Shown: positions 1-64,000 of the stretch, one piece after another
How positions within the stretch are numbered: the first letter of the stretch is position 1
How the letters are laid out: the number at the start of each line of letters is the position of its first letter
From: Porphyromonadaceae bacterium W3.11
GTDB lineage: Bacteria > Bacteroidota > Bacteroidia > Bacteroidales > Porphyromonadaceae
Direction: 5' to 3'
DNA: 64,000 bases
Assembly (NCBI GenBank): GCA_030434245.1
Contig: JAUISX010000006.1
Span: 1 to 64,000 of the forward strand
Translations under genes and position numbers: made by a program
The notes under the pieces: model-generated
Seen by the model: only the letters and a program-made list of their open reading frames with translations
Databases searched by the model: none
What the model was told of the DNA's origin: nothing

Positions 1-231
1 ATTAACAAATACCACGCTCATACCAGTATCTTGGCAGAGAGGCTTCTTATTATCACGGGCGATTTCACTATTTTCTAGGAGTGTCCCAAGGATCTCTTGA
101 CCCAGAGGAGAACGATCAGAAAGCTTGGACTCCGTCATTCTTTTCTTGATGTCTGGCACCATATAATAGCAGGCATCAATACAAAGCTTCGCTACAAGCT
201 TTGTGATATCTTTTGCTTCAATTTGTCGCAT
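1..231 (-). CDS. Class I fumarate hydratase / mesaconase alpha subunit, N-terminal part
   Basis: Only the first 77 codons lie in the window; the gene runs off the left edge. The ATG is at 231-229, and the translation (MRQIEAKDITKLVAKLC onward, with SPLGQEIL and PLCQDTGMSVVF) matches the N-terminus of the alpha subunit of oxygen-sensitive [4Fe-4S] class I hydratases. The CQDTG cysteine is a likely cluster ligand. Such two-subunit enzymes hydrate fumarate, tartrate or mesaconate. As the last visible gene of the methylaspartate operon, the likely reaction is mesaconate to citramalate. A housekeeping fumarase cannot be excluded from 77 residues. Confidence 0.8.
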   Translation of the reverse strand, partial: MRQIEAKDITKLVAKLCIDACYYMVPDIKKRMTESKLSDRSPLGQEILGTLLENSEIARDNKKPLCQDTGMSVVFVN

Positions 232-243
232 ACGAGTAAATAA

Positions 244-1221
244 TTAATAATTCTTGCTTAAGAAGTAATAAGAGTTACGATTGTCTATTTCGTTGTGGCT
301 ATTAAGATCTGAGTCCATTAAGCCTATCAAGCAGTAGGCACCATATCTGGCATCATAAATAAGCTCTTTATGAAGTGAGAAGTCTTCAATCTCACCAGTC
401 GATCTCACATGAAGTCGGGGTCCATCACAAGGGACAATAGCGTCTCCAATCATGATATGATCTTCATCATAGTAGTCTATTCGGATATCTTCATTGATGA
501 TTTCTTTAATCCTATTTTCTAGGCGTTCCAAATCATTGTGATTCAGATTAGGCTTTTCATTGAACTTAAGCACAAATCCTTTGGGTATATCCGCACTATA
601 ATATTGAGTCATATCGATACTGAAAAGCTCGTCTAAAGCAAATGACGCTACCTCTTCACCAGAGTGAGCCATCTTTCTGTATTTTAGTGACTGATGAACA
701 ATATCATATAGTATTTGAGGTTGTGGACCAAATATTGAAGGGCGAGTAACAATAATCTGTTCGCCTACTGCAAAAATTAGATCCGCATTCCGACCCAAGG
801 CCTGATTGAGAAGATTAAAGTGTTCAACAACAACACGCTTACCACGATCAAGTGCACCTTGAACAAAGTCAACAATCTCATACATTTGAGTGAAGGCTGT
901 CTGAAACCTCATATCAATGTGATACGTTGATGCTTCACGCATTTGATCCAGCCCTCCTCTCACCTGCATTATCTTACGAGGGTTCAGAACATCGTCATCA
1001 TTTGCCAGTTCAAGACCTGGAAAAATACCACGAATAAGAGACGATTTACCTGACCCTGAATCGCCTATGAAACCAATTAGGCGATCGGTAAAACTCAAGT
1101 GGAAATAAGATAATTGCTCCCCGAGCGTAAGGAGTCTCTCCTTACCTCGAGGGGCATAATATTGTGTAGAGACCCAGTGTTCCTGGACTCTCTTAGGTTT
1201 TGCAGAGTGTTTACTATGCAT
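244..1221 (-). CDS. P-loop protein with AlaRS second-additional-domain-like C-terminus
   Basis: 325 residues. A Walker A motif, GDSGSGKSS, sits at residues 53-61, directly after a short beta-rich start, so this is a nucleotide-binding protein. The C-terminal third contains IVPCDGPRLHVRSTGE, which recalls the metal-binding second additional domain of alanyl-tRNA synthetases. From memory, genes annotated 'alanine-tRNA synthetase second additional domain-containing' occur in methylaspartate clusters; their role is not known to me. The start overlaps the DUF4387 gene by 8 bases and the stop lies 12 bases before the hydratase gene, so it is translated within the operon. A chaperone or cofactor-handling ATPase is one guess. 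Confidence 0.7.
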   Translation of the reverse strand: MHSKHSAKPKRVQEHWVSTQYYAPRGKERLLTLGEQLSYFHLSFTDRLIGFIGDSGSGKSSLIRGIFPGLELANDDDVLNPRKIMQVRGGLDQMREASTYHIDMRFQTAFTQMYEIVDFVQGALDRGKRVVVEHFNLLNQALGRNADLIFAVGEQIIVTRPSIFGPQPQILYDIVHQSLKYRKMAHSGEEVASFALDELFSIDMTQYYSADIPKGFVLKFNEKPNLNHNDLERLENRIKEIINEDIRIDYYDEDHIMIGDAIVPCDGPRLHVRSTGEIEDFSLHKELIYDARYGAYCLIGLMDSDLNSHNEIDNRNSYYFLSKNY

Positions 1222-1534
1222 CGAATGTAAATCTTACTAAAGGTGCATGTTGCTGTGCACCATAAACGTCAGTTTCTCCTAGAGTACCACTAGGTATTGG
1301 GCGTTTGATAGTCGCTTTTACAGCTTTAGCAGGATCGAAGTAAATTACGTGGATAACGTCTTCTACAGGGATATGATACAATTCTGCAAACACTTCTGGA
1401 GTAATTGGCTCATGTTCCTTGAAGAAGTTATACTCTTCAAAAGTCTTAAAGATAACATCGAATGTCAATTCATAAGGTCCTGAGTTTTTACTCCGGATCA
1501 CTGATGCCATATCGATTAGTTTATAAGTTTTCAT
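1214..1534 (-). CDS. DUF4387 family protein
   Basis: 106 residues, soluble, no signal peptide. Recognised as the small DUF4387 family by its MASVIRSKNSGPYELTFDVIF start, the ITPEVFAELYHIP core and the GETDVYGAQQHAPLV C-terminus. Its function is not known. This family usually neighbours AtuA/DUF1446 proteins, as here: the AtuA-like gene ends 22 bases upstream. In this operon the two probably act together on a step or cofactor of glutamate fermentation. The distal end overlaps the next gene by 8 bases. Confidence 0.75.
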   Translation of the reverse strand: MKTYKLIDMASVIRSKNSGPYELTFDVIFKTFEEYNFFKEHEPITPEVFAELYHIPVEDVIHVIYFDPAKAVKATIKRPIPSGTLGETDVYGAQQHAPLVRFTFDA

Positions 1535-1556
1535 ATCTTGTTATTCCTTTCTCTGA

Positions 1557-2933
1557 TTAATTTACTTTACCATTCTTGAATTCCTTATAGGTAATAGGGA
1601 ATAGTGATACTGGATCTTCAACTTCCATCAAGTGATAGATATTGAACTCAAATACCTCACCCATGTGTGCATCAGATGGTGAGAATGGCAGTGCTAAGTT
1701 ACCTGCAGTAGAGACACGACCTTCATAACCAAAGTGAAGCATAGTGCTTCGTGCAAAGCTACAGATGGTGTCTGCTTCTTGCTGAGTAGCTCCTACAGCC
1801 TCGATGATGATCAATAACTCACTTCCAGTCTCAAATTCAACCTTAGGGAAAAGTCCCATAGCACCACCTTTACCATAAACCTTAAAGTCTAGGAAATAGT
1901 CGCTAAACCCATAATCCTTAAAGTTATTATTGACTCTTGCCTTAACTGCTGCTACAATTTCATCGATCTTGCTGATAAAGATAGGATCTGTAGCTGCTGC
2001 ACATGAGATGGTACGATATCCAACCTTACGAACACCTTCAAGCTTCACAAAGTAACCGTCAGTAGGTTCAAATACTGTACCTGCTACTCTTACACGGTTC
2101 TCAGCAATTTGCTCAAATGTTGTGTTGTGAAGGTTTAGACGACCTCCAGGCCCAGGGAGTAGATAAGGATTAGATTTCTCATATAGAGTATGAGCTGCGA
2201 TAGATAGTGTAGTACAGATACGATCTGGAGATAGAGTCTCCAATTCGAAGTGATCCTTACGAAGGTATCCAAACATACAGTCACTACCACTACCAGGAAG
2301 TGCACAGATAGCTGCACACTCTAGGATCTTACCCATATGGATGGCTAAGCCTTTTGGATAGCCTTTTGAGATAGCTAGTGCAGAGAATACTGTTGGGTCA
2401 TAAGCACGACCTGCAAGTATTACCTGTGCACCACCCTTTAGTGCTTCCATGAATGGCTCTTCACCCATTTGAGCTACGATACGTACTGATTCGTCTATAT
2501 CTTTTTCCTGAAGCTCTTCAGCAGGAGCTAGTGGAGTTATTTTTCCATCCTTGAAGTACTTGCGTACCAGTTCTTTATCAAATTCAGATGAGATTTCAGC
2601 ATACTTAAAGGATAAGCCCTTTGCTTCAGCAATCTCGCGGATGATTTCTCTATTTATCGCTACGTGAGGAGTTCCACCTGAACCACCAGAAGTACCAATG
2701 ATGACTGGGATACCAGCTTCAATAGCTGCAGGTATCATAATCTCAAGGTCACGTTTCACTGAATTGCGATCTGTAAATGAGATTCCAGCACCAAGGTAGT
2801 AGGGACCCGGGTCAGATGAACCTGCATCAACAGCAATCACGTGAGGCTTACGCTTCATCCCTTCCTGGAATGATTCCATTGGGAAACCATATCCAAGGAT
2901 AGCGGTAGGCGATAACACTCTAATTTCTTCCAT
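1557..2933 (-). CDS. AtuA family protein (DUF1446)
   Basis: 458 residues, cytoplasmic. The N-terminal pattern (VLSPTAILGYGFP, HVIAVDAGSSDPGPYYLG, IIGTSGGSGGTPH) and the later ILAGRAYDPTVFSALA and LPGSGSDCMFGYLRKDHF blocks identify the acyclic-terpene-utilisation AtuA/DUF1446 family. The founding member is needed for acyclic terpene catabolism, but its biochemical activity is unclear. Here it lies between methylaspartate ammonia-lyase (26 bases upstream) and DUF4387 (22 bases downstream). A role in the mesaconate/citramalate part of glutamate fermentation is therefore inferred. It is not a terpene gene by context. Confidence 0.8.
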   Translation of the reverse strand: MEEIRVLSPTAILGYGFPMESFQEGMKRKPHVIAVDAGSSDPGPYYLGAGISFTDRNSVKRDLEIMIPAAIEAGIPVIIGTSGGSGGTPHVAINREIIREIAEAKGLSFKYAEISSEFDKELVRKYFKDGKITPLAPAEELQEKDIDESVRIVAQMGEEPFMEALKGGAQVILAGRAYDPTVFSALAISKGYPKGLAIHMGKILECAAICALPGSGSDCMFGYLRKDHFELETLSPDRICTTLSIAAHTLYEKSNPYLLPGPGGRLNLHNTTFEQIAENRVRVAGTVFEPTDGYFVKLEGVRKVGYRTISCAAATDPIFISKIDEIVAAVKARVNNNFKDYGFSDYFLDFKVYGKGGAMGLFPKVEFETGSELLIIIEAVGATQQEADTICSFARSTMLHFGYEGRVSTAGNLALPFSPSDAHMGEVFEFNIYHLMEVEDPVSLFPITYKEFKNGKVN

Positions 2934-2958
2934 CTCTCTTTTCCTTTCTTTATTTTAA

Positions 2959-4203
2959 TTAAAGCACATCTTTAAGTGCTAGTATTCTGCTCATTTCATT
3001 GAAAACTAACATATAGCCTTCGTCCACACCCATACCAGGTTTAGCTAGCATTTGCTTAGGTTGAGTAGCCATTGCGATGTGAGCACAGATCTCAGCTGAG
3101 CGGTTAGTTTCGTTACATGTTCCACCAAGGTAAGCACCCATGTTGTGTTCCTTGCAATATAGGACAGCCTCGATGGCATTGTTGATACCGCCAAGGTCTG
3201 GGGTCTTAATTTGAGCCATGTGTCCAGCCTTTTCCTTAGAGAAGTCAATGATGTCCTCTAGAGTATTACACCATTCGTCAGCTACGATTTCAGCGTCAAT
3301 ACCCTTGTCATCCATAAACTTACGAATGTCATGAAGAGCTTTAATCTGTAGATCCTTATCTTCAACATCCACAGGTCCCTCTATTCTTAGGTGGAAAGGC
3401 TTAGCTGCTTCAGCAAGCTCACCAATGAAATCAGCGATCTTTTCCATATCGTTGTCAAATACGATACCAAGAGTACCATATACATCAATGTGGAATGTAG
3501 GATTGTATGATTCACTAACTCGTTTCTCAATGATACGATCACGTAGCCACTCAATGTAAGCTTTTAGCTTCTCGCCTTTCAGACCTGTTTTTTCTTCAAC
3601 ATGGTTGAATAATGCGTGAGGAAGTACTTCAGCACCCTTCATGATCATCTTATCCGCATTCAGATAACGGTCGTCACCTGACTGAGTAAAGATAGGAATC
3701 ATAGTGTCAGAGATCTTAAGATCATACTCCTCTGCAATGACTTGTGCCATTAGTTTATTTTGAGATTTAGCTACTGCATCAAGGCAAGCTTGAGTCACAC
3801 CATATCTAATAGCAGTATGGAAAGGCTTTCCAGTCTCAGGCTTAATGTACTTATCTACACGATCTGCCATTTCACGGAAAGTGGTAATATCCTTACCTTC
3901 ATACATCGGTGCGATCTCTTTTAGGATCACAGGGATGAAGTTTTTGGCAAGAAATAAAGGGTCACGACCACCTGCTCCTGAGTATTGTACTGCTGCACAG
4001 TCTCCGTGAGCAATGGCTCCATTTTCTAGGATGAAAAGTACTGATATTGATTCACCAGCTTGGCGAACATCCACGAACCCTTCTGTTACTGGTGTGCCAG
4101 AGTAAAAGGCACCATCATTTTTCGCACCACGCTTGATTGCACGTTGGTCGTCGAAGTAAAAACCAGTCTTACCAGGTGCACATACTACTTTCTTAATTTT
4201 CAT
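2959..4203 (-). CDS. mal: Methylaspartate ammonia-lyase
   Basis: 414 residues, about the length of the clostridial enzyme. It deaminates (2S,3S)-3-methylaspartate to mesaconate, step two of the methylaspartate pathway. It belongs to the enolase superfamily; the catalytic-lysine segment is visible as QIKTPDLGGINNA near residue 331, followed by AYLGGTCNETNRSAE. Metal-ligand acids sit in the preceding barrel strands (FHIDVYGTLG, RIEGPVD, EIVADEW). It lies 63 bases downstream of glmE, whose product is its substrate. No truncation is seen. Confidence 0.95.
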   Translation of the reverse strand: MKIKKVVCAPGKTGFYFDDQRAIKRGAKNDGAFYSGTPVTEGFVDVRQAGESISVLFILENGAIAHGDCAAVQYSGAGGRDPLFLAKNFIPVILKEIAPMYEGKDITTFREMADRVDKYIKPETGKPFHTAIRYGVTQACLDAVAKSQNKLMAQVIAEEYDLKISDTMIPIFTQSGDDRYLNADKMIMKGAEVLPHALFNHVEEKTGLKGEKLKAYIEWLRDRIIEKRVSESYNPTFHIDVYGTLGIVFDNDMEKIADFIGELAEAAKPFHLRIEGPVDVEDKDLQIKALHDIRKFMDDKGIDAEIVADEWCNTLEDIIDFSKEKAGHMAQIKTPDLGGINNAIEAVLYCKEHNMGAYLGGTCNETNRSAEICAHIAMATQPKQMLAKPGMGVDEGYMLVFNEMSRILALKDVL

Positions 4204-4266
4204 GTTTCTCTTTATTTTGTTGATTTTATTTTGTTGATTTTCAGGGTAAATGATTGCATCGTAATA

Positions 4267-5715
4267 TTATTTACGACCAACTAAGAAGCCCTTACCGATT
4301 GCATATACGTCATCAATAACCATCTGGAAGTTCACCTCTCTATTTTCGAAGCGAGCTCTCTCTTCAAGTTTTTCCTTGTGTAGCTTTTTGATGTCATCGC
4401 TGAATGGTAGGTTACCGGTGTCTAGGAAGCGAACAGCACCAGTATTGTCACGTGCTGGCAGTACCGCTCCAGCATTGTATTTACTTGGGGCAAATGGGAT
4501 ATCAAGTACACCTGCCTCGAATGCAGCTATTGTACCTTGAGCCCAGTCTCCATTTCCAAGTTCTTCAACTTTTGCTAAGATCTGATCCACCTCTGCTTCG
4601 ATAATCTCAGACTCATTTAGCACCATAGGAATGTTGGTGAAATCTTGGTCGCGAAGCATGCTGATCACCTGCTTTGTAGCACGAAGACCTGCTGCGTTTG
4701 CTTCTTTGGTAGGAACACCCATCGCTTCATGAGGAGTTTTCACGATCACCTTTGTTGCTTTCGCAAGTGCAGCAGTTGCTGAACCCCATGAAATTACACC
4801 AAATGCCTTAGCTTCGTCCTGTGGGAAACCACCCATCCATTGGTGGAATACTGTTGTTACCTTAACATCGTCATATCCATACTTAGCTAGATACTCCTGT
4901 GTTTGCTTCCTAAGTGAGCGAATAGCGGCAACGTCTTGGATTAAGTTACCACACTGTCCATATCCTACAGTGATATCCTTCACACCCTGGGTAGCTGCTA
5001 GTAGAGATTCTATAATAGCTACGGCATTAGAAATACATGCTGGGATCAATGTACCTGTTAGTGGACCAAATGGCTCACGGTTGATATCCACACCAGCTTC
5101 TGCGTACATACCGCAAAGACGGTCAGTGTACTGCCAATATCTAATAGTACGAGCTAATGAATAGTCTTTAGAGTATGGGATGTTATACGAAATACCTCCA
5201 CCCTCATATGAAGTAAAACCGCCTGCGATAGAAAGCTCAGTCAGAAGACGAGCATCAGGGGTACCGTGTCGAACCTGTACAGGATTTTTAAGAGCTGATG
5301 TTACAGTACGGCAAATATCCACACCATAGTTAACGATTGGGAACCCATTTAGCATGGAGCGACCACTCTCCTTACTTTTTTCAATTCCCACTTCAGCCTC
5401 CTTGTAGCGATTAAGACGAGTGTAACTATCAACAGTTGAAGGAAGCAAGTCAGCCTCTCCTTCGTTCTCTAGGAATTGAAGAAGCTTGATGTGCTCATCA
5501 TAAAGTGCCACACCAGCTCGAGGTTGAATTAAGGTTACTCCCTCTTCTTGTGCTTTTTGAAGTTTTTGGTCAAATCTCTTCTTTGCTGGAATAGACTTTT
5601 GGTATTCTACAGCTTCATTGAAGTCCACATGAGCACCTGTAGGCCAAGTGGCTAATACTTCTTTCCTTTCTTTTTGAAATTCGTCGTCGCTAATTCGAAC
5701 GTTACGGATATCCAT
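4267..5715 (-). CDS. glmE: Glutamate mutase (methylaspartate mutase) E subunit
   Basis: 482 residues, essentially the length of the characterised epsilon subunit. This is the catalytic TIM-barrel component that, with GlmS and adenosylcobalamin, rearranges L-glutamate to threo-3-methylaspartate. Recognisable blocks are [50 protein letters not shown] and [10 protein letters not shown]. It sits between glmL (52 bases upstream) and mal (63 bases downstream) on the same strand. The sequence looks complete and active. Confidence 0.95.
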
Positions 5716-5767
5716 AGTTTGTATATTCTTAATAATAAATTTAATCTAATTTCTTTCTCTTATTCCT

Positions 5768-7150
5768 TTATAGGTACTTAAGCTCTTTTTTCATGATCTG
5801 AAGAGCCACATCAGGTAACTCAGCACTCAGAAGTCCCATAGATGCCATTATATATGTACTATCTAGTAGGAACTCTGGCTCCTTAGGTTTAGCAAATTCA
5901 TAGCAAGCTAGATCATATTTAACTCCAGATAGAATAAATGCTGGGTCTTCGCTGTGTACGAGAGCCCCACCAATTCCTAATACCTTGGACACCTTAGTCA
6001 GGTCTTTACCATCAATGGTATAAGCCTGCCCCATAGGCGTAAATACAGAGGTCATTTTCCCAACGTGTCTTTCTGTTGCTATCTTGATGGCACCCTTAGC
6101 TAAAGCCATTTCGAACTTTGATTCATGGGTATTTTCAGCCCTTCTTGACTTAACCTCAATACAAGACTTTATCCAATCTTCAAGTTCTTCTTGATTGCTA
6201 CCTATTTCTTTCGCTGAATCAAAAAGGTCTAGTTCTTCAGCTAGAGAGGATAAGCTATACCTCATGCCTAGATCTCCTTCCACTGTTCTCTTGCTTTCTG
6301 GCTCTGGAAGACCCCTCTGCATAATATTCGAGGCTGAAGGCTCTCCTTTCGCTATCGAATAGACATCGGTAGTCGCACCACCTAGGTCAACAGCTAGGAG
6401 CTCTCCAATTCCTTCTTCGGTGTGCGTGCCTTTACTGAGCAATTCGCAAGCATTAAGTACCGCTAGAGGTGTTGGGATGATCTCGTTAGCCGCAATGTCT
6501 TGAGCTGCTGTTAGTCCTTTTGCTTCGATGATAGAGTCGATAAAGAGCTGCATAATACATGCTTTGGCAGGCAAGATATTTAAAGTGTTAAAGTTGGGCA
6601 TAACGTTGTCTGTTACGACGAATGGACGCCCAGCCTCCTTTAGTATCTCGCTTACCTCTTCCTCCGCATTCTTGTTTCCAGCAACGATAATGGTGAATTT
6701 CCCCTTTATACCAGCTAAGACTTTAGCATTCTTGATAATAGTCTCTTTATTACCGCCATCTGTTCCACCGCAGAGTAGTACTAAGTCAGGTGCAATCTGC
6801 TCAATCTCCTGAGCTTCTCTTTTACTGATTTCGAAGGAGTAGGTTTTCATGACCTTAGCACCAGCACTTGATGCCGCCATTCTAGCTGCTTTAGCAGTCA
6901 GTTCTGGTACGAGCCCAGATGCCACCATCTTAAGACCACCGGCTGCACTACTGCAGCATAAAAAACGATCGTACTCCCATGTGCTATTCAGCTTGGCATG
7001 CAAGCTATCAATCGCAGCATGTAGTCCCTCCATTACATCAGTTTCGATTGTGGTGAATGCAGCCCCCGTTCCAATTATTTCACTCTTTTCAGTGTCAATA
7101 GCTGTTACCTTGGTATACGTGCTCCCAAAGTCTGCCGTTAGATATCTCAT
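5768..7150 (-). CDS. glmL: Glutamate mutase accessory protein GlmL (MutL)
   Basis: 460 residues. It is an ASKHA-fold ATPase-like protein: phosphate-1 motif DFGSTYTK near the start, LLCGGTDGGNKE in the middle, and phosphate-2 motif AVDLGGATTDVYS. Members of the MutL/GlmL family lie between glmS and glmE and are thought to protect or reactivate the B12 mutase, like diol dehydratase reactivases. Here glmS ends 50 bases upstream and glmE starts 52 bases downstream. The reactivase role is family knowledge, not shown by the sequence alone. Confidence 0.93.
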   Translation of the reverse strand: MRYLTADFGSTYTKVTAIDTEKSEIIGTGAAFTTIETDVMEGLHAAIDSLHAKLNSTWEYDRFLCCSSAAGGLKMVASGLVPELTAKAARMAASSAGAKVMKTYSFEISKREAQEIEQIAPDLVLLCGGTDGGNKETIIKNAKVLAGIKGKFTIIVAGNKNAEEEVSEILKEAGRPFVVTDNVMPNFNTLNILPAKACIMQLFIDSIIEAKGLTAAQDIAANEIIPTPLAVLNACELLSKGTHTEEGIGELLAVDLGGATTDVYSIAKGEPSASNIMQRGLPEPESKRTVEGDLGMRYSLSSLAEELDLFDSAKEIGSNQEELEDWIKSCIEVKSRRAENTHESKFEMALAKGAIKIATERHVGKMTSVFTPMGQAYTIDGKDLTKVSKVLGIGGALVHSEDPAFILSGVKYDLACYEFAKPKEPEFLLDSTYIMASMGLLSAELPDVALQIMKKELKYL

Positions 7151-7200
7151 AAAAAATAGCTTACTATGCTTTTGTACGCAATAAAGCTGAACAAATGTGA

Positions 7201-7617
7201 TTATCTCTCGATTCCAAGAATCTTGTCTAGATCTTCTATAGTGGTCTCAATTGGAGTACCTGGAGGATAAACTTTATTGAAGCCCATATTCATGAATCTC
7301 TTTTCTACGTCGGCAAAATCTTGCTTTCCTACGACAAGGTTACCTCCTGCTAGAATAGGTATTTCCTTCAATCCAGCTTCATCACATTTCTCTCTCAGAC
7401 CATTACAGTCAATTTCGCCATGACCATATAGGGAAGAAACAAGGATAGCGTCAGCATTAGTTTCGATTGCTGCAGAAATGTACTCTTCCTGAGTGACCAT
7501 TACACCTAAATTTACTACCTTATAGCCAGCTTGCTGCAAAGCAAACGCAATGATCTTATTACCAACTGCGTGAGCATCAGCACCAATGACACCAGTAACT
7601 ATGGTTTTTCCGTTCAT
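7201..7617 (-). CDS. glmS: Glutamate mutase sigma (S) subunit, cobalamin-binding
   Basis: 138 residues, full length for the family. It is the small Rossmann-like subunit that binds adenosylcobalamin base-off/His-on. The signature D-x-H-x-x-G is present as D14, H16 and G19, and the conserved [10 protein letters not shown] and [12 protein letters not shown] loops follow. H16 should coordinate cobalt. It is the first gene of the operon. About 120 bases upstream is a TAnnTTTG promoter element; no cobalamin riboswitch is visible in the leader. Confidence 0.96.
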
Positions 7618-7734
7618 AAAATGATTAACGCCTCTAAATAGCGTTATTATTTAAAGTAAATATAAAAATGAGGGTTAGATTTTGTATGGTTACAAACATA
7701 CTGGGAAGATGAAGCTTTTTCATCTTTCCACTCG

Positions 7735-7742
7735 CAAAGGTA
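7735..7742 (-). promoter_or_regulatory. Putative Bacteroidota sigma-ABfr promoter (-7 box) of the glm operon
   Basis: The minus strand reads TACCTTTG, an exact TAnnTTTG box, followed by CGAG. A TTG lies about 24 bases further upstream, a little long for the usual -33 spacing. The predicted leader of about 115 bases contains an imperfect hairpin at 7704-7729. Assignment is by motif only. Confidence 0.5.
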
Positions 7743-8354
7743 CAGAAATTAACTAGATTAATACCACAAAAAATGACTGATTGTTACCGAACCTTGCTCA
7801 ATAGCAACTTTTAGATTCTTAGGCTCTTATCTTCGTTTTTAACTATATTTGACTTATCTATAACCTAAACTAAAAAATTGTAGCGGATGATCCAAATGAG
7901 AAACCGAAATGTAATTATTATGCCGTTTTATTTTAAATGTTGTTTTTGAGGTTAGAGGTTATTATTTTATAAGTTTGTGATTTTTATAAAACTTACGTCC
8001 TGTTATTCGTTTTTTATTTTTGCCTTCATTACTATCATTTATTTAAGCTGGGTGTAACTTCTCTATTTGATATCTACTTTTGTAGTTATGGCTCTCATAC
8101 TCTTATGCTCTTCTACTTTGTCGTTTAAACACTTAGCAGAAATATAAGATAAGTATCAATAATGGCATTTTATTTGAGCATTTTATGAGGTAAGTAAAGT
8201 ATGGCCCTTACTATTTGTAATATAATACTGTGAAATTATTTAGAAAACTCGTATTTATAATGATATAATAGATTTAATTCGTTGATTAATAGTTGTTTCA
8301 AATTGGTGATGTTTTGACATCTTTACAATCATTCTAAAAGGCTAAAAGCAGTCA

Positions 8355-8444
8355 AAAATTAAGTTATATGAAAGAAAAATCTTTCTGATATAAAAAATAT
8401 ATTTTTCTTATGAGAAGCCAAGTGGTTTCTTACAGGAAGAAAAA
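8355..8444. repeat. Dispersed palindromic repeat, copy A
   Basis: This copy begins AAATTAAGTTATATGAAAG and has a 36-37 bp near-palindrome at 8381-8417. It aligns without large gaps to copies at 21975-22064 and 35803-35892. The left arm of the palindrome has drifted (CTTTCTGATAT against CTTCTCATAnG), while the right arm, CTTATGAGAAG, is kept. It looks like the most degenerate of the three copies. Confidence 0.75.
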
Positions 8445-8671
8445 TAGCTGATTATTATAACCTTTTTTTGATGGTACTTTTTATTTAGTCATTGAATCGA
8501 TAAGTTACAGGTGTTCTGAACTAAATATGTGTCATTTAGGGCTCTTGTGATGTACAGGATGTTTACGATCTTAAGTTTTTTAGCTGTGCTCTCATGCTTA
8601 TCTATTCTTATTAATTGAATAGAAAAATATATGTAAATTTGCTTAGTCTCTCAGTTGAGACTAATAATATT

Positions 8672-9088
8672 ATGAGATACAGAACAAACTTAAATTTTAT
8701 TTCGTATTTAACCTTTTTCGCTCTACTTATTATAGTGGGGTGCTCTAGTTGTTCTACTTATAGCCGGTTTATGAGTCGGGATGCAGAGGTTCATAACGTC
8801 ATCTCTTCTTTGGATCTTGGGATCAGTAGGCAGGATGCTCTGAAAGCTATCAAACACGAACCAGACTATGTAACAAAAGAGTTAATGTCTGATGGTAGTT
8901 ACGTAGAGAGTCTGGTGTATAAGGGGACTTATTGTAAGGAGATATATGAGTGTACCCCATATATTTATACATTATTTTTTGAAAATGATAAGCTAGTCCT
9001 AGTAGATATGCAGGATGATATTGATAAACTTAGAATGGAAGAGTATTATCGAATAGCTAACCAACGGATGAAGAACTTGCGTAGATAA
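8672..9088 (+). CDS. Small lipoprotein of unknown function
   Basis: 138 residues from the ATG at 8672. This start places a basic MRYRTNLN stretch, a hydrophobic helix and a lipobox (IIVGC) in the right order for lipidation. An upstream in-frame ATG at 8615 would bury the signal peptide. The mature part is short, with a TKELMSDGSYVESLVYKGTY region and a polar C-terminus (YYRIANQRMKNLRR); I recognise no named domain. It ends 33 bases before the response regulator gene and may be co-transcribed with it, so it could belong to the same envelope-stress circuit. That link is inferred. Confidence 0.7.
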   Translation: MRYRTNLNFISYLTFFALLIIVGCSSCSTYSRFMSRDAEVHNVISSLDLGISRQDALKAIKHEPDYVTKELMSDGSYVESLVYKGTYCKEIYECTPYIYTLFFENDKLVLVDMQDDIDKLRMEEYYRIANQRMKNLRR

Positions 9089-9121
9089 GCTTGTAGCGAT
9101 TCTTATTGTTTATTATAAGTA

Positions 9122-10465
9122 ATGAAGAAGGGTAAGATAGTTGTCCTTGATGACAATAAAAATGTGCTAAATGCTTTAGAGTTACTTTTTCGAACTTATT
9201 TCGAGGAAGCGACATTGATTACTTACCCTTTTGACCTGCTCGATACTATTCGAAAGTCTCAGCCTGATGTGGTACTTCTGGATATGAACTTTAAGGCAGG
9301 GATTAATACTGGTAATGAGGGATTGTATTGGCTATCAGAGGTAAAGAAACTTTACCCTGATTTACCCGTAGTCTTATTTACTGCTTATGCAGATATTGAT
9401 TTGGCTGTTGAGGCATTGAAACGTGGGGCATCAGACTTCGTAGTAAAGCCGTGGGATAATCAGCGATTAATTGATAGCCTATACCAAGCTATGGGAGCAG
9501 AGAGTCGCAAGGGTAAGGCTTCGACACATCGTCAAGGTAGAGGTGCTCTAGGTAAAGTCTCATTAGGGCAATCTGCCGCAATGAAAAGGGTGGTGGAGTT
9601 GCTGAATAAGGTGGCAGCCACAGATGCTAACTTATTGATTACTGGCGAGAATGGCACAGGGAAGGAGGTCTTTGCTAATTATGTTCATGAGCAATCCTTG
9701 CGAAGCCATAAGCCTATGGTTCAAGTCGATATGGGGGCGATCACCGAGTCCTTATTTGAGAGTGAACTTTTTGGCCATGTTAAGGGTGCGTTTACTGATG
9801 CCCACTCTAATAGGGAAGGGAAGATTCAAGCAGCGGACGGTGGTACACTTTTTCTTGACGAGATAGGGAATCTGGCTCTGGATATGCAAGCAAAATTGCT
9901 TGTGGCACTTCAGAGACGTGAGATAGTAAGGGTGGGGGATAATAAGCCTATTCCCTTTGATGTACGCTTAATTACCGCCACTAATAGTCGTATTTTTGAT
10001 GCTGTGGCAACAGGTAAGTTTAGAGAGGACTTATTATATCGTATCAATACTATTCACGTAGAGATTCCACCATTAAGAGAGCGTCCAGAGGATATACCTG
10101 CATTAGTGCAGCTCTTTTTACAGGAGTATGCTGAGGAGTATGCCAAAGATATATCTGGAGTGAGTGATGATGCTATGCAGAAGCTATGCACACATTCGTG
10201 GCGGGGTAATGTCCGAGAATTACGCCATGCTGTAGAGAAGGCTGTTATCTTATCCGAAGGGCAGCAACTAATGACCGATGACTTTCACTTTGAGTATATT
10301 CATCAGACTTCTGGTAGTCAGGTGCCTATTACGATAGAAGCCATGGAGTCACAGCTTATTCGTCAAGCCCTCGAAAGGACTAACTATAATATTAGCCTTG
10401 CAGCCGATGAGTTGGGTATCTCTCGACCTACGCTTTATTCTAAAATCAAGAAGTACAACCTATAG
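9122..10465 (+). CDS. Sigma-54-dependent response regulator (NtrC family)
   Basis: 447 residues, three domains. The receiver (1-125) has the acidic pair D10-D11 and phospho-acceptor D54. The AAA+ sigma-54 interaction domain follows, with Walker A GENGTGKE near residue 176, the sigma-54 contact loop as GAFTDA (a G-to-D variant of GAFTGA), and Walker B GGTLFLDEIG. A Fis-type HTH (ISLAADELGISRPTLYSKIKKY) closes the protein. It faces the sensor kinase gene tail to tail, 34 bases apart. A clear -24/-12 promoter precedes the nearby efflux operon, so that operon is its probable target. Confidence 0.92.
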   Translation: MKKGKIVVLDDNKNVLNALELLFRTYFEEATLITYPFDLLDTIRKSQPDVVLLDMNFKAGINTGNEGLYWLSEVKKLYPDLPVVLFTAYADIDLAVEALKRGASDFVVKPWDNQRLIDSLYQAMGAESRKGKASTHRQGRGALGKVSLGQSAAMKRVVELLNKVAATDANLLITGENGTGKEVFANYVHEQSLRSHKPMVQVDMGAITESLFESELFGHVKGAFTDAHSNREGKIQAADGGTLFLDEIGNLALDMQAKLLVALQRREIVRVGDNKPIPFDVRLITATNSRIFDAVATGKFREDLLYRINTIHVEIPPLRERPEDIPALVQLFLQEYAEEYAKDISGVSDDAMQKLCTHSWRGNVRELRHAVEKAVILSEGQQLMTDDFHFEYIHQTSGSQVPITIEAMESQLIRQALERTNYNISLAADELGISRPTLYSKIKKYNL

Positions 10466-10499
10466 CTTTTGAAGGTATCATACCAATAGCTATAAATAC

Positions 10500-11774
10500 T
10501 TAGAATTCAAGAGTAAAGGTGTTGCCGTGAGGCTGAGCATTATATCTAAGGTTTCCTCCATGTAGTCGCATGATGTAGCGTGAGAGGCTCAAGCCGATGC
10601 CGTTGCCATTCTCTTTGGTGGTGAAAAATGGGATGAATATATACTCCTTAATCTCCTCTGGAATAGGTGCACCACTATTATAGATTTTCAGTAAAGGTCG
10701 TTTGTTATTGGTATGGTCGGAACTAATAATGATTTCTCCACCGTCTTCTGTCGCCTCTGCGGCATTCTTTAATATATTTTGAAGCACTTGCATTAATAAG
10801 CTCCTATCCGCTTCTATTTGCTGTATATCTTGGTTAAGATGCACACTTAATTTGATTTCCTTTTTCAGAACCTCTTCTTGGATAAGAAGTGTCGCCTGGT
10901 TCAGTAATTCCTGTATGTCTATTGTTTCGGTGTGAGGTTGAGGGACGGAAGTGAATTTACGATAGTTATCCACAAATGTTATGAGGTGCTCGGAGGTATT
11001 ATGAATGGTCTGTACCGCTTGGCGAGTAACCTCGTCATGTCCCTCTGGATTATTTAGTAACGTTTCTGAGATGGAGCGAATAGGAGCGATAGAGTTCATA
11101 ATCTCATGGGTCATTACCCTAATAAGAGAGATCCATGAGTCCGTTTCACGTTCCTCCAGTTCGCTATTGATGTCATTGAGTGTAATGATTATAGCGGTCT
11201 CGTACGCTAATTCAGTTGTGTTCTTCTCAACGACTAGTTCTTGAATTTCCTTTTCAGTTTGGATACTGACGCTATTACTCTCATTCTCCTTCATCTCTAC
11301 TATGGTAGAGTATAGCTCAGGGTACACTTGTCTGATGCGGTGGAGGTGGGTAACGACTGGAAGGGATAGGTAGGATAGTGCAGAGTGGTTAATGAATCGG
11401 ATCGTGCCTTCAGGTGAAGTGATGATAATCCCTGTAGGGACCTGCTCAATGATTTGTGCAAGAAAGCGTTCGTGGTCCCGTACCTCATCTTGTGTGCGTT
11501 GGATCAGCTCCTTGATTTTATTGAGAGTATGATTGAAGTCCTTATTACGTTCGGAGCCACTGCTTTCCTTGAAGTAAAAGGAGTGGTCGCTATTTTCTAT
11601 AGCTTTTAGGATCGTTATAATGTTTTGTTGAGACTTTTTGAGTGCCAAATAGCTCTTGATCATGAAGAGAATAGCGACCGTTCCACACAACAATGCCACC
11701 CACGTAGCTCCTTGGGTGGCAAGGAAGATACCTGCGATAGTAAGGAGTATGCTAATAATTGTATAACTCTTCAT
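10500..11774 (-). CDS. Membrane sensor histidine kinase
   Basis: 424 residues. Two hydrophobic helices within residues 5-42 leave almost no periplasmic loop, so it probably senses from within the membrane or the cytoplasm. A linker and PAS-like region ([18 protein letters not shown]) follow. The H-box is [12 protein letters not shown] with H223. The ATPase part shows the N box ([16 protein letters not shown]), a G1-like segment and the G2 motif [11 protein letters not shown]. It converges with the NtrC-type regulator and is its likely partner. Confidence 0.9.
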
Positions 11775-11795
11775 ATATTATATATCTTTTTAGGG

Positions 11796-11810
11796 TGGCA
11801 CGAAGTGCCA
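11796..11810. promoter_or_regulatory. Small perfect hairpin ahead of the sensor kinase gene
   Basis: TGGCACGAAGTGCCA is a GGCAC/GTGCC inverted repeat with a four-base loop, 22 bases upstream of the kinase ATG. It could be a leader hairpin or protein site. It resembles half of a -24 element, but the -12 part is at the wrong distance. Confidence 0.35.
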
Positions 11811-11846
11811 TCATGTAGAACAAATATAGTGAGATTTTAATTACTA

Positions 11847-11877
11847 TTTTAGGAATAACATGCAGGTATTCCTAAAA
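11847..11877. promoter_or_regulatory. Perfect 11-bp inverted repeat, possible operator
   Basis: TTTTAGGAATA and TATTCCTAAAA are separated by 9 bases, centred about 88 bases upstream of the kinase start. The symmetry and position fit a dimeric regulator site. It lies in a 399-base gap that otherwise shows only the export operon terminator near 12100. Confidence 0.45.
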
Positions 11878-12061
11878 GGTTTTAATGTCACTTATGTAGG
11901 ATTGAGTGATATTGATCGAAAAACAGATTCCAACGAGAGTGAAGGACATTATAGAGCTATTGCATTCAGATTTCGGATTCTAGTTTTGCCCCTTATCATT
12001 ATTATTAAGAATCCAGTGAAAAAGTATGAATAGAGATAGAAGAGATAGATATATATGTCTT

Positions 12062-12100
12062 AATAAAAGCGAGGGTGAAAGCATCGCACCTCACCCTCGC
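12062..12100 (-). terminator. Rho-independent terminator of the export operon
   Basis: On the minus strand GCGAGGGTGA and TCACCCTCGC form a perfect 10-bp stem, with a 12-base loop followed by TTTT. It lies 74 bases after the permease stop codon. Confidence 0.75.
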
Positions 12101-12173
12101 AACAATAGACATAGACTCTTTTTTACACTAATCTTTTCTACTCTATGAAAATCATATCACTCTCTGTGTCGGC

Positions 12174-14555
12174 TTACTCTTCAGTGAGGTACTTTGTTGG
12201 GTTCTGATTGGCTGTAAAGTAGCAGTAGATCGCCATGATTAGGCAGGTTGCTACTAATACCCCTAGCCCTATGAGTATGAAATATAGGGGTGATAGGCTG
12301 ACTTGCTCAGATTGTGTTTCGACCCATGAACGAATGGCAATAAATGCTATGGCCAATCCTAATGTAGTAGATAGGATACCAATCCTGAGGTATCTCGTAA
12401 TGAATAGCTTCAGTATAGCTCCGAAGGATGCACCATTGACCTTGCGGATAGCTATCTCTTTGCGCCGTCTGGTTACTTCCTCCTCAGTGTATCCTATGAT
12501 GCCAATGAGTGCGATAATGATGGCAATTGTAGCTCCGAATAGAGTATAATGTCCAAGGTTCTGAATGCCATTAAAGAGATTTCGCATTTCTCTTTCAAGA
12601 GAAATTAATTCTGTATCCCCAAAAATGGAGTATTCATTGATGATATCGGTAACTTTCTTCACACTTTCTGGCTCAGAATCTTTAATCCGAATGAGCATGA
12701 TCTCACAGAAACGGTACCAAGCACCTCCAGCGATGACTACGCTCTCATCACTCAAAAATACTTTTCCAAACCTATTGGTCTTAAAGTCCTTACATACCCC
12801 TATGATGGTCATCGGGTTGCTGTGACTAGTGATATTGATTTCCTTACCGATAACTCCATCCGTCCATCCAAAGTCTTCTACTAGATGATGAGCAAAGGTC
12901 TCATTAACGATAGCATTCTTGCTGTGGCATGCTGCTGTGTCAAAGCCTTCTCCTTCTACAATAGGAATCTTAAATAGATCGAAGTAGTATTCGTCGCACC
13001 AGAAGTAATCCGATACGTTTCTTATCTCTTTGCCACTATCATCGAATAGATTATCACCACTTTGATATTTGTCTATTGGCGTTACTGATGCGAGCGAAAC
13101 GCTCTCAACCTCGGGAAGGTTACGAAGAACCTCCACGCTATTCTTAATCCCTAAGCTGTCAATAGAGGCGGTGGAAACGCCATACACATTTTGCACATCA
13201 TATCCCTTATCTAGACGTAGCATGTGGTTGTATTGCTTGTGTACGAAGTAAACGGTACAGAGTAGGAACGTAACGCCGAGTCCTTCAAGGAATAGAAGAC
13301 CTATTTTCCATCGTCTGTTAGACTGCTGATGATTTCTGATGGTATTCATTAAGGGTTGCTTGGCGATAATTCGCCCTGGTCCCATACTGATGATAAGTCC
13401 TGAGACGAATAGTACTCCTAGCATTACTAATGCTGTGGTGGGTGTCAACATCGCTTCTAAAGGTGTATTAAGCATATCACCTATGGTCTTTTTGAAAATC
13501 AAGACAAATAGGATACCAGCCAAGAGAGCGAAAAAGAGGTGGGTGATGGTATCTGCTAAGATACCTTTCATGATATCTGACTTCTTCGCACCTAAGCTTT
13601 TCCGAATGCCAGTATTTCTGCTACTATTGATGATGGAGGTTATGCGTAGCAGTAAGTAGTTGAATAGTGACATAAGTAGGACTACAATACCTATGATGGC
13701 TACTAAGGATAGAGTCGTAGAGACTATATTGTCTTGAAAATGAAGTGACCTTATGGGAAATGGCGTATAAGTCCAGAATGCATTGTATTCTTCTTTTATC
13801 TTATCGATATCTTGATATTTCTGTTGCATCCTATAGATGGATTCTTTTATATCCTCTGGATTAGTCCCTTTTGTGAGCTTTATTAGACCAGTGTATCTAT
13901 CATTGCCTAACCAGTTTTCTGAGCCATCCCAAGTGAAGTTCCCGATAGATGGCATCGAAATAATAATATCCATATCAAAGCTAGAGTTACTTGGTAGTGC
14001 CTTAAATACCCCGCCGACAGTGAGATATTTGCCAGGGAAATCTTTGAACTGAATTTGCTTCCCTATGACTTCACCATCAATCTTATCAGCTACCTCATCG
14101 CTAATCATACAGTACATAGACTGAGTGAGTATCTTTTTGGGGTCTCCTGATATGATGTCAGTAGTGATGAGGTCAAAAAAGTATTCATCTGCAAGGACAG
14201 CTGTATTAAAGGAGATACCACTCTTTTGGTCTGTGAAGATTTTAGAGTCGCCTGTGATACTCGTCCAGCGGGTAGCCACCTCTACCTGAGGGATCTCTTT
14301 TTTCATACTCGGTGCTACAGCACCAGATATGCCCATATACTCTTTTGTTTCGCCTCCATTTATAGAGCCGCCGGTGGTTTTCAAGAAGAATACACGGTCA
14401 CTATCCTTAATATAATCATCATAGGATAGTTCGTAAGCGACCTTAGCCAGCAGGATAAAGCTAATAGCAAAGCCTAATCCCAAGCTAATAATCTTGATGA
14501 TATTTAAGCGTCCTCCTTTGAAGAATCGCCTAATGGCAAATTTGAATTCATTCAT
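12174..14555 (-). CDS. ABC transporter permease, MacB/FtsX type, duplicated
   Basis: 793 residues. An N-terminal TM helix (IIKIISLGLGFAISFILLAKV) leads into a MacB-like periplasmic domain and three FtsX helices (IGIVVLLMSLFNYLLLRI and two more). The helix-domain-helices layout then repeats in the second half, ending IALIGIIGYTEEEVTRRRKEIAIRKVNGA and two helices. This double arrangement is the common Bacteroidota form. It partners the ATPase 4 bases upstream and the adaptor and TolC genes of the same operon, forming an inner-membrane exporter for an unknown substrate (peptide, lipid or drug). Confidence 0.9.
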   Translation of the reverse strand: MNEFKFAIRRFFKGGRLNIIKIISLGLGFAISFILLAKVAYELSYDDYIKDSDRVFFLKTTGGSINGGETKEYMGISGAVAPSMKKEIPQVEVATRWTSITGDSKIFTDQKSGISFNTAVLADEYFFDLITTDIISGDPKKILTQSMYCMISDEVADKIDGEVIGKQIQFKDFPGKYLTVGGVFKALPSNSSFDMDIIISMPSIGNFTWDGSENWLGNDRYTGLIKLTKGTNPEDIKESIYRMQQKYQDIDKIKEEYNAFWTYTPFPIRSLHFQDNIVSTTLSLVAIIGIVVLLMSLFNYLLLRITSIINSSRNTGIRKSLGAKKSDIMKGILADTITHLFFALLAGILFVLIFKKTIGDMLNTPLEAMLTPTTALVMLGVLFVSGLIISMGPGRIIAKQPLMNTIRNHQQSNRRWKIGLLFLEGLGVTFLLCTVYFVHKQYNHMLRLDKGYDVQNVYGVSTASIDSLGIKNSVEVLRNLPEVESVSLASVTPIDKYQSGDNLFDDSGKEIRNVSDYFWCDEYYFDLFKIPIVEGEGFDTAACHSKNAIVNETFAHHLVEDFGWTDGVIGKEINITSHSNPMTIIGVCKDFKTNRFGKVFLSDESVVIAGGAWYRFCEIMLIRIKDSEPESVKKVTDIINEYSIFGDTELISLEREMRNLFNGIQNLGHYTLFGATIAIIIALIGIIGYTEEEVTRRRKEIAIRKVNGASFGAILKLFITRYLRIGILSTTLGLAIAFIAIRSWVETQSEQVSLSPLYFILIGLGVLVATCLIMAIYCYFTANQNPTKYLTEE

Positions 14556-14559
14556 GATA

Positions 14560-15225
14560 CTATTCTTTTACAATGCTACCATCCAATAGGTTAATCACAC
14601 GGTGTGCATAAGCGGCATCACGCTGAGAGTGGGTGACCATGATGATGGTGGCACCCTCTTTATTGAGGCAGGTTAGTAGCTCCATCACTTCGGTACCATT
14701 CTTGGTATCGAGGTTACCTGTGGGCTCGTCCGCAAGGATTAGGTTGGGGTTAACCACTGTAGCTCTTGCAATAGCGACACGCTGTTGCTGTCCCCCTGAT
14801 AGCTGTCGTGGAAAGTGCTTGGCTCTATGGCTGATGCTCATACGGGACAATGCTTCCTCCACTTTTGCTTTCCTTTCGGCTGACTTCATTCCTAGATAAA
14901 CGAGAGGTAACTCCACATTTTCCTCTACGGTCATTTCGTCAATAAGGTTGAAGCTCTGAAAGACGAACCCAATCTGACCTTTGCGAATACTTGTCCGTTG
15001 CTTTTCTTTAAGATGACCCACCTCATTTCCAGATAAGAGATAACTTCCTGATGAAGGATTATCAAGGAGACCTAAGATATTGAGTAGAGTGGACTTCCCA
15101 CAGCCCGAAGGCCCCATTATGGCGATAAATTCACCTTTCTTAATTTCTAAAGAGACGTTATTCAGTGCTCTGGTCTCTATCTCATCAGTCCGGAATACCT
15201 TTGTAATGTTTTCTAACTTAATCAT
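14560..15225 (-). CDS. ABC transporter ATP-binding protein, MacB/LolD type
   Basis: 221 residues. All motifs are intact: Walker [11 protein letters not shown]-loop FVFQSFNLI, signature LSGGQQQR, Walker [13 protein letters not shown] and the H-loop IIMVTHS. The NLDTKNG after Walker B is typical of the MacB/LolD/FtsE group, which powers mechanotransmission rather than ordinary uptake. It lies between adaptor and permease, with gaps of 9 and 4 bases. Confidence 0.95.
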
Positions 15226-15234
15226 GATGCTATG

Positions 15235-16485
15235 TTATTTAATTATCAATTCCAATGCGTTGCCAAAGTCTCTGTATGTAGATACGATTACCTCTTCCCC
15301 TTCATCAAGTCCTGATAGTACTTCATAGTACTCTGGATTTTGCCGTCCGATGCGTACCTCTCGGCGATAAGCTTTCTTGCCATCCGAAGAGAGTACGAAA
15401 ATCCACTGTCCCCCAGTATCTGAGTAGAATGCTCCCCGTGGGATAAGTAGTGCGGTGCTAGACTGCCCAAGCTCTAAGCTAATGTGATAGGTCTGTCCCG
15501 TCCGTATATTCTCAGGCTTTTCATCAACGAATACAAACTCAGTCTTAAAGGTCTTGTCTCGCACCTCTGGGAACACCTTTCGTACCCTAAGTTCGAATAC
15601 TTGCCCTTGTCTTTCACAAGTAGCGGGAAGGTCAGCTCTTACTCTATCAATGTAGTGCTCATCTATCATCGCTTCCACCTTATGATTGCTTAGGACATTG
15701 ACTTGCCCTATCTTAGAGCCAGCTGCTACCATCTGCCCAATCTCTACATCAAGTAGGCCTAGCTGACCATCGGCGGGTGCTTTGACATTGAGCTGCTGTG
15801 TTCGTTCCCGTACCAGTTCTAAGTTACGTCGCATATTGTGCAAGCTCTCCTCCATTTGGCTGACCTGAATACCCCTATAGATTGAGTCCTGCTTTTGTCT
15901 GTTACGAATGAGTTCGCCACTTCGTTTAGCAAAAGTATAGTCCTCTTGTGCCTGTAGGTACTCTTCCTTAGAGCAAAGCTCTTCTTTGTAAAGCTCCTCA
16001 TACTGCTTAGCTTTGCGTAACTTCCGCTCAATTTCCAAATCCACTTGAAGGCTCTCTTTCTGGATATTAAGCTTCTCTTGCTCCATAGTAACTTGCGTGT
16101 TTCGTAGGAAGTTTTGCTTTTCAGCTAGCTGTGCTTCGCTATCCAATATGCTGAGGTTAAGAGAGGGGTTGGAGAGTCGTACTATGATGTCACCTTTCTG
16201 GACCATCGCACCCTCTTCTACCAGCTTTTCCTCTACCATCCCTCCTTCGAGAGCACTGACTTGAATGCTACTGAAGGGCTGTACTTGACCTTCTACCTTG
16301 ACATAATCATTAAACTTTGCCTGCTCTACAGTTGCCGTAACTAATTGCTCTTTATTCACTTTTATGGTCTTGCTATTTAGCCCAGTCAATCCCCAGACGA
16401 ATAGCCCGATGATGACAATACCGCCAAGGATGTATTTGCCATATTTCCCAAGAGGTTTCCTCTTTTGTTCTATTTTTGTATCCAT
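15235..16485 (-). CDS. HlyD/MacA-type periplasmic adaptor
   Basis: 416 residues. One N-terminal TM helix (YILGGIVIIGLFVWGLTGL) anchors it in the inner membrane. Next come a split lipoyl/barrel-sandwich domain (VEGQVQPFSSIQVSALEGGMV and VKAPADGQLGLLDVEIGQMV), a long alpha-helical hairpin between them, a beta-barrel, and a membrane-proximal domain ending GLDEGEEVIVS. It bridges the ABC permease to the TolC-like channel. The gap to the ATPase is 9 bases and to the TolC gene 33 bases. Confidence 0.9.
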   Translation of the reverse strand: MDTKIEQKRKPLGKYGKYILGGIVIIGLFVWGLTGLNSKTIKVNKEQLVTATVEQAKFNDYVKVEGQVQPFSSIQVSALEGGMVEEKLVEEGAMVQKGDIIVRLSNPSLNLSILDSEAQLAEKQNFLRNTQVTMEQEKLNIQKESLQVDLEIERKLRKAKQYEELYKEELCSKEEYLQAQEDYTFAKRSGELIRNRQKQDSIYRGIQVSQMEESLHNMRRNLELVRERTQQLNVKAPADGQLGLLDVEIGQMVAAGSKIGQVNVLSNHKVEAMIDEHYIDRVRADLPATCERQGQVFELRVRKVFPEVRDKTFKTEFVFVDEKPENIRTGQTYHISLELGQSSTALLIPRGAFYSDTGGQWIFVLSSDGKKAYRREVRIGRQNPEYYEVLSGLDEGEEVIVSTYRDFGNALELIIK

Positions 16486-16518
16486 TATATGATTGTCCTT
16501 TATGAACTTTGAAAATAT

Positions 16519-17856
16519 TTATTGTATGTAATAGGCGAGCCACTCTTTCTGAATAAGGTATATCGTCAGCTTTCGTGCTACTTCAATCTCTGCATCCTTA
16601 GCACGAGTAGCCGTTATACTAAGTTCAACGCTACTGATGTTACCTACGGAATAGTTCTTGAGGGCAGCATCAAAGACCTCTTTTAGGTGATGAGCTTGCT
16701 CTGTCGCAGCGTTGAACTCCTCGACCGAAGCATTTAGATTGAGAATAGCTTCCTGAATATCTTTGTAGATCTCATTCCTAGTTTCATCTCTTCTGTTTTC
16801 TTCTGCATAATACTCGGCTTTGGCTCGTCTTAGACTGTTGCTTTTTTTTAATCCCGTGAATATATCAAAGCTAAGTGTGGCTCCAACGTATGCACCATAT
16901 CTATTCTTTATTTGATCTCTGAAGGCTTCATGTGGTGTGCCGTCCATATAAAAAGAGTAGCTGGTATTGACTCCAGCGAAAAGATTAATGCGGGGAAAGA
17001 AGGTGCCAATTATACTTTTGTAAGCCGCTTTACTACTCATAAGTTTTTCTTCTGCAATCAGTGCTTTAGGGAGTTTGTGTAAGGCAATAGCATACACCTC
17101 ATCTGCCTGTAATAGCGTGGGCGTAACATCAGTATATCTAAGGCTGTCATTGATGATTAGCTCCTGATCTATTGGATAGTTCATGATGGCCTTTAGTTGC
17201 AGCATTGCCATCTCGTATTGATTGCTTTGCTGTGCCAGTTTGAGTCTATCAGCCGCAGCAAGAGCTTTCATCTCTGATACATCTTGACGTGCTTTCATCC
17301 CAAGGTCATACATCTTTTCAACTTGTTTTCTTTGGTGTTCACTATTGGTAAGATGCTCTATCGCTAGTCTCTTGAGTTCCTTTGTGTAAAGAAGGTTATA
17401 ATAAGCCTCAATGGTCGACATTCTCACATCTTGCTCAGTTTGCTTCATGGATTCTCTGCCTGCTATCTGTTCAAGTCGCTCTCTCTTAATATTAAAAACA
17501 GAGTATAGACCATCAAAAATTAATAGTTGGGCTTCGATACCATAGCCATTTCTAAATGAACTGGTATTGGTGTACGTATTAGTGGTAGGGTCAATCCCAC
17601 GCCCATAACTTATATTTGCTGAGGTGCTTGCGGATATATTTGGCAATAATCGTCCGATAGCATCTCTATAATTTGCCGTGTTAATGTGATCTTGAGCCAT
17701 AGAGAGATGTATTTTCGTACTATGCTCTAGTGCGTACGATATACAATCCTCATATGTATATATTTCGTTCTGTGCATATGACGAATAGAAAGTGAGAAAT
17801 AGCAATAAGGTGCTGGTCACGATACGTCGTCTTTTTGTATGCTTCATGATACTCAT
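16519..17856 (-). CDS. TolC family outer-membrane channel
   Basis: 445 residues. A cleavable signal peptide ends near SYAQNE. Two homologous coiled-coil/beta repeats follow, with outer-membrane-efflux signatures YEDCISYALEHS, ISASTSANISYGRG and a second-half GAYVGATLSFDIFTG. It forms the trimeric exit duct. It is the first gene of the export operon and its start lies 35 bases from the -12 element of a sigma-54 promoter. Confidence 0.92.
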   Translation of the reverse strand: MSIMKHTKRRRIVTSTLLLFLTFYSSYAQNEIYTYEDCISYALEHSTKIHLSMAQDHINTANYRDAIGRLLPNISASTSANISYGRGIDPTTNTYTNTSSFRNGYGIEAQLLIFDGLYSVFNIKRERLEQIAGRESMKQTEQDVRMSTIEAYYNLLYTKELKRLAIEHLTNSEHQRKQVEKMYDLGMKARQDVSEMKALAAADRLKLAQQSNQYEMAMLQLKAIMNYPIDQELIINDSLRYTDVTPTLLQADEVYAIALHKLPKALIAEEKLMSSKAAYKSIIGTFFPRINLFAGVNTSYSFYMDGTPHEAFRDQIKNRYGAYVGATLSFDIFTGLKKSNSLRRAKAEYYAEENRRDETRNEIYKDIQEAILNLNASVEEFNAATEQAHHLKEVFDAALKNYSVGNISSVELSITATRAKDAEIEVARKLTIYLIQKEWLAYYIQ

Positions 17857-17890
17857 ATTTTAGTTTTCTTTTGTATCTCACTTAACGTAC

Positions 17891-17906
17891 CACAATAGAC
17901 GTGCCA
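17891..17906 (-). promoter_or_regulatory. Sigma-54 (-24/-12) promoter of the export operon
   Basis: The minus strand reads TGGCAC-GTCTA-TTGTG. The -24 half is a perfect consensus, the N5 spacer is correct, and the -12 half differs only at TTGC to TTGT. It lies just upstream of the TolC-like gene and close to a gene for an NtrC-type activator, which sigma-54 promoters require. Confidence 0.75.
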
Positions 17907-17959
17907 AATTTATATTTTATTGATTATTAGGTCTTTTCGTTTTCTGTAACTTTCTTCGT

Positions 17960-17976
17960 TGTAAAGTTTCTTTACA
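17960..17976. promoter_or_regulatory. 17-bp palindrome, candidate activator (UAS) site
   Basis: TGTAAAG-TTT-CTTTACA is a perfect inverted repeat 54 bases upstream of the -24 element. Size, symmetry and position fit an enhancer site for the Fis-type HTH of the nearby NtrC-like regulator. Related half-sites (CTGTAAC, TTTACAGAG) flank it. The assignment is inferred. Confidence 0.5.
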
Positions 17977-18229
17977 CTAAGTGTATCAATTTTTTACAGA
18001 GTTATTTTTGTAGTGATGTTTATTGTGATGACCTATAACTCTTATCTAAATTGAATGGTAACGAAACATTCATGATGCTTAGTTTGTGAATTTGAGTTAT
18101 AAACTTAAGAAAAGCATGGCTGTTTTTCTGATTTATTTGGTTTTATCATTGTTTTTTTGTTACTTAGTACATTAATTTTATTAAAGAATAACATCAATAT
18201 TATTTTAAACCATTCATAAATTTTAGAAA

Positions 18230-21200
18230 ATGAAATTTTTACGATTTATCTTGGCTGTGATTACTTGTGTCATGGTCGGCACTTCTGTATGGGCTCAGAC
18301 GATATCGCCTTCTTGGGTACGATATACGGCACTCAGTCCTAAGGGCGATGTGATCGCCTTCTCCTATAAGGGGGATATCTTTACAGTTCCTGTCGGTGGA
18401 GGTCTGGCTTCCCAGATAACATCTAATCCAGCCTACGAGAAAAGTCCAGTCTGGAGTCCTGATGGCGAAACATTAGCATTTGCTTCAGACAGAGAGGGCA
18501 ACTTTAATGTCTATATCACCTCTAAGTTAGGTGGTAAGGCGACTAGACTTACATACAATAGTAGGAATCAAGTCCCAGTCGCATTTAATGGTAATGACAA
18601 GGTGATTTATGATGCTAATATTCGTCCTGATGTGAACATGGGGCTTTTCCCATCTGGTACTTTCTCTCAGCTATATTCTCAGGATGTCAAGGGTGGTCGT
18701 CCTGAAGTCTTCTCTGCTTGGTCTATGGTGGATCCATCTATAGGAGCTGATGGTAGAATCCTTTTCACAGACATCAAAGGGTACGAAGATCAATTCCGTA
18801 AACATCACACTAGTTCGATTACTCGCGATATTTGGATGTTCACCCCTTCGAAAGATGGTGTAGGTACTTATAAAAAATTGACTAGCTTCAATGGCGAGGA
18901 TAGAAATGCCCTCTGGTTACCTGGTCAGAAAGAGTATCTCTATACTAGTGAACAAGATGGTACACTTAATATATATAAAGGATCAATTGATGGTGGAGCT
19001 CCTCAACAATTGACCACATTCACCAAGCACCCAGTACGCTATATGAGTATGGATGACAGGGGTAATGTGGCATTCTCATGGAATGGTAAGCTCTATTATA
19101 TGCCTCTAGGTGGCACTCCTAAGGAAGTCCCAGTAAGTATCATTGCTGACTATAATGATAGCGAAGTGGACTATAAAACTCTTACTAGAGGAGCAACTGA
19201 CTATGAACTCTCTCCTAATGAAAAAGAGGTGGCTATCATTGTACGAGGTGATGTCTTCGTGACCAACATAGAATATGGTACAACGAAGCGTATCACTAAC
19301 ACTCCAGATCAAGAGCGAAGCCTTACTATCAGTCCTGATGGACGGAAGCTTGTATATGCAGCTGAGCGTGACGGCCAATGGAACCTATACATGACTGAGT
19401 TAGTTCGTAAGGATGATAAGCTCTTCTCTTACGCAGTAGATCTAAAGGAAACTCAGCTTACTGATAGTGAATTGCCTTCATTTCAGCCTGTATTTAGCCC
19501 TGATGGTAAGGAGATCGCATTCCTAAGAGATCGCTCTGCCATTTATGTACTCAACCTCGATACTAAGAAAGAGCGTAAGGTGATGGATAAGAAGTTTAAC
19601 TACTCTTATTCTGATGGAGACCAAGATTTTGCGTGGAGTCCTGATGGAAAATGGATTATTACAGAGTACATTGGTGTTGGTGGCTGGAATAATAAGGATG
19701 TCGCTATTATCAAGGCTGATGGTAGTGAAACAGCACATAATCTAACCGAAAGTGGATACTCCGAAGGTAGTGGTCGCTTTGTGATGGATGGCAACGCCAT
19801 CGTCTTTATGTCTGATCGTGCTGGGTACCGTAGCCATGGTAGTTGGGGTTCTGAGTACGACCTCTATATGATGTTCTTAGATCAAGAAGCTTACGACCAA
19901 TTCATGTTGGATAAGGAGGAGCGAGAGATCTTTAAGGATGATGAGGAGAAAGATGAAGATAAAGATTCAGAAAAGAAAGATAAAAAGGGAAAGAAAGATA
20001 AGAAAGAGGAAGCTAAGAAAGTAGCACCACTGAAATTTGAGTTGGATAATCGGGATAATAGAACTGTTAGATTAACCCGTACCAGCGGTCGCCAAAGTGA
20101 CTTTGTGATGTCTTCTAAGGGTGATAAGCTCTATTACTTGGCTTACTTTGATAACTCTACTAATCTCTATAGCTTTGATCTCGCTGAGAAGAAGACTGAG
20201 TTAATGCTTGAGGATGTGGGATCGGGCAGCCTTGAATTAGGCAAAGATGACAAGACTCTTTATTTATTCTCATATCGTGGTGCTAAAAAGATTGAGGGTA
20301 AGAAGCAGACTCCAATTAACTTTGCAGCTAGGTTTGAACACCAAGCAGCAAAAGAGCGTGAGTACATCTTTGATCACGTTGTAAAGCAGACTGAGAATAA
20401 GTTTTATGACAAAAATATGCATGGCGTTGATTGGCAAGGTTATGCTAAAGCTTATCGTGAATTCCTTCCACATATCAATAATAATTATGACTTTGCTGAG
20501 CTCCTTTCAGAGCTGCTGGGTGAGCTAAATGCCTCTCATACTGGAGCTAGATATAGTGGCTCAAGTGCTAAGCTAGCTACAGCTTCTCTTGGGTTATTTT
20601 ATGATGAGAGCTATCAAGGCGAAGGTGTTAAGATTGCCGAGGTGATGAAGGGAGGCCCAATGGATAAGGCTAAGTCTATCGCCAAACCGGGTGTGATTAT
20701 TCTCAAAGTTAATGGAGAGGTTATTGCTGAAGATAAGCCTCTAGAGTTTTATCTCAATGGTATGGTTAATCGTTGGGTGCAACTGACATTGAAGGATACC
20801 AATGGCAAAGAGGTTGAGGAATTAGTACGCCCAATCTCTGTAGGTGGTGAAAATAATCTTCTGTATCGCAGATGGGTCGCTCAGCGTGAAGAGATGGTTC
20901 AGAAGTGGAGTGATGGCAAGATAGCTTATGTCCATGTTAGAGGGATGGATAGTGGCTCATTCCGTAGTGTGTTCAAAGATCTATTAGGAAAGTATCGTCA
21001 TTGTGATGCCGTCATAGTAGATACCCGTTTTAATGGTGGAGGATGGTTGCATGAGGATCTTGTGATCTTACTAACAGGTAAGGAATACAGCCGCTTTACT
21101 CCAAGAGGACAGTACATAGGTAGTGACCCATTCGGACAGTGGAATAAACCATCTGCCGTTCTGATGAGCGAAGGTAACTACTCTAATGCTCATGGCTTCC

Positions 21201-21460
21201 CATGGGTTTATAAGACTCTAGGTATTGGTAAGCTGATCGGTGCTCCAGTTCCTGGAACTATGACCGCTGTATGGTGGGAAACTCAGGTGGATCCAAGCAT
21301 CGTATTCGGTATTCCACAGACTACAGTAAGTGATCTAAATGGTAAGCCATTAGAGAATACTCTACTCGAACCAGATATTTTAGTTTATAATACTCCGGAA
21401 GAAAATCTTACTAATTATGATGCCCAGCTCAAAGCAGCTGTGAATGAATTGATGAAGTAA
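18230..21460 (+). CDS. Secreted tricorn-like S41 protease
   Basis: 1076 residues. A signal peptide ends VWAQ. Two stretches of TolB/PD40-type beta-propeller repeats follow (SPVWSPDGETLAFASDREGN, LTISPDGRKLVYAAERDG, FQPVFSPDGKEIAFLRDRS), then a Lys/Asp/Glu-rich linker around 565-600, a second propeller, a PDZ-like domain (VKIAEVMKGGPMDKAKS) and the S41 fold. The tricorn catalytic residues can be placed at S769-H770 (NASHTG), S985 (NYSNAHG) and E1017 (VWWETQ). It probably degrades peptides in the periplasm or at the surface, which suits an amino-acid fermenter. Confidence 0.9.
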   Translation: MKFLRFILAVITCVMVGTSVWAQTISPSWVRYTALSPKGDVIAFSYKGDIFTVPVGGGLASQITSNPAYEKSPVWSPDGETLAFASDREGNFNVYITSKLGGKATRLTYNSRNQVPVAFNGNDKVIYDANIRPDVNMGLFPSGTFSQLYSQDVKGGRPEVFSAWSMVDPSIGADGRILFTDIKGYEDQFRKHHTSSITRDIWMFTPSKDGVGTYKKLTSFNGEDRNALWLPGQKEYLYTSEQDGTLNIYKGSIDGGAPQQLTTFTKHPVRYMSMDDRGNVAFSWNGKLYYMPLGGTPKEVPVSIIADYNDSEVDYKTLTRGATDYELSPNEKEVAIIVRGDVFVTNIEYGTTKRITNTPDQERSLTISPDGRKLVYAAERDGQWNLYMTELVRKDDKLFSYAVDLKETQLTDSELPSFQPVFSPDGKEIAFLRDRSAIYVLNLDTKKERKVMDKKFNYSYSDGDQDFAWSPDGKWIITEYIGVGGWNNKDVAIIKADGSETAHNLTESGYSEGSGRFVMDGNAIVFMSDRAGYRSHGSWGSEYDLYMMFLDQEAYDQFMLDKEEREIFKDDEEKDEDKDSEKKDKKGKKDKKEEAKKVAPLKFELDNRDNRTVRLTRTSGRQSDFVMSSKGDKLYYLAYFDNSTNLYSFDLAEKKTELMLEDVGSGSLELGKDDKTLYLFSYRGAKKIEGKKQTPINFAARFEHQAAKEREYIFDHVVKQTENKFYDKNMHGVDWQGYAKAYREFLPHINNNYDFAELLSELLGELNASHTGARYSGSSAKLATASLGLFYDESYQGEGVKIAEVMKGGPMDKAKSIAKPGVIILKVNGEVIAEDKPLEFYLNGMVNRWVQLTLKDTNGKEVEELVRPISVGGENNLLYRRWVAQREEMVQKWSDGKIAYVHVRGMDSGSFRSVFKDLLGKYRHCDAVIVDTRFNGGGWLHEDLVILLTGKEYSRFTPRGQYIGSDPFGQWNKPSAVLMSEGNYSNAHGFPWVYKTLGIGKLIGAPVPGTMTAVWWETQVDPSIVFGIPQTTVSDLNGKPLENTLLEPDILVYNTPEENLTNYDAQLKAAVNELMK

Positions 21461-21480
21461 GGACTGATTTATCATACGAC

Positions 21481-21525
21481 AAGGCGTATCAAATGCTCTC
21501 TGGGTATTTGATACGCCTTCTTTTT
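21481..21525 (+). terminator. Strong rho-independent terminator of the tricorn-like gene
   Basis: A perfect 14-bp stem (AAGGCGTATCAAAT with ATTTGATACGCCTT) and an 11-base loop are followed by CTTTTT, 20 bases after the stop codon. The A/T ends may let it act in both directions. Confidence 0.9.
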
Positions 21526-22687
21526 ATATGATTTTTATGGGTATAGATTATAGGATATTTTTTATTGAAGTCCAGTAAAAATCAAAAAATCCCCCATAAC
21601 ACATTGGATTATTATATTTCATAAAACGAAGAAAAGAGAGCTTGTCTCATAAACTATTTTGATTCGCAACAAGTTATGTATCTTTATCGGACACCAATAT
21701 AAACGAATCGTCAAAGAGGTCGGTGAGATCATCATGACATTTAGCTACTGTATCTCAAGTAGGTCAAGATGAACCACCCCTGACCATTCGTAAGCGACTT
21801 AATCGGAATAGGGGCCAATACAAACCTAAACATTCATTTTATGACGTCTTAATAATAAAAGAAGACTGCTAATATACCGCTGATAGTCATACATCTTGTT
21901 GCATTCCAAAATGAATAATACGAGCTTTCAAAACGCAACTCTAAGTGTAAATTTTGAGCTAAACGACGAGCTAAAAATTTAGTTATATGAAACATCAACG
22001 CTTCTCATAGGAAAAATATATTTTTCCTATGAGAAGCCGAACTGTTTCCTATAGGACGAAAATTCACCCTTAATAGGCACTCTTATATATGACGCACCTT
22101 TTATTTTGTCACTTGTTTTTAAGCTCGGCAAAGAGGCCATAAAATGTTCTAAATGGCACCAATAAAACCTATTTACAGAAGCAAAAACTCTATTCGCATA
22201 AAGTAACTTGAGAAAAGCCAAGATTAGACTCTATATTCAAAATTTCTTTGCCAAACAGCAATGAAGACAGTCCGCTAAAAGACGTACTTTGCTCCGTAGT
22301 TAGTTTAGTTTTTCATGAATTACAAGACTAAGCATAAAGGACTAATCCCTAGTAATGGAATCAGCCCTTTTCTTCTTGTGATATAAAACTTTTATCAGCC
22401 ATCATTTGATATTTTTGAAGGTTGCGTACGCTGTTTGAGACACACACTATGTTTGCCCAGAAATTTGAATAACAACAACTTATTTTCTTAGAGATGGTTA
22501 CTGTGTTTGATAAGTTATAGATTCTCTAATAAATCACTACTCTATTTCGATGATTGCTCTCTTTTTGACGGGAAGCGTACTTTAGATCGATGAATCTTTT
22601 GGGCTCTACACGAAATAGGAAATAGTTCTCTGAAAGAATCAATAAAGAATGATTGTATTTGACTCTTATAAGTAAATGAAAAATCGT
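21526..22687. other. Long non-coding interval with repeat copy B
   Basis: About 1.2 kb lacking a believable gene; short ORFs here have no RBS and no family resemblance. It contains repeat copy B at 21975-22064. The stretch 21640-21840 is less AT-rich (CCACCCCTGACCATTCG and similar) and may be a decayed gene or insertion fragment, but I could not identify it. Confidence 0.5.
21975..22064. repeat. Dispersed palindromic repeat, copy B
   Basis: It starts AAATTTAGTTATATGAAAC. Bases 22001-22036 form a perfect 36-bp palindrome (CTTCTCATAGG... with ...CCTATGAGAAG around an AAAATATATTTT core). A third related arm, TTTCCTATAGGACGAA, follows. Compared with copy C, the stem carries a paired G-C for T-A change, so pairing is kept. 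Confidence 0.85.
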
Positions 22688-22695
22688 TATCTTTG
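22688..22695 (+). promoter_or_regulatory. Putative promoter (-7 box) of serS
   Basis: TATCTTTG matches TAnnTTTG, 75 bases ahead of the serS ATG. TTTG at 22659-22662 could serve as the -33 element, although the spacing is a little long. Confidence 0.45.
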
Positions 22696-22770
22696 TCTTG
22701 TTGTGAATGAACCATTGTTCTGGGAATTATTATTAAGTACAATGGGTAACAAGTAAAGTGCAATTAATTT

Positions 22771-24057
22771 ATGTTGACGACTAAATATCTCCTTGAGGAG
22801 ACTGATGATGCGATTAAGAGACTAAGGATAAAAGGGGTGGATGCTCGCGAGACTATCGAAAAGGTCCGTGAACTTGATGAAAAGCGTCGTACCTCGCAAA
22901 GCCAATTAGATGATTTGCTAGCACAGCAAAATAAGATATCGAAGGATATCGGTCTCCTAATGCGTGAGGGGAAGAGAGAGGATGCTGAGAGTGCAAAGGC
23001 TCAAGTATCATCTCTGAAGGATAAAGCGAAGGAGCTAGAAGAGACCAAGAAAGCACTCGAGGAGCAATTGCACCAATTGATCGTGGAGTTACCAAATGTG
23101 CCACATATTTCTGTTCCAGAAGGCCGAACAGCTGAGGATAATGTGGTAGAGAAGAGTGCAGGTGATGTGCCTACCTTTGAGGGTTTTGACCCGCTACCAC
23201 ATTGGGAGCTAGCGAAAGAGTATGACTTGATTGATTTCGAATTGGGTGTAAAGATTACCGGTGCTGGTTTCCCTGTTTATAAAGGCTATGGAGCACGTCT
23301 TCAAAGAGCACTGATTAACTTCTTCCTTGATAATGCTCGTGAAGCAGGTTATCTGGAAATACAGCCACCTTATATGGTGAATGAGAATAGTGGATATGGT
23401 ACTGGTCAGTTGCCTGACAAGGAGGGACAGATGTATCATGCTACTTTGGATAACTTATTTTTGATCCCTACTGCAGAGGTTCCGGTAACCAACATATTTA
23501 GAGATGTGATCGTGGATGCACAGGAGTTTCCTATCAAGTTAGCAGCTTATTCAGCATGCTTTAGGAGGGAAGCTGGGAGCTATGGAAAGGATGTTAGGGG
23601 GTTAAATAGACTTCATCAATTTGATAAGGTTGAGATTGTGCGTATTGATCACCCAGATCATTCTTACCAATCCTTAGAAGAGATGATTGCTTACGTTGAG
23701 GGATTAGTGCAGAAGTTGGAATTGCCATACCGTATTCTAAGACTTTGTGGAGGTGATATTAGTTTTACCTCGGCATTGACCTTTGACTTCGAAGTCTATT
23801 CAGCGGCTCAAGAGCGTTGGCTAGAGGTGAGTTCTGTGTCTAATTTTGAGAGCTTTCAGGCTAATCGCTTGAAGTGTAGATTCCGTAATGAGCAGAAGAA
23901 AACCGAACTCTGCCATACCTTGAATGGAAGTGCACTGGCATTGCCTAGAATAGTGGCTGCCATATTGGAGAATAATCAAACCCCAGATGGAATAAATATT
24001 CCAGTGGCTTTACGCCCATATACAGGGTTTGATCGTATACCGAAAACCCAAAAATAG
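22771..24057 (+). CDS. serS: Seryl-tRNA synthetase
   Basis: 428 residues, normal length. An N-terminal antiparallel coiled coil (about 25-110), rich in Lys, Glu and Gln, grips the tRNA-Ser variable arm. The class II catalytic core follows, with motif 2 around FRREAGSYGKDVRGLNRLHQ and motif 3 NGSALALPR near the C-terminus, plus the TAEVPVTN serine-binding loop. It charges tRNA-Ser with serine in the cytoplasm. It is transcribed from its own probable promoter and followed by a short terminator-like hairpin. Confidence 0.97.
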   Translation: MLTTKYLLEETDDAIKRLRIKGVDARETIEKVRELDEKRRTSQSQLDDLLAQQNKISKDIGLLMREGKREDAESAKAQVSSLKDKAKELEETKKALEEQLHQLIVELPNVPHISVPEGRTAEDNVVEKSAGDVPTFEGFDPLPHWELAKEYDLIDFELGVKITGAGFPVYKGYGARLQRALINFFLDNAREAGYLEIQPPYMVNENSGYGTGQLPDKEGQMYHATLDNLFLIPTAEVPVTNIFRDVIVDAQEFPIKLAAYSACFRREAGSYGKDVRGLNRLHQFDKVEIVRIDHPDHSYQSLEEMIAYVEGLVQKLELPYRILRLCGGDISFTSALTFDFEVYSAAQERWLEVSSVSNFESFQANRLKCRFRNEQKKTELCHTLNGSALALPRIVAAILENNQTPDGINIPVALRPYTGFDRIPKTQK

Positions 24058-24066
24058 TGATGTCAC

Positions 24067-24097
24067 AGGAGGTGAATTTTATCTTTTCCCTCCTTTT
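24067..24097 (+). terminator. Weak terminator after serS
   Basis: A 6-bp stem, AGGAGG/CCTCCT, with a 16-base loop runs into TTTT, just after the serS stop. The stem is short, so it may only partly stop transcription into the next gene. Confidence 0.35.
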
Positions 24098-24161
24098 AGC
24101 ATCTAATACTTAGGTGAGATCTGTATGTGGCAGGCGACCTTATTTTATAAGAATTAAATGT

Positions 24162-24998
24162 ATGATAAAATATAATAGAAGGCAGTTTGCCAAATTTATT
24201 CTGCTATTAATAGTAGCTACTGTCGGTTTCCCGAATGTGGTTTCTGCACAGGAAAAGAACGTATTGTCGTCCTCGACAGTATTTAATAATGACGAAACGT
24301 TTGAGTATAAATTGATCTTCAAGTGGGGCGTCATTCGTGGTAAAGTAGGTGAAGCAAAGCTATATAATAAAAAGATCAATTCAGGTCAGCAGTATTTCTC
24401 TAAGTTGACGTTCAGGTCCGTAGGTATAGGTGATGCCTTTTATAGCCTAAGAGATACATTTGAAACGTTATACTCAAGTAATCGTAAGCCATTGAGATTT
24501 GAAAAGCGGGTAAATGATGACGGTTATATAATGTTTGATGAGATTTCATTTAAGCATTCACCAAGTGTTATCCGTGCTTCTGTGAAAGCGTATGTCCCAG
24601 ATAGAGTAAAAGTAGATACAGTCTATACTTATAATCCTAATGAGATAGAGGTGGTTGATATGCTTTCTACTCTTGCTTTCGTGAGGGGCTTTGACTTAAC
24701 CAATCCTGAAGCATCTATTAATGGCAAGAGAATTGTAATCCCAATAGGTCGCTCTCAAGTTTATACTGAATGTCAGTATGGAGGTACTGAGGTGCTTAAG
24801 AAACCTGACGGGTCTAAAGTGGAGACTGTTATAATTATCTTAAGTATTCAGGATGAAGCGTTCGAGAATAAGAAAGATGCAGTAACAGTATGGGTTTCAA
24901 GAGATGAATACCAAATCCCATTAAAGGTTACTGGTAATCTAAAAGTAGGTCGTGTTGTGGTAGAGCTTACCTCATACTACAATAAAAGTGGGTCCTAA
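24162..24998 (+). CDS. DUF3108 family exported protein
   Basis: 278 residues from ATG 24162. This start gives a clean signal peptide (MIKYNRRQFAKFILLLIVA, cleavage near VVSAQEK); an in-frame ATG at 24114 adds 16 residues that fit no signal peptide. The mature part matches the DUF3108 pattern: NDETFEYKLIFKWGVIRGKVGEAKL, YSLRDTFETLYSSNRKPLRFEK, DMLSTLAFVRGFDL and VTVWVSRDEYQIPLKV. It is a periplasmic beta-rich protein of unknown function. It lies between serS and an HD hydrolase on the same strand. Confidence 0.8.
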   Translation: MIKYNRRQFAKFILLLIVATVGFPNVVSAQEKNVLSSSTVFNNDETFEYKLIFKWGVIRGKVGEAKLYNKKINSGQQYFSKLTFRSVGIGDAFYSLRDTFETLYSSNRKPLRFEKRVNDDGYIMFDEISFKHSPSVIRASVKAYVPDRVKVDTVYTYNPNEIEVVDMLSTLAFVRGFDLTNPEASINGKRIVIPIGRSQVYTECQYGGTEVLKKPDGSKVETVIIILSIQDEAFENKKDAVTVWVSRDEYQIPLKVTGNLKVGRVVVELTSYYNKSGS

Positions 24999-25086
24999 GC
25001 ACCCAGTAACTTTGTGAATATATAATAAGACTTCTCTATATCTTTTGTTTCAAGGTATAGGGGAGTTTTTTGTAAAGGTCGAGTTT

Positions 25087-25656
25087 ATGAAAGCTAATAA
25101 ATTGAGAAAATCAAAAGCCTTAGTTGAAAAACTTTTACTAAGGTATTATAATCGTGATTCAAAGGCATTTAAGATTCTATTAAAGCATAGTGAGTGTGTC
25201 GCAGAGATGGCACTGGAAATAGTGGATAATCATCCAGAATTAGATCTGGATAGAAGCTTTGTCTATGAGGGTGCTATGTTGCATGATATAGGTGTATTTG
25301 CGTGTCATGCACCGGGGATAGGCTGTATGGGGGAAGAGCCTTATATACGACATGGGGTTATTGGTTCTGAAATCCTGACAATGGAGGGGTTGCCACTACA
25401 TGCTTTAGTCTGCGAGCGACATACTGGAGTAGGCCTGTCGTTGGAGGCCATTCTGAGGCGAGGACTACCGCTGCCTCATAGGGAGATGGTTCCTGTATCC
25501 TTGGAAGAGCAGGTGGTCTGCTTTGCAGACTGTTTTTTCTCAAAAAGTGGTGATCCCGCTGAAAAGAAATCGATCGCTCAGATCTCCAAAGGGATGGCAA
25601 AGCATGGACAGGATCAGGTGAATAAGTTCAATCTTTGGTGTGAGAAATTCCTTTGA
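25087..25656 (+). CDS. HD-domain phosphohydrolase
   Basis: 189 residues from ATG 25087; a TTG at 25045 would add a poorly conserved tail. The metal-binding HD signature is visible: H in LLKHSECV, HD in AMLHDIGVF, a later H in RHGVIGSEIL and a D in FADCFFSKSG. These proteins hydrolyse phosphate esters such as nucleotides; the substrate is unknown. The gene converges with folB, with only 10 bases between the stops. Confidence 0.85.
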   Translation: MKANKLRKSKALVEKLLLRYYNRDSKAFKILLKHSECVAEMALEIVDNHPELDLDRSFVYEGAMLHDIGVFACHAPGIGCMGEEPYIRHGVIGSEILTMEGLPLHALVCERHTGVGLSLEAILRRGLPLPHREMVPVSLEEQVVCFADCFFSKSGDPAEKKSIAQISKGMAKHGQDQVNKFNLWCEKFL

Positions 25657-25666
25657 TATCCGATTT

Positions 25667-26041
25667 TTAGAAGGATGCTTCTGCCGTGAATGATATTCCA
25701 GCTCCTTGGAATCCAGCGATTGGGGGCATCAGTTTGGTTAGAGTAATCTCGGCACTTGTAATCTGCGGAAATCTTATATTGAGATTTTTCAGGATCCTAT
25801 AGCAAACCTCCTCTAAGAGTGGAGTAGGGGTCGCCATCTCCTCTTTGAGGATTTCATAGATGAGTGCGTAATTGATGGTCTTATCAAGGTCGCCACTCTT
25901 CATCGCTGTTACAGCAGAAAAGTGTACTGTGAGATCAATCTCAAAGTCATTTCCAGTGATTTTCTCATGAGGCATTACACCATGATGAGAAAAGAAGCGT
26001 ACGTGAGACAACTTAATATAACTATCATTTATTTTCATCAT
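25667..26041 (-). CDS. folB: Dihydroneopterin aldolase
   Basis: 124 residues, usual length. It splits 7,8-dihydroneopterin to 6-hydroxymethyl-dihydropterin in folate synthesis. Family marks are SHVRFFSHHGVMPHE near the N-terminus, the INYALIYEIL segment, LLEEVCYRIL and a C-terminal KLMPPIAGFQGAGI. It overlaps the upstream DAHP synthase gene by 17 bases and is the last gene of the ten-gene minus-strand run. Confidence 0.93.
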   Translation of the reverse strand: MMKINDSYIKLSHVRFFSHHGVMPHEKITGNDFEIDLTVHFSAVTAMKSGDLDKTINYALIYEILKEEMATPTPLLEEVCYRILKNLNIRFPQITSAEITLTKLMPPIAGFQGAGISFTAEASF

Positions 26042-27116
26042 TTATCTGTATTTGCTTTTGAATTGAGGTAGAATCCTTATGAATCTCCTCGAAAAGGGTT
26101 TGGCTTAAAGTGGTTGGAACATCGTATTTCTCGGATAGCTGGTTGAAGAGACTCTTAGTCCGTCTATACCTTTCGGGTTGGAAAGGGGAGTAGCTGTTAG
26201 CTATTTTGACTTCACCTATGGCCTTACTTATTTCTCGACGTTTTGAAATCAGTCTGATCAGCTCATCATCCAGATGGTCTAGTTCCTTGCGATAGAGATT
26301 TATAATATCTTCTGGAGAAGCTGGGGTATTGATTAGATGGCTGATCTCTCTGGGAGTTATTTGTTGCTTAGCATCACTCCATGCGACCTCAGGATTGTGG
26401 TGGGACTCAATCATAAAGCCATCATAATTTAGACTCATGGCCTTATGAATCAATGGATGTAGAAATTCCCTAGACCCAGCGATATGGCTTGGGTCAAAGT
26501 AGAAGGGGATGCCGGGCGTCATTTTCTTAAACTTAATTACCTCGTCCCAAAGAGGAGGGTAACGCAGTTCCTCTTTTTTACCCATATCAAAACCTCGGTG
26601 TAGGACTGCAATCTTAGAAAGTCCTGCATTTATCAAGCGAATGATCGCTCCCTTCCATAGATCCAATGAGGGTGAAAGAGGGTTCTTTATTATAATAGGT
26701 ATATCTGAGTCTTTGAGTAAACTAGCTAATTCCGAAATGGCGAACGGGCTGGATGTGGTGCGTGCACCTATCCATATATAATCCATTTTATACTCTAGAG
26801 CCAATGCTGCCTGTGACATGGTACCGACCTCGCAGCCCACTAACATATCAGTTTGTGCTCTTACCTCTTGTAACCAAGATAAAGCTTCCTCCCCAATACC
26901 TTCAAAGCTATTGGGGTACGTGCGAGGTTTCCAAACTCCAGCCCTAAAGATATTCACCCCCTCAGCTTTTAATTCACGAGCTGTGGTCAATAATTGCTCC
27001 GGACTCTCAGCACTACATGGACCTGCGATAATTATAGGGTGCTGATGACTAATCTTCGCAGGATCCCATAAAGGATCCGAACGAAAGTTCAGCAAACGTT
27101 CTTCATTCACCTGCAT
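26025..27116 (-). CDS. Fused DAHP synthase / chorismate mutase
   Basis: 363 residues. The N-terminal 260 form a type I beta DAHP synthase (IIAGPCSAES, FRAGVWKPRTYPNSF, GCEVGTMSQ, WIGARTT, IIIKNPL, GFMIESHH), condensing phosphoenolpyruvate and erythrose-4-phosphate. The last 90 or so form an all-helical AroQ chorismate mutase (LYRKELDHLDDELIRLISKRREISKAIG). The mutase domain probably lends feedback control to the first step. Chorismate is also the substrate of MenF encoded in this window. It lies 3 bases after nrnA. Confidence 0.95.
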   Translation of the reverse strand: MQVNEERLLNFRSDPLWDPAKISHQHPIIIAGPCSAESPEQLLTTARELKAEGVNIFRAGVWKPRTYPNSFEGIGEEALSWLQEVRAQTDMLVGCEVGTMSQAALALEYKMDYIWIGARTTSSPFAISELASLLKDSDIPIIIKNPLSPSLDLWKGAIIRLINAGLSKIAVLHRGFDMGKKEELRYPPLWDEVIKFKKMTPGIPFYFDPSHIAGSREFLHPLIHKAMSLNYDGFMIESHHNPEVAWSDAKQQITPREISHLINTPASPEDIINLYRKELDHLDDELIRLISKRREISKAIGEVKIANSYSPFQPERYRRTKSLFNQLSEKYDVPTTLSQTLFEEIHKDSTSIQKQIQINDENK

Positions 27117-27119
27117 GAC

Positions 27120-28157
27120 TTACTCTTTATCCTTATTCGTAGGGTGCATAATCTTAAGGGCTTCGCAAACCATCTTATATACTCCACCTATTGAATCATA
27201 GACTTCAGCACCTGATGCATTGCAATGTCCACCTCCATTGAAAAACTTTTTGGCAAATTCATTTGTATGAAATGATCCTTTGGAGCGTAGAGAAATCTTA
27301 GTGTATTTAGACATCTCATGCAGAAATATCGAAAAGTCAATATCCTTAGCAGATAATGGCTCATTAACAATACCTTCTGTATCTCCAACTTGATAATTAA
27401 ACATCTGCTTCTCTTTCATACTTATAGTGATAATAGCCGCACGGTATTGAGGAAAAAAAGTTAGATTATTATTTAGAAGATGAGCGTTCAAGCGAATTTT
27501 ATCAATGGAGAAGCTCCTATTAATGTGATTCGAAATTTTGTCCTTCTCAATTCCTAAATCTAGGAGTTCTGATATGGTTGTATATATCTTTGGGTCTCCA
27601 GAATTGTAATTAAATCCACCAGTATCGGTCATCATGCCCGTATATATTGCTTCTGCTATTTCTTTGTCCATGTATCTTTTCCACCCTATCTTTTCTATCA
27701 ATTGGTATGCTAAAAGGCAGGTGGATGAGAGAGATGGATAAGAGATGATAATATCAACAAAGTCGGATGGATGAAGATGGTGGTCGATTAAAACCTTGAA
27801 TGCTGATGATGAGGTAACATCATTAGCCAAAAACTCAACACGCTTAGCTTCATTGAAGTCCATGCAGAAGATGGTATCACACGTTTTAAGGAGTCTTTTC
27901 GCCTCTTTCTCGTTATCTTTTGCGATGATAGCATCAACAGCACCAGACAAAAAAGAGAGGTTTTCGGCAAAGGAAGTCGGATAGATAACAGATGTCTGAT
28001 GTCCAAGTTTTTGTAATAATCTTGATAGTGCTAAAGTAGAGCCTAACGCATCTCCATCAGGGGAAACGTGTCCAAGTAATACGATATTACGAGGTGTTGA
28101 TAAATGGTCTTTAATTCTCTCAAGGTCTTGAATGTTAAATGCTATCTTATGGCTCAT
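27120..28157 (-). CDS. nrnA: DHH-family nanoRNase / pAp phosphatase
   Basis: 345 residues. Motif I GHVSPDGDALGS, motif II CMDFNEAKR, the DHH itself in LIDHHLHPSDF and the C-terminal DHHA1 motif FNGGGHCNASG are present. NrnA enzymes degrade 2-5 nt RNA and 3'-phosphoadenosine phosphate. The start overlaps the helicase stop by 4 bases, so the two are translationally coupled, which suits a shared role in RNA turnover. Confidence 0.92.
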   Translation of the reverse strand: MSHKIAFNIQDLERIKDHLSTPRNIVLLGHVSPDGDALGSTLALSRLLQKLGHQTSVIYPTSFAENLSFLSGAVDAIIAKDNEKEAKRLLKTCDTIFCMDFNEAKRVEFLANDVTSSSAFKVLIDHHLHPSDFVDIIISYPSLSSTCLLAYQLIEKIGWKRYMDKEIAEAIYTGMMTDTGGFNYNSGDPKIYTTISELLDLGIEKDKISNHINRSFSIDKIRLNAHLLNNNLTFFPQYRAAIITISMKEKQMFNYQVGDTEGIVNEPLSAKDIDFSIFLHEMSKYTKISLRSKGSFHTNEFAKKFFNGGGHCNASGAEVYDSIGGVYKMVCEALKIMHPTNKDKE

Positions 28158-29506
28158 ATTTTATTACTCTCTTGATTACTTTTCTTTTTCCTGCCCCAAT
28201 TCTTCTTTTTTCTTTTGGGTGAATGGTGTTCATTAGTAGTCTTATCACTTTCAGCTCTATTACTAGATGACTTTTGTTGTCTATTCTGTTGATTATTAGA
28301 CTTATGAACGCCTTTCCTTCCAGATGATTGACGGGGCTGACTTTCCTTTTGTTCGGCAAACCCTTTTGGTAATTGATTACGAGTAAGAGTATAGCCGAGA
28401 AAGTCCTCTATATCAATAAACCGAGCTTTGTCCTTATTGTTCACAAGAGTGATTGCGGCTCCTGCTTGTTCGTCACCTCTAGCAGTCCTACCAATACGAT
28501 GCACATAATCTTCAGGGTCGCTTGGGACATCAAAGTTTACAATCAAGCCGATGTCAGTAACGTCTATGCCTCTAGAGATAATATCTGTAGCGACGATGAT
28601 ATTGATGTGTCCAGCCTTGAAGCTGCGCATCACCCCTTCACGCTCCTCTTGTCCTAGGTCTGAGTGCATCTCACTCACCTTAAATTGATTCATGGAGAGC
28701 AGCTTCTTTGCCTGCTTGACTCTATCCTTTGAGGCAAAAAATACGATACACTTGCTTGGATTCTTTTGTTTGAATATCTCAATTAATAGTCCTAACTTAT
28801 CATCATCGTTACAGAAATAAACGCTCTGATCGATGGATTCTGGGGGTCTTGAAATAGCGATATTTACTTCTTCTGCATCCTTTGCGATTTGCTTTGCTAG
28901 CTTTCTGATCTTATCAGGCATGGTTGCTGAGAACATGATGGTCTGAACATCGGGGGGAAGTAATTTATACACTTCTAGGATATCATCATGAAATCCCATA
29001 TCCAACATTCGGTCCGCTTCATCGAGGACGAAGAAGCTCACTCTTGATAGATCTACGGTGTCCAGTCCTATATGAGAGAGCAACCGCCCAGGTGTCGCTA
29101 TGATTAGATCTGCCCCCATCTTAAGAGCTCTTCGCTGTTGCTCCCATTCAACTCCTCCTGTACCTCCATAGATGGGCACTGCACTAACCCCAACAAAGTA
29201 TGAGAAAGCATCCACCTGTTGGTCGATTTGTTGTGCTAACTCTCTTGTTGGAGCCATAATGATGACATTGACGTAATCACTAGGATATTCTCCCGTAGCT
29301 AATTCGCTGAGGATGGGCAATAAAAAAGCAGCTGTCTTGCCTGTCCCAGTCTGGGCACAAGCGATTACGTTCTTCCCATTTAGTATATGTGGTATGGATG
29401 CAACTTGGATGGGGGACGGCTTCTTAAAATTCATTGCATCTAACCCATCTAATACGTTAGGATCGAGTCCAAAATCGTAAAAAGAAATATTATTATTACT
29501 TTCCAA
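28154..29506 (-). CDS. DEAD-box RNA helicase
   Basis: About 450 residues from a TTG start at 29506; the open frame runs to an ATG at 29641, but that would overlap the upstream gene by 122 bases and adds 45 unlike residues. Motifs: Q (KPSPIQVASIP), I (AQTGTGKT), Ia (PTRELAQQ), Ib (TPGRL), II (DEAD), III (SAT), V (ATDIISRGID), VI (HRIGRTAR). A long basic, Asn/Gln/Ser/Lys-rich tail (about the last 85 residues) probably binds RNA. It resembles the RhlE/CsdA group. Confidence 0.92.
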   Translation of the reverse strand: MESNNNISFYDFGLDPNVLDGLDAMNFKKPSPIQVASIPHILNGKNVIACAQTGTGKTAAFLLPILSELATGEYPSDYVNVIIMAPTRELAQQIDQQVDAFSYFVGVSAVPIYGGTGGVEWEQQRRALKMGADLIIATPGRLLSHIGLDTVDLSRVSFFVLDEADRMLDMGFHDDILEVYKLLPPDVQTIMFSATMPDKIRKLAKQIAKDAEEVNIAISRPPESIDQSVYFCNDDDKLGLLIEIFKQKNPSKCIVFFASKDRVKQAKKLLSMNQFKVSEMHSDLGQEEREGVMRSFKAGHINIIVATDIISRGIDVTDIGLIVNFDVPSDPEDYVHRIGRTARGDEQAGAAITLVNNKDKARFIDIEDFLGYTLTRNQLPKGFAEQKESQPRQSSGRKGVHKSNNQQNRQQKSSSNRAESDKTTNEHHSPKRKKKNWGRKKKSNQESNKI

Positions 29507-29519
29507 TGTGATTTTATAT

Positions 29520-30317
29520 CTAATTGTTTTTAAATATCTTTTGCCACTCAGGGCTATTCCTTTTCTCAAGGATTCTTTTATTGAGCCTTTTGAGTAGCAG
29601 GGTGTCTTTCTCATTAACCAACCAGACTTGCTGGGTGTCAATGGTTATGTTTTTTGAAAGGTGTAGGGTGGAATCCATTTCGGCAATGGATGTAGCTAAT
29701 TTGCTATTACATACTAAGTAATCTATATCGCCCTTTACAAGTAGTATGCCTAGCTGTAATGGTGATTCATTCCTCTCGTCTATCTTGATGGCTGGATAGC
29801 TTAATTCACTGAGATTTTCTAGCATTATTTTTGCCACTTTATCCTCTTCAGATATAGTTACGATCACCTCTTCGTTACCAGTGAACTTGCTTTCCCAATC
29901 GTTGTTTTCTGAATGGTAAAGAAGTGAAAACCTCGAGTGGTAGAGCCATTCTGTTGCGGTAATACCAGGATAATTATTTCTAGCAGAGTAGGGAAGGGAG
30001 GTCGCATAAATCTGTATTTCTCTATTCCTAAGGGCTTGGATAGCTTCGCCTCTTGTATTAAATGGCACCCATTCAAGAGAATCATCAGGGAGAAGTATAG
30101 TCATGAGTTGCATCTGATTCCCTCTAATCAATCCTATACTATCTATTCCAAATTCATGTGGAAATAAATCAACACCTACATTTATCAGATGATCATCTAC
30201 TACAATTTTCTTTCGATTGTTAGTGAAAAAGGAGAATGCCCACAGAATAAGAGCAATAGTAAATATCCATACTCCGCTACTAATAATTCTTCTTTTGTCT
30301 CTATCTGTCAATGCCAT
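29520..30317 (-). CDS. Membrane-anchored solute-binding-like protein
   Basis: 265 residues. One N-terminal TM helix (WIFTIALILWAFSFF) is followed by a periplasmic two-lobe fold like family 3 solute-binding proteins and the MltF N-domain (INVGVDLFPHEFGID, AIQALRNREIQIYATSLPY, QLGILLVKGDIDYLVCN). No lytic transglycosylase domain is present. The gene sits between the porin (4 bases) and the helicase. Ligand and role are unknown; it may bind an amino acid or peptide at the inner membrane. Confidence 0.65.
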   Translation of the reverse strand: MALTDRDKRRIISSGVWIFTIALILWAFSFFTNNRKKIVVDDHLINVGVDLFPHEFGIDSIGLIRGNQMQLMTILLPDDSLEWVPFNTRGEAIQALRNREIQIYATSLPYSARNNYPGITATEWLYHSRFSLLYHSENNDWESKFTGNEEVIVTISEEDKVAKIMLENLSELSYPAIKIDERNESPLQLGILLVKGDIDYLVCNSKLATSIAEMDSTLHLSKNITIDTQQVWLVNEKDTLLLKRLNKRILEKRNSPEWQKIFKNN

Positions 30318-30321
30318 ATAT

Positions 30322-32760
30322 TTAATTTCGAAGATCTATGGCTATACCAAGCCTAAAGAGTGGTGGGTAAAGTGGGTAGTAAGGCATAGAGAAATAATTG
30401 GGCCTGAACACCAGGGCTCCAATGTTGTAATACTTCACGAAAAATCGTGCACGCTTTAGGTGAACATTAGCGTACGCAGAGAGTAGAGGTGCTTCACCTC
30501 CAATCTGTACCTTATCTTGAGGCATAAATAGCTGAGTACTTGGTTCGTAGTAAGGTGCATAATATTTAGTATGCCATTTCGCATCCACTCCGAGTTGAAG
30601 GGTCATCACTTTAGCAATTAATGTCTGAATGTAAAAGTTGGAGTATATAGCCCATTCTGGGAGTGGAGTGATATTGTCATTACTTGATTTTTGCCAGACC
30701 ACATTATTCTCCCAATTCAGAATACTCCATGATAGCTTCTGATCAAGCCCTATTGCTAGCACTCTGGAGTTCGTTTTTACCTGTTCGGGTTCAGCTTTTT
30801 CATTCACTTTGATAGGGTTTTGTAGGGTCTCAACATTAGCATGGATCCTTGTCTTCGTAAAAGGAACGATAAGTTCCCCTCCGAGTCTCATGACCTGAAT
30901 CATATCCAGTTCCTGTTGCCACTCATGGATGCTAGCCTTGTAGTGACGGAGGAAGTAGGATGGGGGAGTGTTTAGGATATCAATGGTTGCTCTTGCGGCC
31001 ACGTCCTTCTTAAGAATCTTTAGGCTCGTAGTCAACTCGCCACTAATTTCCATTTCACCAGCTTGTGCACCGGCTACTCCTATTTGTCCCCATATGTAGT
31101 ACTTAAAGTATTTAAAAGAATTACTACTAATCCGACCACCGACATATGTGGTGTTTTGTTTTTCTTTAATGACTTCCTGTTCTACCTCCAGCCTTTCCGC
31201 ATCATCCTTATTCATTAGCGGTTGTTTATATTCCTCATGGTCGTATGCCACGAAGGCAGCGATACCCATTTTTGCCCACTTATGAAATCCTTCCATTAAT
31301 TCTATACCTAAGGTATTCGAAATTTTCATCGCGTAAAAACGATCATTTGGGAAAAACTTACTTCCATTAGGTCTTGGGATAATAGGATCAGGATACAACT
31401 CAGAGAAGACAGGGTCTTGTGAAACCCAACTTCTACGACCCTTCTGGAAAGAGATATCATGGAATATATTCGTCACAGGTATGAATACCCTTGTCGGCTT
31501 CTCCTCCTTATTCTCGTTTTCATCATCATTTTCAGTTAAAGCCTGACCAGATGATTTTCCGGCTCTCTTTCTCACTGGAGGGGCAATTTTTTCATCCTTA
31601 TCTTTATCCTTTAGTGGTGGTTCATCTTCGGTATCATCAGGTTTACTTGGCACATCATTGAGTGAGTGCTCATCCTCATTCTCTTCATCCTCTGAATCCA
31701 GAGTCTTCTTATCACTGGTTTCGGTAGAGTCCTTCCCGAGTTCCTCAGTAACCTCTTCTGGCGGGGTAGGAGCTTCTAATAGTTCGGGGTCGGCACCTGT
31801 CTCATCAGGTATTTTAATATCTGGAAGTGGAGGAGTAGACATTTGTCCTCCTTCTTGAGGACCCACTTCATTTACCTTTTGAGTATTGTCAATAATATTG
31901 CCATCATCGTCTAGTTTTTTGTAAAAGCCTAGACTATATTTGTGATGAAATCTTCCTTCTCCATATACAACCCTGTTCCATGTGGATTTATATTTAGTAG
32001 GGATATCCTTTGGTAATAGTTTCCTTTTACCATCGGCAAAGTCGTTTGGGTTTGTTATGAATCGAGGATCTGTGATTCCCCCATTTTCTTGATTAATAGT
32101 ATTCGTGTTACCGATAGATGCGTATGCTTTGTATCTATCCCCTTCGTAGGATCCAAACAATCGGTAAGTGATATTTTTTGCCTTTGTAAATGCATAATAG
32201 CCGTTAGCATAATCTATATCAACATCCCCTCCAAAAGTCCACTTAGGACCGAGATTAGAACTGAACTTAAAGTTGAAGTTCTGCTCTTTATTTTGATCAG
32301 CTCCTCCCTGAGTGTATTTAATAAATGTGTAAGGAACCTTAACATTATACCATTGCTGCTGCTTTCCACGATGAATGAGATGCTCGTATGGATTCGTGAA
32401 ATAAAACTCGTCCCATTTATTTAGTGGGCGATCAAAGTAAATCTTAGATTGATAAGGCGAAGCATATGTCCCATTGTAGGATTCTGCTATGCTAAGTCCT
32501 TCGATGAAGGCTCTATGAAAGTAATTCAGCTTTATAGTATCTACAAAAGCTAACTTCTTATCTCCTAATCTCTTCATCAGATAAAAGGAGGTCATATTAT
32601 CTCCGTGCCGATCAGCATCTGAATCGTCATACGTATCTTCCTTCTCTCTTCTATTCTTCAGCTGTTTGTCCATATCTATCTGAGCGAAAGATAGATTTGG
32701 CACGAATAAGATAAAAGCCATTAGGATAATAGGCTTAAGAAACCATTGTGACCCCTTCAT
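30322..32760 (-). CDS. Putative outer-membrane porin with acidic insert
   Basis: 812 residues. A signal peptide ends LSFAQID. It matches the Bacteroidota 'putative porin' family: an N-terminal SFYLMKRLGDKKLAFVDTIKLNYF region, beta-strand-rich sequence, and a C-terminus ending RLGIAIDLRN. Between about residues 310 and 430 is a low-complexity, Asp/Glu/Pro/Lys-rich stretch (TPPEEVTEELGKDS, EDEENEDEHS, DTEDEPPLKDKDKDEK), probably a disordered loop. The gene is 2 bases from pyrC and 4 from the solute-binding gene. Confidence 0.8.
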   Translation of the reverse strand: MKGSQWFLKPIILMAFILFVPNLSFAQIDMDKQLKNRREKEDTYDDSDADRHGDNMTSFYLMKRLGDKKLAFVDTIKLNYFHRAFIEGLSIAESYNGTYASPYQSKIYFDRPLNKWDEFYFTNPYEHLIHRGKQQQWYNVKVPYTFIKYTQGGADQNKEQNFNFKFSSNLGPKWTFGGDVDIDYANGYYAFTKAKNITYRLFGSYEGDRYKAYASIGNTNTINQENGGITDPRFITNPNDFADGKRKLLPKDIPTKYKSTWNRVVYGEGRFHHKYSLGFYKKLDDDGNIIDNTQKVNEVGPQEGGQMSTPPLPDIKIPDETGADPELLEAPTPPEEVTEELGKDSTETSDKKTLDSEDEENEDEHSLNDVPSKPDDTEDEPPLKDKDKDEKIAPPVRKRAGKSSGQALTENDDENENKEEKPTRVFIPVTNIFHDISFQKGRRSWVSQDPVFSELYPDPIIPRPNGSKFFPNDRFYAMKISNTLGIELMEGFHKWAKMGIAAFVAYDHEEYKQPLMNKDDAERLEVEQEVIKEKQNTTYVGGRISSNSFKYFKYYIWGQIGVAGAQAGEMEISGELTTSLKILKKDVAARATIDILNTPPSYFLRHYKASIHEWQQELDMIQVMRLGGELIVPFTKTRIHANVETLQNPIKVNEKAEPEQVKTNSRVLAIGLDQKLSWSILNWENNVVWQKSSNDNITPLPEWAIYSNFYIQTLIAKVMTLQLGVDAKWHTKYYAPYYEPSTQLFMPQDKVQIGGEAPLLSAYANVHLKRARFFVKYYNIGALVFRPNYFSMPYYPLYPPLFRLGIAIDLRN

Positions 32761-32762
32761 AC

Positions 32763-34109
32763 TTATTGATCTTTGCTAAATGTAAGCGGCATCGCACATC
32801 CCTTACTTTCTTCCAAAATTCTACCATCCTCAAGTGATAGAACACCATTAACGAAAACGTGTTGTACACAATTATGGAATGTCTGCCCTTCAAGTGGACT
32901 CCATCCACATTTACTTGCGATATTATCTTTCTCAACCGTCCATGATTTGTTTGGATCAATTAAGGTGATATCAGCAAAGTACCCAACATCTAAGTACCCT
33001 CTATTAATTACCTTAAATCTATCCGCAGGAGTGTGGCACATCACTTCTACCACTCTCTCAAGTGATAAGATACCCTCTCTGACTAACTCTAGCATCATTA
33101 GTAGTGAGTATTGGATGAGAGGTCCACCAGATGCAGCCTTTAGGGCTCCGCCTTCCTTTTCTTCTGCTAAGTGAGGCGCATGATCTGTCGCAACAATGCT
33201 TATAACACCATCTCGCACCGCTTCCCTAAGTGCATCTCTGTCTGAAGTCTCTTTTATAGCAGGATTCCACTTGATTTTGGTACCCAACCTATCGTAATCA
33301 GATTTATCAAACCATAGATGATGTACACAGACCTCTGCCGTAATATGTGTAGGGGAATTTTTAATCAGTTCTACCTCCTCAGCTGTAGATAAGTGCAGTA
33401 TGTGCAGGTTGGCATTGGACTCTTTTGCTAAGTTTATCGCCTTAGTGCTACTAGCAATGCAAGCTTCACGACTCCTAATGTTAGGGTGGTACTTTACATC
33501 AGGATCCTCTCCGTACATGTCAATGTACTTTCCTTTGTTCTTCCGAATGATCTCCTCGCTTTCACAGTGTGTGGCTACGATGCCGTTAGTCTCTTGAAAT
33601 ATTGACTGCAGAGACCTCTCGTTATCTACCAGCATATTCCCTGTGGAAGCTCCCATGAATACTTTCACCCCTGGTACGTGTTCATTTTTACTCATCTCTT
33701 TTATGAAATGGGTATTATCATTTGTCGCCCCGAAGTAAAAGGCATAGTTAGTCCATGCTTTTTCAGCACCGATAGCCATTTTATTTACCCAGTCTTCAGG
33801 TGTAGTAGTTTGAGGTTTGGTATTAGGCATATCCATAAAGCTAGTAACACCACCCAATAGAGCAGCACGGCTTTCGGTATATATATCGCCTTTGTGAGTC
33901 AGACCAGGATCGCGAAAATGAACTTGATCATCAATAACACCAGGAATGCAGATAAGACCCGTAGCATCAAGTGTTTTCTCAACGTGAGGCAATTCCTCTT
34001 CGTTATGATATATATGTCCTATTCTGTTACCTTCTATGAGTATTGAAGCCCCTTCAACTTTCTTACCTCTATTTATTAGAGTGCAATTTTTTATTAATAT
34101 CTGTGCCAT
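32763..34109 (-). CDS. pyrC: Dihydroorotase
   Basis: 448 residues, class I dihydroorotase length. It interconverts carbamoyl aspartate and dihydroorotate in pyrimidine synthesis. The metal site is visible: HFRDPG (HxH-type ligand region), THCESEE, LHLSTAEE and ATDHAPH. The TGNMLVDNE segment carries the region of the carbamylated lysine (PGVKVFMGASTG). It lies 4 bases after the glycosyltransferase gene in the same run. Confidence 0.93.
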   Translation of the reverse strand: MAQILIKNCTLINRGKKVEGASILIEGNRIGHIYHNEEELPHVEKTLDATGLICIPGVIDDQVHFRDPGLTHKGDIYTESRAALLGGVTSFMDMPNTKPQTTTPEDWVNKMAIGAEKAWTNYAFYFGATNDNTHFIKEMSKNEHVPGVKVFMGASTGNMLVDNERSLQSIFQETNGIVATHCESEEIIRKNKGKYIDMYGEDPDVKYHPNIRSREACIASSTKAINLAKESNANLHILHLSTAEEVELIKNSPTHITAEVCVHHLWFDKSDYDRLGTKIKWNPAIKETSDRDALREAVRDGVISIVATDHAPHLAEEKEGGALKAASGGPLIQYSLLMMLELVREGILSLERVVEVMCHTPADRFKVINRGYLDVGYFADITLIDPNKSWTVEKDNIASKCGWSPLEGQTFHNCVQHVFVNGVLSLEDGRILEESKGCAMPLTFSKDQ

Positions 34110-34113
34110 CCTA

Positions 34114-34878
34114 CTAACCCTCTATCATTCTATTTCCTTTCTTAGGATACGTCTTAGTCATTCCCCACCATCTTAATTTTATCACTCCGAAGAATGCTTC
34201 ACCAAAGATTGAGCTATTCATTTTGCTGGTACCATGAACTCTATTTACAAAGACTATAGGCACTTCCACTATATTAAATCCACAAAGCTTAGCTGTGTAC
34301 TTCATCTCAATCTGAAAGGCGTAACCCTTGAAGTGAATCTCATCTAAAGGCATTGTCCGAAGTACCTCCGCACGATAACAAACAAACCCAGCAGTGGCGT
34401 CATTGATCTTCATTCCCGTAACTATTCTTACATACTTGGATGCAAAATAACTCATGAGGACCCTTCCGAGAGGCCAATTCACAACATTAACCCCTTTGAC
34501 ATACCTTGAACCAATAGCTACATCAGCACCTTTCAACGCACATGCTTCATAGAGTTTAGGTAGATCCTTAGGGTTGTGGCTGAAGTCAGCGTCCATCTCA
34601 GTGATGTAGTCATAATTCTTTTCGAGAGCCCACTTAAAGCCTGCAAGATAAGCTGTCCCCAAGCCCAGTTTTCCTGAACGTTCTAGGATGAACACCCTTT
34701 TAGGGTACTCTGCCATCATACGCTTGACCTCGTCGGCTGTTCCGTCTGGTGAATTATCATCGACAATTAGGATATCAAAAGTTTCTTCAAGAGAAAGAAC
34801 TGCCTCTATGATAGCCCTGATATTTTCTATTTCGTTGTATGTGGGAATGATTACTAACTTGCTGTCTGTATTTTCCAT
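34114..34878 (-). CDS. Polyprenol-phosphate mannose synthase-like glycosyltransferase (GT2)
   Basis: 254 residues. GT-A fold features: VIIPTYNEIENI, nucleotide-binding VDDNSPDGTADEV, DxD-like EMDADFSHNP, GSRYVKGV and GYAFQIEMKY. No C-terminal membrane helices are present, so it is the short DPM1-like form. It transfers a sugar from a nucleotide donor to polyprenyl phosphate at the inner membrane, for glycan or protein glycosylation. The exact sugar is not deducible. Confidence 0.88.
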   Translation of the reverse strand: MENTDSKLVIIPTYNEIENIRAIIEAVLSLEETFDILIVDDNSPDGTADEVKRMMAEYPKRVFILERSGKLGLGTAYLAGFKWALEKNYDYITEMDADFSHNPKDLPKLYEACALKGADVAIGSRYVKGVNVVNWPLGRVLMSYFASKYVRIVTGMKINDATAGFVCYRAEVLRTMPLDEIHFKGYAFQIEMKYTAKLCGFNIVEVPIVFVNRVHGTSKMNSSIFGEAFFGVIKLRWWGMTKTYPKKGNRMIEG

Positions 34879-34896
34879 GATTTGACGCTGAGATAA

Positions 34897-35256
34897 TTAT
34901 TTTGATGCTGTGGAATCTTTGACGAATGAAGAGTAAACGAAAAATACTGTAGCGATTATGAATATTGGAAGCCAAGTACCTGATTTTTGAATCATAAACC
35001 CACCAGAAACGAAGTATAATAGTGAAGATAAGAGCTGCATGCGTTCTAGTCTCCTAGCCCTAAAGCTTTCTTTCTCTTCCTGCTGAAAGGCAATGATCAG
35101 AAAAGATATGGACATTAATAACCCTCCAGATGCCACTAACCATCCTGCTATCCCTTTTAATTCTAGCCAAATAATAGCTCCTACTGCCACTAAGATTGCT
35201 CCAATGACAAAAAGGATAGTAATAAATTTGGATGATATTTTTTTGCTACTTTTCAT
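34897..35256 (-). CDS. Small four-helix membrane protein
   Basis: 119 residues. There are four hydrophobic segments (ITILFVIGAILVAVGAIIWL; GWLVASGGLLMSISFLIIAF; LLSSLLYFVSGGFMI; LPIFIIATVFFVYSSF) with a charged EEKESFRARRLERMQ loop between the second and third. I recognise no characterised family. It overlaps the divIC-like gene by 4 bases, hinting at an envelope or division role, but that is context only. Confidence 0.75.
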   Translation of the reverse strand: MKSSKKISSKFITILFVIGAILVAVGAIIWLELKGIAGWLVASGGLLMSISFLIIAFQQEEKESFRARRLERMQLLSSLLYFVSGGFMIQKSGTWLPIFIIATVFFVYSSFVKDSTASK

Positions 35257-35582
35257 TTATCTCCGTCAATTATATAAATGTCTTCGTCCTTCTCTTTCAT
35301 CAAAAACTCTTCTCTAGCGAATTTCTCAAGCATTAACTTGTCAGAGTGAAGTTGTTCTAAGCCTTTTTTATTCGTTTCAATATTCTCAATGAGCTCCTTT
35401 TTCTCTTTCTCCAGAGAGCTGATCCTACGGCTTAGTTTGATTTGATTCCATACGCTATAGTCACTCGGGAAGACGAAAGTGATCAAAAAAATGATCAATG
35501 CCAGAAGATAAGGATTAACCCTTTTTATCCTCTGCCACTTATTTTGAAGCCAAGCTTTCATATCGTGTTTACCTTTTGACAT
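35253..35582 (-). CDS. FtsB/DivIC-like septum formation protein
   Basis: 109 residues. The topology is that of FtsB/DivIC: short cytoplasmic start, one TM helix (YLLALIIFLITFVFP), then a periplasmic coiled coil (SRRISSLEKEKKELIENIETN) and LEKFAREEFLMKEKDEDIY, the typical 'REEYLMKKPGE'-like end. These proteins link FtsQ/FtsL to the divisome. Two starts are possible: ATG 35582, or M8 at 35561, which gives a more usual leader given a promoter box only 10 bases before 35582. Confidence 0.85.
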   Translation of the reverse strand: MSKGKHDMKAWLQNKWQRIKRVNPYLLALIIFLITFVFPSDYSVWNQIKLSRRISSLEKEKKELIENIETNKKGLEQLHSDKLMLEKFAREEFLMKEKDEDIYIIDGDK

Positions 35583-35591
35583 ACCTTATAA

Positions 35592-35599
35592 CAAAGGTA
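35592..35599 (-). promoter_or_regulatory. Putative promoter (-7 box) of the ten-gene minus-strand run
   Basis: The minus strand reads TACCTTTG, a perfect TAnnTTTG, ending 10 bases before the first ATG of the DivIC-like gene. If used, the mRNA would be almost leaderless for that ATG, or the true start is the inner ATG at 35561. Confidence 0.5.
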
Positions 35600-35802
35600 C
35601 CAATTTTTCGCTTTAAATATGGTACACATTTATAGTGCATAACCCAAGCTGTGCTATAAGACTATAATATTATTCACAAGCGATCACACTTTGATGGAAA
35701 AGTATGACTTGTTTATATATTACAATTATCTTTAATACAGTGTGTTATTGCTATTTGTTCTTGGTAAAAAGAGGCTCTTTTTCAATAAGATAAGTGGGTG
35801 AG

Positions 35803-35892
35803 ATTTTTAGTTATATGAAAGAGAAATGCTTCTCATATGAAAAATATATTTTTCATATGAGAAGGAGAAATGTTTCCTATGAGAAGAATTTC
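35803..35892. repeat. Dispersed palindromic repeat, copy C
   Basis: It starts ATTTTTAGTTATATGAAAG; bases 35829-35864 are a perfect 36-bp palindrome (CTTCTCATATG... with ...CATATGAGAAG). A third arm, TTTCCTATGAGAAG, follows at 35872-35885. It lies between the divIC promoter and the left end of the IS3 element. Confidence 0.85.
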
Positions 35893-36034
35893 ATCCCCTT
35901 TATGCTATTCCTGAAAAAAGTGCACAGAAATTAATTAAAAACTGATGTTCTTTACACTATCGATATATTATCCCTAGGTGGGTATACAAATATAGTCATT
36001 TATCACGGGTGCCCCACACAAGCGTGCCACCCAT

Positions 36035-37027
36035 TCAAAGGGTAGGCACAGCTTGTGCGTCATATAGATGAATGTCAGAGCTCCCACTATCACCCCCTAT
36101 CTTATTAGATATTAATGGATTAGGGTGGTTCGCGATAAGCGTCTGCATAGGAGTCCCCATGCTCACACTACTATGTGGACGTGCTGTATTATACATTAAC
36201 ACCGAATTATCCAAGGCTCTTTCTGTCTCTTCAAAGGTCAATAAAGAAAAGTCGTAGAGCCAATCGTTTTTGATAGTACTATTTAGGCGTTCCGCCATTG
36301 AGTTATGTAGTGGATCCCCTGTCTGTGTCACGCTCGTTATGATACCCAAACTCGCTTCATACGACGTCATCTCTTTGGATACATACTGACTTCCTCGGTC
36401 ACTATGAAAGATCAAACCTCGAACATCTAGGGAATGACCTTCATAAAATGACACGGTCTGCTTCAAGGCTTCGTGAGAACCTTTTGTAGTAAGGTTACGT
36501 TGTAGGCTATATCCCGTGATTATACGACTATACGCATCCATCGTAAGGGAGAGATAAACAAAACCTTCGGAGCACTTTAGGTGCGTAATATCTGAGACAC
36601 ACAAACGGCAGTGGGTTGGTGGAATATATTTCACCATCCTATTTACATGGTCCTCAAATCCGTGGTTTACTACACCAAACGTAGTTCTCGGGACCCCTCT
36701 TTTTCTCTTAGCTCGTAGCAATAAGTTATTGGCTCTAAGAATATCAAAGAATCTATCACGACCTATGACCATCTTCTCTCCAAAGTACTCTTTACAGAGC
36801 TGGTAAAGCTGATTTCCACCAGCTTTGGGCAAATGAGCTTTTTGTCTGAGATAGTGACAGTAGTAAACGATGGACCCTGAAAGAGCACTCAGTTCTTCCT
36901 CTTTACACTTACGACTGTGATCGTAGTTATAATAGCCACTACGACTAACATTAGCTAGAAGACACAACTCGCTGATACTAAACAGACCATTTTGGTCTTT
37001 AAAACCTTTTAGGAGAGTATCGATCAC
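36035..37027 (-). CDS. IS3 transposase OrfB (DDE integrase)
   Basis: 330 residues from a GTG at 37027. The HTH_21 region near the N-terminus leads to the rve catalytic core: first D in WVSDITHLK-like CVSDITHL, second D in LIFHSDRGSQY, and the E in NSMAERLNSTIKNDWLY, a DDE triad with the expected spacing. It is complete. In this family it is made as an OrfAB fusion by -1 frameshifting at the A9 run at the end of OrfA. Confidence 0.92.
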   Translation of the reverse strand: MIDTLLKGFKDQNGLFSISELCLLANVSRSGYYNYDHSRKCKEEELSALSGSIVYYCHYLRQKAHLPKAGGNQLYQLCKEYFGEKMVIGRDRFFDILRANNLLLRAKRKRGVPRTTFGVVNHGFEDHVNRMVKYIPPTHCRLCVSDITHLKCSEGFVYLSLTMDAYSRIITGYSLQRNLTTKGSHEALKQTVSFYEGHSLDVRGLIFHSDRGSQYVSKEMTSYEASLGIITSVTQTGDPLHNSMAERLNSTIKNDWLYDFSLLTFEETERALDNSVLMYNTARPHSSVSMGTPMQTLIANHPNPLISNKIGGDSGSSDIHLYDAQAVPTL

Positions 37028-37413
37028 TTCAAATCGCTCTTTTTTTTTAAGTCTATATTATGCTTCTCTGCTACTTTTTCCAACAATGTCTTGTGAAATA
37101 ATGCGTCCAACTCTGCTGTTCTTTTCGCTACTTTTAAACGAGAGTTTTCACGCTTTAACTCTAATAATTCTCGTCGTAATTCTTTCTCACTTTTGCTCAT
37201 ACCCTCTTCATTTACTAGGTTGTTTGATGGTGTTTCTACTCCAAAGATACTCAACCATTTATAAAGTGTAACACAGCCAATCTTATATCTTTTAGCTACA
37301 TCTACTACTGAATCTCCAGTACAGAGAAGATCATTTACCACGAGATACCTAAATTCATTACTATAATACCTCGAATGTTGAGGATTCATTCTTTTTGTGC
37401 TTTTTTCTTCCAT
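37024..37413 (-). CDS. IS3 transposase OrfA (HTH protein)
   Basis: 129 residues. A helix-turn-helix (SVVDVAKRYKIGCVTLYKWL) binds the IS ends, followed by a leucine-zipper-like coiled coil (ELRRELLELKRENSRLKVA). It overlaps orfB by 4 bases. The slippery run of nine A then G (LKKKS codons) lies about 15 bases before the OrfA stop, the classical site for OrfAB production. Confidence 0.9.
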   Translation of the reverse strand: MEEKSTKRMNPQHSRYYSNEFRYLVVNDLLCTGDSVVDVAKRYKIGCVTLYKWLSIFGVETPSNNLVNEEGMSKSEKELRRELLELKRENSRLKVAKRTAELDALFHKTLLEKVAEKHNIDLKKKSDLK

Positions 37414-37580
37414 TACTTTTCTTCTTCTGCTTGTCCACTATTTCAGGATAGCACAAAGTCAGCTGGCAAATTCAGATATGTATTTCGCCGATAGTTGGAT
37501 CTTCGTATTGTGAAGTTATTGAAATGCGTTTATTCATGCATGATTTTTGGGTGTGGGAGGTAACTTTTGTATTAATTGGT

Positions 37581-37588
37581 TATCTTTG
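37581..37588 (+). promoter_or_regulatory. Possible promoter (-7 box) of the men operon
   Basis: TATCTTTG fits TAnnTTTG, 114 bases before the menF ATG and outside the IS3 element. No well-spaced -33 box was found, so support is weak. Confidence 0.35.
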
Positions 37589-37702
37589 AATTCTGATATA
37601 CACTATTCTTAGTGCCACATCAAATATGAAGAGCATCCCAGATTGATAGATCATTAGGCTATAAATGGACCGATTGGATGCTAATAATGTTTTGAAAATT
37701 AT

Positions 37703-38758
37703 ATGCTTGTCAATTTAGATGAAGACTTGTCCCGAGTGGGGGCTTGGGTGTACTATAAGCTCCCTCATCAGGATACTATACATATTATAATCTCTGAGCA
37801 TGCCCCGCTTGTGGCTGATTCATTTGTTCAGATAAATGATTTTGAAGGCTTTGTTATCGCACCGTTTGCCCTCACTTCTGATACTCCTCTTATATTGATC
37901 CATGGAAAAGAGCAAGTCGTGAGATTGGATGATCTTGCTCTGCCTATGATCTTTTCGTACGATCCTCTGGAGAAGAACGTGCAGGCTGAATTTGCAGCAT
38001 ACCAAAAGGACTTCTCTACCTTTATAGAAGCCCTGCACTGTGATATGTATAAGAAGCTGGTATTGGCGAGAAAGCATACAGTCGAATTAGATCGCCCTTT
38101 TGAGGCCGACGATCTGTTTGTCAAGGCTTGTCACGCCTATCCAGAGGCTTTTGTTTATCAGTTCGGTACAGAATATACCGGAATATGGATGGGTGCGACT
38201 CCCGAACCTTTGCTGGTGCGTGGTGGTGATGGTTCCTGTCATACTGTATCACTTGCGGGTACTGTGGAGCTTATGGACGACGACCTCAAGAGTCGTAAGA
38301 ATACGCTGGAGCAAGCGGTCGTGACAGATTATATTTCCGATATACTTACTGAATTTGGTATTTCGTTTCAGAGGTCTGATCCATACAGCTTCGCGACAGC
38401 TCATCTCAAGCATCTGAAGACCGATTTTACTTTTCGGTTTCCTAATTCGATGCCCCTTCACCAACTTATTGAAGCACTCTATCCAACACCCGCTGTTTGC
38501 GGACTCCCTAAAGAGCAGGCTAAGCAATTTATATTAGATCATGAGTCAATGGATCGGAGTTATTATGCGGGATTTTTGGGACCGAAAAAACAAGGCGAAA
38601 TCAATTTTTATGTCAATCTTAGATGCTTGCAGTCTGCCCCGAACAGCCCACAGATACACATGTATGCCGGTGGCGGACTCCTGAAATCATCTAATCTCAA
38701 TGATGAGTGGATGGAGACAAATGATAAGATTAATACTTTGCTCTCTCTGATAAAATAG
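37703..38758 (+). CDS. menF: Isochorismate synthase
   Basis: 351 residues, on the short side for the family but with all core blocks: KLVLARKHTVEL, IWMGATPEPLLV, TVSLAGTVEL, LKHLKTDFTF, LYPTPAVCGLPKEQA and DRSYYAGFLGPK. The usual N-terminal half is reduced, as in other Bacteroidota. It isomerises chorismate to isochorismate, first step of menaquinone synthesis. menD follows after 9 bases. Confidence 0.92.
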   Translation: MLVNLDEDLSRVGAWVYYKLPHQDTIHIIISEHAPLVADSFVQINDFEGFVIAPFALTSDTPLILIHGKEQVVRLDDLALPMIFSYDPLEKNVQAEFAAYQKDFSTFIEALHCDMYKKLVLARKHTVELDRPFEADDLFVKACHAYPEAFVYQFGTEYTGIWMGATPEPLLVRGGDGSCHTVSLAGTVELMDDDLKSRKNTLEQAVVTDYISDILTEFGISFQRSDPYSFATAHLKHLKTDFTFRFPNSMPLHQLIEALYPTPAVCGLPKEQAKQFILDHESMDRSYYAGFLGPKKQGEINFYVNLRCLQSAPNSPQIHMYAGGGLLKSSNLNDEWMETNDKINTLLSLIK

Positions 38759-38767
38759 AAATAACAG

Positions 38768-40396
38768 ATGTACTCCGACAAAAAAAAAATTATTCATCTA
38801 TGTGCATTGCTCAAGGCTCATGGGGTCAATGAAGTAGTCCTCTGTCCTGGTAGTCGTAATGCTCCGATCGTTCATTCATTGTCTCAGGATTCGGATTACA
38901 GTTGCTACTCTATAACGGATGAGCGTAGTGCGGGATTCTTTGCTATCGGACGCATCCTGGAGACGAAGCGGCCTGTAGCTATTTGCTGCACTTCGGGGTC
39001 CGCAGCTCTCAACTTTCACCCTGCGGTATCGGAGGCTTTTTACCGTAAGCTGCCGCTTATCGTCATCACGGCCGATCGTCCACGTGCATGGATTGGTCAG
39101 ATGGACGGTCAGACACTCCCGCAACCTATGGTCTATGGCACTCTGGTAAGGATGTCTGTCGATCTACCTGAGGTTCAAACAGCAGAGGATGAATGGTACT
39201 GCAATAGACTTATTAATGAAGCACTCCTCGAGAGCACTCATCATGACTGTGGACCTGTACATATTAATGTGCCTATATCGGAGCCTCTATTTCGATTTAC
39301 GGAGAAGTCTCTTCCTACTGTGCGTGTCATCAGACGATATGATTGTATTGAACAGGACTTGTGTGACATCATATCTTCTGCTGAGCGATTGATGGTTATC
39401 AAGGGACAGGATGAACTTAATAACCAGGCAACCTTGCCGAAAAATGCACTGATCCTTTCTGAGCAAATAGGTAATCTCAATGGACAAAGACATATCGACA
39501 ATTTTGATCAGGTGATCTATGCTTATCCTTCGGATCGTAAAAGTGAAATTGCACCTGATGTATTAATTACTTATGGTGGGTCTATCGTCTCTAAGCGCTT
39601 GAAGAAACTGATCCGAAGTTATCCACCTACTCATCATATCCATGTGTCACGTGAAGGGCGTGTAGTGGATACCTTTGCTTGTCAGACGATAGTAGCAGAG
39701 GTGCCGGCTGAGGATATACTCGCGGTTATCGAAGATACACATACGCACGAGAAGCCGTACACCCGTTATTGGTGGCAACGCTCTGATGATGTGAAGCGAA
39801 AGGGGGCGATGTTTGACTTTGGGTACTCAGAGATGTTTGCAGTAAAAAATCTTTTGAAACATTTACCCCATGATGCCGTCTTGCATCTGGGTAACAGTTC
39901 TGCTGTTCGGTATGCACAGCTATTTGAGATAGCAGAGGGCAATGATGTGTATTGTAATAGAGGGACCAGTGGTATCGAGGGGTCTCTTTCTACAGCCGTG
40001 GGTTTTGCTGCGGCATCTGATCGGATGAATGTATGCTTGATTGGGGATTTGAGTTTCTTTTACGATATGAACGGTCTATGGAATAGTTATGTTAAACCTA
40101 ACCTCAGGATCATGATGCTTAATAATGGAGGGGGCGAGATCTTTCAGGCTTTGCCAGGACTAGAGATAACCGAGCGTACGCATGCCTTTGTGACGGCATC
40201 ACACACGACATCAGCACAAGGGTGGGCAGAGCAGTTGGGATTTGAGTACCATGGAGTCCATTCGTCTAATGAGCTACAGGATGCAACGGAGAGACTGTTG
40301 TCTATACAAGCAGATAAGCCTATATTTGTAGAAGTCTTTACAGACAAGGACTCAGATGTGAGAATACTGAAGGACTACTACCATTCACTAAAATAA
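38768..40396 (+). CDS. menD: SEPHCHC synthase (MenD)
   Basis: 542 residues, thiamine-diphosphate enzyme. The N-terminal Pyr domain ([43 protein letters not shown]) and the C-terminal PP domain ([44 protein letters not shown]) are complete. It condenses isochorismate with 2-oxoglutarate, releasing CO2. 2-Oxoglutarate is readily available in a glutamate fermenter. Confidence 0.96.
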
Positions 40397-40427
40397 TAAC
40401 AATAATAATTATAATATAGATATACAA

Positions 40428-41252
40428 ATGAGCACAAAAAGAGACTGGAAGGTCATCAAAGAGTACGAAGAGATTATTTTTGATTACTACGAAGGGATTG
40501 GACGTATCACGATTAATCGTGAGCGTTACCGCAATGCCTTTACGCCCACGACAACTGCGGAGATGAGCGATGCAATGCGTATATGTCGTGAGGATCCAGA
40601 TATTAGTGTCGTGGTGATCACAGGAGCGGGAGATAAGGCTTTCTCATCAGGTGGTGACCAGAATGTCAAGGGGCGTGGCGGATATGTCGGAAAGGATGGT
40701 GTACCGCGTCTGAGTGTCTTGGATGTGCAGAAGCAAATACGCTCTATCCCTAAGCCTGTGATTGCTGCTGTCAATGGCTATGCCAACGGTGGCGGTCATG
40801 TCCTCCATGTGGTATGCGATCTGAGCATCGCATCGGAGAATGCCATCTTCGGACAGACCGGTCCGAGGGTAGGGAGCTTTGATGCCGGTTTCGGATCATC
40901 TTACCTCGCTAGGATCGTAGGACAGAAGAAGGCACGTGAGATATGGTTCCTCTGTCGTCAGTACAGTGCACAGGATGCACTGGAGATGGGACTGGTGAAT
41001 AAGGTAGTACCTCTAGACCAGCTCGAAGATGAGTATGTGGCTTGGGCTGAAGAGATAATGATTCATAGTCCTCTGGCACTACGCATGATCAAGGCCGGAC
41101 TTAATGCTGAACTGGATGGACAGGCGGGTATACAAGAGCTTGCTGGTGATGCTACAATGCTTTACTATCTCACTGATGAGGCTCAGGAGGGTAAGCAGGC
41201 TTTTTTGGAGAAAAGAAAACCAAACTTCAAACAATATCCCAAGCTACCCTAA
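40428..41252 (+). CDS. menB: 1,4-Dihydroxy-2-naphthoyl-CoA synthase
   Basis: 274 residues, crotonase fold. Conserved points are [15 protein letters not shown] (the MenB-specific GGDQ), [23 protein letters not shown] (oxyanion loop), [19 protein letters not shown] (the active-site aspartate of the GSFD block) and a C-terminal [11 protein letters not shown] that helps close the active site. It cyclises o-succinylbenzoyl-CoA. The stop abuts the menC ATG with no gap. Confidence 0.97.
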
Positions 41253-42314
41253 ATGAAAAGGATAATAAAGGGAGAGGTAATACCTGCAGAGCTGTCATTC
41301 ATTCGCCCTGCAGGTACCTCCAGAGGTATATATACCAAGCGTAAGCTGTGGTATATATACCTCTATTCGGATGATGGGTCAGTGGGTATAGGGGAGTGTG
41401 CACCGCTCCCTCAGCTTAGTTGTGATGATATTCCGGACTATGCAGATAAACTTCGAGAGGTTGTCGCGACCACACTGCGTACGCAAATTGTAGATCGGGA
41501 GGGATTACGGTCCTTTCCTTCTATGCTCTTTGGGCTGGAGACAGCCGTCAGACATCTTGAGTGTTCGTCCTTTGCATTGTGGAACACCCCTTTTGCGAGA
41601 GGTGAAGAGGGAATCGTTATCAATGGACTCATATGGATGGGGGACTATGACTACATGAAAGAACAGATCGAGGAGAAGATAGCACAAGGCTTTCGGTGTA
41701 TCAAGCTCAAGATAGGGGCTATTGACTTCGAGAAGGAGCTTTCGCTACTCCAGATGATACGACATGACTTCGACAGGAGTCAGATAGAGCTGAGGGTGGA
41801 TGCCAATGGTGCTTTCGCCCCCGACGAAGCGTTGAGCAGGCTGGAGCAGCTGAGTGGATTGGACTTACACTCAATTGAACAGCCGATTCGTCAAGGTCAG
41901 TATGGTGCGATGAGACGACTGTGTGCTGAGAGTCCACTGCCCATAGGTTTTGACGAAGAACTGATTGGTGTCAATGCCTATAATGATAAGGTGAGACTGC
42001 TCGAAGAGCTAAAACCACAATACATCATCCTCAAGCCCTCTCTACATGGCGGCATTAGTGGATGTAATGAGTGGATAGGGATTGCACGGTCTATGGGAAT
42101 CGGGTGGTGGATTACTTCCGCGCTGGAGTCCAATGTGGGTCTCAATGCTATCGCTCAGTATGCTGAACGTCATGATCTGCAGATGCCTCAGGGGCTAGGG
42201 ACGGGCAAGCTCTTTACGGACAATGCTACCATTCCACTGGAGATTAAAGGTGATCGGTTGTGGTTTAACCCTCTCGAAGTACTTCCGGCGACTAAGGAAA
42301 TCCTGCCATTATGA
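41253..42314 (+). CDS. menC: o-Succinylbenzoate synthase
   Basis: 353 residues, enolase superfamily, muconate-lactonising subgroup. The KLK motif of the catalytic lysine is seen in RCIKLKIGAIDFEKE, metal ligands in LRVDANGAF, SIEQPI and GFDEELI, and the second catalytic lysine in YIILKPSLHGG. It dehydrates SHCHC to o-succinylbenzoate. The start directly follows menB, so the two are probably translationally coupled. Confidence 0.93.
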   Translation: MKRIIKGEVIPAELSFIRPAGTSRGIYTKRKLWYIYLYSDDGSVGIGECAPLPQLSCDDIPDYADKLREVVATTLRTQIVDREGLRSFPSMLFGLETAVRHLECSSFALWNTPFARGEEGIVINGLIWMGDYDYMKEQIEEKIAQGFRCIKLKIGAIDFEKELSLLQMIRHDFDRSQIELRVDANGAFAPDEALSRLEQLSGLDLHSIEQPIRQGQYGAMRRLCAESPLPIGFDEELIGVNAYNDKVRLLEELKPQYIILKPSLHGGISGCNEWIGIARSMGIGWWITSALESNVGLNAIAQYAERHDLQMPQGLGTGKLFTDNATIPLEIKGDRLWFNPLEVLPATKEILPL

Positions 42315-42333
42315 TGATTTGATCTGAGTAAAA

Positions 42334-43434
42334 ATGTCTCGATTTGTTACAAATATTGTAGAGCAGATCCTATACCTTAGGGGCGAAGAGTTTACTGCTG
42401 AGGACTGTAAAAGGGGACTACAGTGTAGTACTGATGATCGCAGTGTTATTTTGGCCCTTTTCCTTGAAAGGTGGTTTGATGCTAGTCCTACGATTGAGGT
42501 GAAGACCTCAGGATCAACTGGGACACCAAAGGTCCTTAAGGTAGAAAAAAAGCACATGATTCAAAGTGCGGTAGCGACCTGTACTTACTTTGATCTACAG
42601 AGAGGAGATCGGGTGTTGCTTCCACTTCCTCTGGAATATATATCTGGGATGATGATGGTGGTGAGAGCTCTTGTGGCAGGTCTTGAACTGTACATCGTTC
42701 CTCTATCGTCTCATCCGATGTCGTCAGTGTCTGATGGGCAGGATTTTCGGTTTATCCCCATGACTCCTATGCAGCTTAGCTGTACTTTAGAGGTGGACCA
42801 AGAGCGTAGTAGATTGGATAATGTGGAGATTATACTCCTTGGTGGAGGAGTGGTGCCAGTGAAGCTCGAAAGAGATGTGGAGACTCTCAAGAGTGCTGTA
42901 TATAGCAGCTATGGAATGACTGAGACACTGTCTCATATAGCGCTAAGACGGGTTAATGGTTCTGATCGAAGCGACTATTACACACCACTTGAAGGTGTAC
43001 ATCTGTCATTGTCTGAGGATGATACTCTGGTCATCAATGCCCCTAAGATCTCGTCACAGGTATTGGTGACTAATGATATTGCGGACCTATCCTCGGACGG
43101 CACGTTTACGATAGAGGGGCGAAAAGATAATGTAGTCAATAGTGGTGGTGTCAAGATTCATCTAGAGAAGGTAGAAGAGATGATCCGTAGGGTGTTGCCC
43201 CTGCCATTTGCTCTGACTTCTATTCCTGACGATATACTAGGTGAGAGGTTGGTGATGCTGATAGAAAAGCATAGTGATATCGATCTGCCGATGATCAAGG
43301 AAGAAATCAAGGGTGTACTGCCGTCTATCCAAACACCGAAAGAGATCTATCTCATCACATCGATACCGATGACTGAAACGGATAAAATCAATAGGAAGGC
43401 ATGTAAGGAGATTGCTTATTCTAAGAGTAAGTAA
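42334..43434 (+). CDS. menE: o-Succinylbenzoate-CoA ligase (short form)
   Basis: 366 residues, shorter than proteobacterial MenE (about 450) but typical for Bacteroidota. AMP-binding signatures are KTSGSTGTPKVLKVEK, LPLEYISGMMMVVRAL, YSSYGMTETLSHIALR and the C-domain hinge IEGRKDNVVNSGGVKIH. It activates o-succinylbenzoate with ATP and CoA for MenB. It is the last men gene here; menA, menG and a thioesterase are not in the window. Confidence 0.93.
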   Translation: MSRFVTNIVEQILYLRGEEFTAEDCKRGLQCSTDDRSVILALFLERWFDASPTIEVKTSGSTGTPKVLKVEKKHMIQSAVATCTYFDLQRGDRVLLPLPLEYISGMMMVVRALVAGLELYIVPLSSHPMSSVSDGQDFRFIPMTPMQLSCTLEVDQERSRLDNVEIILLGGGVVPVKLERDVETLKSAVYSSYGMTETLSHIALRRVNGSDRSDYYTPLEGVHLSLSEDDTLVINAPKISSQVLVTNDIADLSSDGTFTIEGRKDNVVNSGGVKIHLEKVEEMIRRVLPLPFALTSIPDDILGERLVMLIEKHSDIDLPMIKEEIKGVLPSIQTPKEIYLITSIPMTETDKINRKACKEIAYSKSK

Positions 43435-43585
43435 AACGCACTGTTCCTTACTTTAAAGAGGATAGGTAGGGCTTATCGCATCATAAACAGGAAGATAATG
43501 TCATAAGGCAAGTAAGTTAGAGGGAATGTTGGCAATCAGTAAAATATAAATATCAGAATGTCAGTGAGGTATAAGTTGCTATGTA

Positions 43586-43619
43586 TTACACTGTTAAAGG
43601 TTGATATTTGGCAGTGTAA
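43586..43619. promoter_or_regulatory. 8-bp inverted repeat upstream of the orphan gene
   Basis: TTACACTG and CAGTGTAA are perfect and 18 bases apart, 57 bases before the orphan ATG. This could be an operator or an mRNA hairpin. The surrounding 240-base gap after menE shows nothing else. Confidence 0.4.
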
Positions 43620-43675
43620 AAGACAAAAATTTGGACTTATAGGTCGAAATGAATAAGGGATAATAAATAATAATT

Positions 43676-45016
43676 ATGTCAAAAGTTGCAGGTTACTTTT
43701 TAATCTTAAATAAAAGCAGGTATTTTTCCTTTCAGGAGAATAAATATGATATATTTGCCGAACCTGTCCCGGAGTTTAGTCATCCGAGGCATGTTCCATT
43801 AGTCTGTTTTATTACAAATGAATCTGAGAAAATAACTCATATAGGACTGGGAAAACGTGGCGTACGTGCAGGAACAGACTTACGAAGACTTAATATAGAA
43901 AATATATTTGAGCTCAAGAATCCGGTTTCTGCTATCAAGATAGCTAATACTACAGGTTCTAGAGTGAAATCGCATCTGATTAATAAGATAAACTCAGGTG
44001 GGCTCTTTTCTCCTAAAAGCTTTGACGAATTTCTTAGTGGATTCTTAAAAAAATCCCCTGAAACAATTTCATTCTTAGATAAATACTCCAAAAGTAGGCA
44101 ATTAAGGATTTCAAGACTCTCTAAGAATGTAAAAAAATCTTTAGCAGAGCAAAAGGAAGCTGTGTTAACAGAGATGAATATTGCCGGGATAGATAAGGAT
44201 AATGCACAAGGGTGGGATTATGATCAGACCGAAAAGCCTTCATCGTTTCTTGATGGTATTTCTCAAGTTAGACTTCGGGAGGATTCTATGATAATAAATG
44301 ATTTATCTAACATTCCTGGCTTTGATTTAATCAAATCAACAAAATATTCATCTTCAGTATTTGAAAATGATAAAACGCGTCTCACAGTCTTACTGGCAAA
44401 TAGATTACCATTAGAAGAACATTTAGGAACTGATTTAATTTATTTCAATGAAGATTTTAAGTGCTTTATTATGGTTCAATATAAAACTATGGAAATGATA
44501 GGAGATAAATTTGTTTTTAGGCTTCCTAATTTGCAATTTACAAAAGAGATATCTCGAATGGATTTAATAATCCAATCCTTAAAATCAACAAGAGGAAATG
44601 GATCTATACATGATTATAGATTTAATGAGAATCCATTTTTTATTAAGATTTGCCCAAAGTTAGAATTTGACCCTGATAATGTTGGCTTAAGCTCTGGAAT
44701 GTATCTACCTCTTGATTACATTAAAATGTTAGAAAAGGATGAGTGTGTTAAAGGTGAACGTGGCGGAAAAGCTATTTGTTACGAAAATGTTGGACGATAT
44801 TTAGATAATACGAGATTTAAAACTATTGTAGAAGGAGGATGGATAGGAACAAATCAAAATCAATCCTTATTTATTAAAGAAATAATCAAAAATATTTTGG
44901 AGGAAGGGAGAACAGCTGTTCTCGCAATTAAGAAAAAGCTTGAAAACGATATTATTTCTGAACAATTTGAAGCAAATGAAGAGGGCTCAGATGATTTAGA
45001 TAATTTACAATTTTAA
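43676..45016 (+). CDS. Orphan protein, possible PD-(D/E)xK nuclease
   Basis: 446 residues, not recognised as a named family. No signal peptide or TM helix. The N-terminal 130 residues are beta/alpha mixed, followed by a basic helical linker (SKSRQLRISRLSKNVKKSL). The middle shows E247-E248, then G251-T-D253, a hydrophobic strand and Q268-Y-K270 (LEEHLGTDLIYF ... CFIMVQYK). That layout fits a PD-(D/E)xK core with Q in place of E. The gene is more AT-rich than men, stands alone, and borders mobile DNA, so a defence nuclease is plausible. Function unproven. Confidence 0.6.
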   Translation: MSKVAGYFLILNKSRYFSFQENKYDIFAEPVPEFSHPRHVPLVCFITNESEKITHIGLGKRGVRAGTDLRRLNIENIFELKNPVSAIKIANTTGSRVKSHLINKINSGGLFSPKSFDEFLSGFLKKSPETISFLDKYSKSRQLRISRLSKNVKKSLAEQKEAVLTEMNIAGIDKDNAQGWDYDQTEKPSSFLDGISQVRLREDSMIINDLSNIPGFDLIKSTKYSSSVFENDKTRLTVLLANRLPLEEHLGTDLIYFNEDFKCFIMVQYKTMEMIGDKFVFRLPNLQFTKEISRMDLIIQSLKSTRGNGSIHDYRFNENPFFIKICPKLEFDPDNVGLSSGMYLPLDYIKMLEKDECVKGERGGKAICYENVGRYLDNTRFKTIVEGGWIGTNQNQSLFIKEIIKNILEEGRTAVLAIKKKLENDIISEQFEANEEGSDDLDNLQF

Positions 45017-45499
45017 TGACGACATTAATTGAAAGGCTGGGAAATTGAAAAGAGATAATACATTATAGATCAATGACTAATGGAATATGAGCAACGCCAT
45101 CTTTAGCATGTATGGGTTGAGGGTGTAGTAATTTACATGACACATATAAAGAAATCAATATAAAGAAAAATCTATATTTTCAGCACGAACGTTATATATT
45201 AAGATTTCTCACTTATATTGATTTAATTGAGGAGACTGTGTACTCAATTTGCATCTTTTTCGGATAACGTGATGTGAATGTTCCCACCGATGACAATGTG
45301 CAATACTGAATAACCTTTTTGTTGTGTATCCTCCTTGCTTTTGTCAATTATTCCATCGGGTTAGTATTGAAAAACCTGTGATGGGTAAGCCCAAACTGAT
45401 GTGTGTCGTAACCATAGGCATAAAACTTGTCAAGTTAAGTTTCTTCGTTTTAGGCAGTCAGTCGCTGGGTGATTTGTCCGATGTTGTGTTGGACAAGGC
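45017..45499. other. Intergenic boundary between orphan gene and element remnants
   Basis: The first 300 bases are AT-rich with no gene. From about 45340 composition changes to that of the conjugative-element DNA. In the minus frame different from pcfK, codons spell an open stretch ending VSLVQHNIGQITQRLTA, possibly the end of another broken element gene. No att site or tRNA was seen at the boundary. Confidence 0.4.
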
Positions 45500-45706
45500 T
45501 CACGATTTGGTCGTGGTACTCGGTGGTGGAGTTGCAGACTCCACGACTTTGGATGACTTCTTATAGACTTCGGTGAGAATGGAGGTAATACACTCCTCAA
45601 TGCTCTTATGCTCCTTTGTTAGATTAGAGGCAAATAGAGGGTCGGTCATAGCCCTCTGATTGAGGTACTCCGTGATTACTCTGGTGAAATGCTCTGAACC
45701 TTTCAT
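45500..45706 (-). pseudogene. pcfK, N-terminal fragment
   Basis: 68 codons. The first 50 (MKGSEHFTRVITEYLNQRA, DPLFASN, KSIEECITSIL) match the N-terminus of PcfK-like proteins of Bacteroidota conjugative elements. After about 45555 the sequence (PPPSTTTKS, stop) no longer resembles the family, so the gene is cut and joined to other DNA. The matching C-terminal half lies at 53672-53841. The gene starts 24 bases after the hypothetical gene at 45731. Confidence 0.75.
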
Positions 45707-45730
45707 ATCTCTTTCTACTTTCGTGGGTGA

Positions 45731-46147
45731 TTACTGCTTAGGGATTTCTACGATGTGGTTCACCTGTCCAATGAGGAGATTTCTCAGACTGGTGCGGTCA
45801 GGGGCGTAATACTCTGCCCAATGTCCATACTGATTGACGAGGTACTTCTTGAGGACATCAAGGAAGTCAAATCTGTAGACTTGAAGCGGGGCGGTGCGGA
45901 AGTAGCTGTTACTATTCACTGCTTCAGCGAGCCAATTCTTCTCCTCACGGCTCATCAGTCCGACTTTATTCAGCTTTACCCTTAGCTGGTACACCTTGCT
46001 CTCGGCAAGGCTCTCCAATGGGTTGGACTCCCAAGTCACAAACTTAGTCGCTACCTCACTTATCCCACTATTATTGCGGTAATGAGAGGAGGAGCAATTC
46101 CCTTTTTCTTTCATTGTCTGTTGCTTATTTACTTTCATCTTATCCAT
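45731..46147 (-). CDS. Conjugative-element protein of unknown function
   Basis: 139 residues from ATG 46147 (MDKMKVNKQQ); the frame is open further upstream, but those residues (MPFWFVAEISS on) look like read-through of other DNA. It has a basic, Asn/Ser-rich start and a folded part with SREEKNWLAEAVNSNSYF and VLKKYLVNQYGHWAEYYAPDRTSLR. No named domain is recognised. Its place directly ahead of pcfK suggests a conserved partner in the pcfK-pcfJ segment of conjugative transposons. Confidence 0.6.
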   Translation of the reverse strand: MDKMKVNKQQTMKEKGNCSSSHYRNNSGISEVATKFVTWESNPLESLAESKVYQLRVKLNKVGLMSREEKNWLAEAVNSNSYFRTAPLQVYRFDFLDVLKKYLVNQYGHWAEYYAPDRTSLRNLLIGQVNHIVEIPKQ

Positions 46148-46179
46148 AGTGACATTTTTTTTGCGTCCAAAGGTCGGAG

Positions 46180-46527
46180 TATGCTGATCCCTTTTTGTGG
46201 CAGAGAAAAGGTAGAGGGCAAAGGCAGAGACAAGGTTTTGTGCGGAAATACTACCCCAAGTGGGGCTGGAGATTTCCGCAACAAACCAGAAGGGCATTGA
46301 CCTTGACGAAGCCGATGCCCAATACTACCTTTGCCACTAAAAAAGGGAACAGCTGATACTCCCACCTACGCAACTCTATGTGGAACGAAATGGGGAGTTA
46401 AGAGAAAGCGTGGAGACAAGAAATGAGACGTTATACGCTTTGAATAGCGACAGCACCATGCAAAAACGACCTGCCAATTTGAGCATCGTAGAGAGGCTTG
46501 GCAGGTTCTACAGATCAGAAAAATAGT
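46180..46527 (+). pseudogene. Decayed plus-strand element gene
   Basis: One frame reads GLEISATNQKGIDLDEADAQYYLCH, a TAA stop, then REQLILPPTQLYVERNGELRESVETRNETLY to a stop at 46527. The two halves are in the same frame and read like one protein with a nonsense codon near 46338. The family is not known to me; the composition is that of conjugative-element genes. Confidence 0.35.
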
Positions 46528-46542
46528 AGATCCTTTTTATGT

Positions 46543-46576
46543 ACAAAATTAGTGTAGCAGAAAGTGTAGCAGAAAA
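46543..46576. repeat. 34-bp inverted repeat, left copy
   Basis: ACAAAATTAGTGTAGCAGAAA continues as GTGTAGCAGAAAA. The exact reverse complement is at 55277-55310. It contains two direct GTGTAGCAGAAA units. The right part overlaps the start of the 158-bp direct repeat. The copy near the integrase gene makes an att or recombinase-arm site likely. Confidence 0.8.
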
Positions 46577-46727
46577 TAACCTTTTGATGAATACAAAACC
46601 CTATGTGTAGGTATTCAGCGGGAACCACCGTATAAGAGGAAAGTTGTTGTAAAACACTGTTTTACAACGACTTTTCATTGATTTGAAGACCTATTTGAAT
46701 ACCTTGTTGAAACTCAAAATAAGACCT
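46569..46727. repeat. 158-bp direct repeat, left copy, with terminator hairpin
   Basis: Nearly identical to 57710-57867, with only a few substitutions and one indel around 46640. It holds a near-palindrome at 46643-46671 (TTGTAAAACA/TGTTTTACAA) and the conserved CTATGTGTAGGTATTCAGCG. It overlaps the last codons of the DUF3945 pseudogene, for which the hairpin is probably the minus-strand terminator. Confidence 0.88.
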
Positions 46728-47716
46728 TATCTACCATGTTCTTTAGATAAAGGGTGGCTCCGTTGGTCAGTGCCTGCTGTTGCTTCTCTGATAGATCAAG
46801 TCCACAAAGTTTCTTGGGAATACGAGGCATCCCCTCCACCTTAACTGACTTGCCCTCCACAAGATCTTTGTACTGTTGATCGGTTAGTTCTACACTCTTA
46901 ATCTCCTTTGGAATGGAAACTCGGTCAGCACGAAGAGTAACCAACCCGTTGGCTAGCGGGTCAATAGAGACATAGGCTGAGAATGGTTCGCCGCTCTTGG
47001 GTATCAGCTCCACTACCTTACCAAGATTGCCCGTGGTCTGTAGTGTGGTTTTCTCATCATCAGTGAACTTGTATCCCATATAAGGGTAGTCAAGTTGTGG
47101 ATCTTTACGCATGGAGTGGACTGCCAAACCGATGTTGTCGTTCTCGTCCGTGCAGAAAGCAAGTCGGGCTTCGGTATAGATGGTCATGTCACCAACGGGT
47201 CCGGCAATCGTCACAAGGTTACTCTTCTGCCAATTGAGCAGTTTCTCCAACTCTCCGCTTTTTTCCAATCGCTCACGGGATAGTCCGAGACTGTCGAGCA
47301 TCTTCCAATCCACCTTTTCCGGGTCAATGGCTGTAGTGTTCTTCAGTTGGGATAGAAAGTCCTCAAAAGATATGCCCATCTTCGTCAGTTGCTCCTGCAT
47401 TTCAGGCTTCCCTCGGCTTTGAAGCATGCTACGGAGATTATCCACGCCTTGCTCCACGTTGTTGGACAAGACCTTGTCTAGTCCGAAACGGGTCGGGTCG
47501 TTGAACTGTTTGAGGAAGTTACTCATGAAGGTTTTCAGCATACTATCCTTCTGTTGAACTTCAAGAATGAAGCCTAATTTGCGGCTTCGGTGGTTTTTAG
47601 ATTGCCCTTCTCGTCAATCCCGGAAACTACGGAGAGCTTACCTGCCTCTTGTTCGCTCTTTACTTCTGAGTGGTCTTCTAAGACCAATACATAGTTGTCA
47701 CTGATATTCGATTCCA
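46714..47716 (-). pseudogene. DUF4099/DUF3945 element protein, disrupted
   Basis: ATG at 47716 opens a frame (MESNISDNYVLVLEDHS, VVSGIDEKGNLKTTEAAN) that stops at TAG 47575-47573. The rest continues in another frame from about 47550 (DSMLKTFMSNFLKQFNDPTRFG ... LEKLLNWQKSNLVTIAGPVGDM, VTLRADRVSIPKEIK, VKVEGMPRI). Both parts match one Bacteroidota conjugative-element protein, so there is a nonsense codon plus a one-base deletion. The C-terminal part is also shorter than usual. The second ORF alone could encode 275 residues. Confidence 0.75.
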
Positions 47717-47979
47717 TAAATGCTTATTTTAATAATTAAACAATTGTATATCAGCAAAATTAAAGGAATAGAATAGGTATCTGACTAAGTTGAGATAATG
47801 CAGGATATGACGAGAAATATTGGGAGTTTTAACTACCTAACACCAGTTAAGTTATATGAAATTTTGATTCTAAATATGTAATATTTGCTAATTTGTGTAG
47901 TTATTAATATCTTTGGGGAAAGAGATATCAGAAATACCTAGAGATACTAAAGAAAACATTTTTATACTTTTAAGAAATT

Positions 47980-49266
47980 ATGTTTGATCTTATAAGAAAA
48001 AATATTTTTGTTTCTATTTTAGAATTATTGGAAGTTCCTCATACTCGGAGGTACTCCTCAAAATATTATTATGAACATCCTAATAAAAACAATTTATTGT
48101 GATTGTCTTCCATGTTATCGTACTATGGCATAAAAAATACAGGCGTCAAACTAACAAATAAAACTGATATTATTCATGTTAAATGTCCTTTTATTGCACA
48201 TTTAGATGATGGTTTTGCTCTGGTAGTTAGCATAAATGAAAAATATGCCTCTTACATTGAGGATAATTCACTTAAAAATAAGAGGGTGTCTATCGACAGT
48301 TTTAAAAGAAGTTGGACGGGAAATCTATTGCTTGTTGAACCACAAACCAATTCACAAGGACCAGGATTCAGAAACCATAGGAATGAAGAATATTTAAGAA
48401 ATGGAAAAACAATTCTTTTTTTTCTTTCTATTGCATTTGTGTTAATTGAATTTACATATCATAATATCATAAAAGCATCCTCTAAGTTCAGCTTCTGTAT
48501 TTTATTATTTAGCATAGTTGGAACTTCTATATGCATGCTTTTAGTAAATAGAAAAATAAACAGAGGATTTGCAGACAGATTTTGCTCTCTGTCCAACACT
48601 ATGAACTGCAACAAGGTCCTAGATTCAAAAATATTCAGCATATCAGGCTTCATAGATTTGACAGATATAGGATTAGGCTTTTTTATCTCAAATATAGTTA
48701 TTGTTTGCATTTTTCCTGTTTTTACAAAATATCTTGTTGTTATTAATTTATTAGGTTTCCCCTTTACTATTTGGAGTATTTGGTATCAGAAATTTAAGGT
48801 TAAAGAATGGTGCCCCCTTTGCCTATCAGTTATTTTCACTTTATGGGGAATCTATTATTCCGCTTTTGCTTTCAATAAATGGATTGGGATTGGGGCTTTT
48901 TATTTTATTGATTTTTTGCTTACTGGATCTATTTTTATCATAATTATTTTAGGCATTAGCTACTTAACTTCCATCTTACAAGATAGTAAAGACTTGGTTA
49001 AAGCTACGTATGAAATAAAACAGATAAAATTCAATGAAAGTGTTTTTTGGACTCTTTTATACAAACAAGATTATTATCCTGAATCAGAACTCCATCCACA
49101 TATATTAATTAGTAATACTCAGTCAGATCATAGTATTACGATTTTGGTTAATCCCCATTGTACTCCATGTGCCCTGATGCACCAGCGAATACAGTCTTTC
49201 CTGAAAAAGAACCCCAATATCTCTGTTAGATATATATTTAGTTCTTTTCATAACTTCATCGTGTGA
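47980..49266 (+). pseudogene. C39-like/VKOR/thioredoxin membrane protein, interrupted
   Basis: ATG 47980 begins MFDLIRKNIFVSILELLEV; an in-frame TGA at 48100-48102 falls just before LSSMLSYYGIKN, where relatives have FGLSS. The C39-like N-domain lacks a catalytic Cys. Next come membrane helices of a VKOR domain with C-x7-C (FCSLSNTMNC) and CPLC, then a thioredoxin-like start with CTPC (VNPHCTPCALMH). The protein ends only about 30 residues after CTPC, so the fold is cut short. Such proteins form disulfides for exported peptides. Confidence 0.72.
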
Positions 49267-49303
49267 TTTTGTTATTCCAAACCATGCTTTTTCTTTATTT
49301 GTT

Positions 49304-50134
49304 ATGAAATTCTTATCGAAACATCTCATTACAGTCTTATTTTTTACGTTCCTATCTCTGACTGTTCGAGCACAAGTGGTACAGTCATTAGACTCGGCTT
49401 ATATGAAGGTCGCATATCGCTATACGCACATTCGCAAGCCTCCTCGTCCTCGACCATTAGCTGATAATTTGATTCTATCTGTCGGATATCGAACTTCTGC
49501 ATTTTTCAGTCCCATTACCTTAGAAATCGATTCGTTATTCGCTTCACAGGAAGGTGAAGAGCTTTTCATGAAACGGTTTAGTGATGCTTTTGACAAAGGG
49601 ATTATATTATCGAAGAAGTTTTCATCTTATATATTCAAAAATTATCCTCATGAAGGAATTACGACAGTTACTGATGTCATATCTTCAGATGCCTACATAT
49701 ATGAAGACAGCCTGCATGACCAGCAGTGGCAGATGACTGATAGCATAAAAAGCATACTCAACTATCAATGTCAGATGGCTACATGTCAATATCGAGGTAG
49801 ATCCTGGACAGCGTGGTTTTGCCCCGATATTCCGATCAGCAATGGACCCTGGCTACTCGGTGGATTGCCGGGATTAATTTTGGAGGCTTACGATGCAGAA
49901 GATTTATACCACTTTACGGCTGTTGGGATGGAAAACATCAGCAATACACCTATCGTTATCATTCGAAATCCCAATATGAAAGGATATGTACAAACTACAA
50001 GAGTGGATTTTTTGAAAGCTAAGGAGCGTTATACACTGAACCCGATGGCGACCATTGAGGCTCAAACGGGTCTAAAGTTGGGGGAAGATCATCCCAATAC
50101 AGAATCATACGAACCTATAGAATTGGTAGAATAG
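49304..50134 (+). CDS. GLPGLI family protein
   Basis: 276 residues. A signal peptide ends VRAQVV. The name-giving motif is present as WLLGGLPGLILEAYD, preceded by the family's YQCQMATCQYRGRSWTAWFCPDIP. It is a periplasmic or surface protein of unknown function, usually encoded next to a TonB-receptor-like protein and peptide export genes, as here (the next ATG is 3 bases after its stop). It appears intact. Confidence 0.9.
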   Translation: MKFLSKHLITVLFFTFLSLTVRAQVVQSLDSAYMKVAYRYTHIRKPPRPRPLADNLILSVGYRTSAFFSPITLEIDSLFASQEGEELFMKRFSDAFDKGIILSKKFSSYIFKNYPHEGITTVTDVISSDAYIYEDSLHDQQWQMTDSIKSILNYQCQMATCQYRGRSWTAWFCPDIPISNGPWLLGGLPGLILEAYDAEDLYHFTAVGMENISNTPIVIIRNPNMKGYVQTTRVDFLKAKERYTLNPMATIEAQTGLKLGEDHPNTESYEPIELVE

Positions 50135-50137
50135 TAT

Positions 50138-52732
50138 ATGTGTAAGTTATTAGGGATTTGGCTGGGATTATTCATCAGTATTCTTTCTTGTGCGGCACAG
50201 GAGATAACCCTCACAGGCAAGATAAGCGATAGCACAGAGCACAAACCACTGGAGAGTGCTATGGTTTATGTGCGAACTACATCACAAAAACGAATAGTGG
50301 CTTATGCACAAACCAATGCCGAGGGACTATATCATATTACTTGTAGGTTGTCTGATGAATCAGAGTATGAGATACGGGTAACATTGATGGGATACGAAAA
50401 CCATGTATCTGCTCTTATCCCCCGGCAGACCGTTTATAATGTCTCATTGAAAAGCCGTCCATTTGTTCTGCAAGAGGTGAAAATCAAACCTCGAAGCATT
50501 TATGACAAGGGAGACACTGTAGTCTATAATATATCAAGTTTCGGCGAAATTCAAGACCATTCATTGGCGGATGTGCTCAAACGCATGCCGGGAATTGAGG
50601 TTAACAAAAACGGTAGCATTAAGTACAATGGGAAACCTATCAATAAGTTCTACATCGAAGGAAAGGATATGCTCGGTAGTCGCTATGGGATTGCGACACA
50701 AAACATCCGTCAAGATGATGTAGCACGGGTAGAAGTAATGGAAAACCATCAACCGATCAAAGCACTCCAAGACATTTCATTTTCACAAAATCCGGCGATC
50801 AATATTCGCTTAAAGGATCGAGCGAAATCCCGTATTTTAGGTGTTGCACGTATTGCATCCGGATTCTCCCCATTACTATTGAATGGAGATTTTACCCTGA
50901 TGCGTTTTGCGAAAAAGATGCAGACCCTGAATACTTATAAGGGAAATAATACGGGTAAAGACATTAGGAGTGAGGTGGAGCAATTGGATATGTCAGATTT
51001 GACCTCAACATTTGGCAACCACTATAGTCTACGGAATTATTTGCATGTGCACCCGGGGCTACTGACGGACTTAAGTGATGAACGAATTACCTTCAACCGC
51101 TCTCATGCACTTACGACCAACAATTTATTTGCATTGAGCGAGAATCGCACCTTGACAGCACAAATCACCTATATCCGTGATCGTCTTCATTCCAATAGGA
51201 GATCCGAATCTGAATACTATCTCAAGGATTCTACGGTCATTAATACAAATACGGAAAATGCCGTTAAGCGAGAGCAGCAGTGGACTGCTGATATTGTCTA
51301 TGAAGATAATAGTCCGAATTTTTATCTTCGCAACAAATTTTCCGGCGAATGGGTATCGAATGGTGTAGATATGTCTTATGCCGGAGACAACGCCAACGAG
51401 CAACAGGCATCACTACCGCATGAATCTTATACCAATGATCTCCTTTTGATTAAACGAATAGGCAATCGCTCTTATAGTCTCTCCTCCCTGAATAAATGGG
51501 AGCGGAAAAGACAGCAGCTTGACATCCTTCGCCCAATCAGTGACGACCATCAGACCATTCGGTCAGATGCTTTTTATACACATACGAGTTCGAAGTTTTC
51601 ATACGTACTGAGTCCCTTTGTTGTCTCGATGAAACTCGGCATTGTAGGGGTTATTCGCAATATGAATAGCGAGAGTACTCATTTCTCTCCGAACGATTTG
51701 TCTATGAGATATTTTTATCCATACCTATCACCAGAACTATTGCTACATCGTGGTAAATGGGAATTAAAATCTTCACTGCCACTATCGTGGACGTGGTATA
51801 GCTATACAAAAAAAACGGATACTCGGAAACGTCAATATGCTGTGTCAAGTTTCTCACCACAAGCTTCCTTGAACTATATCTTTTCGCCTCAAGTAAAGAC
51901 TTCATTGTCCACTAGCTACACGCAGGAAAAGCCAGACGAACAACTGTTTTTTGAAAATCCGATTTTAAACAACTACCGCACTACCACAGGCGGCATAACG
52001 AATTTCAAAAGGGGCAATCGTTGGAATATTGCATGGGGTATGAGTTATAAAAATACCATCAAAGCTCTTTTCTTGAATATGGGGATAAGCTATACCAAGA
52101 GTCGGTCACCTTATATCAGTAACAAAATTTTCGGTCCGGACTATATCCAACATATCTATCTGCCCCAATCTTCAAATCAACAATCATGGCAGATAAACGG
52201 AAGTATAAACATGGGGATCGATGCCATTAGAGGATATCTATTATTGCGTACAGAATGGGTGAATTTTAAGGGGTCAATGTATCAAAATACGACTCCGTAC
52301 GCCTATAACTCTACCCTCTGGCGTATCAGTCCCAAGCTGACTACCCGCCCTGCTAACTGGTGTAATATCAGTTACGAAACTACATACGAACGTAGTACCA
52401 TGAGTATAGCATCTATCGACAACAGACATATATACCAAACATTGAGACAGCAACTGAACTGCACAATCATTCCCACTACCAATCTTTACATTAGTCTGAC
52501 CGGTGAACATTACTGCAATGAGTATCAACCTCAACGGTTTAAGAATTTTTATTTTTGCGATGCTGATTTAACCTATAGCTTTCGAAATGGCATTGAATTG
52601 AATTTGTCCGTACGAAATCTTTTTGACACTCAAGTGTATGACTACATCATACAAGATAATTTGAGCAGAAGCCGGATCAGCTATTTCATCAGACCTCGAA
52701 ACATATTGGCAGGCATTTATTTTAGATTATAA
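50138..52732 (+). CDS. TonB-dependent-receptor-like outer-membrane protein
   Basis: 864 residues. Signal peptide (LFISILSCAAQE), a carboxypeptidase-regulatory-like domain (ITLTGKISDSTEHKPLESAMVYVRT ... LMGYENH), then a plug-like domain (LADVLKRMPGIEVNKNGSIKYNGKPINKFYIEGKDML), and a long beta-barrel ending ILAGIYFRL with a terminal aromatic-type strand. It lacks an obvious TonB box. It pairs with the GLPGLI gene; the substrate is unknown, possibly an exported or imported peptide. The stop overlaps the first codons of the C39 transporter frame. Confidence 0.88.
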   Translation: MCKLLGIWLGLFISILSCAAQEITLTGKISDSTEHKPLESAMVYVRTTSQKRIVAYAQTNAEGLYHITCRLSDESEYEIRVTLMGYENHVSALIPRQTVYNVSLKSRPFVLQEVKIKPRSIYDKGDTVVYNISSFGEIQDHSLADVLKRMPGIEVNKNGSIKYNGKPINKFYIEGKDMLGSRYGIATQNIRQDDVARVEVMENHQPIKALQDISFSQNPAINIRLKDRAKSRILGVARIASGFSPLLLNGDFTLMRFAKKMQTLNTYKGNNTGKDIRSEVEQLDMSDLTSTFGNHYSLRNYLHVHPGLLTDLSDERITFNRSHALTTNNLFALSENRTLTAQITYIRDRLHSNRRSESEYYLKDSTVINTNTENAVKREQQWTADIVYEDNSPNFYLRNKFSGEWVSNGVDMSYAGDNANEQQASLPHESYTNDLLLIKRIGNRSYSLSSLNKWERKRQQLDILRPISDDHQTIRSDAFYTHTSSKFSYVLSPFVVSMKLGIVGVIRNMNSESTHFSPNDLSMRYFYPYLSPELLLHRGKWELKSSLPLSWTWYSYTKKTDTRKRQYAVSSFSPQASLNYIFSPQVKTSLSTSYTQEKPDEQLFFENPILNNYRTTTGGITNFKRGNRWNIAWGMSYKNTIKALFLNMGISYTKSRSPYISNKIFGPDYIQHIYLPQSSNQQSWQINGSINMGIDAIRGYLLLRTEWVNFKGSMYQNTTPYAYNSTLWRISPKLTTRPANWCNISYETTYERSTMSIASIDNRHIYQTLRQQLNCTIIPTTNLYISLTGEHYCNEYQPQRFKNFYFCDADLTYSFRNGIELNLSVRNLFDTQVYDYIIQDNLSRSRISYFIRPRNILAGIYFRL

Positions 52733-53460
52733 AAAAAGATTTTTCATTCATAAGACAAAGGGATGTAATTGATTGTGCCCCAACTTGTTTAGCCATGATA
52801 ATTCGGTATTATGGTAGAGATGTTGATCGAGACCAACTACGAAGCACATGTGCATTTAGTATAGATGGCGTATCTTTACTTGGAATCTGCAAATCGGCTG
52901 AAAACGTTGGATTCAAAAGCATTGGCGGAAAGTTGAGCTTTGAGACTTTAACAGATGAAGCTCAATTGCCTTGCATTGTTCACTGGAATCAGAATCATTT
53001 TGTAGTTGTTTATAAAATAAAGAAACATAAAAATGGGAAATATATCGTCCATGTTGCAGATCCAATCAAAGGACTTATAACGTATTCTAAGGAGGAATTC
53101 TGCGAGCACTGGGTTAGTACAATAACCGATGGTGAAGAACAGGGGGTTGTACTCCTCTTCGAGTCACAAGAACAGTTTTATGTGCAAAATGAGAATAAAA
53201 AAGTTCCAACACAGAATCGGACAAAATTTCTTTGGCGTTATCTTAAAAAGTACAAACGTTTCATTACACAAATAACTCTCGGATTATTGCTTAGCTCTTT
53301 TCTTCAACTAATTTTTCCTTTTCTTACTCAAGCCATTGTTGATACAGGTATAGGTGGCAAGGATATTAGTTTTATCTGGTTAGTGTTACTAGCAGAGATG
53401 ATGCTACTTTTCAGTCGTACAGTTATTGATTTTATCCGTTCTAAAATCCTATTACATATC
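52729..53460 (+). pseudogene. C39 peptidase ABC transporter, truncated and without a normal start
   Basis: The frame reads (I)KKDFSFIRQRDVIDCAPTCLAMIIRYYG: a C39 leader-peptidase domain with its catalytic Cys (DCAPTC), His (VHWNQNHFVVVY) and Asp (VADPIKG). The expected first codon, 52729-52731, is ATA, not ATG; the first ATG (52795) is past the catalytic Cys. After the first membrane helices (ITLGLLLSSFLQLIFPFLTQ ... IRSKILLHI) the sequence breaks at about 53460 into reversed pcfJ. The ATPase domain is missing, so it cannot export. Confidence 0.8.
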
Positions 53461-53646
53461 GCTATGATTGTGGTGGTCACTCCAGCGACATCCACAATCC
53501 ATACAAGTGTACACGCCTTTGATGGTACGCTTTGCAAAATGAGGGAAACAATGCTTATTTGCCCACTCCTTTTGAGTATTGGTTATCTCGGGGAGGTGAC
53601 GGCTCAATTCCGCCACCTCTTTCTGTAGTTTAGTTCTTGGTTTCAT
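53452..53646 (-). pseudogene. pcfJ, N-terminal fragment
   Basis: 64 codons from ATG 53646: MKPRTKLQKEVAELSRHLP, TQKEWANKHCFPHFAKR, GVYTCMDCGCRWSD. This matches the start of PcfJ-like proteins, including the first CxxC zinc-binding pair. The frame then runs into the C39 transporter DNA and stops. PcfJ normally has several hundred residues. It starts 25 bases after the pcfK C-terminal fragment, in the normal pcfK-pcfJ order. Confidence 0.8.
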
Positions 53647-53671
53647 AGGTCAAAGAGTGTCTTCTGAATGG

Positions 53672-53841
53672 TTACTCTGCTTCTGCTCGTTTGGCTGTAC
53701 GTGCTTTAGCTCGCTTGGTGAGCTGTTGGTACTGCTCATTTTGGTAGCGATGAAGTGCGGCTCGCCGTGCTTCGGCTTTTTCCTCTTCGGTCAGTTCAAT
53801 GTGGTGATTGACGACAACGGAGGAAATGGAGGCATTGTCGG
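53672..53841 (-). pseudogene. pcfK, C-terminal fragment
   Basis: The minus frame reads DNASISSVVVNHHIELTEEEK then ARRAALHRYQNEQYQQLTKRA to a TAA at 53674-53672. This is the conserved C-terminus of PcfK. The 5' side is cut by the left end of the IS256-type element at 53842. The N-terminal part is at 45555-45706, in the wrong order for a simple insertion. Confidence 0.75.
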
Positions 53842-55274
53842 TAGTGTCCCCAAAAGTGTGTACGGCAGAATGCGTCTCTGAAAAGCAAACCTACATATTT
53901 TTTCGCTTTGTTTTCCATAAACATTAAAGATAGACCAATAAAGAATTAAGGCAAGGCTGTCGTAGCACCGCGGAGACACCGCCTTGCCGTATTCTTTTAG
54001 GTTGATATCTTTGTGTTGGAAAATAAAGCACATTGTTGTTATTTACTTTTCATTGTTCTTCCTAAGTCCAAGAGTTAGATCTCCTATTCTTTTCTTCAGA
54101 TAGTTTGCATTGATTGCAATACTACCTATCAAGTGTAGAGCGGATTCTACGCTAGGTAATGCACATTTATATCGAGCCCCTTTCTTTACCTGTCTATTGA
54201 AGCGTTCTATCCAGTTAGTACTATGAATGTACTTGCGAACACTGACGTCGTATTTTAGGTATGTGAAGTAATACTCTATCCTCTGACCGTTAGCTATTTT
54301 TGTGAGAAAAGGATAGCTCTTACGCCATCTGAACGCAAAGTTTTTAAAGCTCTCTAGGCCATCTAAAGGTGAGCTTCTTGAGCCGTCTTTACTAAAGACC
54401 TCCTGTAGATCACTTGCGATGGCTGACTTATCTCGAGGGCGTATCTTTCGAGTTATTTCTCGCTGTAGATGCACCGTGCAGAGCTGGACTTCCACTTCTG
54501 TAAAGTGCTCACGTGCAACCTCTTCAATGTTATTCAACCCGTCTGAAATGATTAGTCCTACCACTTCGAGTCCTCGGCTTTTTAGATCCTCAAAAAACTC
54601 GCCCCAGATGCCGCTTCCCTCTGTTGGATTATTATAGACACCCACGATGTCTCGACGTCCTTCGCTATCTAAACTCATCACTACAAAAAATGCCTCCTTG
54701 CTCACACTTTCTCCTCTCCGTACAGGAAGATATGTAGCATCGATAACAAGTGCCTCTAAAGTCCTCGGTAGACGTCTTTGACGCCACTCTTCTACTGCTT
54801 CTTGGGTCGATAAGGAGAGACGATTGATTTGACTCGTACTATAACGTTTACCATACAAACGCTCGAATACTCCAGAGATATCCTCCATCGTATTACCGCA
54901 GCTATATAGATAACCTGCTAGTTCTCCCATCTCTTTCTCTTGATCTTTGAGAACGCCTAAAATCAAGGGCATGAAGCCCTGCTGTCGAGTTCGGGGTACT
55001 CGTAATTCTAGCATATTACCACTCGCAAAGATGCGACGGGGGCGGTATCCATTGCTCACATCGCCACTATCTTCTTTATACAGTTCCCTCTCCCCTTGCA
55101 TCGCTATTTCGATGATTAACTCCATTAAACGACCAACTCCATTTGGCTCTGTCATCACGTTTGATAGAATTTCCTTAAATTGCATTTGTGTAAGTCTCAT
55201 CTTCTTGTTTATCTTTTGTTTTTAACTTTTCAAAGATAACATTCTTGGGACTTACACACTTTTTGGGGACAGTA
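53842..55274 (-). mobile_element. IS256-type (Mutator) insertion sequence
   Basis: About 1.43 kb with one transposase gene. The ends match as inverted repeats: left TAGTGTCCCCAAAAGTGTGT, right (reversed) TACTGTCCCCAAAAAGTGTG. The left end cuts pcfK; the right end lies 2 bases from the 34-bp inverted repeat at 55277. No 8-9 bp target duplication links the two flanks, so DNA beside it was rearranged after insertion. Confidence 0.85.
54043..55200 (-). CDS. IS256-family transposase
   Basis: 385 residues, full length. The Mutator-type DDE core is visible: first D in LEALVIDATYLPVRRG, second D in VVGLIISDGLNN, the CTVHLQREI C-x2-H signature, and the E in STNWIERFNRQVKKGAR. It cuts and pastes the element by recognising its terminal repeats. 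No frameshift or stop is seen, so the element may still be active. Confidence 0.95.
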   Translation of the reverse strand: MRLTQMQFKEILSNVMTEPNGVGRLMELIIEIAMQGERELYKEDSGDVSNGYRPRRIFASGNMLELRVPRTRQQGFMPLILGVLKDQEKEMGELAGYLYSCGNTMEDISGVFERLYGKRYSTSQINRLSLSTQEAVEEWRQRRLPRTLEALVIDATYLPVRRGESVSKEAFFVVMSLDSEGRRDIVGVYNNPTEGSGIWGEFFEDLKSRGLEVVGLIISDGLNNIEEVAREHFTEVEVQLCTVHLQREITRKIRPRDKSAIASDLQEVFSKDGSRSSPLDGLESFKNFAFRWRKSYPFLTKIANGQRIEYYFTYLKYDVSVRKYIHSTNWIERFNRQVKKGARYKCALPSVESALHLIGSIAINANYLKKRIGDLTLGLRKNNEK

Positions 55275-55276
55275 TC

Positions 55277-55310
55277 TTTTCTGCTACACTTTCTGCTACA
55301 CTAATTTTGT
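55277..55310. repeat. 34-bp inverted repeat, right copy
   Basis: TTTTCTGCTACACTTTCTGC continues as TACACTAATTTTGT. It is the exact reverse complement of 46543-46576. It lies 169 bases upstream of the integrase ATG, where att/arm sites are commonly found. Confidence 0.8.
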
Positions 55311-55463
55311 GCAACCGAAAAATGTAGCAATGACTACCAAATGACTACCAAAATGACTACAGTAAGTCACTTAGTTTCAGAAATATATTTGCGAACTTTG
55401 TGGTGGTAATGCTACATGAATTTTGGCGCTTTTTGCTACAGAATTAATGTGCTTCTGCTACAC
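55281..55463. promoter_or_regulatory. Cluster of GCTACA/TGTAGC motifs upstream of the integrase
   Basis: GCTACA or its complement occurs at about 55283, 55295, 55322, 55411, 55435 and 55457, and GACTACC/GACTACA three times at 55331-55363. Repeated short motifs upstream of int are typical of arm-type binding sites for a tyrosine integrase and its excisionase. This is inferred from pattern and position. Confidence 0.45.
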
Positions 55464-55478
55464 AAAACTAAGAGTGAC

Positions 55479-56716
55479 ATGAGAAGACAATTTAAGATTT
55501 CCTCTACCTACGCTCCAACTACGAGACCAAAGAGGGAAAATCACCAATCATGCTTCGCATCTTTCTCAACAGAGAAATGGCGAACTTAGGGACAACAAAA
55601 CTCTATGTCAAGAAGAGTATGTGGAGTAACTCCACCAGCAGAATGAGAGGACGTACAGCTGAAGCATTGGCACTAAACTCCCCTCTTGACTCTCTTTCCA
55701 CCTCTTTGTATGAGATGTATAGGAAGATGGAGGATGAGGAAGGTTTGACAGTTGAGAGGCTCAAGCAGGCTTATCTTGGGCGAGACAAGGAGTTTACTAC
55801 TTTACTCCCAGTCATCAATAAGTATCTGGATCATGTAGCACAGCAGGTTGGGAAGTCGCTAAGTAAAGATAGCCTACAGAAATACACGGTCGTTAAGACT
55901 CACTTTATACGTTTCCTCAAAGCTATATACAATAGAGAGGATATTGGACTCTTAGAGTTTACCCCTGCAGTTGTTATGGATTTTGAGTTGTATCTTAGGA
56001 CAAAAGCCAATCTGGCACACAATACGGCACAAAAGAAGCTCAAACTCTTGAAGACGATGACGATCTTCGCTCAGAAGCGTGGCATCATTATGCACGATCC
56101 ATTCATGGATGTCAAGTTCCACTCTAAACCCGTGGATAGGGGTTTCTTGACAGAGGACGAAGTCGAAGCAATTGCGAATAAAGACTTGATAGAATTACCA
56201 CGCTTGGAGCTTGTAAGAGATTTTTTTGTATTCTCTTGCTTTACTGGACTTGCATACATAGATGTATGTAATCTAACTCCAGATGATATTGTGACAATGG
56301 ACGGCAAAGAATGGGTTATGTCAAAGCGACAAAAAACTAATGTCGCATTCAATTTGTTGCTTTTGGATGCCCCAAAGCAAATCATTGCTAAGTACGACTA
56401 CAAGACCTATAGAAATGGTAAGCTTTTTCCCGTACTCTCAAATCAAAAGATGAATTCCTATCTAAAGGAAATTGCCGACATTTGTGGAATTAAGAAGAAC
56501 TTGACCTTTCATCTTGCTCGTCATACTTTTGCGACCCTCTGTTTGAGCAAAGGAGTTCCAATAGAGTCTGTTTCCAAGATGTTAAGACACACAAACATCA
56601 GAACTACGCAGATATACGCCCGTATAACCAATAAGAAGATAGAGAAAGATATGATGGATCTTGCGGATAAGCTTGGAGACTTTTCACTGAATAATGTACC
56701 ACCATTACAACAATAG
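55479..56716 (+). pseudogene. Tyrosine recombinase (integrase), frameshifted near the start
   Basis: ATG 55479 gives MRRQFKIS, then the frame is lost; inserting one T near 55503 would give FYLRSNYETKEGKSPIMLRIFLNREM, the normal N-terminal arm-binding domain. From 55550 the frame is open to 56716 (388 residues). Catalytic residues are visible: R in SCFTGLAYIDVCNL context, the HLARHTFATLCL H-x-x-R, and the Tyr in TQIYARI. Restart at ATG 55550 could make a protein lacking about 24 residues. DUF1896 follows directly. Confidence 0.8.
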
Positions 56717-56720
56717 AATT

Positions 56721-57173
56721 ATGATACAGAAGAGACAGCTATCGTACTTCCTTTTGAAGCTTGAGGAGTATTTGAGTAATTATCATCCTGACAAGGTGCA
56801 GGACAAAGCTTTCACCAATGCACGAGCTGAAGAAGCTCTGTCGGTCTATCTTGACGCAGTTAAGCAAGGGTATGACCATTTACAAGCGGAAGAACTTGCT
56901 TCTGAGACAATGTTCCGAGGACTTCATTTCTCTGCTTACGATACTATTCGGACGGTTTTAGAAAATGAGTTTGAGACAGAATTACCCGAGCCACTACCTG
57001 AGAGATTGGCAAATATCCTACTCGGTAACCAGGCGATTAAGGAGGTGTTACAGAAGTATGACCTGAATGATGAGTTTGACGGCACCTCAGAGTACAAACT
57101 ACTGTACACCGAACTAACTGGCACGATTGCTCTGCTGATTGAGGAGAATAAGCTCCCAACAGTGGAAGCGTAG
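56721..57173 (+). CDS. DUF1896 family protein
   Basis: 150 residues from ATG 56721 (MIQKRQLSYFLLKLEEYL). DUF1896 marks: AFTNARAEEALSVYLDAVKQG, EELASETMFRGLHFSAYDTI and the C-terminal YKLLYTELTGTIALLIEE. The family is common in Bacteroidota conjugative transposons next to integrase genes; its function is unknown. It starts 4 bases after the integrase stop, so the two form one unit. Confidence 0.88.
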   Translation: MIQKRQLSYFLLKLEEYLSNYHPDKVQDKAFTNARAEEALSVYLDAVKQGYDHLQAEELASETMFRGLHFSAYDTIRTVLENEFETELPEPLPERLANILLGNQAIKEVLQKYDLNDEFDGTSEYKLLYTELTGTIALLIEENKLPTVEA

Positions 57174-57411
57174 CGTGCGAGACATATCATTAACATAAGG
57201 AGCTTCTATTGTTCCAAGAGCTAAGATATTCAAGCCGTGACACACGCCAATGAGCTTGCTCTTGTCTTTGTGACACAGCTTTATCTTGTCCGCTCTTGAA
57301 ACCAATAGAAGCTTCAAGTTATGAATAAGATTGTAACGAATAGAGACCCGAACGAGCCAGCTTTTTCTCCCTTTTGAGAAGCGAGCTCCCCATGCTCCAA
57401 CAGAACCCGAA

Positions 57412-57720
57412 TTGACCAAGTCACAACTCATCCGTTGGCGACTTAGACAACTCTTTGCTATAGTCCTTTCCATCGGCATCCTTTATGGAGGCTACCGACT
57501 TCTTGCCATGATACTCACTCCCGAAGTCCTAACACTCATCGGCATTGTAGCTGGCTTTCTCATCCTGCGTTGGATAGTTCGCATTGTTCTCCGTATCGCC
57601 TTCACCATCTTTAGTCTATCTTTAATGTTTATGGAAAACAAAGCGAAAAAATATGTAGGTTTGCTACTCAGAGACGCATTCTGGCGTACACACTTTTGGG
57701 GACACTACCGCAGAAAATGA
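57412..57720 (+). CDS. Small membrane protein fused to IS-end sequence
   Basis: 102 residues from a TTG. Two hydrophobic helices (LFAIVLSIGILYGGYRLLAMI and VLTLIGIVAGFLILRWIVRIVL) are followed by a tail (ENKAKKYVGLLLRDAF on) encoded by the IS256-end remnant at 57614-57710. The native C-terminus is therefore lost and the start is uncertain, since the frame is open back to about 57337. The family is not recognised. The 238 bases before it, after DUF1896, show no clear gene. Confidence 0.4.
   Translation: MTKSQLIRWRLRQLFAIVLSIGILYGGYRLLAMILTPEVLTLIGIVAGFLILRWIVRIVLRIAFTIFSLSLMFMENKAKKYVGLLLRDAFWRTHFWGHYRRK
57614..57710 (+). repeat. Remnant of an IS256-type left end
   Basis: 97 bases that are the near-exact reverse complement of 53840-53935, i.e. 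the transposase-distal end of the IS256-type element including its terminal repeat (ACACACTTTTGGGGACACTA). No transposase accompanies it, so it is a leftover of a second, inverted copy or a rearrangement scar. It ends where the 158-bp repeat starts. Confidence 0.8.
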
Positions 57721-57867
57721 CCTTTTGATGAATACAAAACCCTATGTGTAGGTATTCAGCGGGAACCACCGTATAAGAAAAAGTCGCTGTAAAACACTGT
57801 TTTACAACGACTTTCCATTGATTTGAAGACCTATTTGAATACCTTGTTGAAACTCAAAATAAGACCT
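57710..57867. repeat. 158-bp direct repeat, right copy
   Basis: Near-identical and same orientation as 46569-46727, so 11.1 kb lie between the two starts. Its flanking DNA on the right (GCGGAAGCGGGGGAAGATG) differs from the DUF3945 gene beside the left copy. It starts at the outer end of the IS256 remnant. Confidence 0.88.
57778..57811 (-). terminator. Minus-strand terminator inside the right direct repeat
   Basis: A 14-bp stem with one mismatch (GTCGTTGTAAAACA with TGTTTTACAGCGAC) is followed by TTTTTCTTAT on the minus strand. The gene it once served is no longer present. Confidence 0.6.
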
Positions 57868-58076
57868 CTTGCGGAAGCGGGGGAAGATGAACTAACCTCC
57901 ATAACTTCCTATGTCTCATTCTCTTTATACACCCTCTGAAAACCCTGTAGCCGGATTGTAGCCAAGACAGACATTTTTGAGAGTACGCACAGAGTACACT
58001 TACTTTGTGTTATCCAAGTTCAAAAGTACTTCTTTTCTGAACAACCTCCAAATATTTGTATCCATCACCTCTCGAA

Positions 58077-58164
58077 GAGAGGTATGGCTACAATGCAAGT
58101 GCACGGTGCAAGTCCCTATATATAGAGGGAACTTGCACCGTGCACTTGCAGTACCTACCCTCTC
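58077..58164. repeat. 88-bp inverted repeat with perfect 18-bp core arms
   Basis: GCAAGTGCACGGTGCAAG (58095-58112) and its exact complement (58132-58149) flank a TATATATA-centred loop that itself pairs (TCCCT/AGGGA). Outer GAGAGG/CCTCTC arms extend it. About 410 bases between the direct repeat and the next ATG hold little else. A terminator, an origin or oriT-type structure, or an att site are possible. Confidence 0.8.
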
Positions 58165-58292
58165 TTTCGATTATAATGCCTAATGGTTATATATCACCAA
58201 ATAATAGCATTATAATCTTCGCTCTATATGCACAGGCTTTGCAAATTTGCAGTCAAGAAATAATCACATGAGTTGTATGATGAAATGCAAAG

Positions 58293-58751
58293 ATGAGCAA
58301 TATGAAAAGACTATACGTTGTGGAGCCTACTTTGGAAACCATCTTGTCCTCTTTGGGGAATGGCAAAGCCTTGGCAATGGATGCAGGCATAGATTATTCG
58401 GCGTTTTTGAAACATGCCAAACTTCAGAGCAACTTGACACTTAGCTCCTACCTTAAATGTGCTGGAGCAATGGAGCATACGGTGTTTTTATTGCATATTC
58501 CATCAGAAATAGTAGAGTCAGCAGTCCAACAAAAAAGCTCGATTGGCGAGCATCATTGCGTTATAAGCCTTGATGGACTTTTGAGGATATTGGAGGAGGC
58601 TTATGATCCACAAAGAAAAGAGATTCTAAAAGAACTAGCAGAAACTTTACTAAGTATGGTTGGTACAGAAAAACTGGTTGACAAGCTTGAAATGATGATA
58701 GCTATCTTAAAAGGAGAAGAATTAATCAAAGAGAGTACTCATGAAAGTTGA
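58293..58751 (+). CDS. Unknown protein, first gene of a mobile-element module
   Basis: 152 residues, soluble. I recognise no family. The sequence is mixed alpha/beta with NGKALAMDAGIDYSAFLKHAKL, LTLSSYLKCAGAMEHTVFLLH and a helical, acidic C-terminus (YDPQRKEILKELAETLLSMVG). It overlaps the next gene by 11 bases, so it belongs to the same translated unit as the HTH protein and primase-helicase. An alternative ATG is at 58302. Confidence 0.65.
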   Translation: MSNMKRLYVVEPTLETILSSLGNGKALAMDAGIDYSAFLKHAKLQSNLTLSSYLKCAGAMEHTVFLLHIPSEIVESAVQQKSSIGEHHCVISLDGLLRILEEAYDPQRKEILKELAETLLSMVGTEKLVDKLEMMIAILKGEELIKESTHES

Positions 58752-59148
58752 AGAGCAAAACTATACAGGTGAATTAGTTCATGAAATCAAGCAGTTGCGA
58801 AGAGAGGTAGGTGCGGTTTACAACTTTATCTCGGAACTGAAAAGGGACTATGAAGTCCTTGAAGATAAGATTGAATTGAACTCTTCTGATGTAATGAGGC
58901 TTCTTGGCATCTCAAGAGCTTCTCTTGCACGCTGGCGAGACTCTAACGCTGTCCCTTTTCGTTATGTCTCTGCGAATCATGTGGTATATCCTTTCAAGGG
59001 GCTGTATATAGCTGTCAAGACTGGTAGAGCAACCTTCAAGGGCTTTAGGCGAATTGAGGCTATACAGAGACTGAATGCCTACAAAGATGGGGTCATAAAG
59101 GGTTATCTCGGTGAAGAGGAGCCTGAAATGTTGTTTGAAGAGCTATGA
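58741..59148 (+). CDS. Helix-turn-helix DNA-binding protein
   Basis: 135 residues. An N-terminal coiled coil (VHEIKQLRREVGAVYNFISEL) precedes a MerR/excisionase-like winged HTH (SSDVMRLLGISRASLARWRDSNAVPFRYVSANHVVYP). It may act as an excisionase or replication-initiation helper. It overlaps both neighbours (11 and 4 bases). Confidence 0.75.
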   Translation: MKVEEQNYTGELVHEIKQLRREVGAVYNFISELKRDYEVLEDKIELNSSDVMRLLGISRASLARWRDSNAVPFRYVSANHVVYPFKGLYIAVKTGRATFKGFRRIEAIQRLNAYKDGVIKGYLGEEEPEMLFEEL

Positions 59149-61193
59149 ACTTCAAGGAGGAAATACTCAATCGCACCAATAGAGGCTTGGACGTATTCAC
59201 GTACTATATGCCTGTAGACTTTGCGCCTAAGCGTAACTTTCGCAACCCTTTCTATGAGGACAAGAGAGCATCTTGTAACATCTACTTCGATAGCAAGAAT
59301 GACTGTTACCGCATGAAGGACTTTGGGGACGAACTCTATTCAGGGGACTGCTTCTGGTTTGTAGCAATGGTGGCGGGACTTGATGTTAGGCGAGATTTCC
59401 GCAATGTCCTTCAAATGATAAATAGAGACTTAGGACTTAATCTTAGAATCGACCAAGAGACTGTGGTGTCAAATATGAGCAGAAAACGCCCAAGCAATCG
59501 AGTGACACCCCAAGTGACCTCTGAAGCTCCAAAGCGATATGATTTTACCTCAAAGGCTTTTAGTCAAAGAGAACTCATGTTTTGGTTTCGTTATGGGATT
59601 ACAGAGGAGGTACTTCGCCGTTTTCATGTGAAAGCATTGACCTGCTTTAAGTCGGTCAATCGGGAGGGAAAACCTTACTCGATATATTCTAATGATGAGG
59701 ACCCAATGTTTGGCTATGTCATGCAAGGCTTTATTAAGGTTTATCGGCCTCACAGCAGTGTCCGCTTCCTTTATGGAGGAGAGAAGGTTGATGATTACGT
59801 TTTTGGGCTTGAGCAACTTTCCAATAAGGGTGATGTAGTCTACATAACTGGTGGAGAAAAGGATGTGATGAGCCTCTCCGCCCATGGCTTCAATGCTATT
59901 TGCTTTAATAGTGAAACTTCCGATATTCCAAAGCCTCTGATGGAACTCCTGAGTCGAAGATTTAGGCATATCGTCATCTTGTACGACGTAGACGAAACAG
60001 GTATTCGGGCTTCATATAAGGTTTTACAAACCTTTTCAGAGCTACCAATTCTTAGGCTGGAACTGCCATTAGATGGCGGTAAAGAGCAGAAGGACATATC
60101 GGATTTTTTCTCAATGGGGCGGATAGCGACTGACCTCAAAGGACTATTAGCCAAGGAACTTAACAAGCTATATGCAAATACGCTTATGATGATGAAGTCC
60201 TGTGAGATAGACTATAATAACCCGCCTGAGGTCTCCAACTCCATTGTGTCCGTCAATGGTGTTCCATTGGGGACACAGGATAACCTTTTCTGTATTACAG
60301 GAGGTGAAGGTACAGGAAAGAGTAATTACATTTCTGCCATCCTCTCAGGGGTTATTAGCAACGAGCCATTAGAAGCAGAGTCGACCTTAGGACTACGTGT
60401 CTCAGCTAATCCAAAGAAGTATGCTGTCCTGCATTATGATACAGAGCAATCAGAAGCCCAATTACATAAGAACTTAGGGCGGACACTCTCACGTGCAGGG
60501 TTAGATAGGGTTCCTTCCTTCTTCCACTCATTTTACTTGGCTTCTCTTTCTCGCCAGGAACGTCTGAAGCTCATTCGCGATAGTATGGATATGCTTTATC
60601 ACAAATACAATGGTATTCAGCTAGTCGTTATTGATGGGATTGCGGATTTGATCCGTTCTGCCAATGATGAAAGCGAGAGTATAGCAGTAGTTGACGAACT
60701 ATATCGTCTTGCGGGTATTTACAATACTTGCATCATCTGTGTACTTCACTTCGTGCCCAATGGTGTGAAGTTACGAGGGCATATCGGCTCTGAACTCCAA
60801 AGAAAAGCAGCAGGCATTCTTTCGATTGAGAAGGACGATAACCCTGAATTGTCTGTGGTTAAGGCTCTCAAGGTGAGGGATGGTAGTCCTTTGGATGTCC
60901 CGATGATGCTCTTTGGGTGGGACAAAGAGTTGGATATGTTTGCTTATAGGGGTGAGAAGTCCAAGGCGGAAAAAGAAAAGCGTAAGACTGTAGACTTGGT
61001 CTCTGTAGCTAAAGAGATACTAAAAGAGCAAGAGCAGGTGCCCTACAGCGACTTGGTTGTCGCTGTGATGGAGGAGATGGATGTCAAGGACAGAACGGCG
61101 AAGAAGTATATCGCCTATATGAGAGAACAAAATATCTTATCTCAAGACAGCACAGGAAACTACATAAGAGGAAAGCTATGTCATGCTTCTTGA
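59145..61193 (+). CDS. Primase-helicase (Toprim plus RecA-like ATPase)
   Basis: 682 residues. The N-terminus resembles a CHC2-type primase domain ([17 protein letters not shown] ... [22 protein letters not shown]). A Toprim domain follows ([19 protein letters not shown] near 235; [11 protein letters not shown] near 278). The second half is a DnaB/RepA-like ATPase with Walker [10 protein letters not shown] near 385 and Walker [12 protein letters not shown], then a winged tail. It probably replicates the element's excised form. It overlaps the HTH genes on both sides (4 and 16 bases). Confidence 0.85.
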
Positions 61194-61489
61194 AAGAACC
61201 GCCAGAGTCCTCTGAACATAAATCAGAGTTTGAGCTTCTAAAGGAGATGCTTGTCAATATGGAGGGTAAGCTAAATCAATTGCTTGCCCTTCAAGAGACA
61301 ACCATTCACCCTCCGATGCGACCAGAATACCTCGATATTATAGATGTCTCAAAGCTCCTCAAGGTGGAGCAAAAGACCATCTACAATTGGGTTTCGCTCG
61401 GTAAGATCCCATTTATCAAAGCCAATGGACGCCTGCTTTTTCTAAGGCACGAAATAGACGAGATGCTCCGTCGACGAGAGGAGTGGTAG
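61178..61489 (+). CDS. Excisionase-like HTH protein
   Basis: 103 residues. After a coiled-coil start ([20 protein letters not shown]) comes the MerR-type HTH_17 motif: [47 protein letters not shown], the form typical of Bacteroidota element excisionases. It overlaps the primase-helicase gene by 16 bases. It probably directs excision or controls the module. Confidence 0.85.
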
Positions 61490-61586
61490 AGTTAATCACA
61501 TAAGTATGGTCAGAAGAGAGATTAGTCGGGGATTCTTTTGCTACAAGTTTATTTTGCCGTATATTTGTAAGCAGAATAGCGTGCAA

Positions 61587-62348
61587 ATGTCGACTAAAAT
61601 AAAGAAGCTGCAGAGACAATCTCAAAAGACTCCAGTTCTCTTCTCAGCTTGGTTGGAGCAACAAGGGCTTACAAGGTCAGAGTTGGCTGACTTTGTTAAG
61701 AGTAATTGGCTACAACGAATAGCAAATGGAGTATATTGTTTTGATGGATATACTCCGACCCTATATGCCGTTCTCTATTCCTATTACGAACTTTTAGGCA
61801 AGAAATATGTTTTAGGAGCATCTACTGCTTTGGGATTAAGGGGGTTTTCTCATTATGGATATGTAGGAGATGAACCTATATTCTTATATGAACAAAATGG
61901 TGAGCATATCCCAAAATGGCTTAAGACAAGTGCCCTCTTTGAGAATCTACTGGTATATAGTAGCAATCTCTTTGCTGGTAGTGAATTGGGTATAGAGTTA
62001 CTTGAAGTGGGAGGCTATGAAGTATTTGCATCCTCTCCAGAAAGGGCTATACTTGAAACTTTGTCATTGTCACCTAAGTTTTATTCTCTTATGGATATAT
62101 ACTATGTAACAGAGATGCTTACTACATTAAGACCCAAGTTGTTACAAGAGTTATTGGAATTGAGTCGTTCTGTCAAAGTCAATCGATTACTCTTATACTT
62201 TGCAGACAAAGCTCACCTACCATGGTTTAAGCAGCTTGATGTTGCAAAAATCAATTTGGGAAGCGGGACAAGAGCCTTAGCAAATCCTGGTGTCTATGTG
62301 GATAAATATCAGATAACTGTTCCTCAAGAATTATATGATTACGAATAA
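61587..62348 (+). CDS. AbiEi-family antitoxin
   Basis: 253 residues from ATG 61587 (MSTKIKKLQRQSQ); an in-frame ATG at 61506 would add an unlikely hydrophobic start. The N-terminal winged HTH (FSAWLEQQGLTRSELADFVKSNWLQRIANGVYCF) and C-terminal AbiEi domain (LGASTALGLRGFSHYG, ELGIELLEVGGYEVFASSPERAILETL) mark the antitoxin/autorepressor of type IV AbiE systems. It overlaps the toxin gene by 14 bases, the standard arrangement. Confidence 0.88.
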   Translation: MSTKIKKLQRQSQKTPVLFSAWLEQQGLTRSELADFVKSNWLQRIANGVYCFDGYTPTLYAVLYSYYELLGKKYVLGASTALGLRGFSHYGYVGDEPIFLYEQNGEHIPKWLKTSALFENLLVYSSNLFAGSELGIELLEVGGYEVFASSPERAILETLSLSPKFYSLMDIYYVTEMLTTLRPKLLQELLELSRSVKVNRLLLYFADKAHLPWFKQLDVAKINLGSGTRALANPGVYVDKYQITVPQELYDYE

Positions 62349-63240
62349 TTATAGAAGTAAAGTAGAGCTTCTTATACGCATTATTCCAGCCGTAACAGAG
62401 GAAGGGGATTTGGCGATACATGGTGGCACAGCCATCAATCTTTTTGTCAAAGACCTTCCTCGCTATTCAATAGATATTGATCTAACCTATATCCCAATAT
62501 TAGATCGTAAAGCCAGCCTTGACAACATCAACGCCTGTTTAAGAAGAATCTCAGAAAAATTGAGACAATCTATTAAGGGCATTCAAATTACTCATCGTCC
62601 AGAAATTTGCAAGCTTCTTTGTAGCTTCAGAGGATGTCAAGTCAAGATTGAAGTTAATCAGACAAAGCGTGGCCTTGTTTCTGGCTCTCCTAAGTTAACC
62701 CCTTTGTGTGCTAAGGCTCAAGATGAATTTATGATGTACTGTGAAGCTAATGTTGTTCCTATTCCACTTTTATATGGAGGAAAGATAGCTGCCGCTCTTT
62801 CTCGACAACATCCCAGAGACCTCTTCGATGTGAAGTACATGGATTATTCCTTGTCTGATGTGAAAGAAGGGATACTATATAGTCTTCTTGGTAGTGATCG
62901 TCCAATCTCAGAGTCAATTGCTCCTAACCTAATTGACCAGACTAAGGTTATGGAGACACAATTCATGGGGATGACCGAGATACCCTTTACTTATCAAGAC
63001 TATGAAGCTACTCGTATTAATTTAATCCAAGGGCTCCAAAATCTATTCTCTGAAACAGAAAAAGACTTCTTGATTTCGTTTGAAAGCGGAGAACCTCAAT
63101 GGTCTCTGCTCTCCTACCAAAGCTTTGAGACTTACCCCTCAGTAGAGTGGAAACTTTTGAATATTGAAAAATTGAAACAAAGTGATCCTGAGGGTTTTGC
63201 CAAACAAATCAAGAAGTTAAAAGAGGTACTCGGTAGATAA
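62335..63240 (+). CDS. AbiEii-family nucleotidyltransferase toxin
   Basis: 301 residues. Nucleotidyltransferase motif I is HGGTAINLF (residues 29-37) followed by S45-x-D47-x-D49, the metal-binding pair. The later KIEVNQT region and LYGGKIAAALSRQHPRDLFDVKYM carry the other motifs. AbiEii toxins modify tRNA or use GTP to stop growth, giving phage abortive infection or element maintenance. All motifs look intact, so the pair should be functional. Confidence 0.9.
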   Translation: MITNNYRSKVELLIRIIPAVTEEGDLAIHGGTAINLFVKDLPRYSIDIDLTYIPILDRKASLDNINACLRRISEKLRQSIKGIQITHRPEICKLLCSFRGCQVKIEVNQTKRGLVSGSPKLTPLCAKAQDEFMMYCEANVVPIPLLYGGKIAAALSRQHPRDLFDVKYMDYSLSDVKEGILYSLLGSDRPISESIAPNLIDQTKVMETQFMGMTEIPFTYQDYEATRINLIQGLQNLFSETEKDFLISFESGEPQWSLLSYQSFETYPSVEWKLLNIEKLKQSDPEGFAKQIKKLKEVLGR

Positions 63241-63575
63241 CACCTATTGTCACTTGAAATCCGAGGCCTTCTTACTGTATCCTTCAAACAGGCATATATT
63301 ATCATCCATAATGCACAAAATCACTCACATATGATTATGTGCAAATACACTGATTATATGTTTATGCGCAAAAGGATCGTAGGTTATTGTGGGTTAGAAA
63401 GTTTAGGACACACCAAAAAGCCCCGAGTGAAATACCTCAAAAACACTGAATAACAGGGGCAAATATAATTTGCCTGTCGCAAATGTATGGTGAGTTTGCG
63501 ACCAGAAAGGCGGCGTAATCATATTTTTTACTGCTGTTTACAGAGAGTTGTTTGCCTCAATAAAAAGAATTTCAT
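63241..63575. other. Gap after the AbiE pair
   Basis: About 335 bases with no supported gene. Near 63420 lies a weak minus-strand terminator. The stretch 63247-63453 is open in one plus frame but has no family features or leader. Confidence 0.5.
63415..63460 (-). terminator. Possible terminator of the right-edge minus-strand gene
   Basis: On the minus strand GCCCC and GGGGC, 31 bases apart, are followed by TTTTTGG. It lies about 115 bases after the stop codon of the gene at 63576. The stem is short, so confidence is low. Confidence 0.3.
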
Positions 63576-64000
63576 CTAATGCCACTTGGGGCGGTAGCTG
63601 TTCTTGGGAGAGTCGTTGTCGGGGTTTTGAGATTGGTTCGCTTGTGGCTTTATCGCTCCTTGCTCAGACACTCGGGACGACAATGTGGGACTTTCATCGA
63701 CTTCGTTAGACTGCTGTTGTTCTGGAGTGTCGTCGGCATCAGAAGGAGGGGTGAGAGAGAGTGCTATTTTACGGTCAAGTTCGGAGGCTTGGCTTTTTAG
63801 AAAGCGAAGTTCCTCCTCTTTCTTCCAGGAGCCATTGGCTATCTCCCTATAGGTAGAGATAGAAGCGGTCACCTTAGCGAGTTCCTTTTGGTGGCTCTCA
63901 ATGACCTTTGGGATACGCTCCAGAGCATTAACGAAGTTACGACAAGCCAGCTTTGGGTCAGTTGCCAAGGCCCCATTGTTATAGGTGTAGTAGATATTAC
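63576..64000 (-). CDS. C-terminus of a large conjugative-element protein (helicase/methylase type)
   Basis: The last 141 or so codons of a gene that enters from the right edge; the frame is open across the edge (YYTYNNGALATDPKLACRNF at the start). The ALATDPKLACRNFVNALERIPKVIESHQ helix, STYREIANGSWKKEEELRFLKSQASELDRKIAL and the Pro/Gln/Ser-rich tail resemble the C-terminus of the large SNF2-helicase/N6-methylase proteins of Bacteroidota conjugative transposons. The assignment is from memory of that family. Confidence 0.65.
   Translation of the reverse strand, partial: NIYYTYNNGALATDPKLACRNFVNALERIPKVIESHQKELAKVTASISTYREIANGSWKKEEELRFLKSQASELDRKIALSLTPPSDADDTPEQQQSNEVDESPTLSSRVSEQGAIKPQANQSQNPDNDSPKNSYRPKWH

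Follow-up and report, generated by a model that had tools for sequence, protein, structure and literature searches.

The start of a 64,000-nucleotide stretch of DNA from Porphyromonadaceae bacterium W3.11 (the window) carries an operon that likely encodes a full route from glutamate to pyruvate, with a citramalate lyase (CmlAB) as its final enzyme and a separate accessory factor for GlmE, subunit E of methylaspartate (glutamate) mutase. The AtuA/DUF1446 and DUF4387 proteins of this operon are predicted to form the two-subunit lyase. The gene that follows them, encoding a P-loop protein, is not part of CmlAB. Its product is probably an accessory factor that accompanies GlmE whichever lyase is used and serves the GlmE protein, by a mechanism that we infer below.

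Organization of the glutamate operon

Three contiguous genes (244-2933, minus strand) separate mal from the gene for a class I fumarase (mesaconase). In the order of transcription, the operon consists of the following genes.

7201..7617, minus strand: glmS, methylaspartate (glutamate) mutase subunit S (NCBIfam equivalog TIGR01501, above cut-off)
5768..7150, minus strand: glmL, mutase accessory/reactivating protein (NCBIfam NF040745, above cut-off)
4267..5715, minus strand: glmE, methylaspartate (glutamate) mutase subunit E (TIGR01503, above cut-off)
2959..4203, minus strand: mal, methylaspartate ammonia-lyase (TIGR01502, above cut-off)
1557..2933, minus strand: cmlA, predicted citramalate lyase subunit A, annotated AtuA/DUF1446 (PDB 9erq_A/9evf, PF07287)
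1214..1534, minus strand: cmlB, predicted citramalate lyase subunit B, annotated DUF4387 (PDB 9erq_B, PF14330)
244..1221, minus strand: P-loop/SAD protein of 325 aa, linked to glutamate mutase, from an undescribed family (relatives, AF2 model)
1..231, minus strand: 5' part of the class I fumarase (mesaconase) alpha subunit gene, with its ATG at 231 (reading frame leaves the window)

The three genes are tightly packed between mal and the mesaconase-type hydratase, as a sequence-only reading of this DNA had pointed out. There are 25 bases between mal and the AtuA/DUF1446 gene, 22 between the latter and the DUF4387 gene, and 12 between the P-loop ORF and the fumarase gene, while the DUF4387 and P-loop ORFs overlap by 8 bases. 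GlmE aligns without gaps to residues 1-481 of PDB 1cb7_B (E 2e-204). One end of contig C6 coincides with the start of the window, and contig C5 carries at its own end (L006) the remainder of the alpha gene and the fumarase beta gene. A PF05683 match is found there at G000:C5:286046-286555 (G000 is the window's genome), and the alpha reading frame is common to both contig ends. The complete order glmS-glmL-glmE-mal-cmlA-cmlB-Ploop-mesA-mesB is seen in 24 of 48 loci with a P-loop gene, which come from Bacteroidota, Desulfovibrio, and Bacillota, and the arrangement is therefore not due to chance. Of the other 24 loci, nine run off the fetched stretch, and the remainder lack or rearrange some genes. 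No cobalamin riboswitch was detected upstream of glmS at the gathering threshold within the window. A promoter/terminator scan gave about as many sites as shuffled sequences and was not used.

In the pathway encoded by this operon, GlmS/GlmE with GlmL would form 3-methylaspartate, Mal would turn it into mesaconate, and the next step, from mesaconate to (S)-citramalate, would fall to the class I fumarase pair (mesaconase). The AtuA/DUF1446 and DUF4387 proteins, as CmlAB, would then split citramalate into pyruvate and a C2 product, replacing an acyl-carrier-dependent lyase of the CitDEF type. A missing enzyme upstream of citramalate was considered and rejected as unneeded, because all the steps to citramalate are encoded.

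The predicted citramalate lyase

PDB entries 9erq and 9evf contain chains deposited as citramalate lyase subunits A and B (CmlA/CmlB). The AtuA/DUF1446 protein matches 9erq_A/9evf over residues 4-442 (E 1e-144), and the DUF4387 protein matches 9erq_B over residues 5-105 (E 5.4e-31). As in CmlAB, there are two adjacent genes, and both subunits are homologous over nearly their full length. Their Pfam scores also exceed the cut-offs (PF07287 at 72.9 bits, with a curated cut-off of 22.8, and PF14330 at 136 bits). As assessed by Foldseek, the AtuA/DUF1446 protein shares 52% identity with 9evf_A (TM 0.91), and long conserved blocks are kept. Comparison of its model with citramalate lyase subunit A using VIA gave a Z of 46.8 and an rmsd of 2.9, with 449 aligned residues and 48% identity. 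The predicted fold of subunit A is thus the same, although the window protein is 48-52% identical to the solved one and its activity is a predicted one. A literature search found no paper on CmlAB, and the lyase function is therefore taken from the names of the PDB entries.

Homology to the solved enzyme and the replacement pattern described below support the view that the pair is a two-subunit citramalate lyase, which would give the last step of the pathway. This identity is already known from the PDB, and the Pfam and NCBIfam names lag behind. The earlier claim that none of the three genes has a known step is therefore contradicted for two of them, whereas its suggestion of an unrecognized enzyme of citramalate metabolism fits the AtuA-DUF4387 pair. 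Its other suggestion, an Fe-S or cofactor assembly unit, found no supporting domain in the three genes. Because the solved enzyme is an ADP-pyruvate complex (9evf, released 2025-10-08, is titled 'Citramalate lyase - ADP - pyruvate complex'), the entry title suggests that a nucleotide takes part in the CmlAB reaction, perhaps by activating a carboxyl group.

AtuA of acyclic terpene utilization belongs to the same PF07287 family, whereas the window gene lies in a glutamate operon beside mesaconase. Relatives of AtuA/DUF4387 are present in other catabolic operons as well, and the pair might have acquired a different activity toward mesaconate or citramalate. This is most improbable, considering that 52% identity to 9evf_A extends across the whole chain with its conserved blocks, and that the pair adjoins mesaconase in a genome free of CitF.

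In clostridial glutamate fermenters, the same pathway step is carried out by CitDEF with CitC/X/G, encoded at the same position in homologous operons (L098, L099, L035), but no sequence relation to CmlAB was seen. CitF (PF04223) had no match in the window's genome, which is 99.98% complete, with a positive E. coli control. Among 86 GlmE-positive genomes, DUF4387 lies within 15 kb of glmE in 48, CitF in four (80 of the 86 were searched for CitF), and neither marker in 34; none has both within this distance. Some genomes with no marker near glmE have a distant, strong CitF (G393, G510, G541, G729, G769). Of 27 genomes with the P-loop gene, 21 have DUF4387 only, three CitF only (G374, G377, G390), three neither, and none both. 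Because DUF4387 is present somewhere in 5 of the 11 GlmE-positive genomes with a strong CitF, the exclusion holds per locus, not per genome. The search of the 80 genomes gave 14 with CitF above cut-off and 15 with any match, and only rows with E < 1e-50 (11 genomes) entered the co-occurrence counts. G400, G478, G557, and G745 had rows that were weak or partial, and these were excluded together with one small piece of G466. Of the excluded rows, only the G466 piece is on the glmE contig within 15 kb, and the gene to which it belongs is counted. The distance counts omit a 66-base DUF4387 fragment of G527, which is still scored as DUF4387-positive in the 2x2 tables, and a second G395 fragment.

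A similar cluster exists in enterobacteria, where a DUF1446 gene was noted downstream of mal by Kronen & Berg (2015, PMC4682846), to whom its function was unknown and who left the fate of citramalate open. This cluster and an E. coli plasmid cluster (glmS-glmL-glmE-mal-DUF1446-DUF4387-symporter-fumarase-cobO) share glm-mal-DUF1446-DUF4387 and mesaconase with the window. In contrast to the window, the E. coli stretch has no P-loop gene, and the figure legends of that paper name none.

Fold and motifs of the P-loop protein

No Pfam or NCBIfam model matches the P-loop ORF at E <= 0.001. Its AF2 model (mean pLDDT 83) shows two domains.

727..1176, minus strand: TsaE/YjeE-like P-loop domain, about residues 16-165 (VIA model comparison, motifs)
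307..693, minus strand: AlaX/AlaRS/ThrRS editing-fold (SAD) domain, about residues 177-305, signature altered (VIA)

As assessed by VIA, the N-terminal domain has Z 9.4-10.1 to 1htw, 6n9a_E, 5np9, 6s84, 6nak, 1fl9, and 5mvr, which are TsaE/YjeE/YdiB entries, with the next unrelated rows at Z 7.3 or lower. The C-terminal domain has Z 14.6-15.2 to 1v4p, 9iuw, 1wnu, 2zzg, and 1qf6, over about 125 residues. A PDB sequence search with the P-loop profile found nothing but general P-loop proteins, without any TsaE or AlaX; the fold assignment came from the model. The model thus predicts a TsaE-like ATPase fused to an altered AlaX/AlaRS editing fold, a combination for which a literature search found no paper. 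Foldseek also listed PLP enzymes, a similarity that we treated as noise (TM about 0.2). In an alignment of 29 members, hand-picked from the 48 P-loop loci and the window, weak matches were found to PF02367 in 23 (best E 8.7e-5), to TIGR00150 in six, and to PF07973 in 19 (best E 4.9e-5). The window protein scores 17.6 bits with the TsaE Pfam model, below the cut-off of 26.6, and has no TIGR00150 match at E <= 0.01. In hhalign, the 29-member profile aligned with E. coli TsaE over 40 columns (residues 30-71, probability 61) and with E. coli AlaRS over 101 columns (probability 15); on sequence alone, support for the two domains is therefore weak.

We compared motifs in an alignment of the window protein with 76 non-redundant homologues, each with at least 250 query residues aligned. 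GKS, HxD, and E133-H134 are kept in 77/77 sequences, the invariance at residues 13-28 being biased because some homologues came from a scan requiring motifs there. The N-terminal domain is like TsaE in its fold and Walker A, and its H-x-D and Glu could be matched by eye to YHFDLYRL and LVEWPQ in E. coli TsaE. Unlike TsaE, it has His instead of Trp after the Glu (77/77), is fused to an editing fold, and is linked to glutamate mutase.

Editing (SAD) domains have two signature motifs, HxxxH and CxxxH, which read HSATH and CGGTH in E. coli AlaRS. The C-terminal domain shares with AlaX/AlaRS-ThrRS editing domains (tRNA_SAD, PF07973) the fold, the first His of HxxxH (H186, 77/77), and the Cys of CxxxH (C265, 77/77). 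Both motifs are nevertheless altered throughout: the second His of HxxxH is replaced in 77/77 (HxxxD in 49, HxxxE in 27, HxxxQ in one), and CxxxH has become CxxxR in 76 sequences and CxxxK in one. A His is found two residues further on, at position +6 of C265 (H271), in 68/77, with Gln in the other nine, and hhalign placed H271 opposite the CxxxH His of E. coli AlaRS by opening a two-residue insertion. Considering this alignment and the polar residues that are kept, the protein may have an altered metal or catalytic site.

Association of the P-loop gene with GlmE

The P-loop gene is present in 73 of 398 genomes, and 71 of these carriers are GlmE-positive. Its presence follows GlmE with an odds ratio of about 730, uncorrected for relatedness. 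In partial distance correlations, the P-loop protein gave the highest value with GlmE (0.44), followed by GlmL (0.23). Matches below 38% identity were left out of this test and of the locus counts, as were, in the distance test, GlmS, GlmL, GlmE, Mal, CmlA, and MesA matches below 80% coverage. The notion of the three genes as one unit does not survive these comparisons. DUF4387 occurs without glmE in 27 of 93 genomes, and just one of those 27 has the P-loop gene; on two plasmids that we read, the pair adjoins fumarase but no glm genes; and 12 of the 20 GlmE-positive genomes without DUF4387 carry the P-loop gene. The neighbourhood survey against glmE thus refutes the triplet as a unit, while the link between the P-loop gene and glmE stands. 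A sample of 247 genomes from the window's own phylum was uninformative about co-occurrence: apart from the window's genome, none had a GlmE match at full strength or any DUF4387, and ten further PF06368 matches were all weak. Within the order (119 genomes), there were two real P-loop genes (G000, G115). A third match (G052, E 8e-4), by eye an ORF for an S41-type peptidase, was dropped.

Of 86 GlmE-positive genomes, 15 lack the P-loop gene, as does the E. coli plasmid cluster, and the protein is therefore not essential to the mutase. The earlier suggestion that all three genes are needed for the pathway is likely for the pair and doubtful for the P-loop gene. Operons of the glm-mal-cmlAB or glm-mal-cit type without it include L096-L099 and also L095, in which mal is in two pieces, and plasmid records comprise 49 with a CmlA match and two with a P-loop match. 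The gene is kept in cit-type contexts (L035, L038), lies between citC and citX in Peptoclostridium acidaminophilum, and adjoins GlmE with neither mal nor cmlAB alongside (L053). As judged from the active sites of 13 hand-chosen GlmE sequences, it also directly adjoins genes for GlmE-like proteins in which active-site residues have been lost, and the genomes concerned have no further GlmE match at E <= 1e-20. These degenerate neighbours suggest that the P-loop protein probably serves the GlmE protein, not the GlmE product.

We tentatively propose that the P-loop protein acts on GlmE in an ATP-driven way, as a factor for assembly, cofactor loading, or gating. TsaE works with TsaB/TsaD in t6A synthesis, and the P-loop protein may act in the same way through GlmL, an ASKHA-fold partner, in which case the SAD-like domain would be the recognition or sensing part. 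More speculatively, a new ATPase family with a TsaE-type and an altered AlaX-type domain could have been recruited to B12-dependent GlmE and have persisted beside GlmE-derived proteins that no longer have the mutase active site.

The editing fold of the C-terminal half could also belong to a trans-editing enzyme clearing tRNA(Asp) mischarged with 3-methylaspartate, the unusual product of glutamate mutase. This would agree with a gene that follows GlmE, the methylaspartate maker, even in L053, and with polar residues at the motif site (besides H186, C265, and H271, D/E190 in 76/77). It is unlikely, however, because HxxxH and the spacing of CxxxH are lost in every sequence, Gln replaces H271 in nine, an ATPase domain is unexpected for an editing enzyme, and the gene adjoins GlmE-like proteins that have lost active-site residues. 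Both domains are fold-related to tRNA-acting proteins, and in Bacillota the gene is often directly upstream of rph-rdgB (L042, L044, L047, L048, L051, L084, L086-L094, and others), which could be its true context. A housekeeping role in RNA or nucleotide metabolism, with only old synteny behind the GlmE link, nonetheless appears improbable: the gene lies inside glm operons in Bacteroidota and Desulfovibrio loci, GlmE and rph cluster without it in L100 and L101, and its presence follows GlmE.

The position of the P-loop gene directly after cmlB, with an 8-base overlap, and, in P. acidaminophilum, between citC and citX would instead fit a component that matures or regulates citramalate lyase, be it CmlAB or CitDEF. 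This is very unlikely, since CmlAB operons exist without the gene (L096, L097, E. coli plasmid), 26 of 27 DUF4387-positive genomes without GlmE lack it, and it is found beside GlmE-like genes where there is no DUF4387 or CitF (G386, G387, G389).

Taken together, CmlAB explains how many anaerobes may end glutamate fermentation without a citrate-lyase-like enzyme. It is also the likely answer to the fate of citramalate in enterobacteria (PMC4682846), where the DUF1446 gene that adjoins mal, and that precedes DUF4387 in the E. coli stretch, would encode a citramalate lyase. For the CmlAB branch, the names 'acyclic terpene utilisation AtuA' and 'DUF4387' are misleading. The P-loop/SAD proteins form a widespread family that follows glutamate mutase and for which neither Pfam nor NCBIfam has a dedicated model. 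The P-loop protein is thus a concrete candidate for a hitherto unknown step in the handling of a B12 mutase. If true, the recruitment of a TsaE-AlaX-type ATPase would link tRNA quality-control folds to radical B12 enzymes.

Layout of the operon and its probable citramalate lyase genes

The methylaspartate operon lies at the start of the window, on the minus strand. The three genes that the sequence-only reading had placed between mal and the mesaconase-type hydratase were found there (244-2933, minus strand).

Genes of the operon in the window, with the basis of assignment
7617-7201, minus: glmS (NCBIfam equivalog)
7150-5768, minus: glmL (NCBIfam equivalog)
5715-4267, minus: glmE (NCBIfam equivalog)
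4203-2959, minus: mal (NCBIfam equivalog)
2933-1557, minus: AtuA/DUF1446 gene, cmlA (match to subunit A of PDB 9erq/9evf)
1534-1214, minus: DUF4387 gene, cmlB (match to subunit B of PDB 9erq/9evf)
1221-244, minus: P-loop ORF, 325 aa
ATG at 231, minus: 5' part of the class I fumarase alpha subunit (reading frame)

The window starts at a contig end (C6). The fumarase alpha gene resumes at the end of another contig, C5, and the beta subunit comes after it there. Because the same fumarase-alpha reading frame is found at both contig ends (window 1-130; end of G000:C5, locus L006), C5 and C6 are almost certainly neighbours, joined within the operon. Elsewhere in the window, the sole Rfam match at the gathering threshold is an abiF RNA (RF03085, 56.8 bits; 46469-46505, minus strand), flanked by a DUF4099/DUF3945 ORF (46714-47541) and a 188-aa ORF with no Pfam match. 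A phage-type integrase is encoded at 55550-56716 (plus strand; PF00589 and PF13102), so a mobile element may occupy the right-hand part of the window.

The chains of 9erq and 9evf carry the PDB molecule names citramalate lyase subunit A (cmlA) and subunit B (cmlB). The window AtuA protein matches subunit A with an E value of 1e-144 (residues 4-442), and DUF4387 matches subunit B at 5.4e-31 (residues 5-105). An AlphaFold2 model of window subunit A (mean pLDDT 84.4) superposes on 9evf_A with a Z score of 46.8 and an rmsd of 2.9 over 449 aligned residues, with 52% identity by Foldseek. A passage of PMC8473912 gives the route as glutamate, methylaspartate, mesaconate, citramalate, then pyruvate and acetate, and citramalate cleavage is the step expected next after mesaconase. 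The sequence-only reading had held that none of the three genes has a known step; because AtuA and DUF4387 match citramalate lyase, these genes in fact include the missing one. The window CmlAB probably cleaves citramalate, perhaps aided by a nucleotide; the 9evf entry (released 2025-10-08) is entitled 'Citramalate lyase - ADP - pyruvate complex'. The pair is already known, via the PDB, and our literature searches, whose scope was papers other than preprints, found none on CmlAB.

Among 398 genomes from the phylum of comparison genome G376, GlmE (E <= 1e-20) was found in 86 and DUF4387 in 93. Because 27 of these 93 lack GlmE, DUF4387 is not restricted to genomes with glutamate mutase. On a Neorhizobium plasmid, the AtuA-DUF4387 pair lies in a catabolic operon that includes fumarate hydratase but, in the stretch read, no glm gene. 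The conjugative Klebsiella plasmid pHNLC3 (L110) carries a catabolic operon with a LysR regulator, AtuA, DUF4387, four dehydrogenase-type genes and fumarate hydratase, with no glm gene and no glutamate mutase in the stretch read, perhaps a route from a C5 compound via mesaconate and citramalate. Fumarase is the partner common to both plasmid operons and the glm operons, consistent with a citramalate lyase that works on the mesaconase product. The cluster on an E. coli plasmid reads glmS-glmL-glmE-mal-DUF1446-DUF4387-symporter-class I fumarase-cobO, without the P-loop gene. In Enterobacteriaceae and Dictyoglomus, Kronen and Berg (PMC4682846) had already seen a DUF1446 gene, then without an assigned function, downstream of mal; they left open what becomes of citramalate. 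For Prevotella intermedia, an iron-response table of PMC10434189 lists mal together with AtuA.

CmlAB and the citrate-lyase-type enzyme

In other glutamate fermenters, a citrate-lyase-like enzyme cleaves citramalate (PMC4682846). If CmlAB does the same job, a locus should carry one or the other. A profile search found no CitF (PF04223), the alpha subunit of that enzyme, in the window's genome. CitF exceeded the cut-off in 3 of 27 genomes with the P-loop gene (G374, G377 and G390), with a fourth match, in G388, below it. Among 19 of these genomes examined, DUF4387 was missing from exactly the same three, an absence that weighs less in draft or metagenome assemblies of 1.3 to 2.8 Mb such as these; the remaining eight comprise five with DUF4387 and three with neither. 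In sum, 21 genomes have DUF4387 only, 3 CitF only, 3 neither and none both.

In the 86 GlmE-positive genomes, DUF4387 lies within 15 kb of glmE in 48, strong CitF in 4 (G466, where the frame is broken, G519, G598 and G664), neither in 34 and both in none; the CitF search took in 80 of the 86, and the 27-genome search covered 3 more. Gene order is glmS-glmL-glmE-mal-citD-citE-citF in two loci (L098, L099) and glmS-glmL-glmE-mal-cmlA-cmlB in three (L095, where mal is split in two, L096 and L097). At the level of whole genomes the exclusion fails: DUF4387 is also present in 5 of 11 strong-CitF genomes (G466, G659, G682, G729, G769), on another contig or megabases from CitF, and in four of the five CitF probably belongs to an ordinary citrate lyase. 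Five genomes have CitF with neither marker near glmE (G393, G510, G541, G729, G769).

Build and distribution of the P-loop protein

The model of the P-loop protein (mean pLDDT 83, pTM 0.77) has two domains. Residues ~16-165 match the t6A tRNA modification ATPase TsaE/YjeE/YdiB in structural alignment (Z 9.4-10.1 by VIA to HI0065, Thermotoga TsaE and B. subtilis YdiB), and residues ~177-305 match the AlaRS/ThrRS editing domain and its free-standing counterpart AlaX, with Z up to 15.2. PF02367 (TsaE) is weakly matched in 23 of 29 family members (best E 8.7e-5), general P-loop families scoring about equally, and PF07973 (tRNA_SAD) in 19 (best E 4.9e-5). The window protein falls below the curated cut-offs of both, and no Pfam or NCBIfam model matches it over cut-off. 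It is TsaE-like and AlaX-like in build and, by the tests made, a member of neither family.

Three elements do not vary across 77 sequences: the GKS of Walker A, an H-x-D motif and the pair E133-H134. Matched by eye, E. coli TsaE has GKT, YHFD and VEW, whereas the P-loop protein has His in place of the Trp. The editing signature HxxxH/CxxxH, which we take to be catalytic, is visible in E. coli AlaRS. In the P-loop family, HxxxH becomes HxxxD (49), HxxxE (27) or HxxxQ (1), and CxxxH becomes CxxxR (76) or CxxxK (1). Six residues after the Cys, H271 is His in 68 of 77 sequences and Gln in 9, and hhalign sets it opposite the AlaRS motif His across a two-residue insertion, so the signature, as aligned, is altered and not simply erased. 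An unusual metal or ligand site in this domain is possible.

P-loop relatives turned up at 47 loci when named genomes were scanned, and L003 brings the number to 48. The whole nine-gene order occurs in 24, and 9 of the other 24 are cut at the stretch end. Two loci (L035, L038) read glmE-mal-P-loop with cit genes nearby and CmlAB absent, also by genome-wide search; L053 has only glmS-glmL-glmE-P-loop. In Peptoclostridium acidaminophilum it is flanked by citC and citX, in a neighbourhood with citF, a CoA ester lyase gene, citD and glmS-glmL-glmE-mal. In L103 (G644), a single open frame of 443 aa spans the P-loop coding sequence and a partial match to DUF4387, either a fusion or an assembly artefact.

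The P-loop gene was found in 73 of the 398 genomes. GlmE accompanies it in 71; the exceptions are G395 (a broken copy) and G644 (a 3.5-kb contig). It is missing from 15 of 86 GlmE-positive genomes. By class, it occurs in 1/27 genomes with DUF4387 alone, 12/20 with GlmE alone, 59/66 with both and 1/285 with neither. The three genes thus do not form one unit, contrary to what the earlier reading had implied, given the DUF4387 carriers without GlmE and these 12 genomes. Within GlmE-positive genomes the P-loop gene and DUF4387 are not wholly independent, because the former is commoner with the latter (59/66 versus 12/20, p 0.005, descriptive only as the sample ignores relatedness). When seven operon proteins were compared over 32 complete loci, P-loop pairwise distances showed their top partial correlation with GlmE (0.44; GlmL 0.23, CmlA 0.16), weak support for a link since pairs are not independent.

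Possible roles of the P-loop protein

In six genomes (G386, G387, G389, G410, G651, G675), the sole GlmE match is divergent and lies 60 to 71 bases from the P-loop match. By alignment, four of these divergent proteins (those of L048, L051, L092 and L093) have lost most substrate and coenzyme residues, as does that of L094 (33%, ~3 kb from the P-loop gene). R100, R149, E171 and K326, presumably substrate/coenzyme positions of the C. cochlearium enzyme, are changed in these five, R149 being kept only in L094; the numbering holds because the alignment of window GlmE with 1cb7_B is gapless. Within the stretches read, GlmS, GlmL, Mal and mesaconase genes were not adjacent to the divergent genes.

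A methylaspartyl-tRNA editing factor is an attractive idea, but a protein acting on methylaspartate or its tRNA should not persist beside dead mutases. Mainly for this reason we rank editing low and place the P-loop protein with the GlmE protein, which it would serve, probably using ATP. The best alternative is that rph-rdgB, often directly adjoined by the P-loop gene in Bacillota, is its true context. Service to GlmE could take a concrete form: TsaE acts on TsaB/TsaD, which have the ASKHA fold, and GlmL, like HgdC-like neighbours in some Bacillota clusters, is presumably an ASKHA protein too, so the P-loop protein may act through GlmL. GlmL operons without the P-loop gene (L095-L099 and the E. 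coli plasmid cluster) count against this. No relevant paper on TsaE or AlaX with glutamate mutase was among the matches listed in our literature search.

Two glm clusters show a link to B12: an apparent corrinoid adenosyltransferase (CobA/BtuR-like, by eye; 10991-11512) after the P-loop gene in Desulfovibrio (L038), and cobO in E. coli (L111, 12881-13483). In Bacillota loci L091, L100, L101, L084, L086 and L087, GlmE or a paralogue (48-64% identical) lies near HgdC-/HgdB-type genes (2-hydroxyacyl-CoA dehydratase components, assigned by eye from gene starts), some adjoined by a MurI-like racemase gene; MurI and HgdBC are also named in a legend of Kronen and Berg (PMC4682846).
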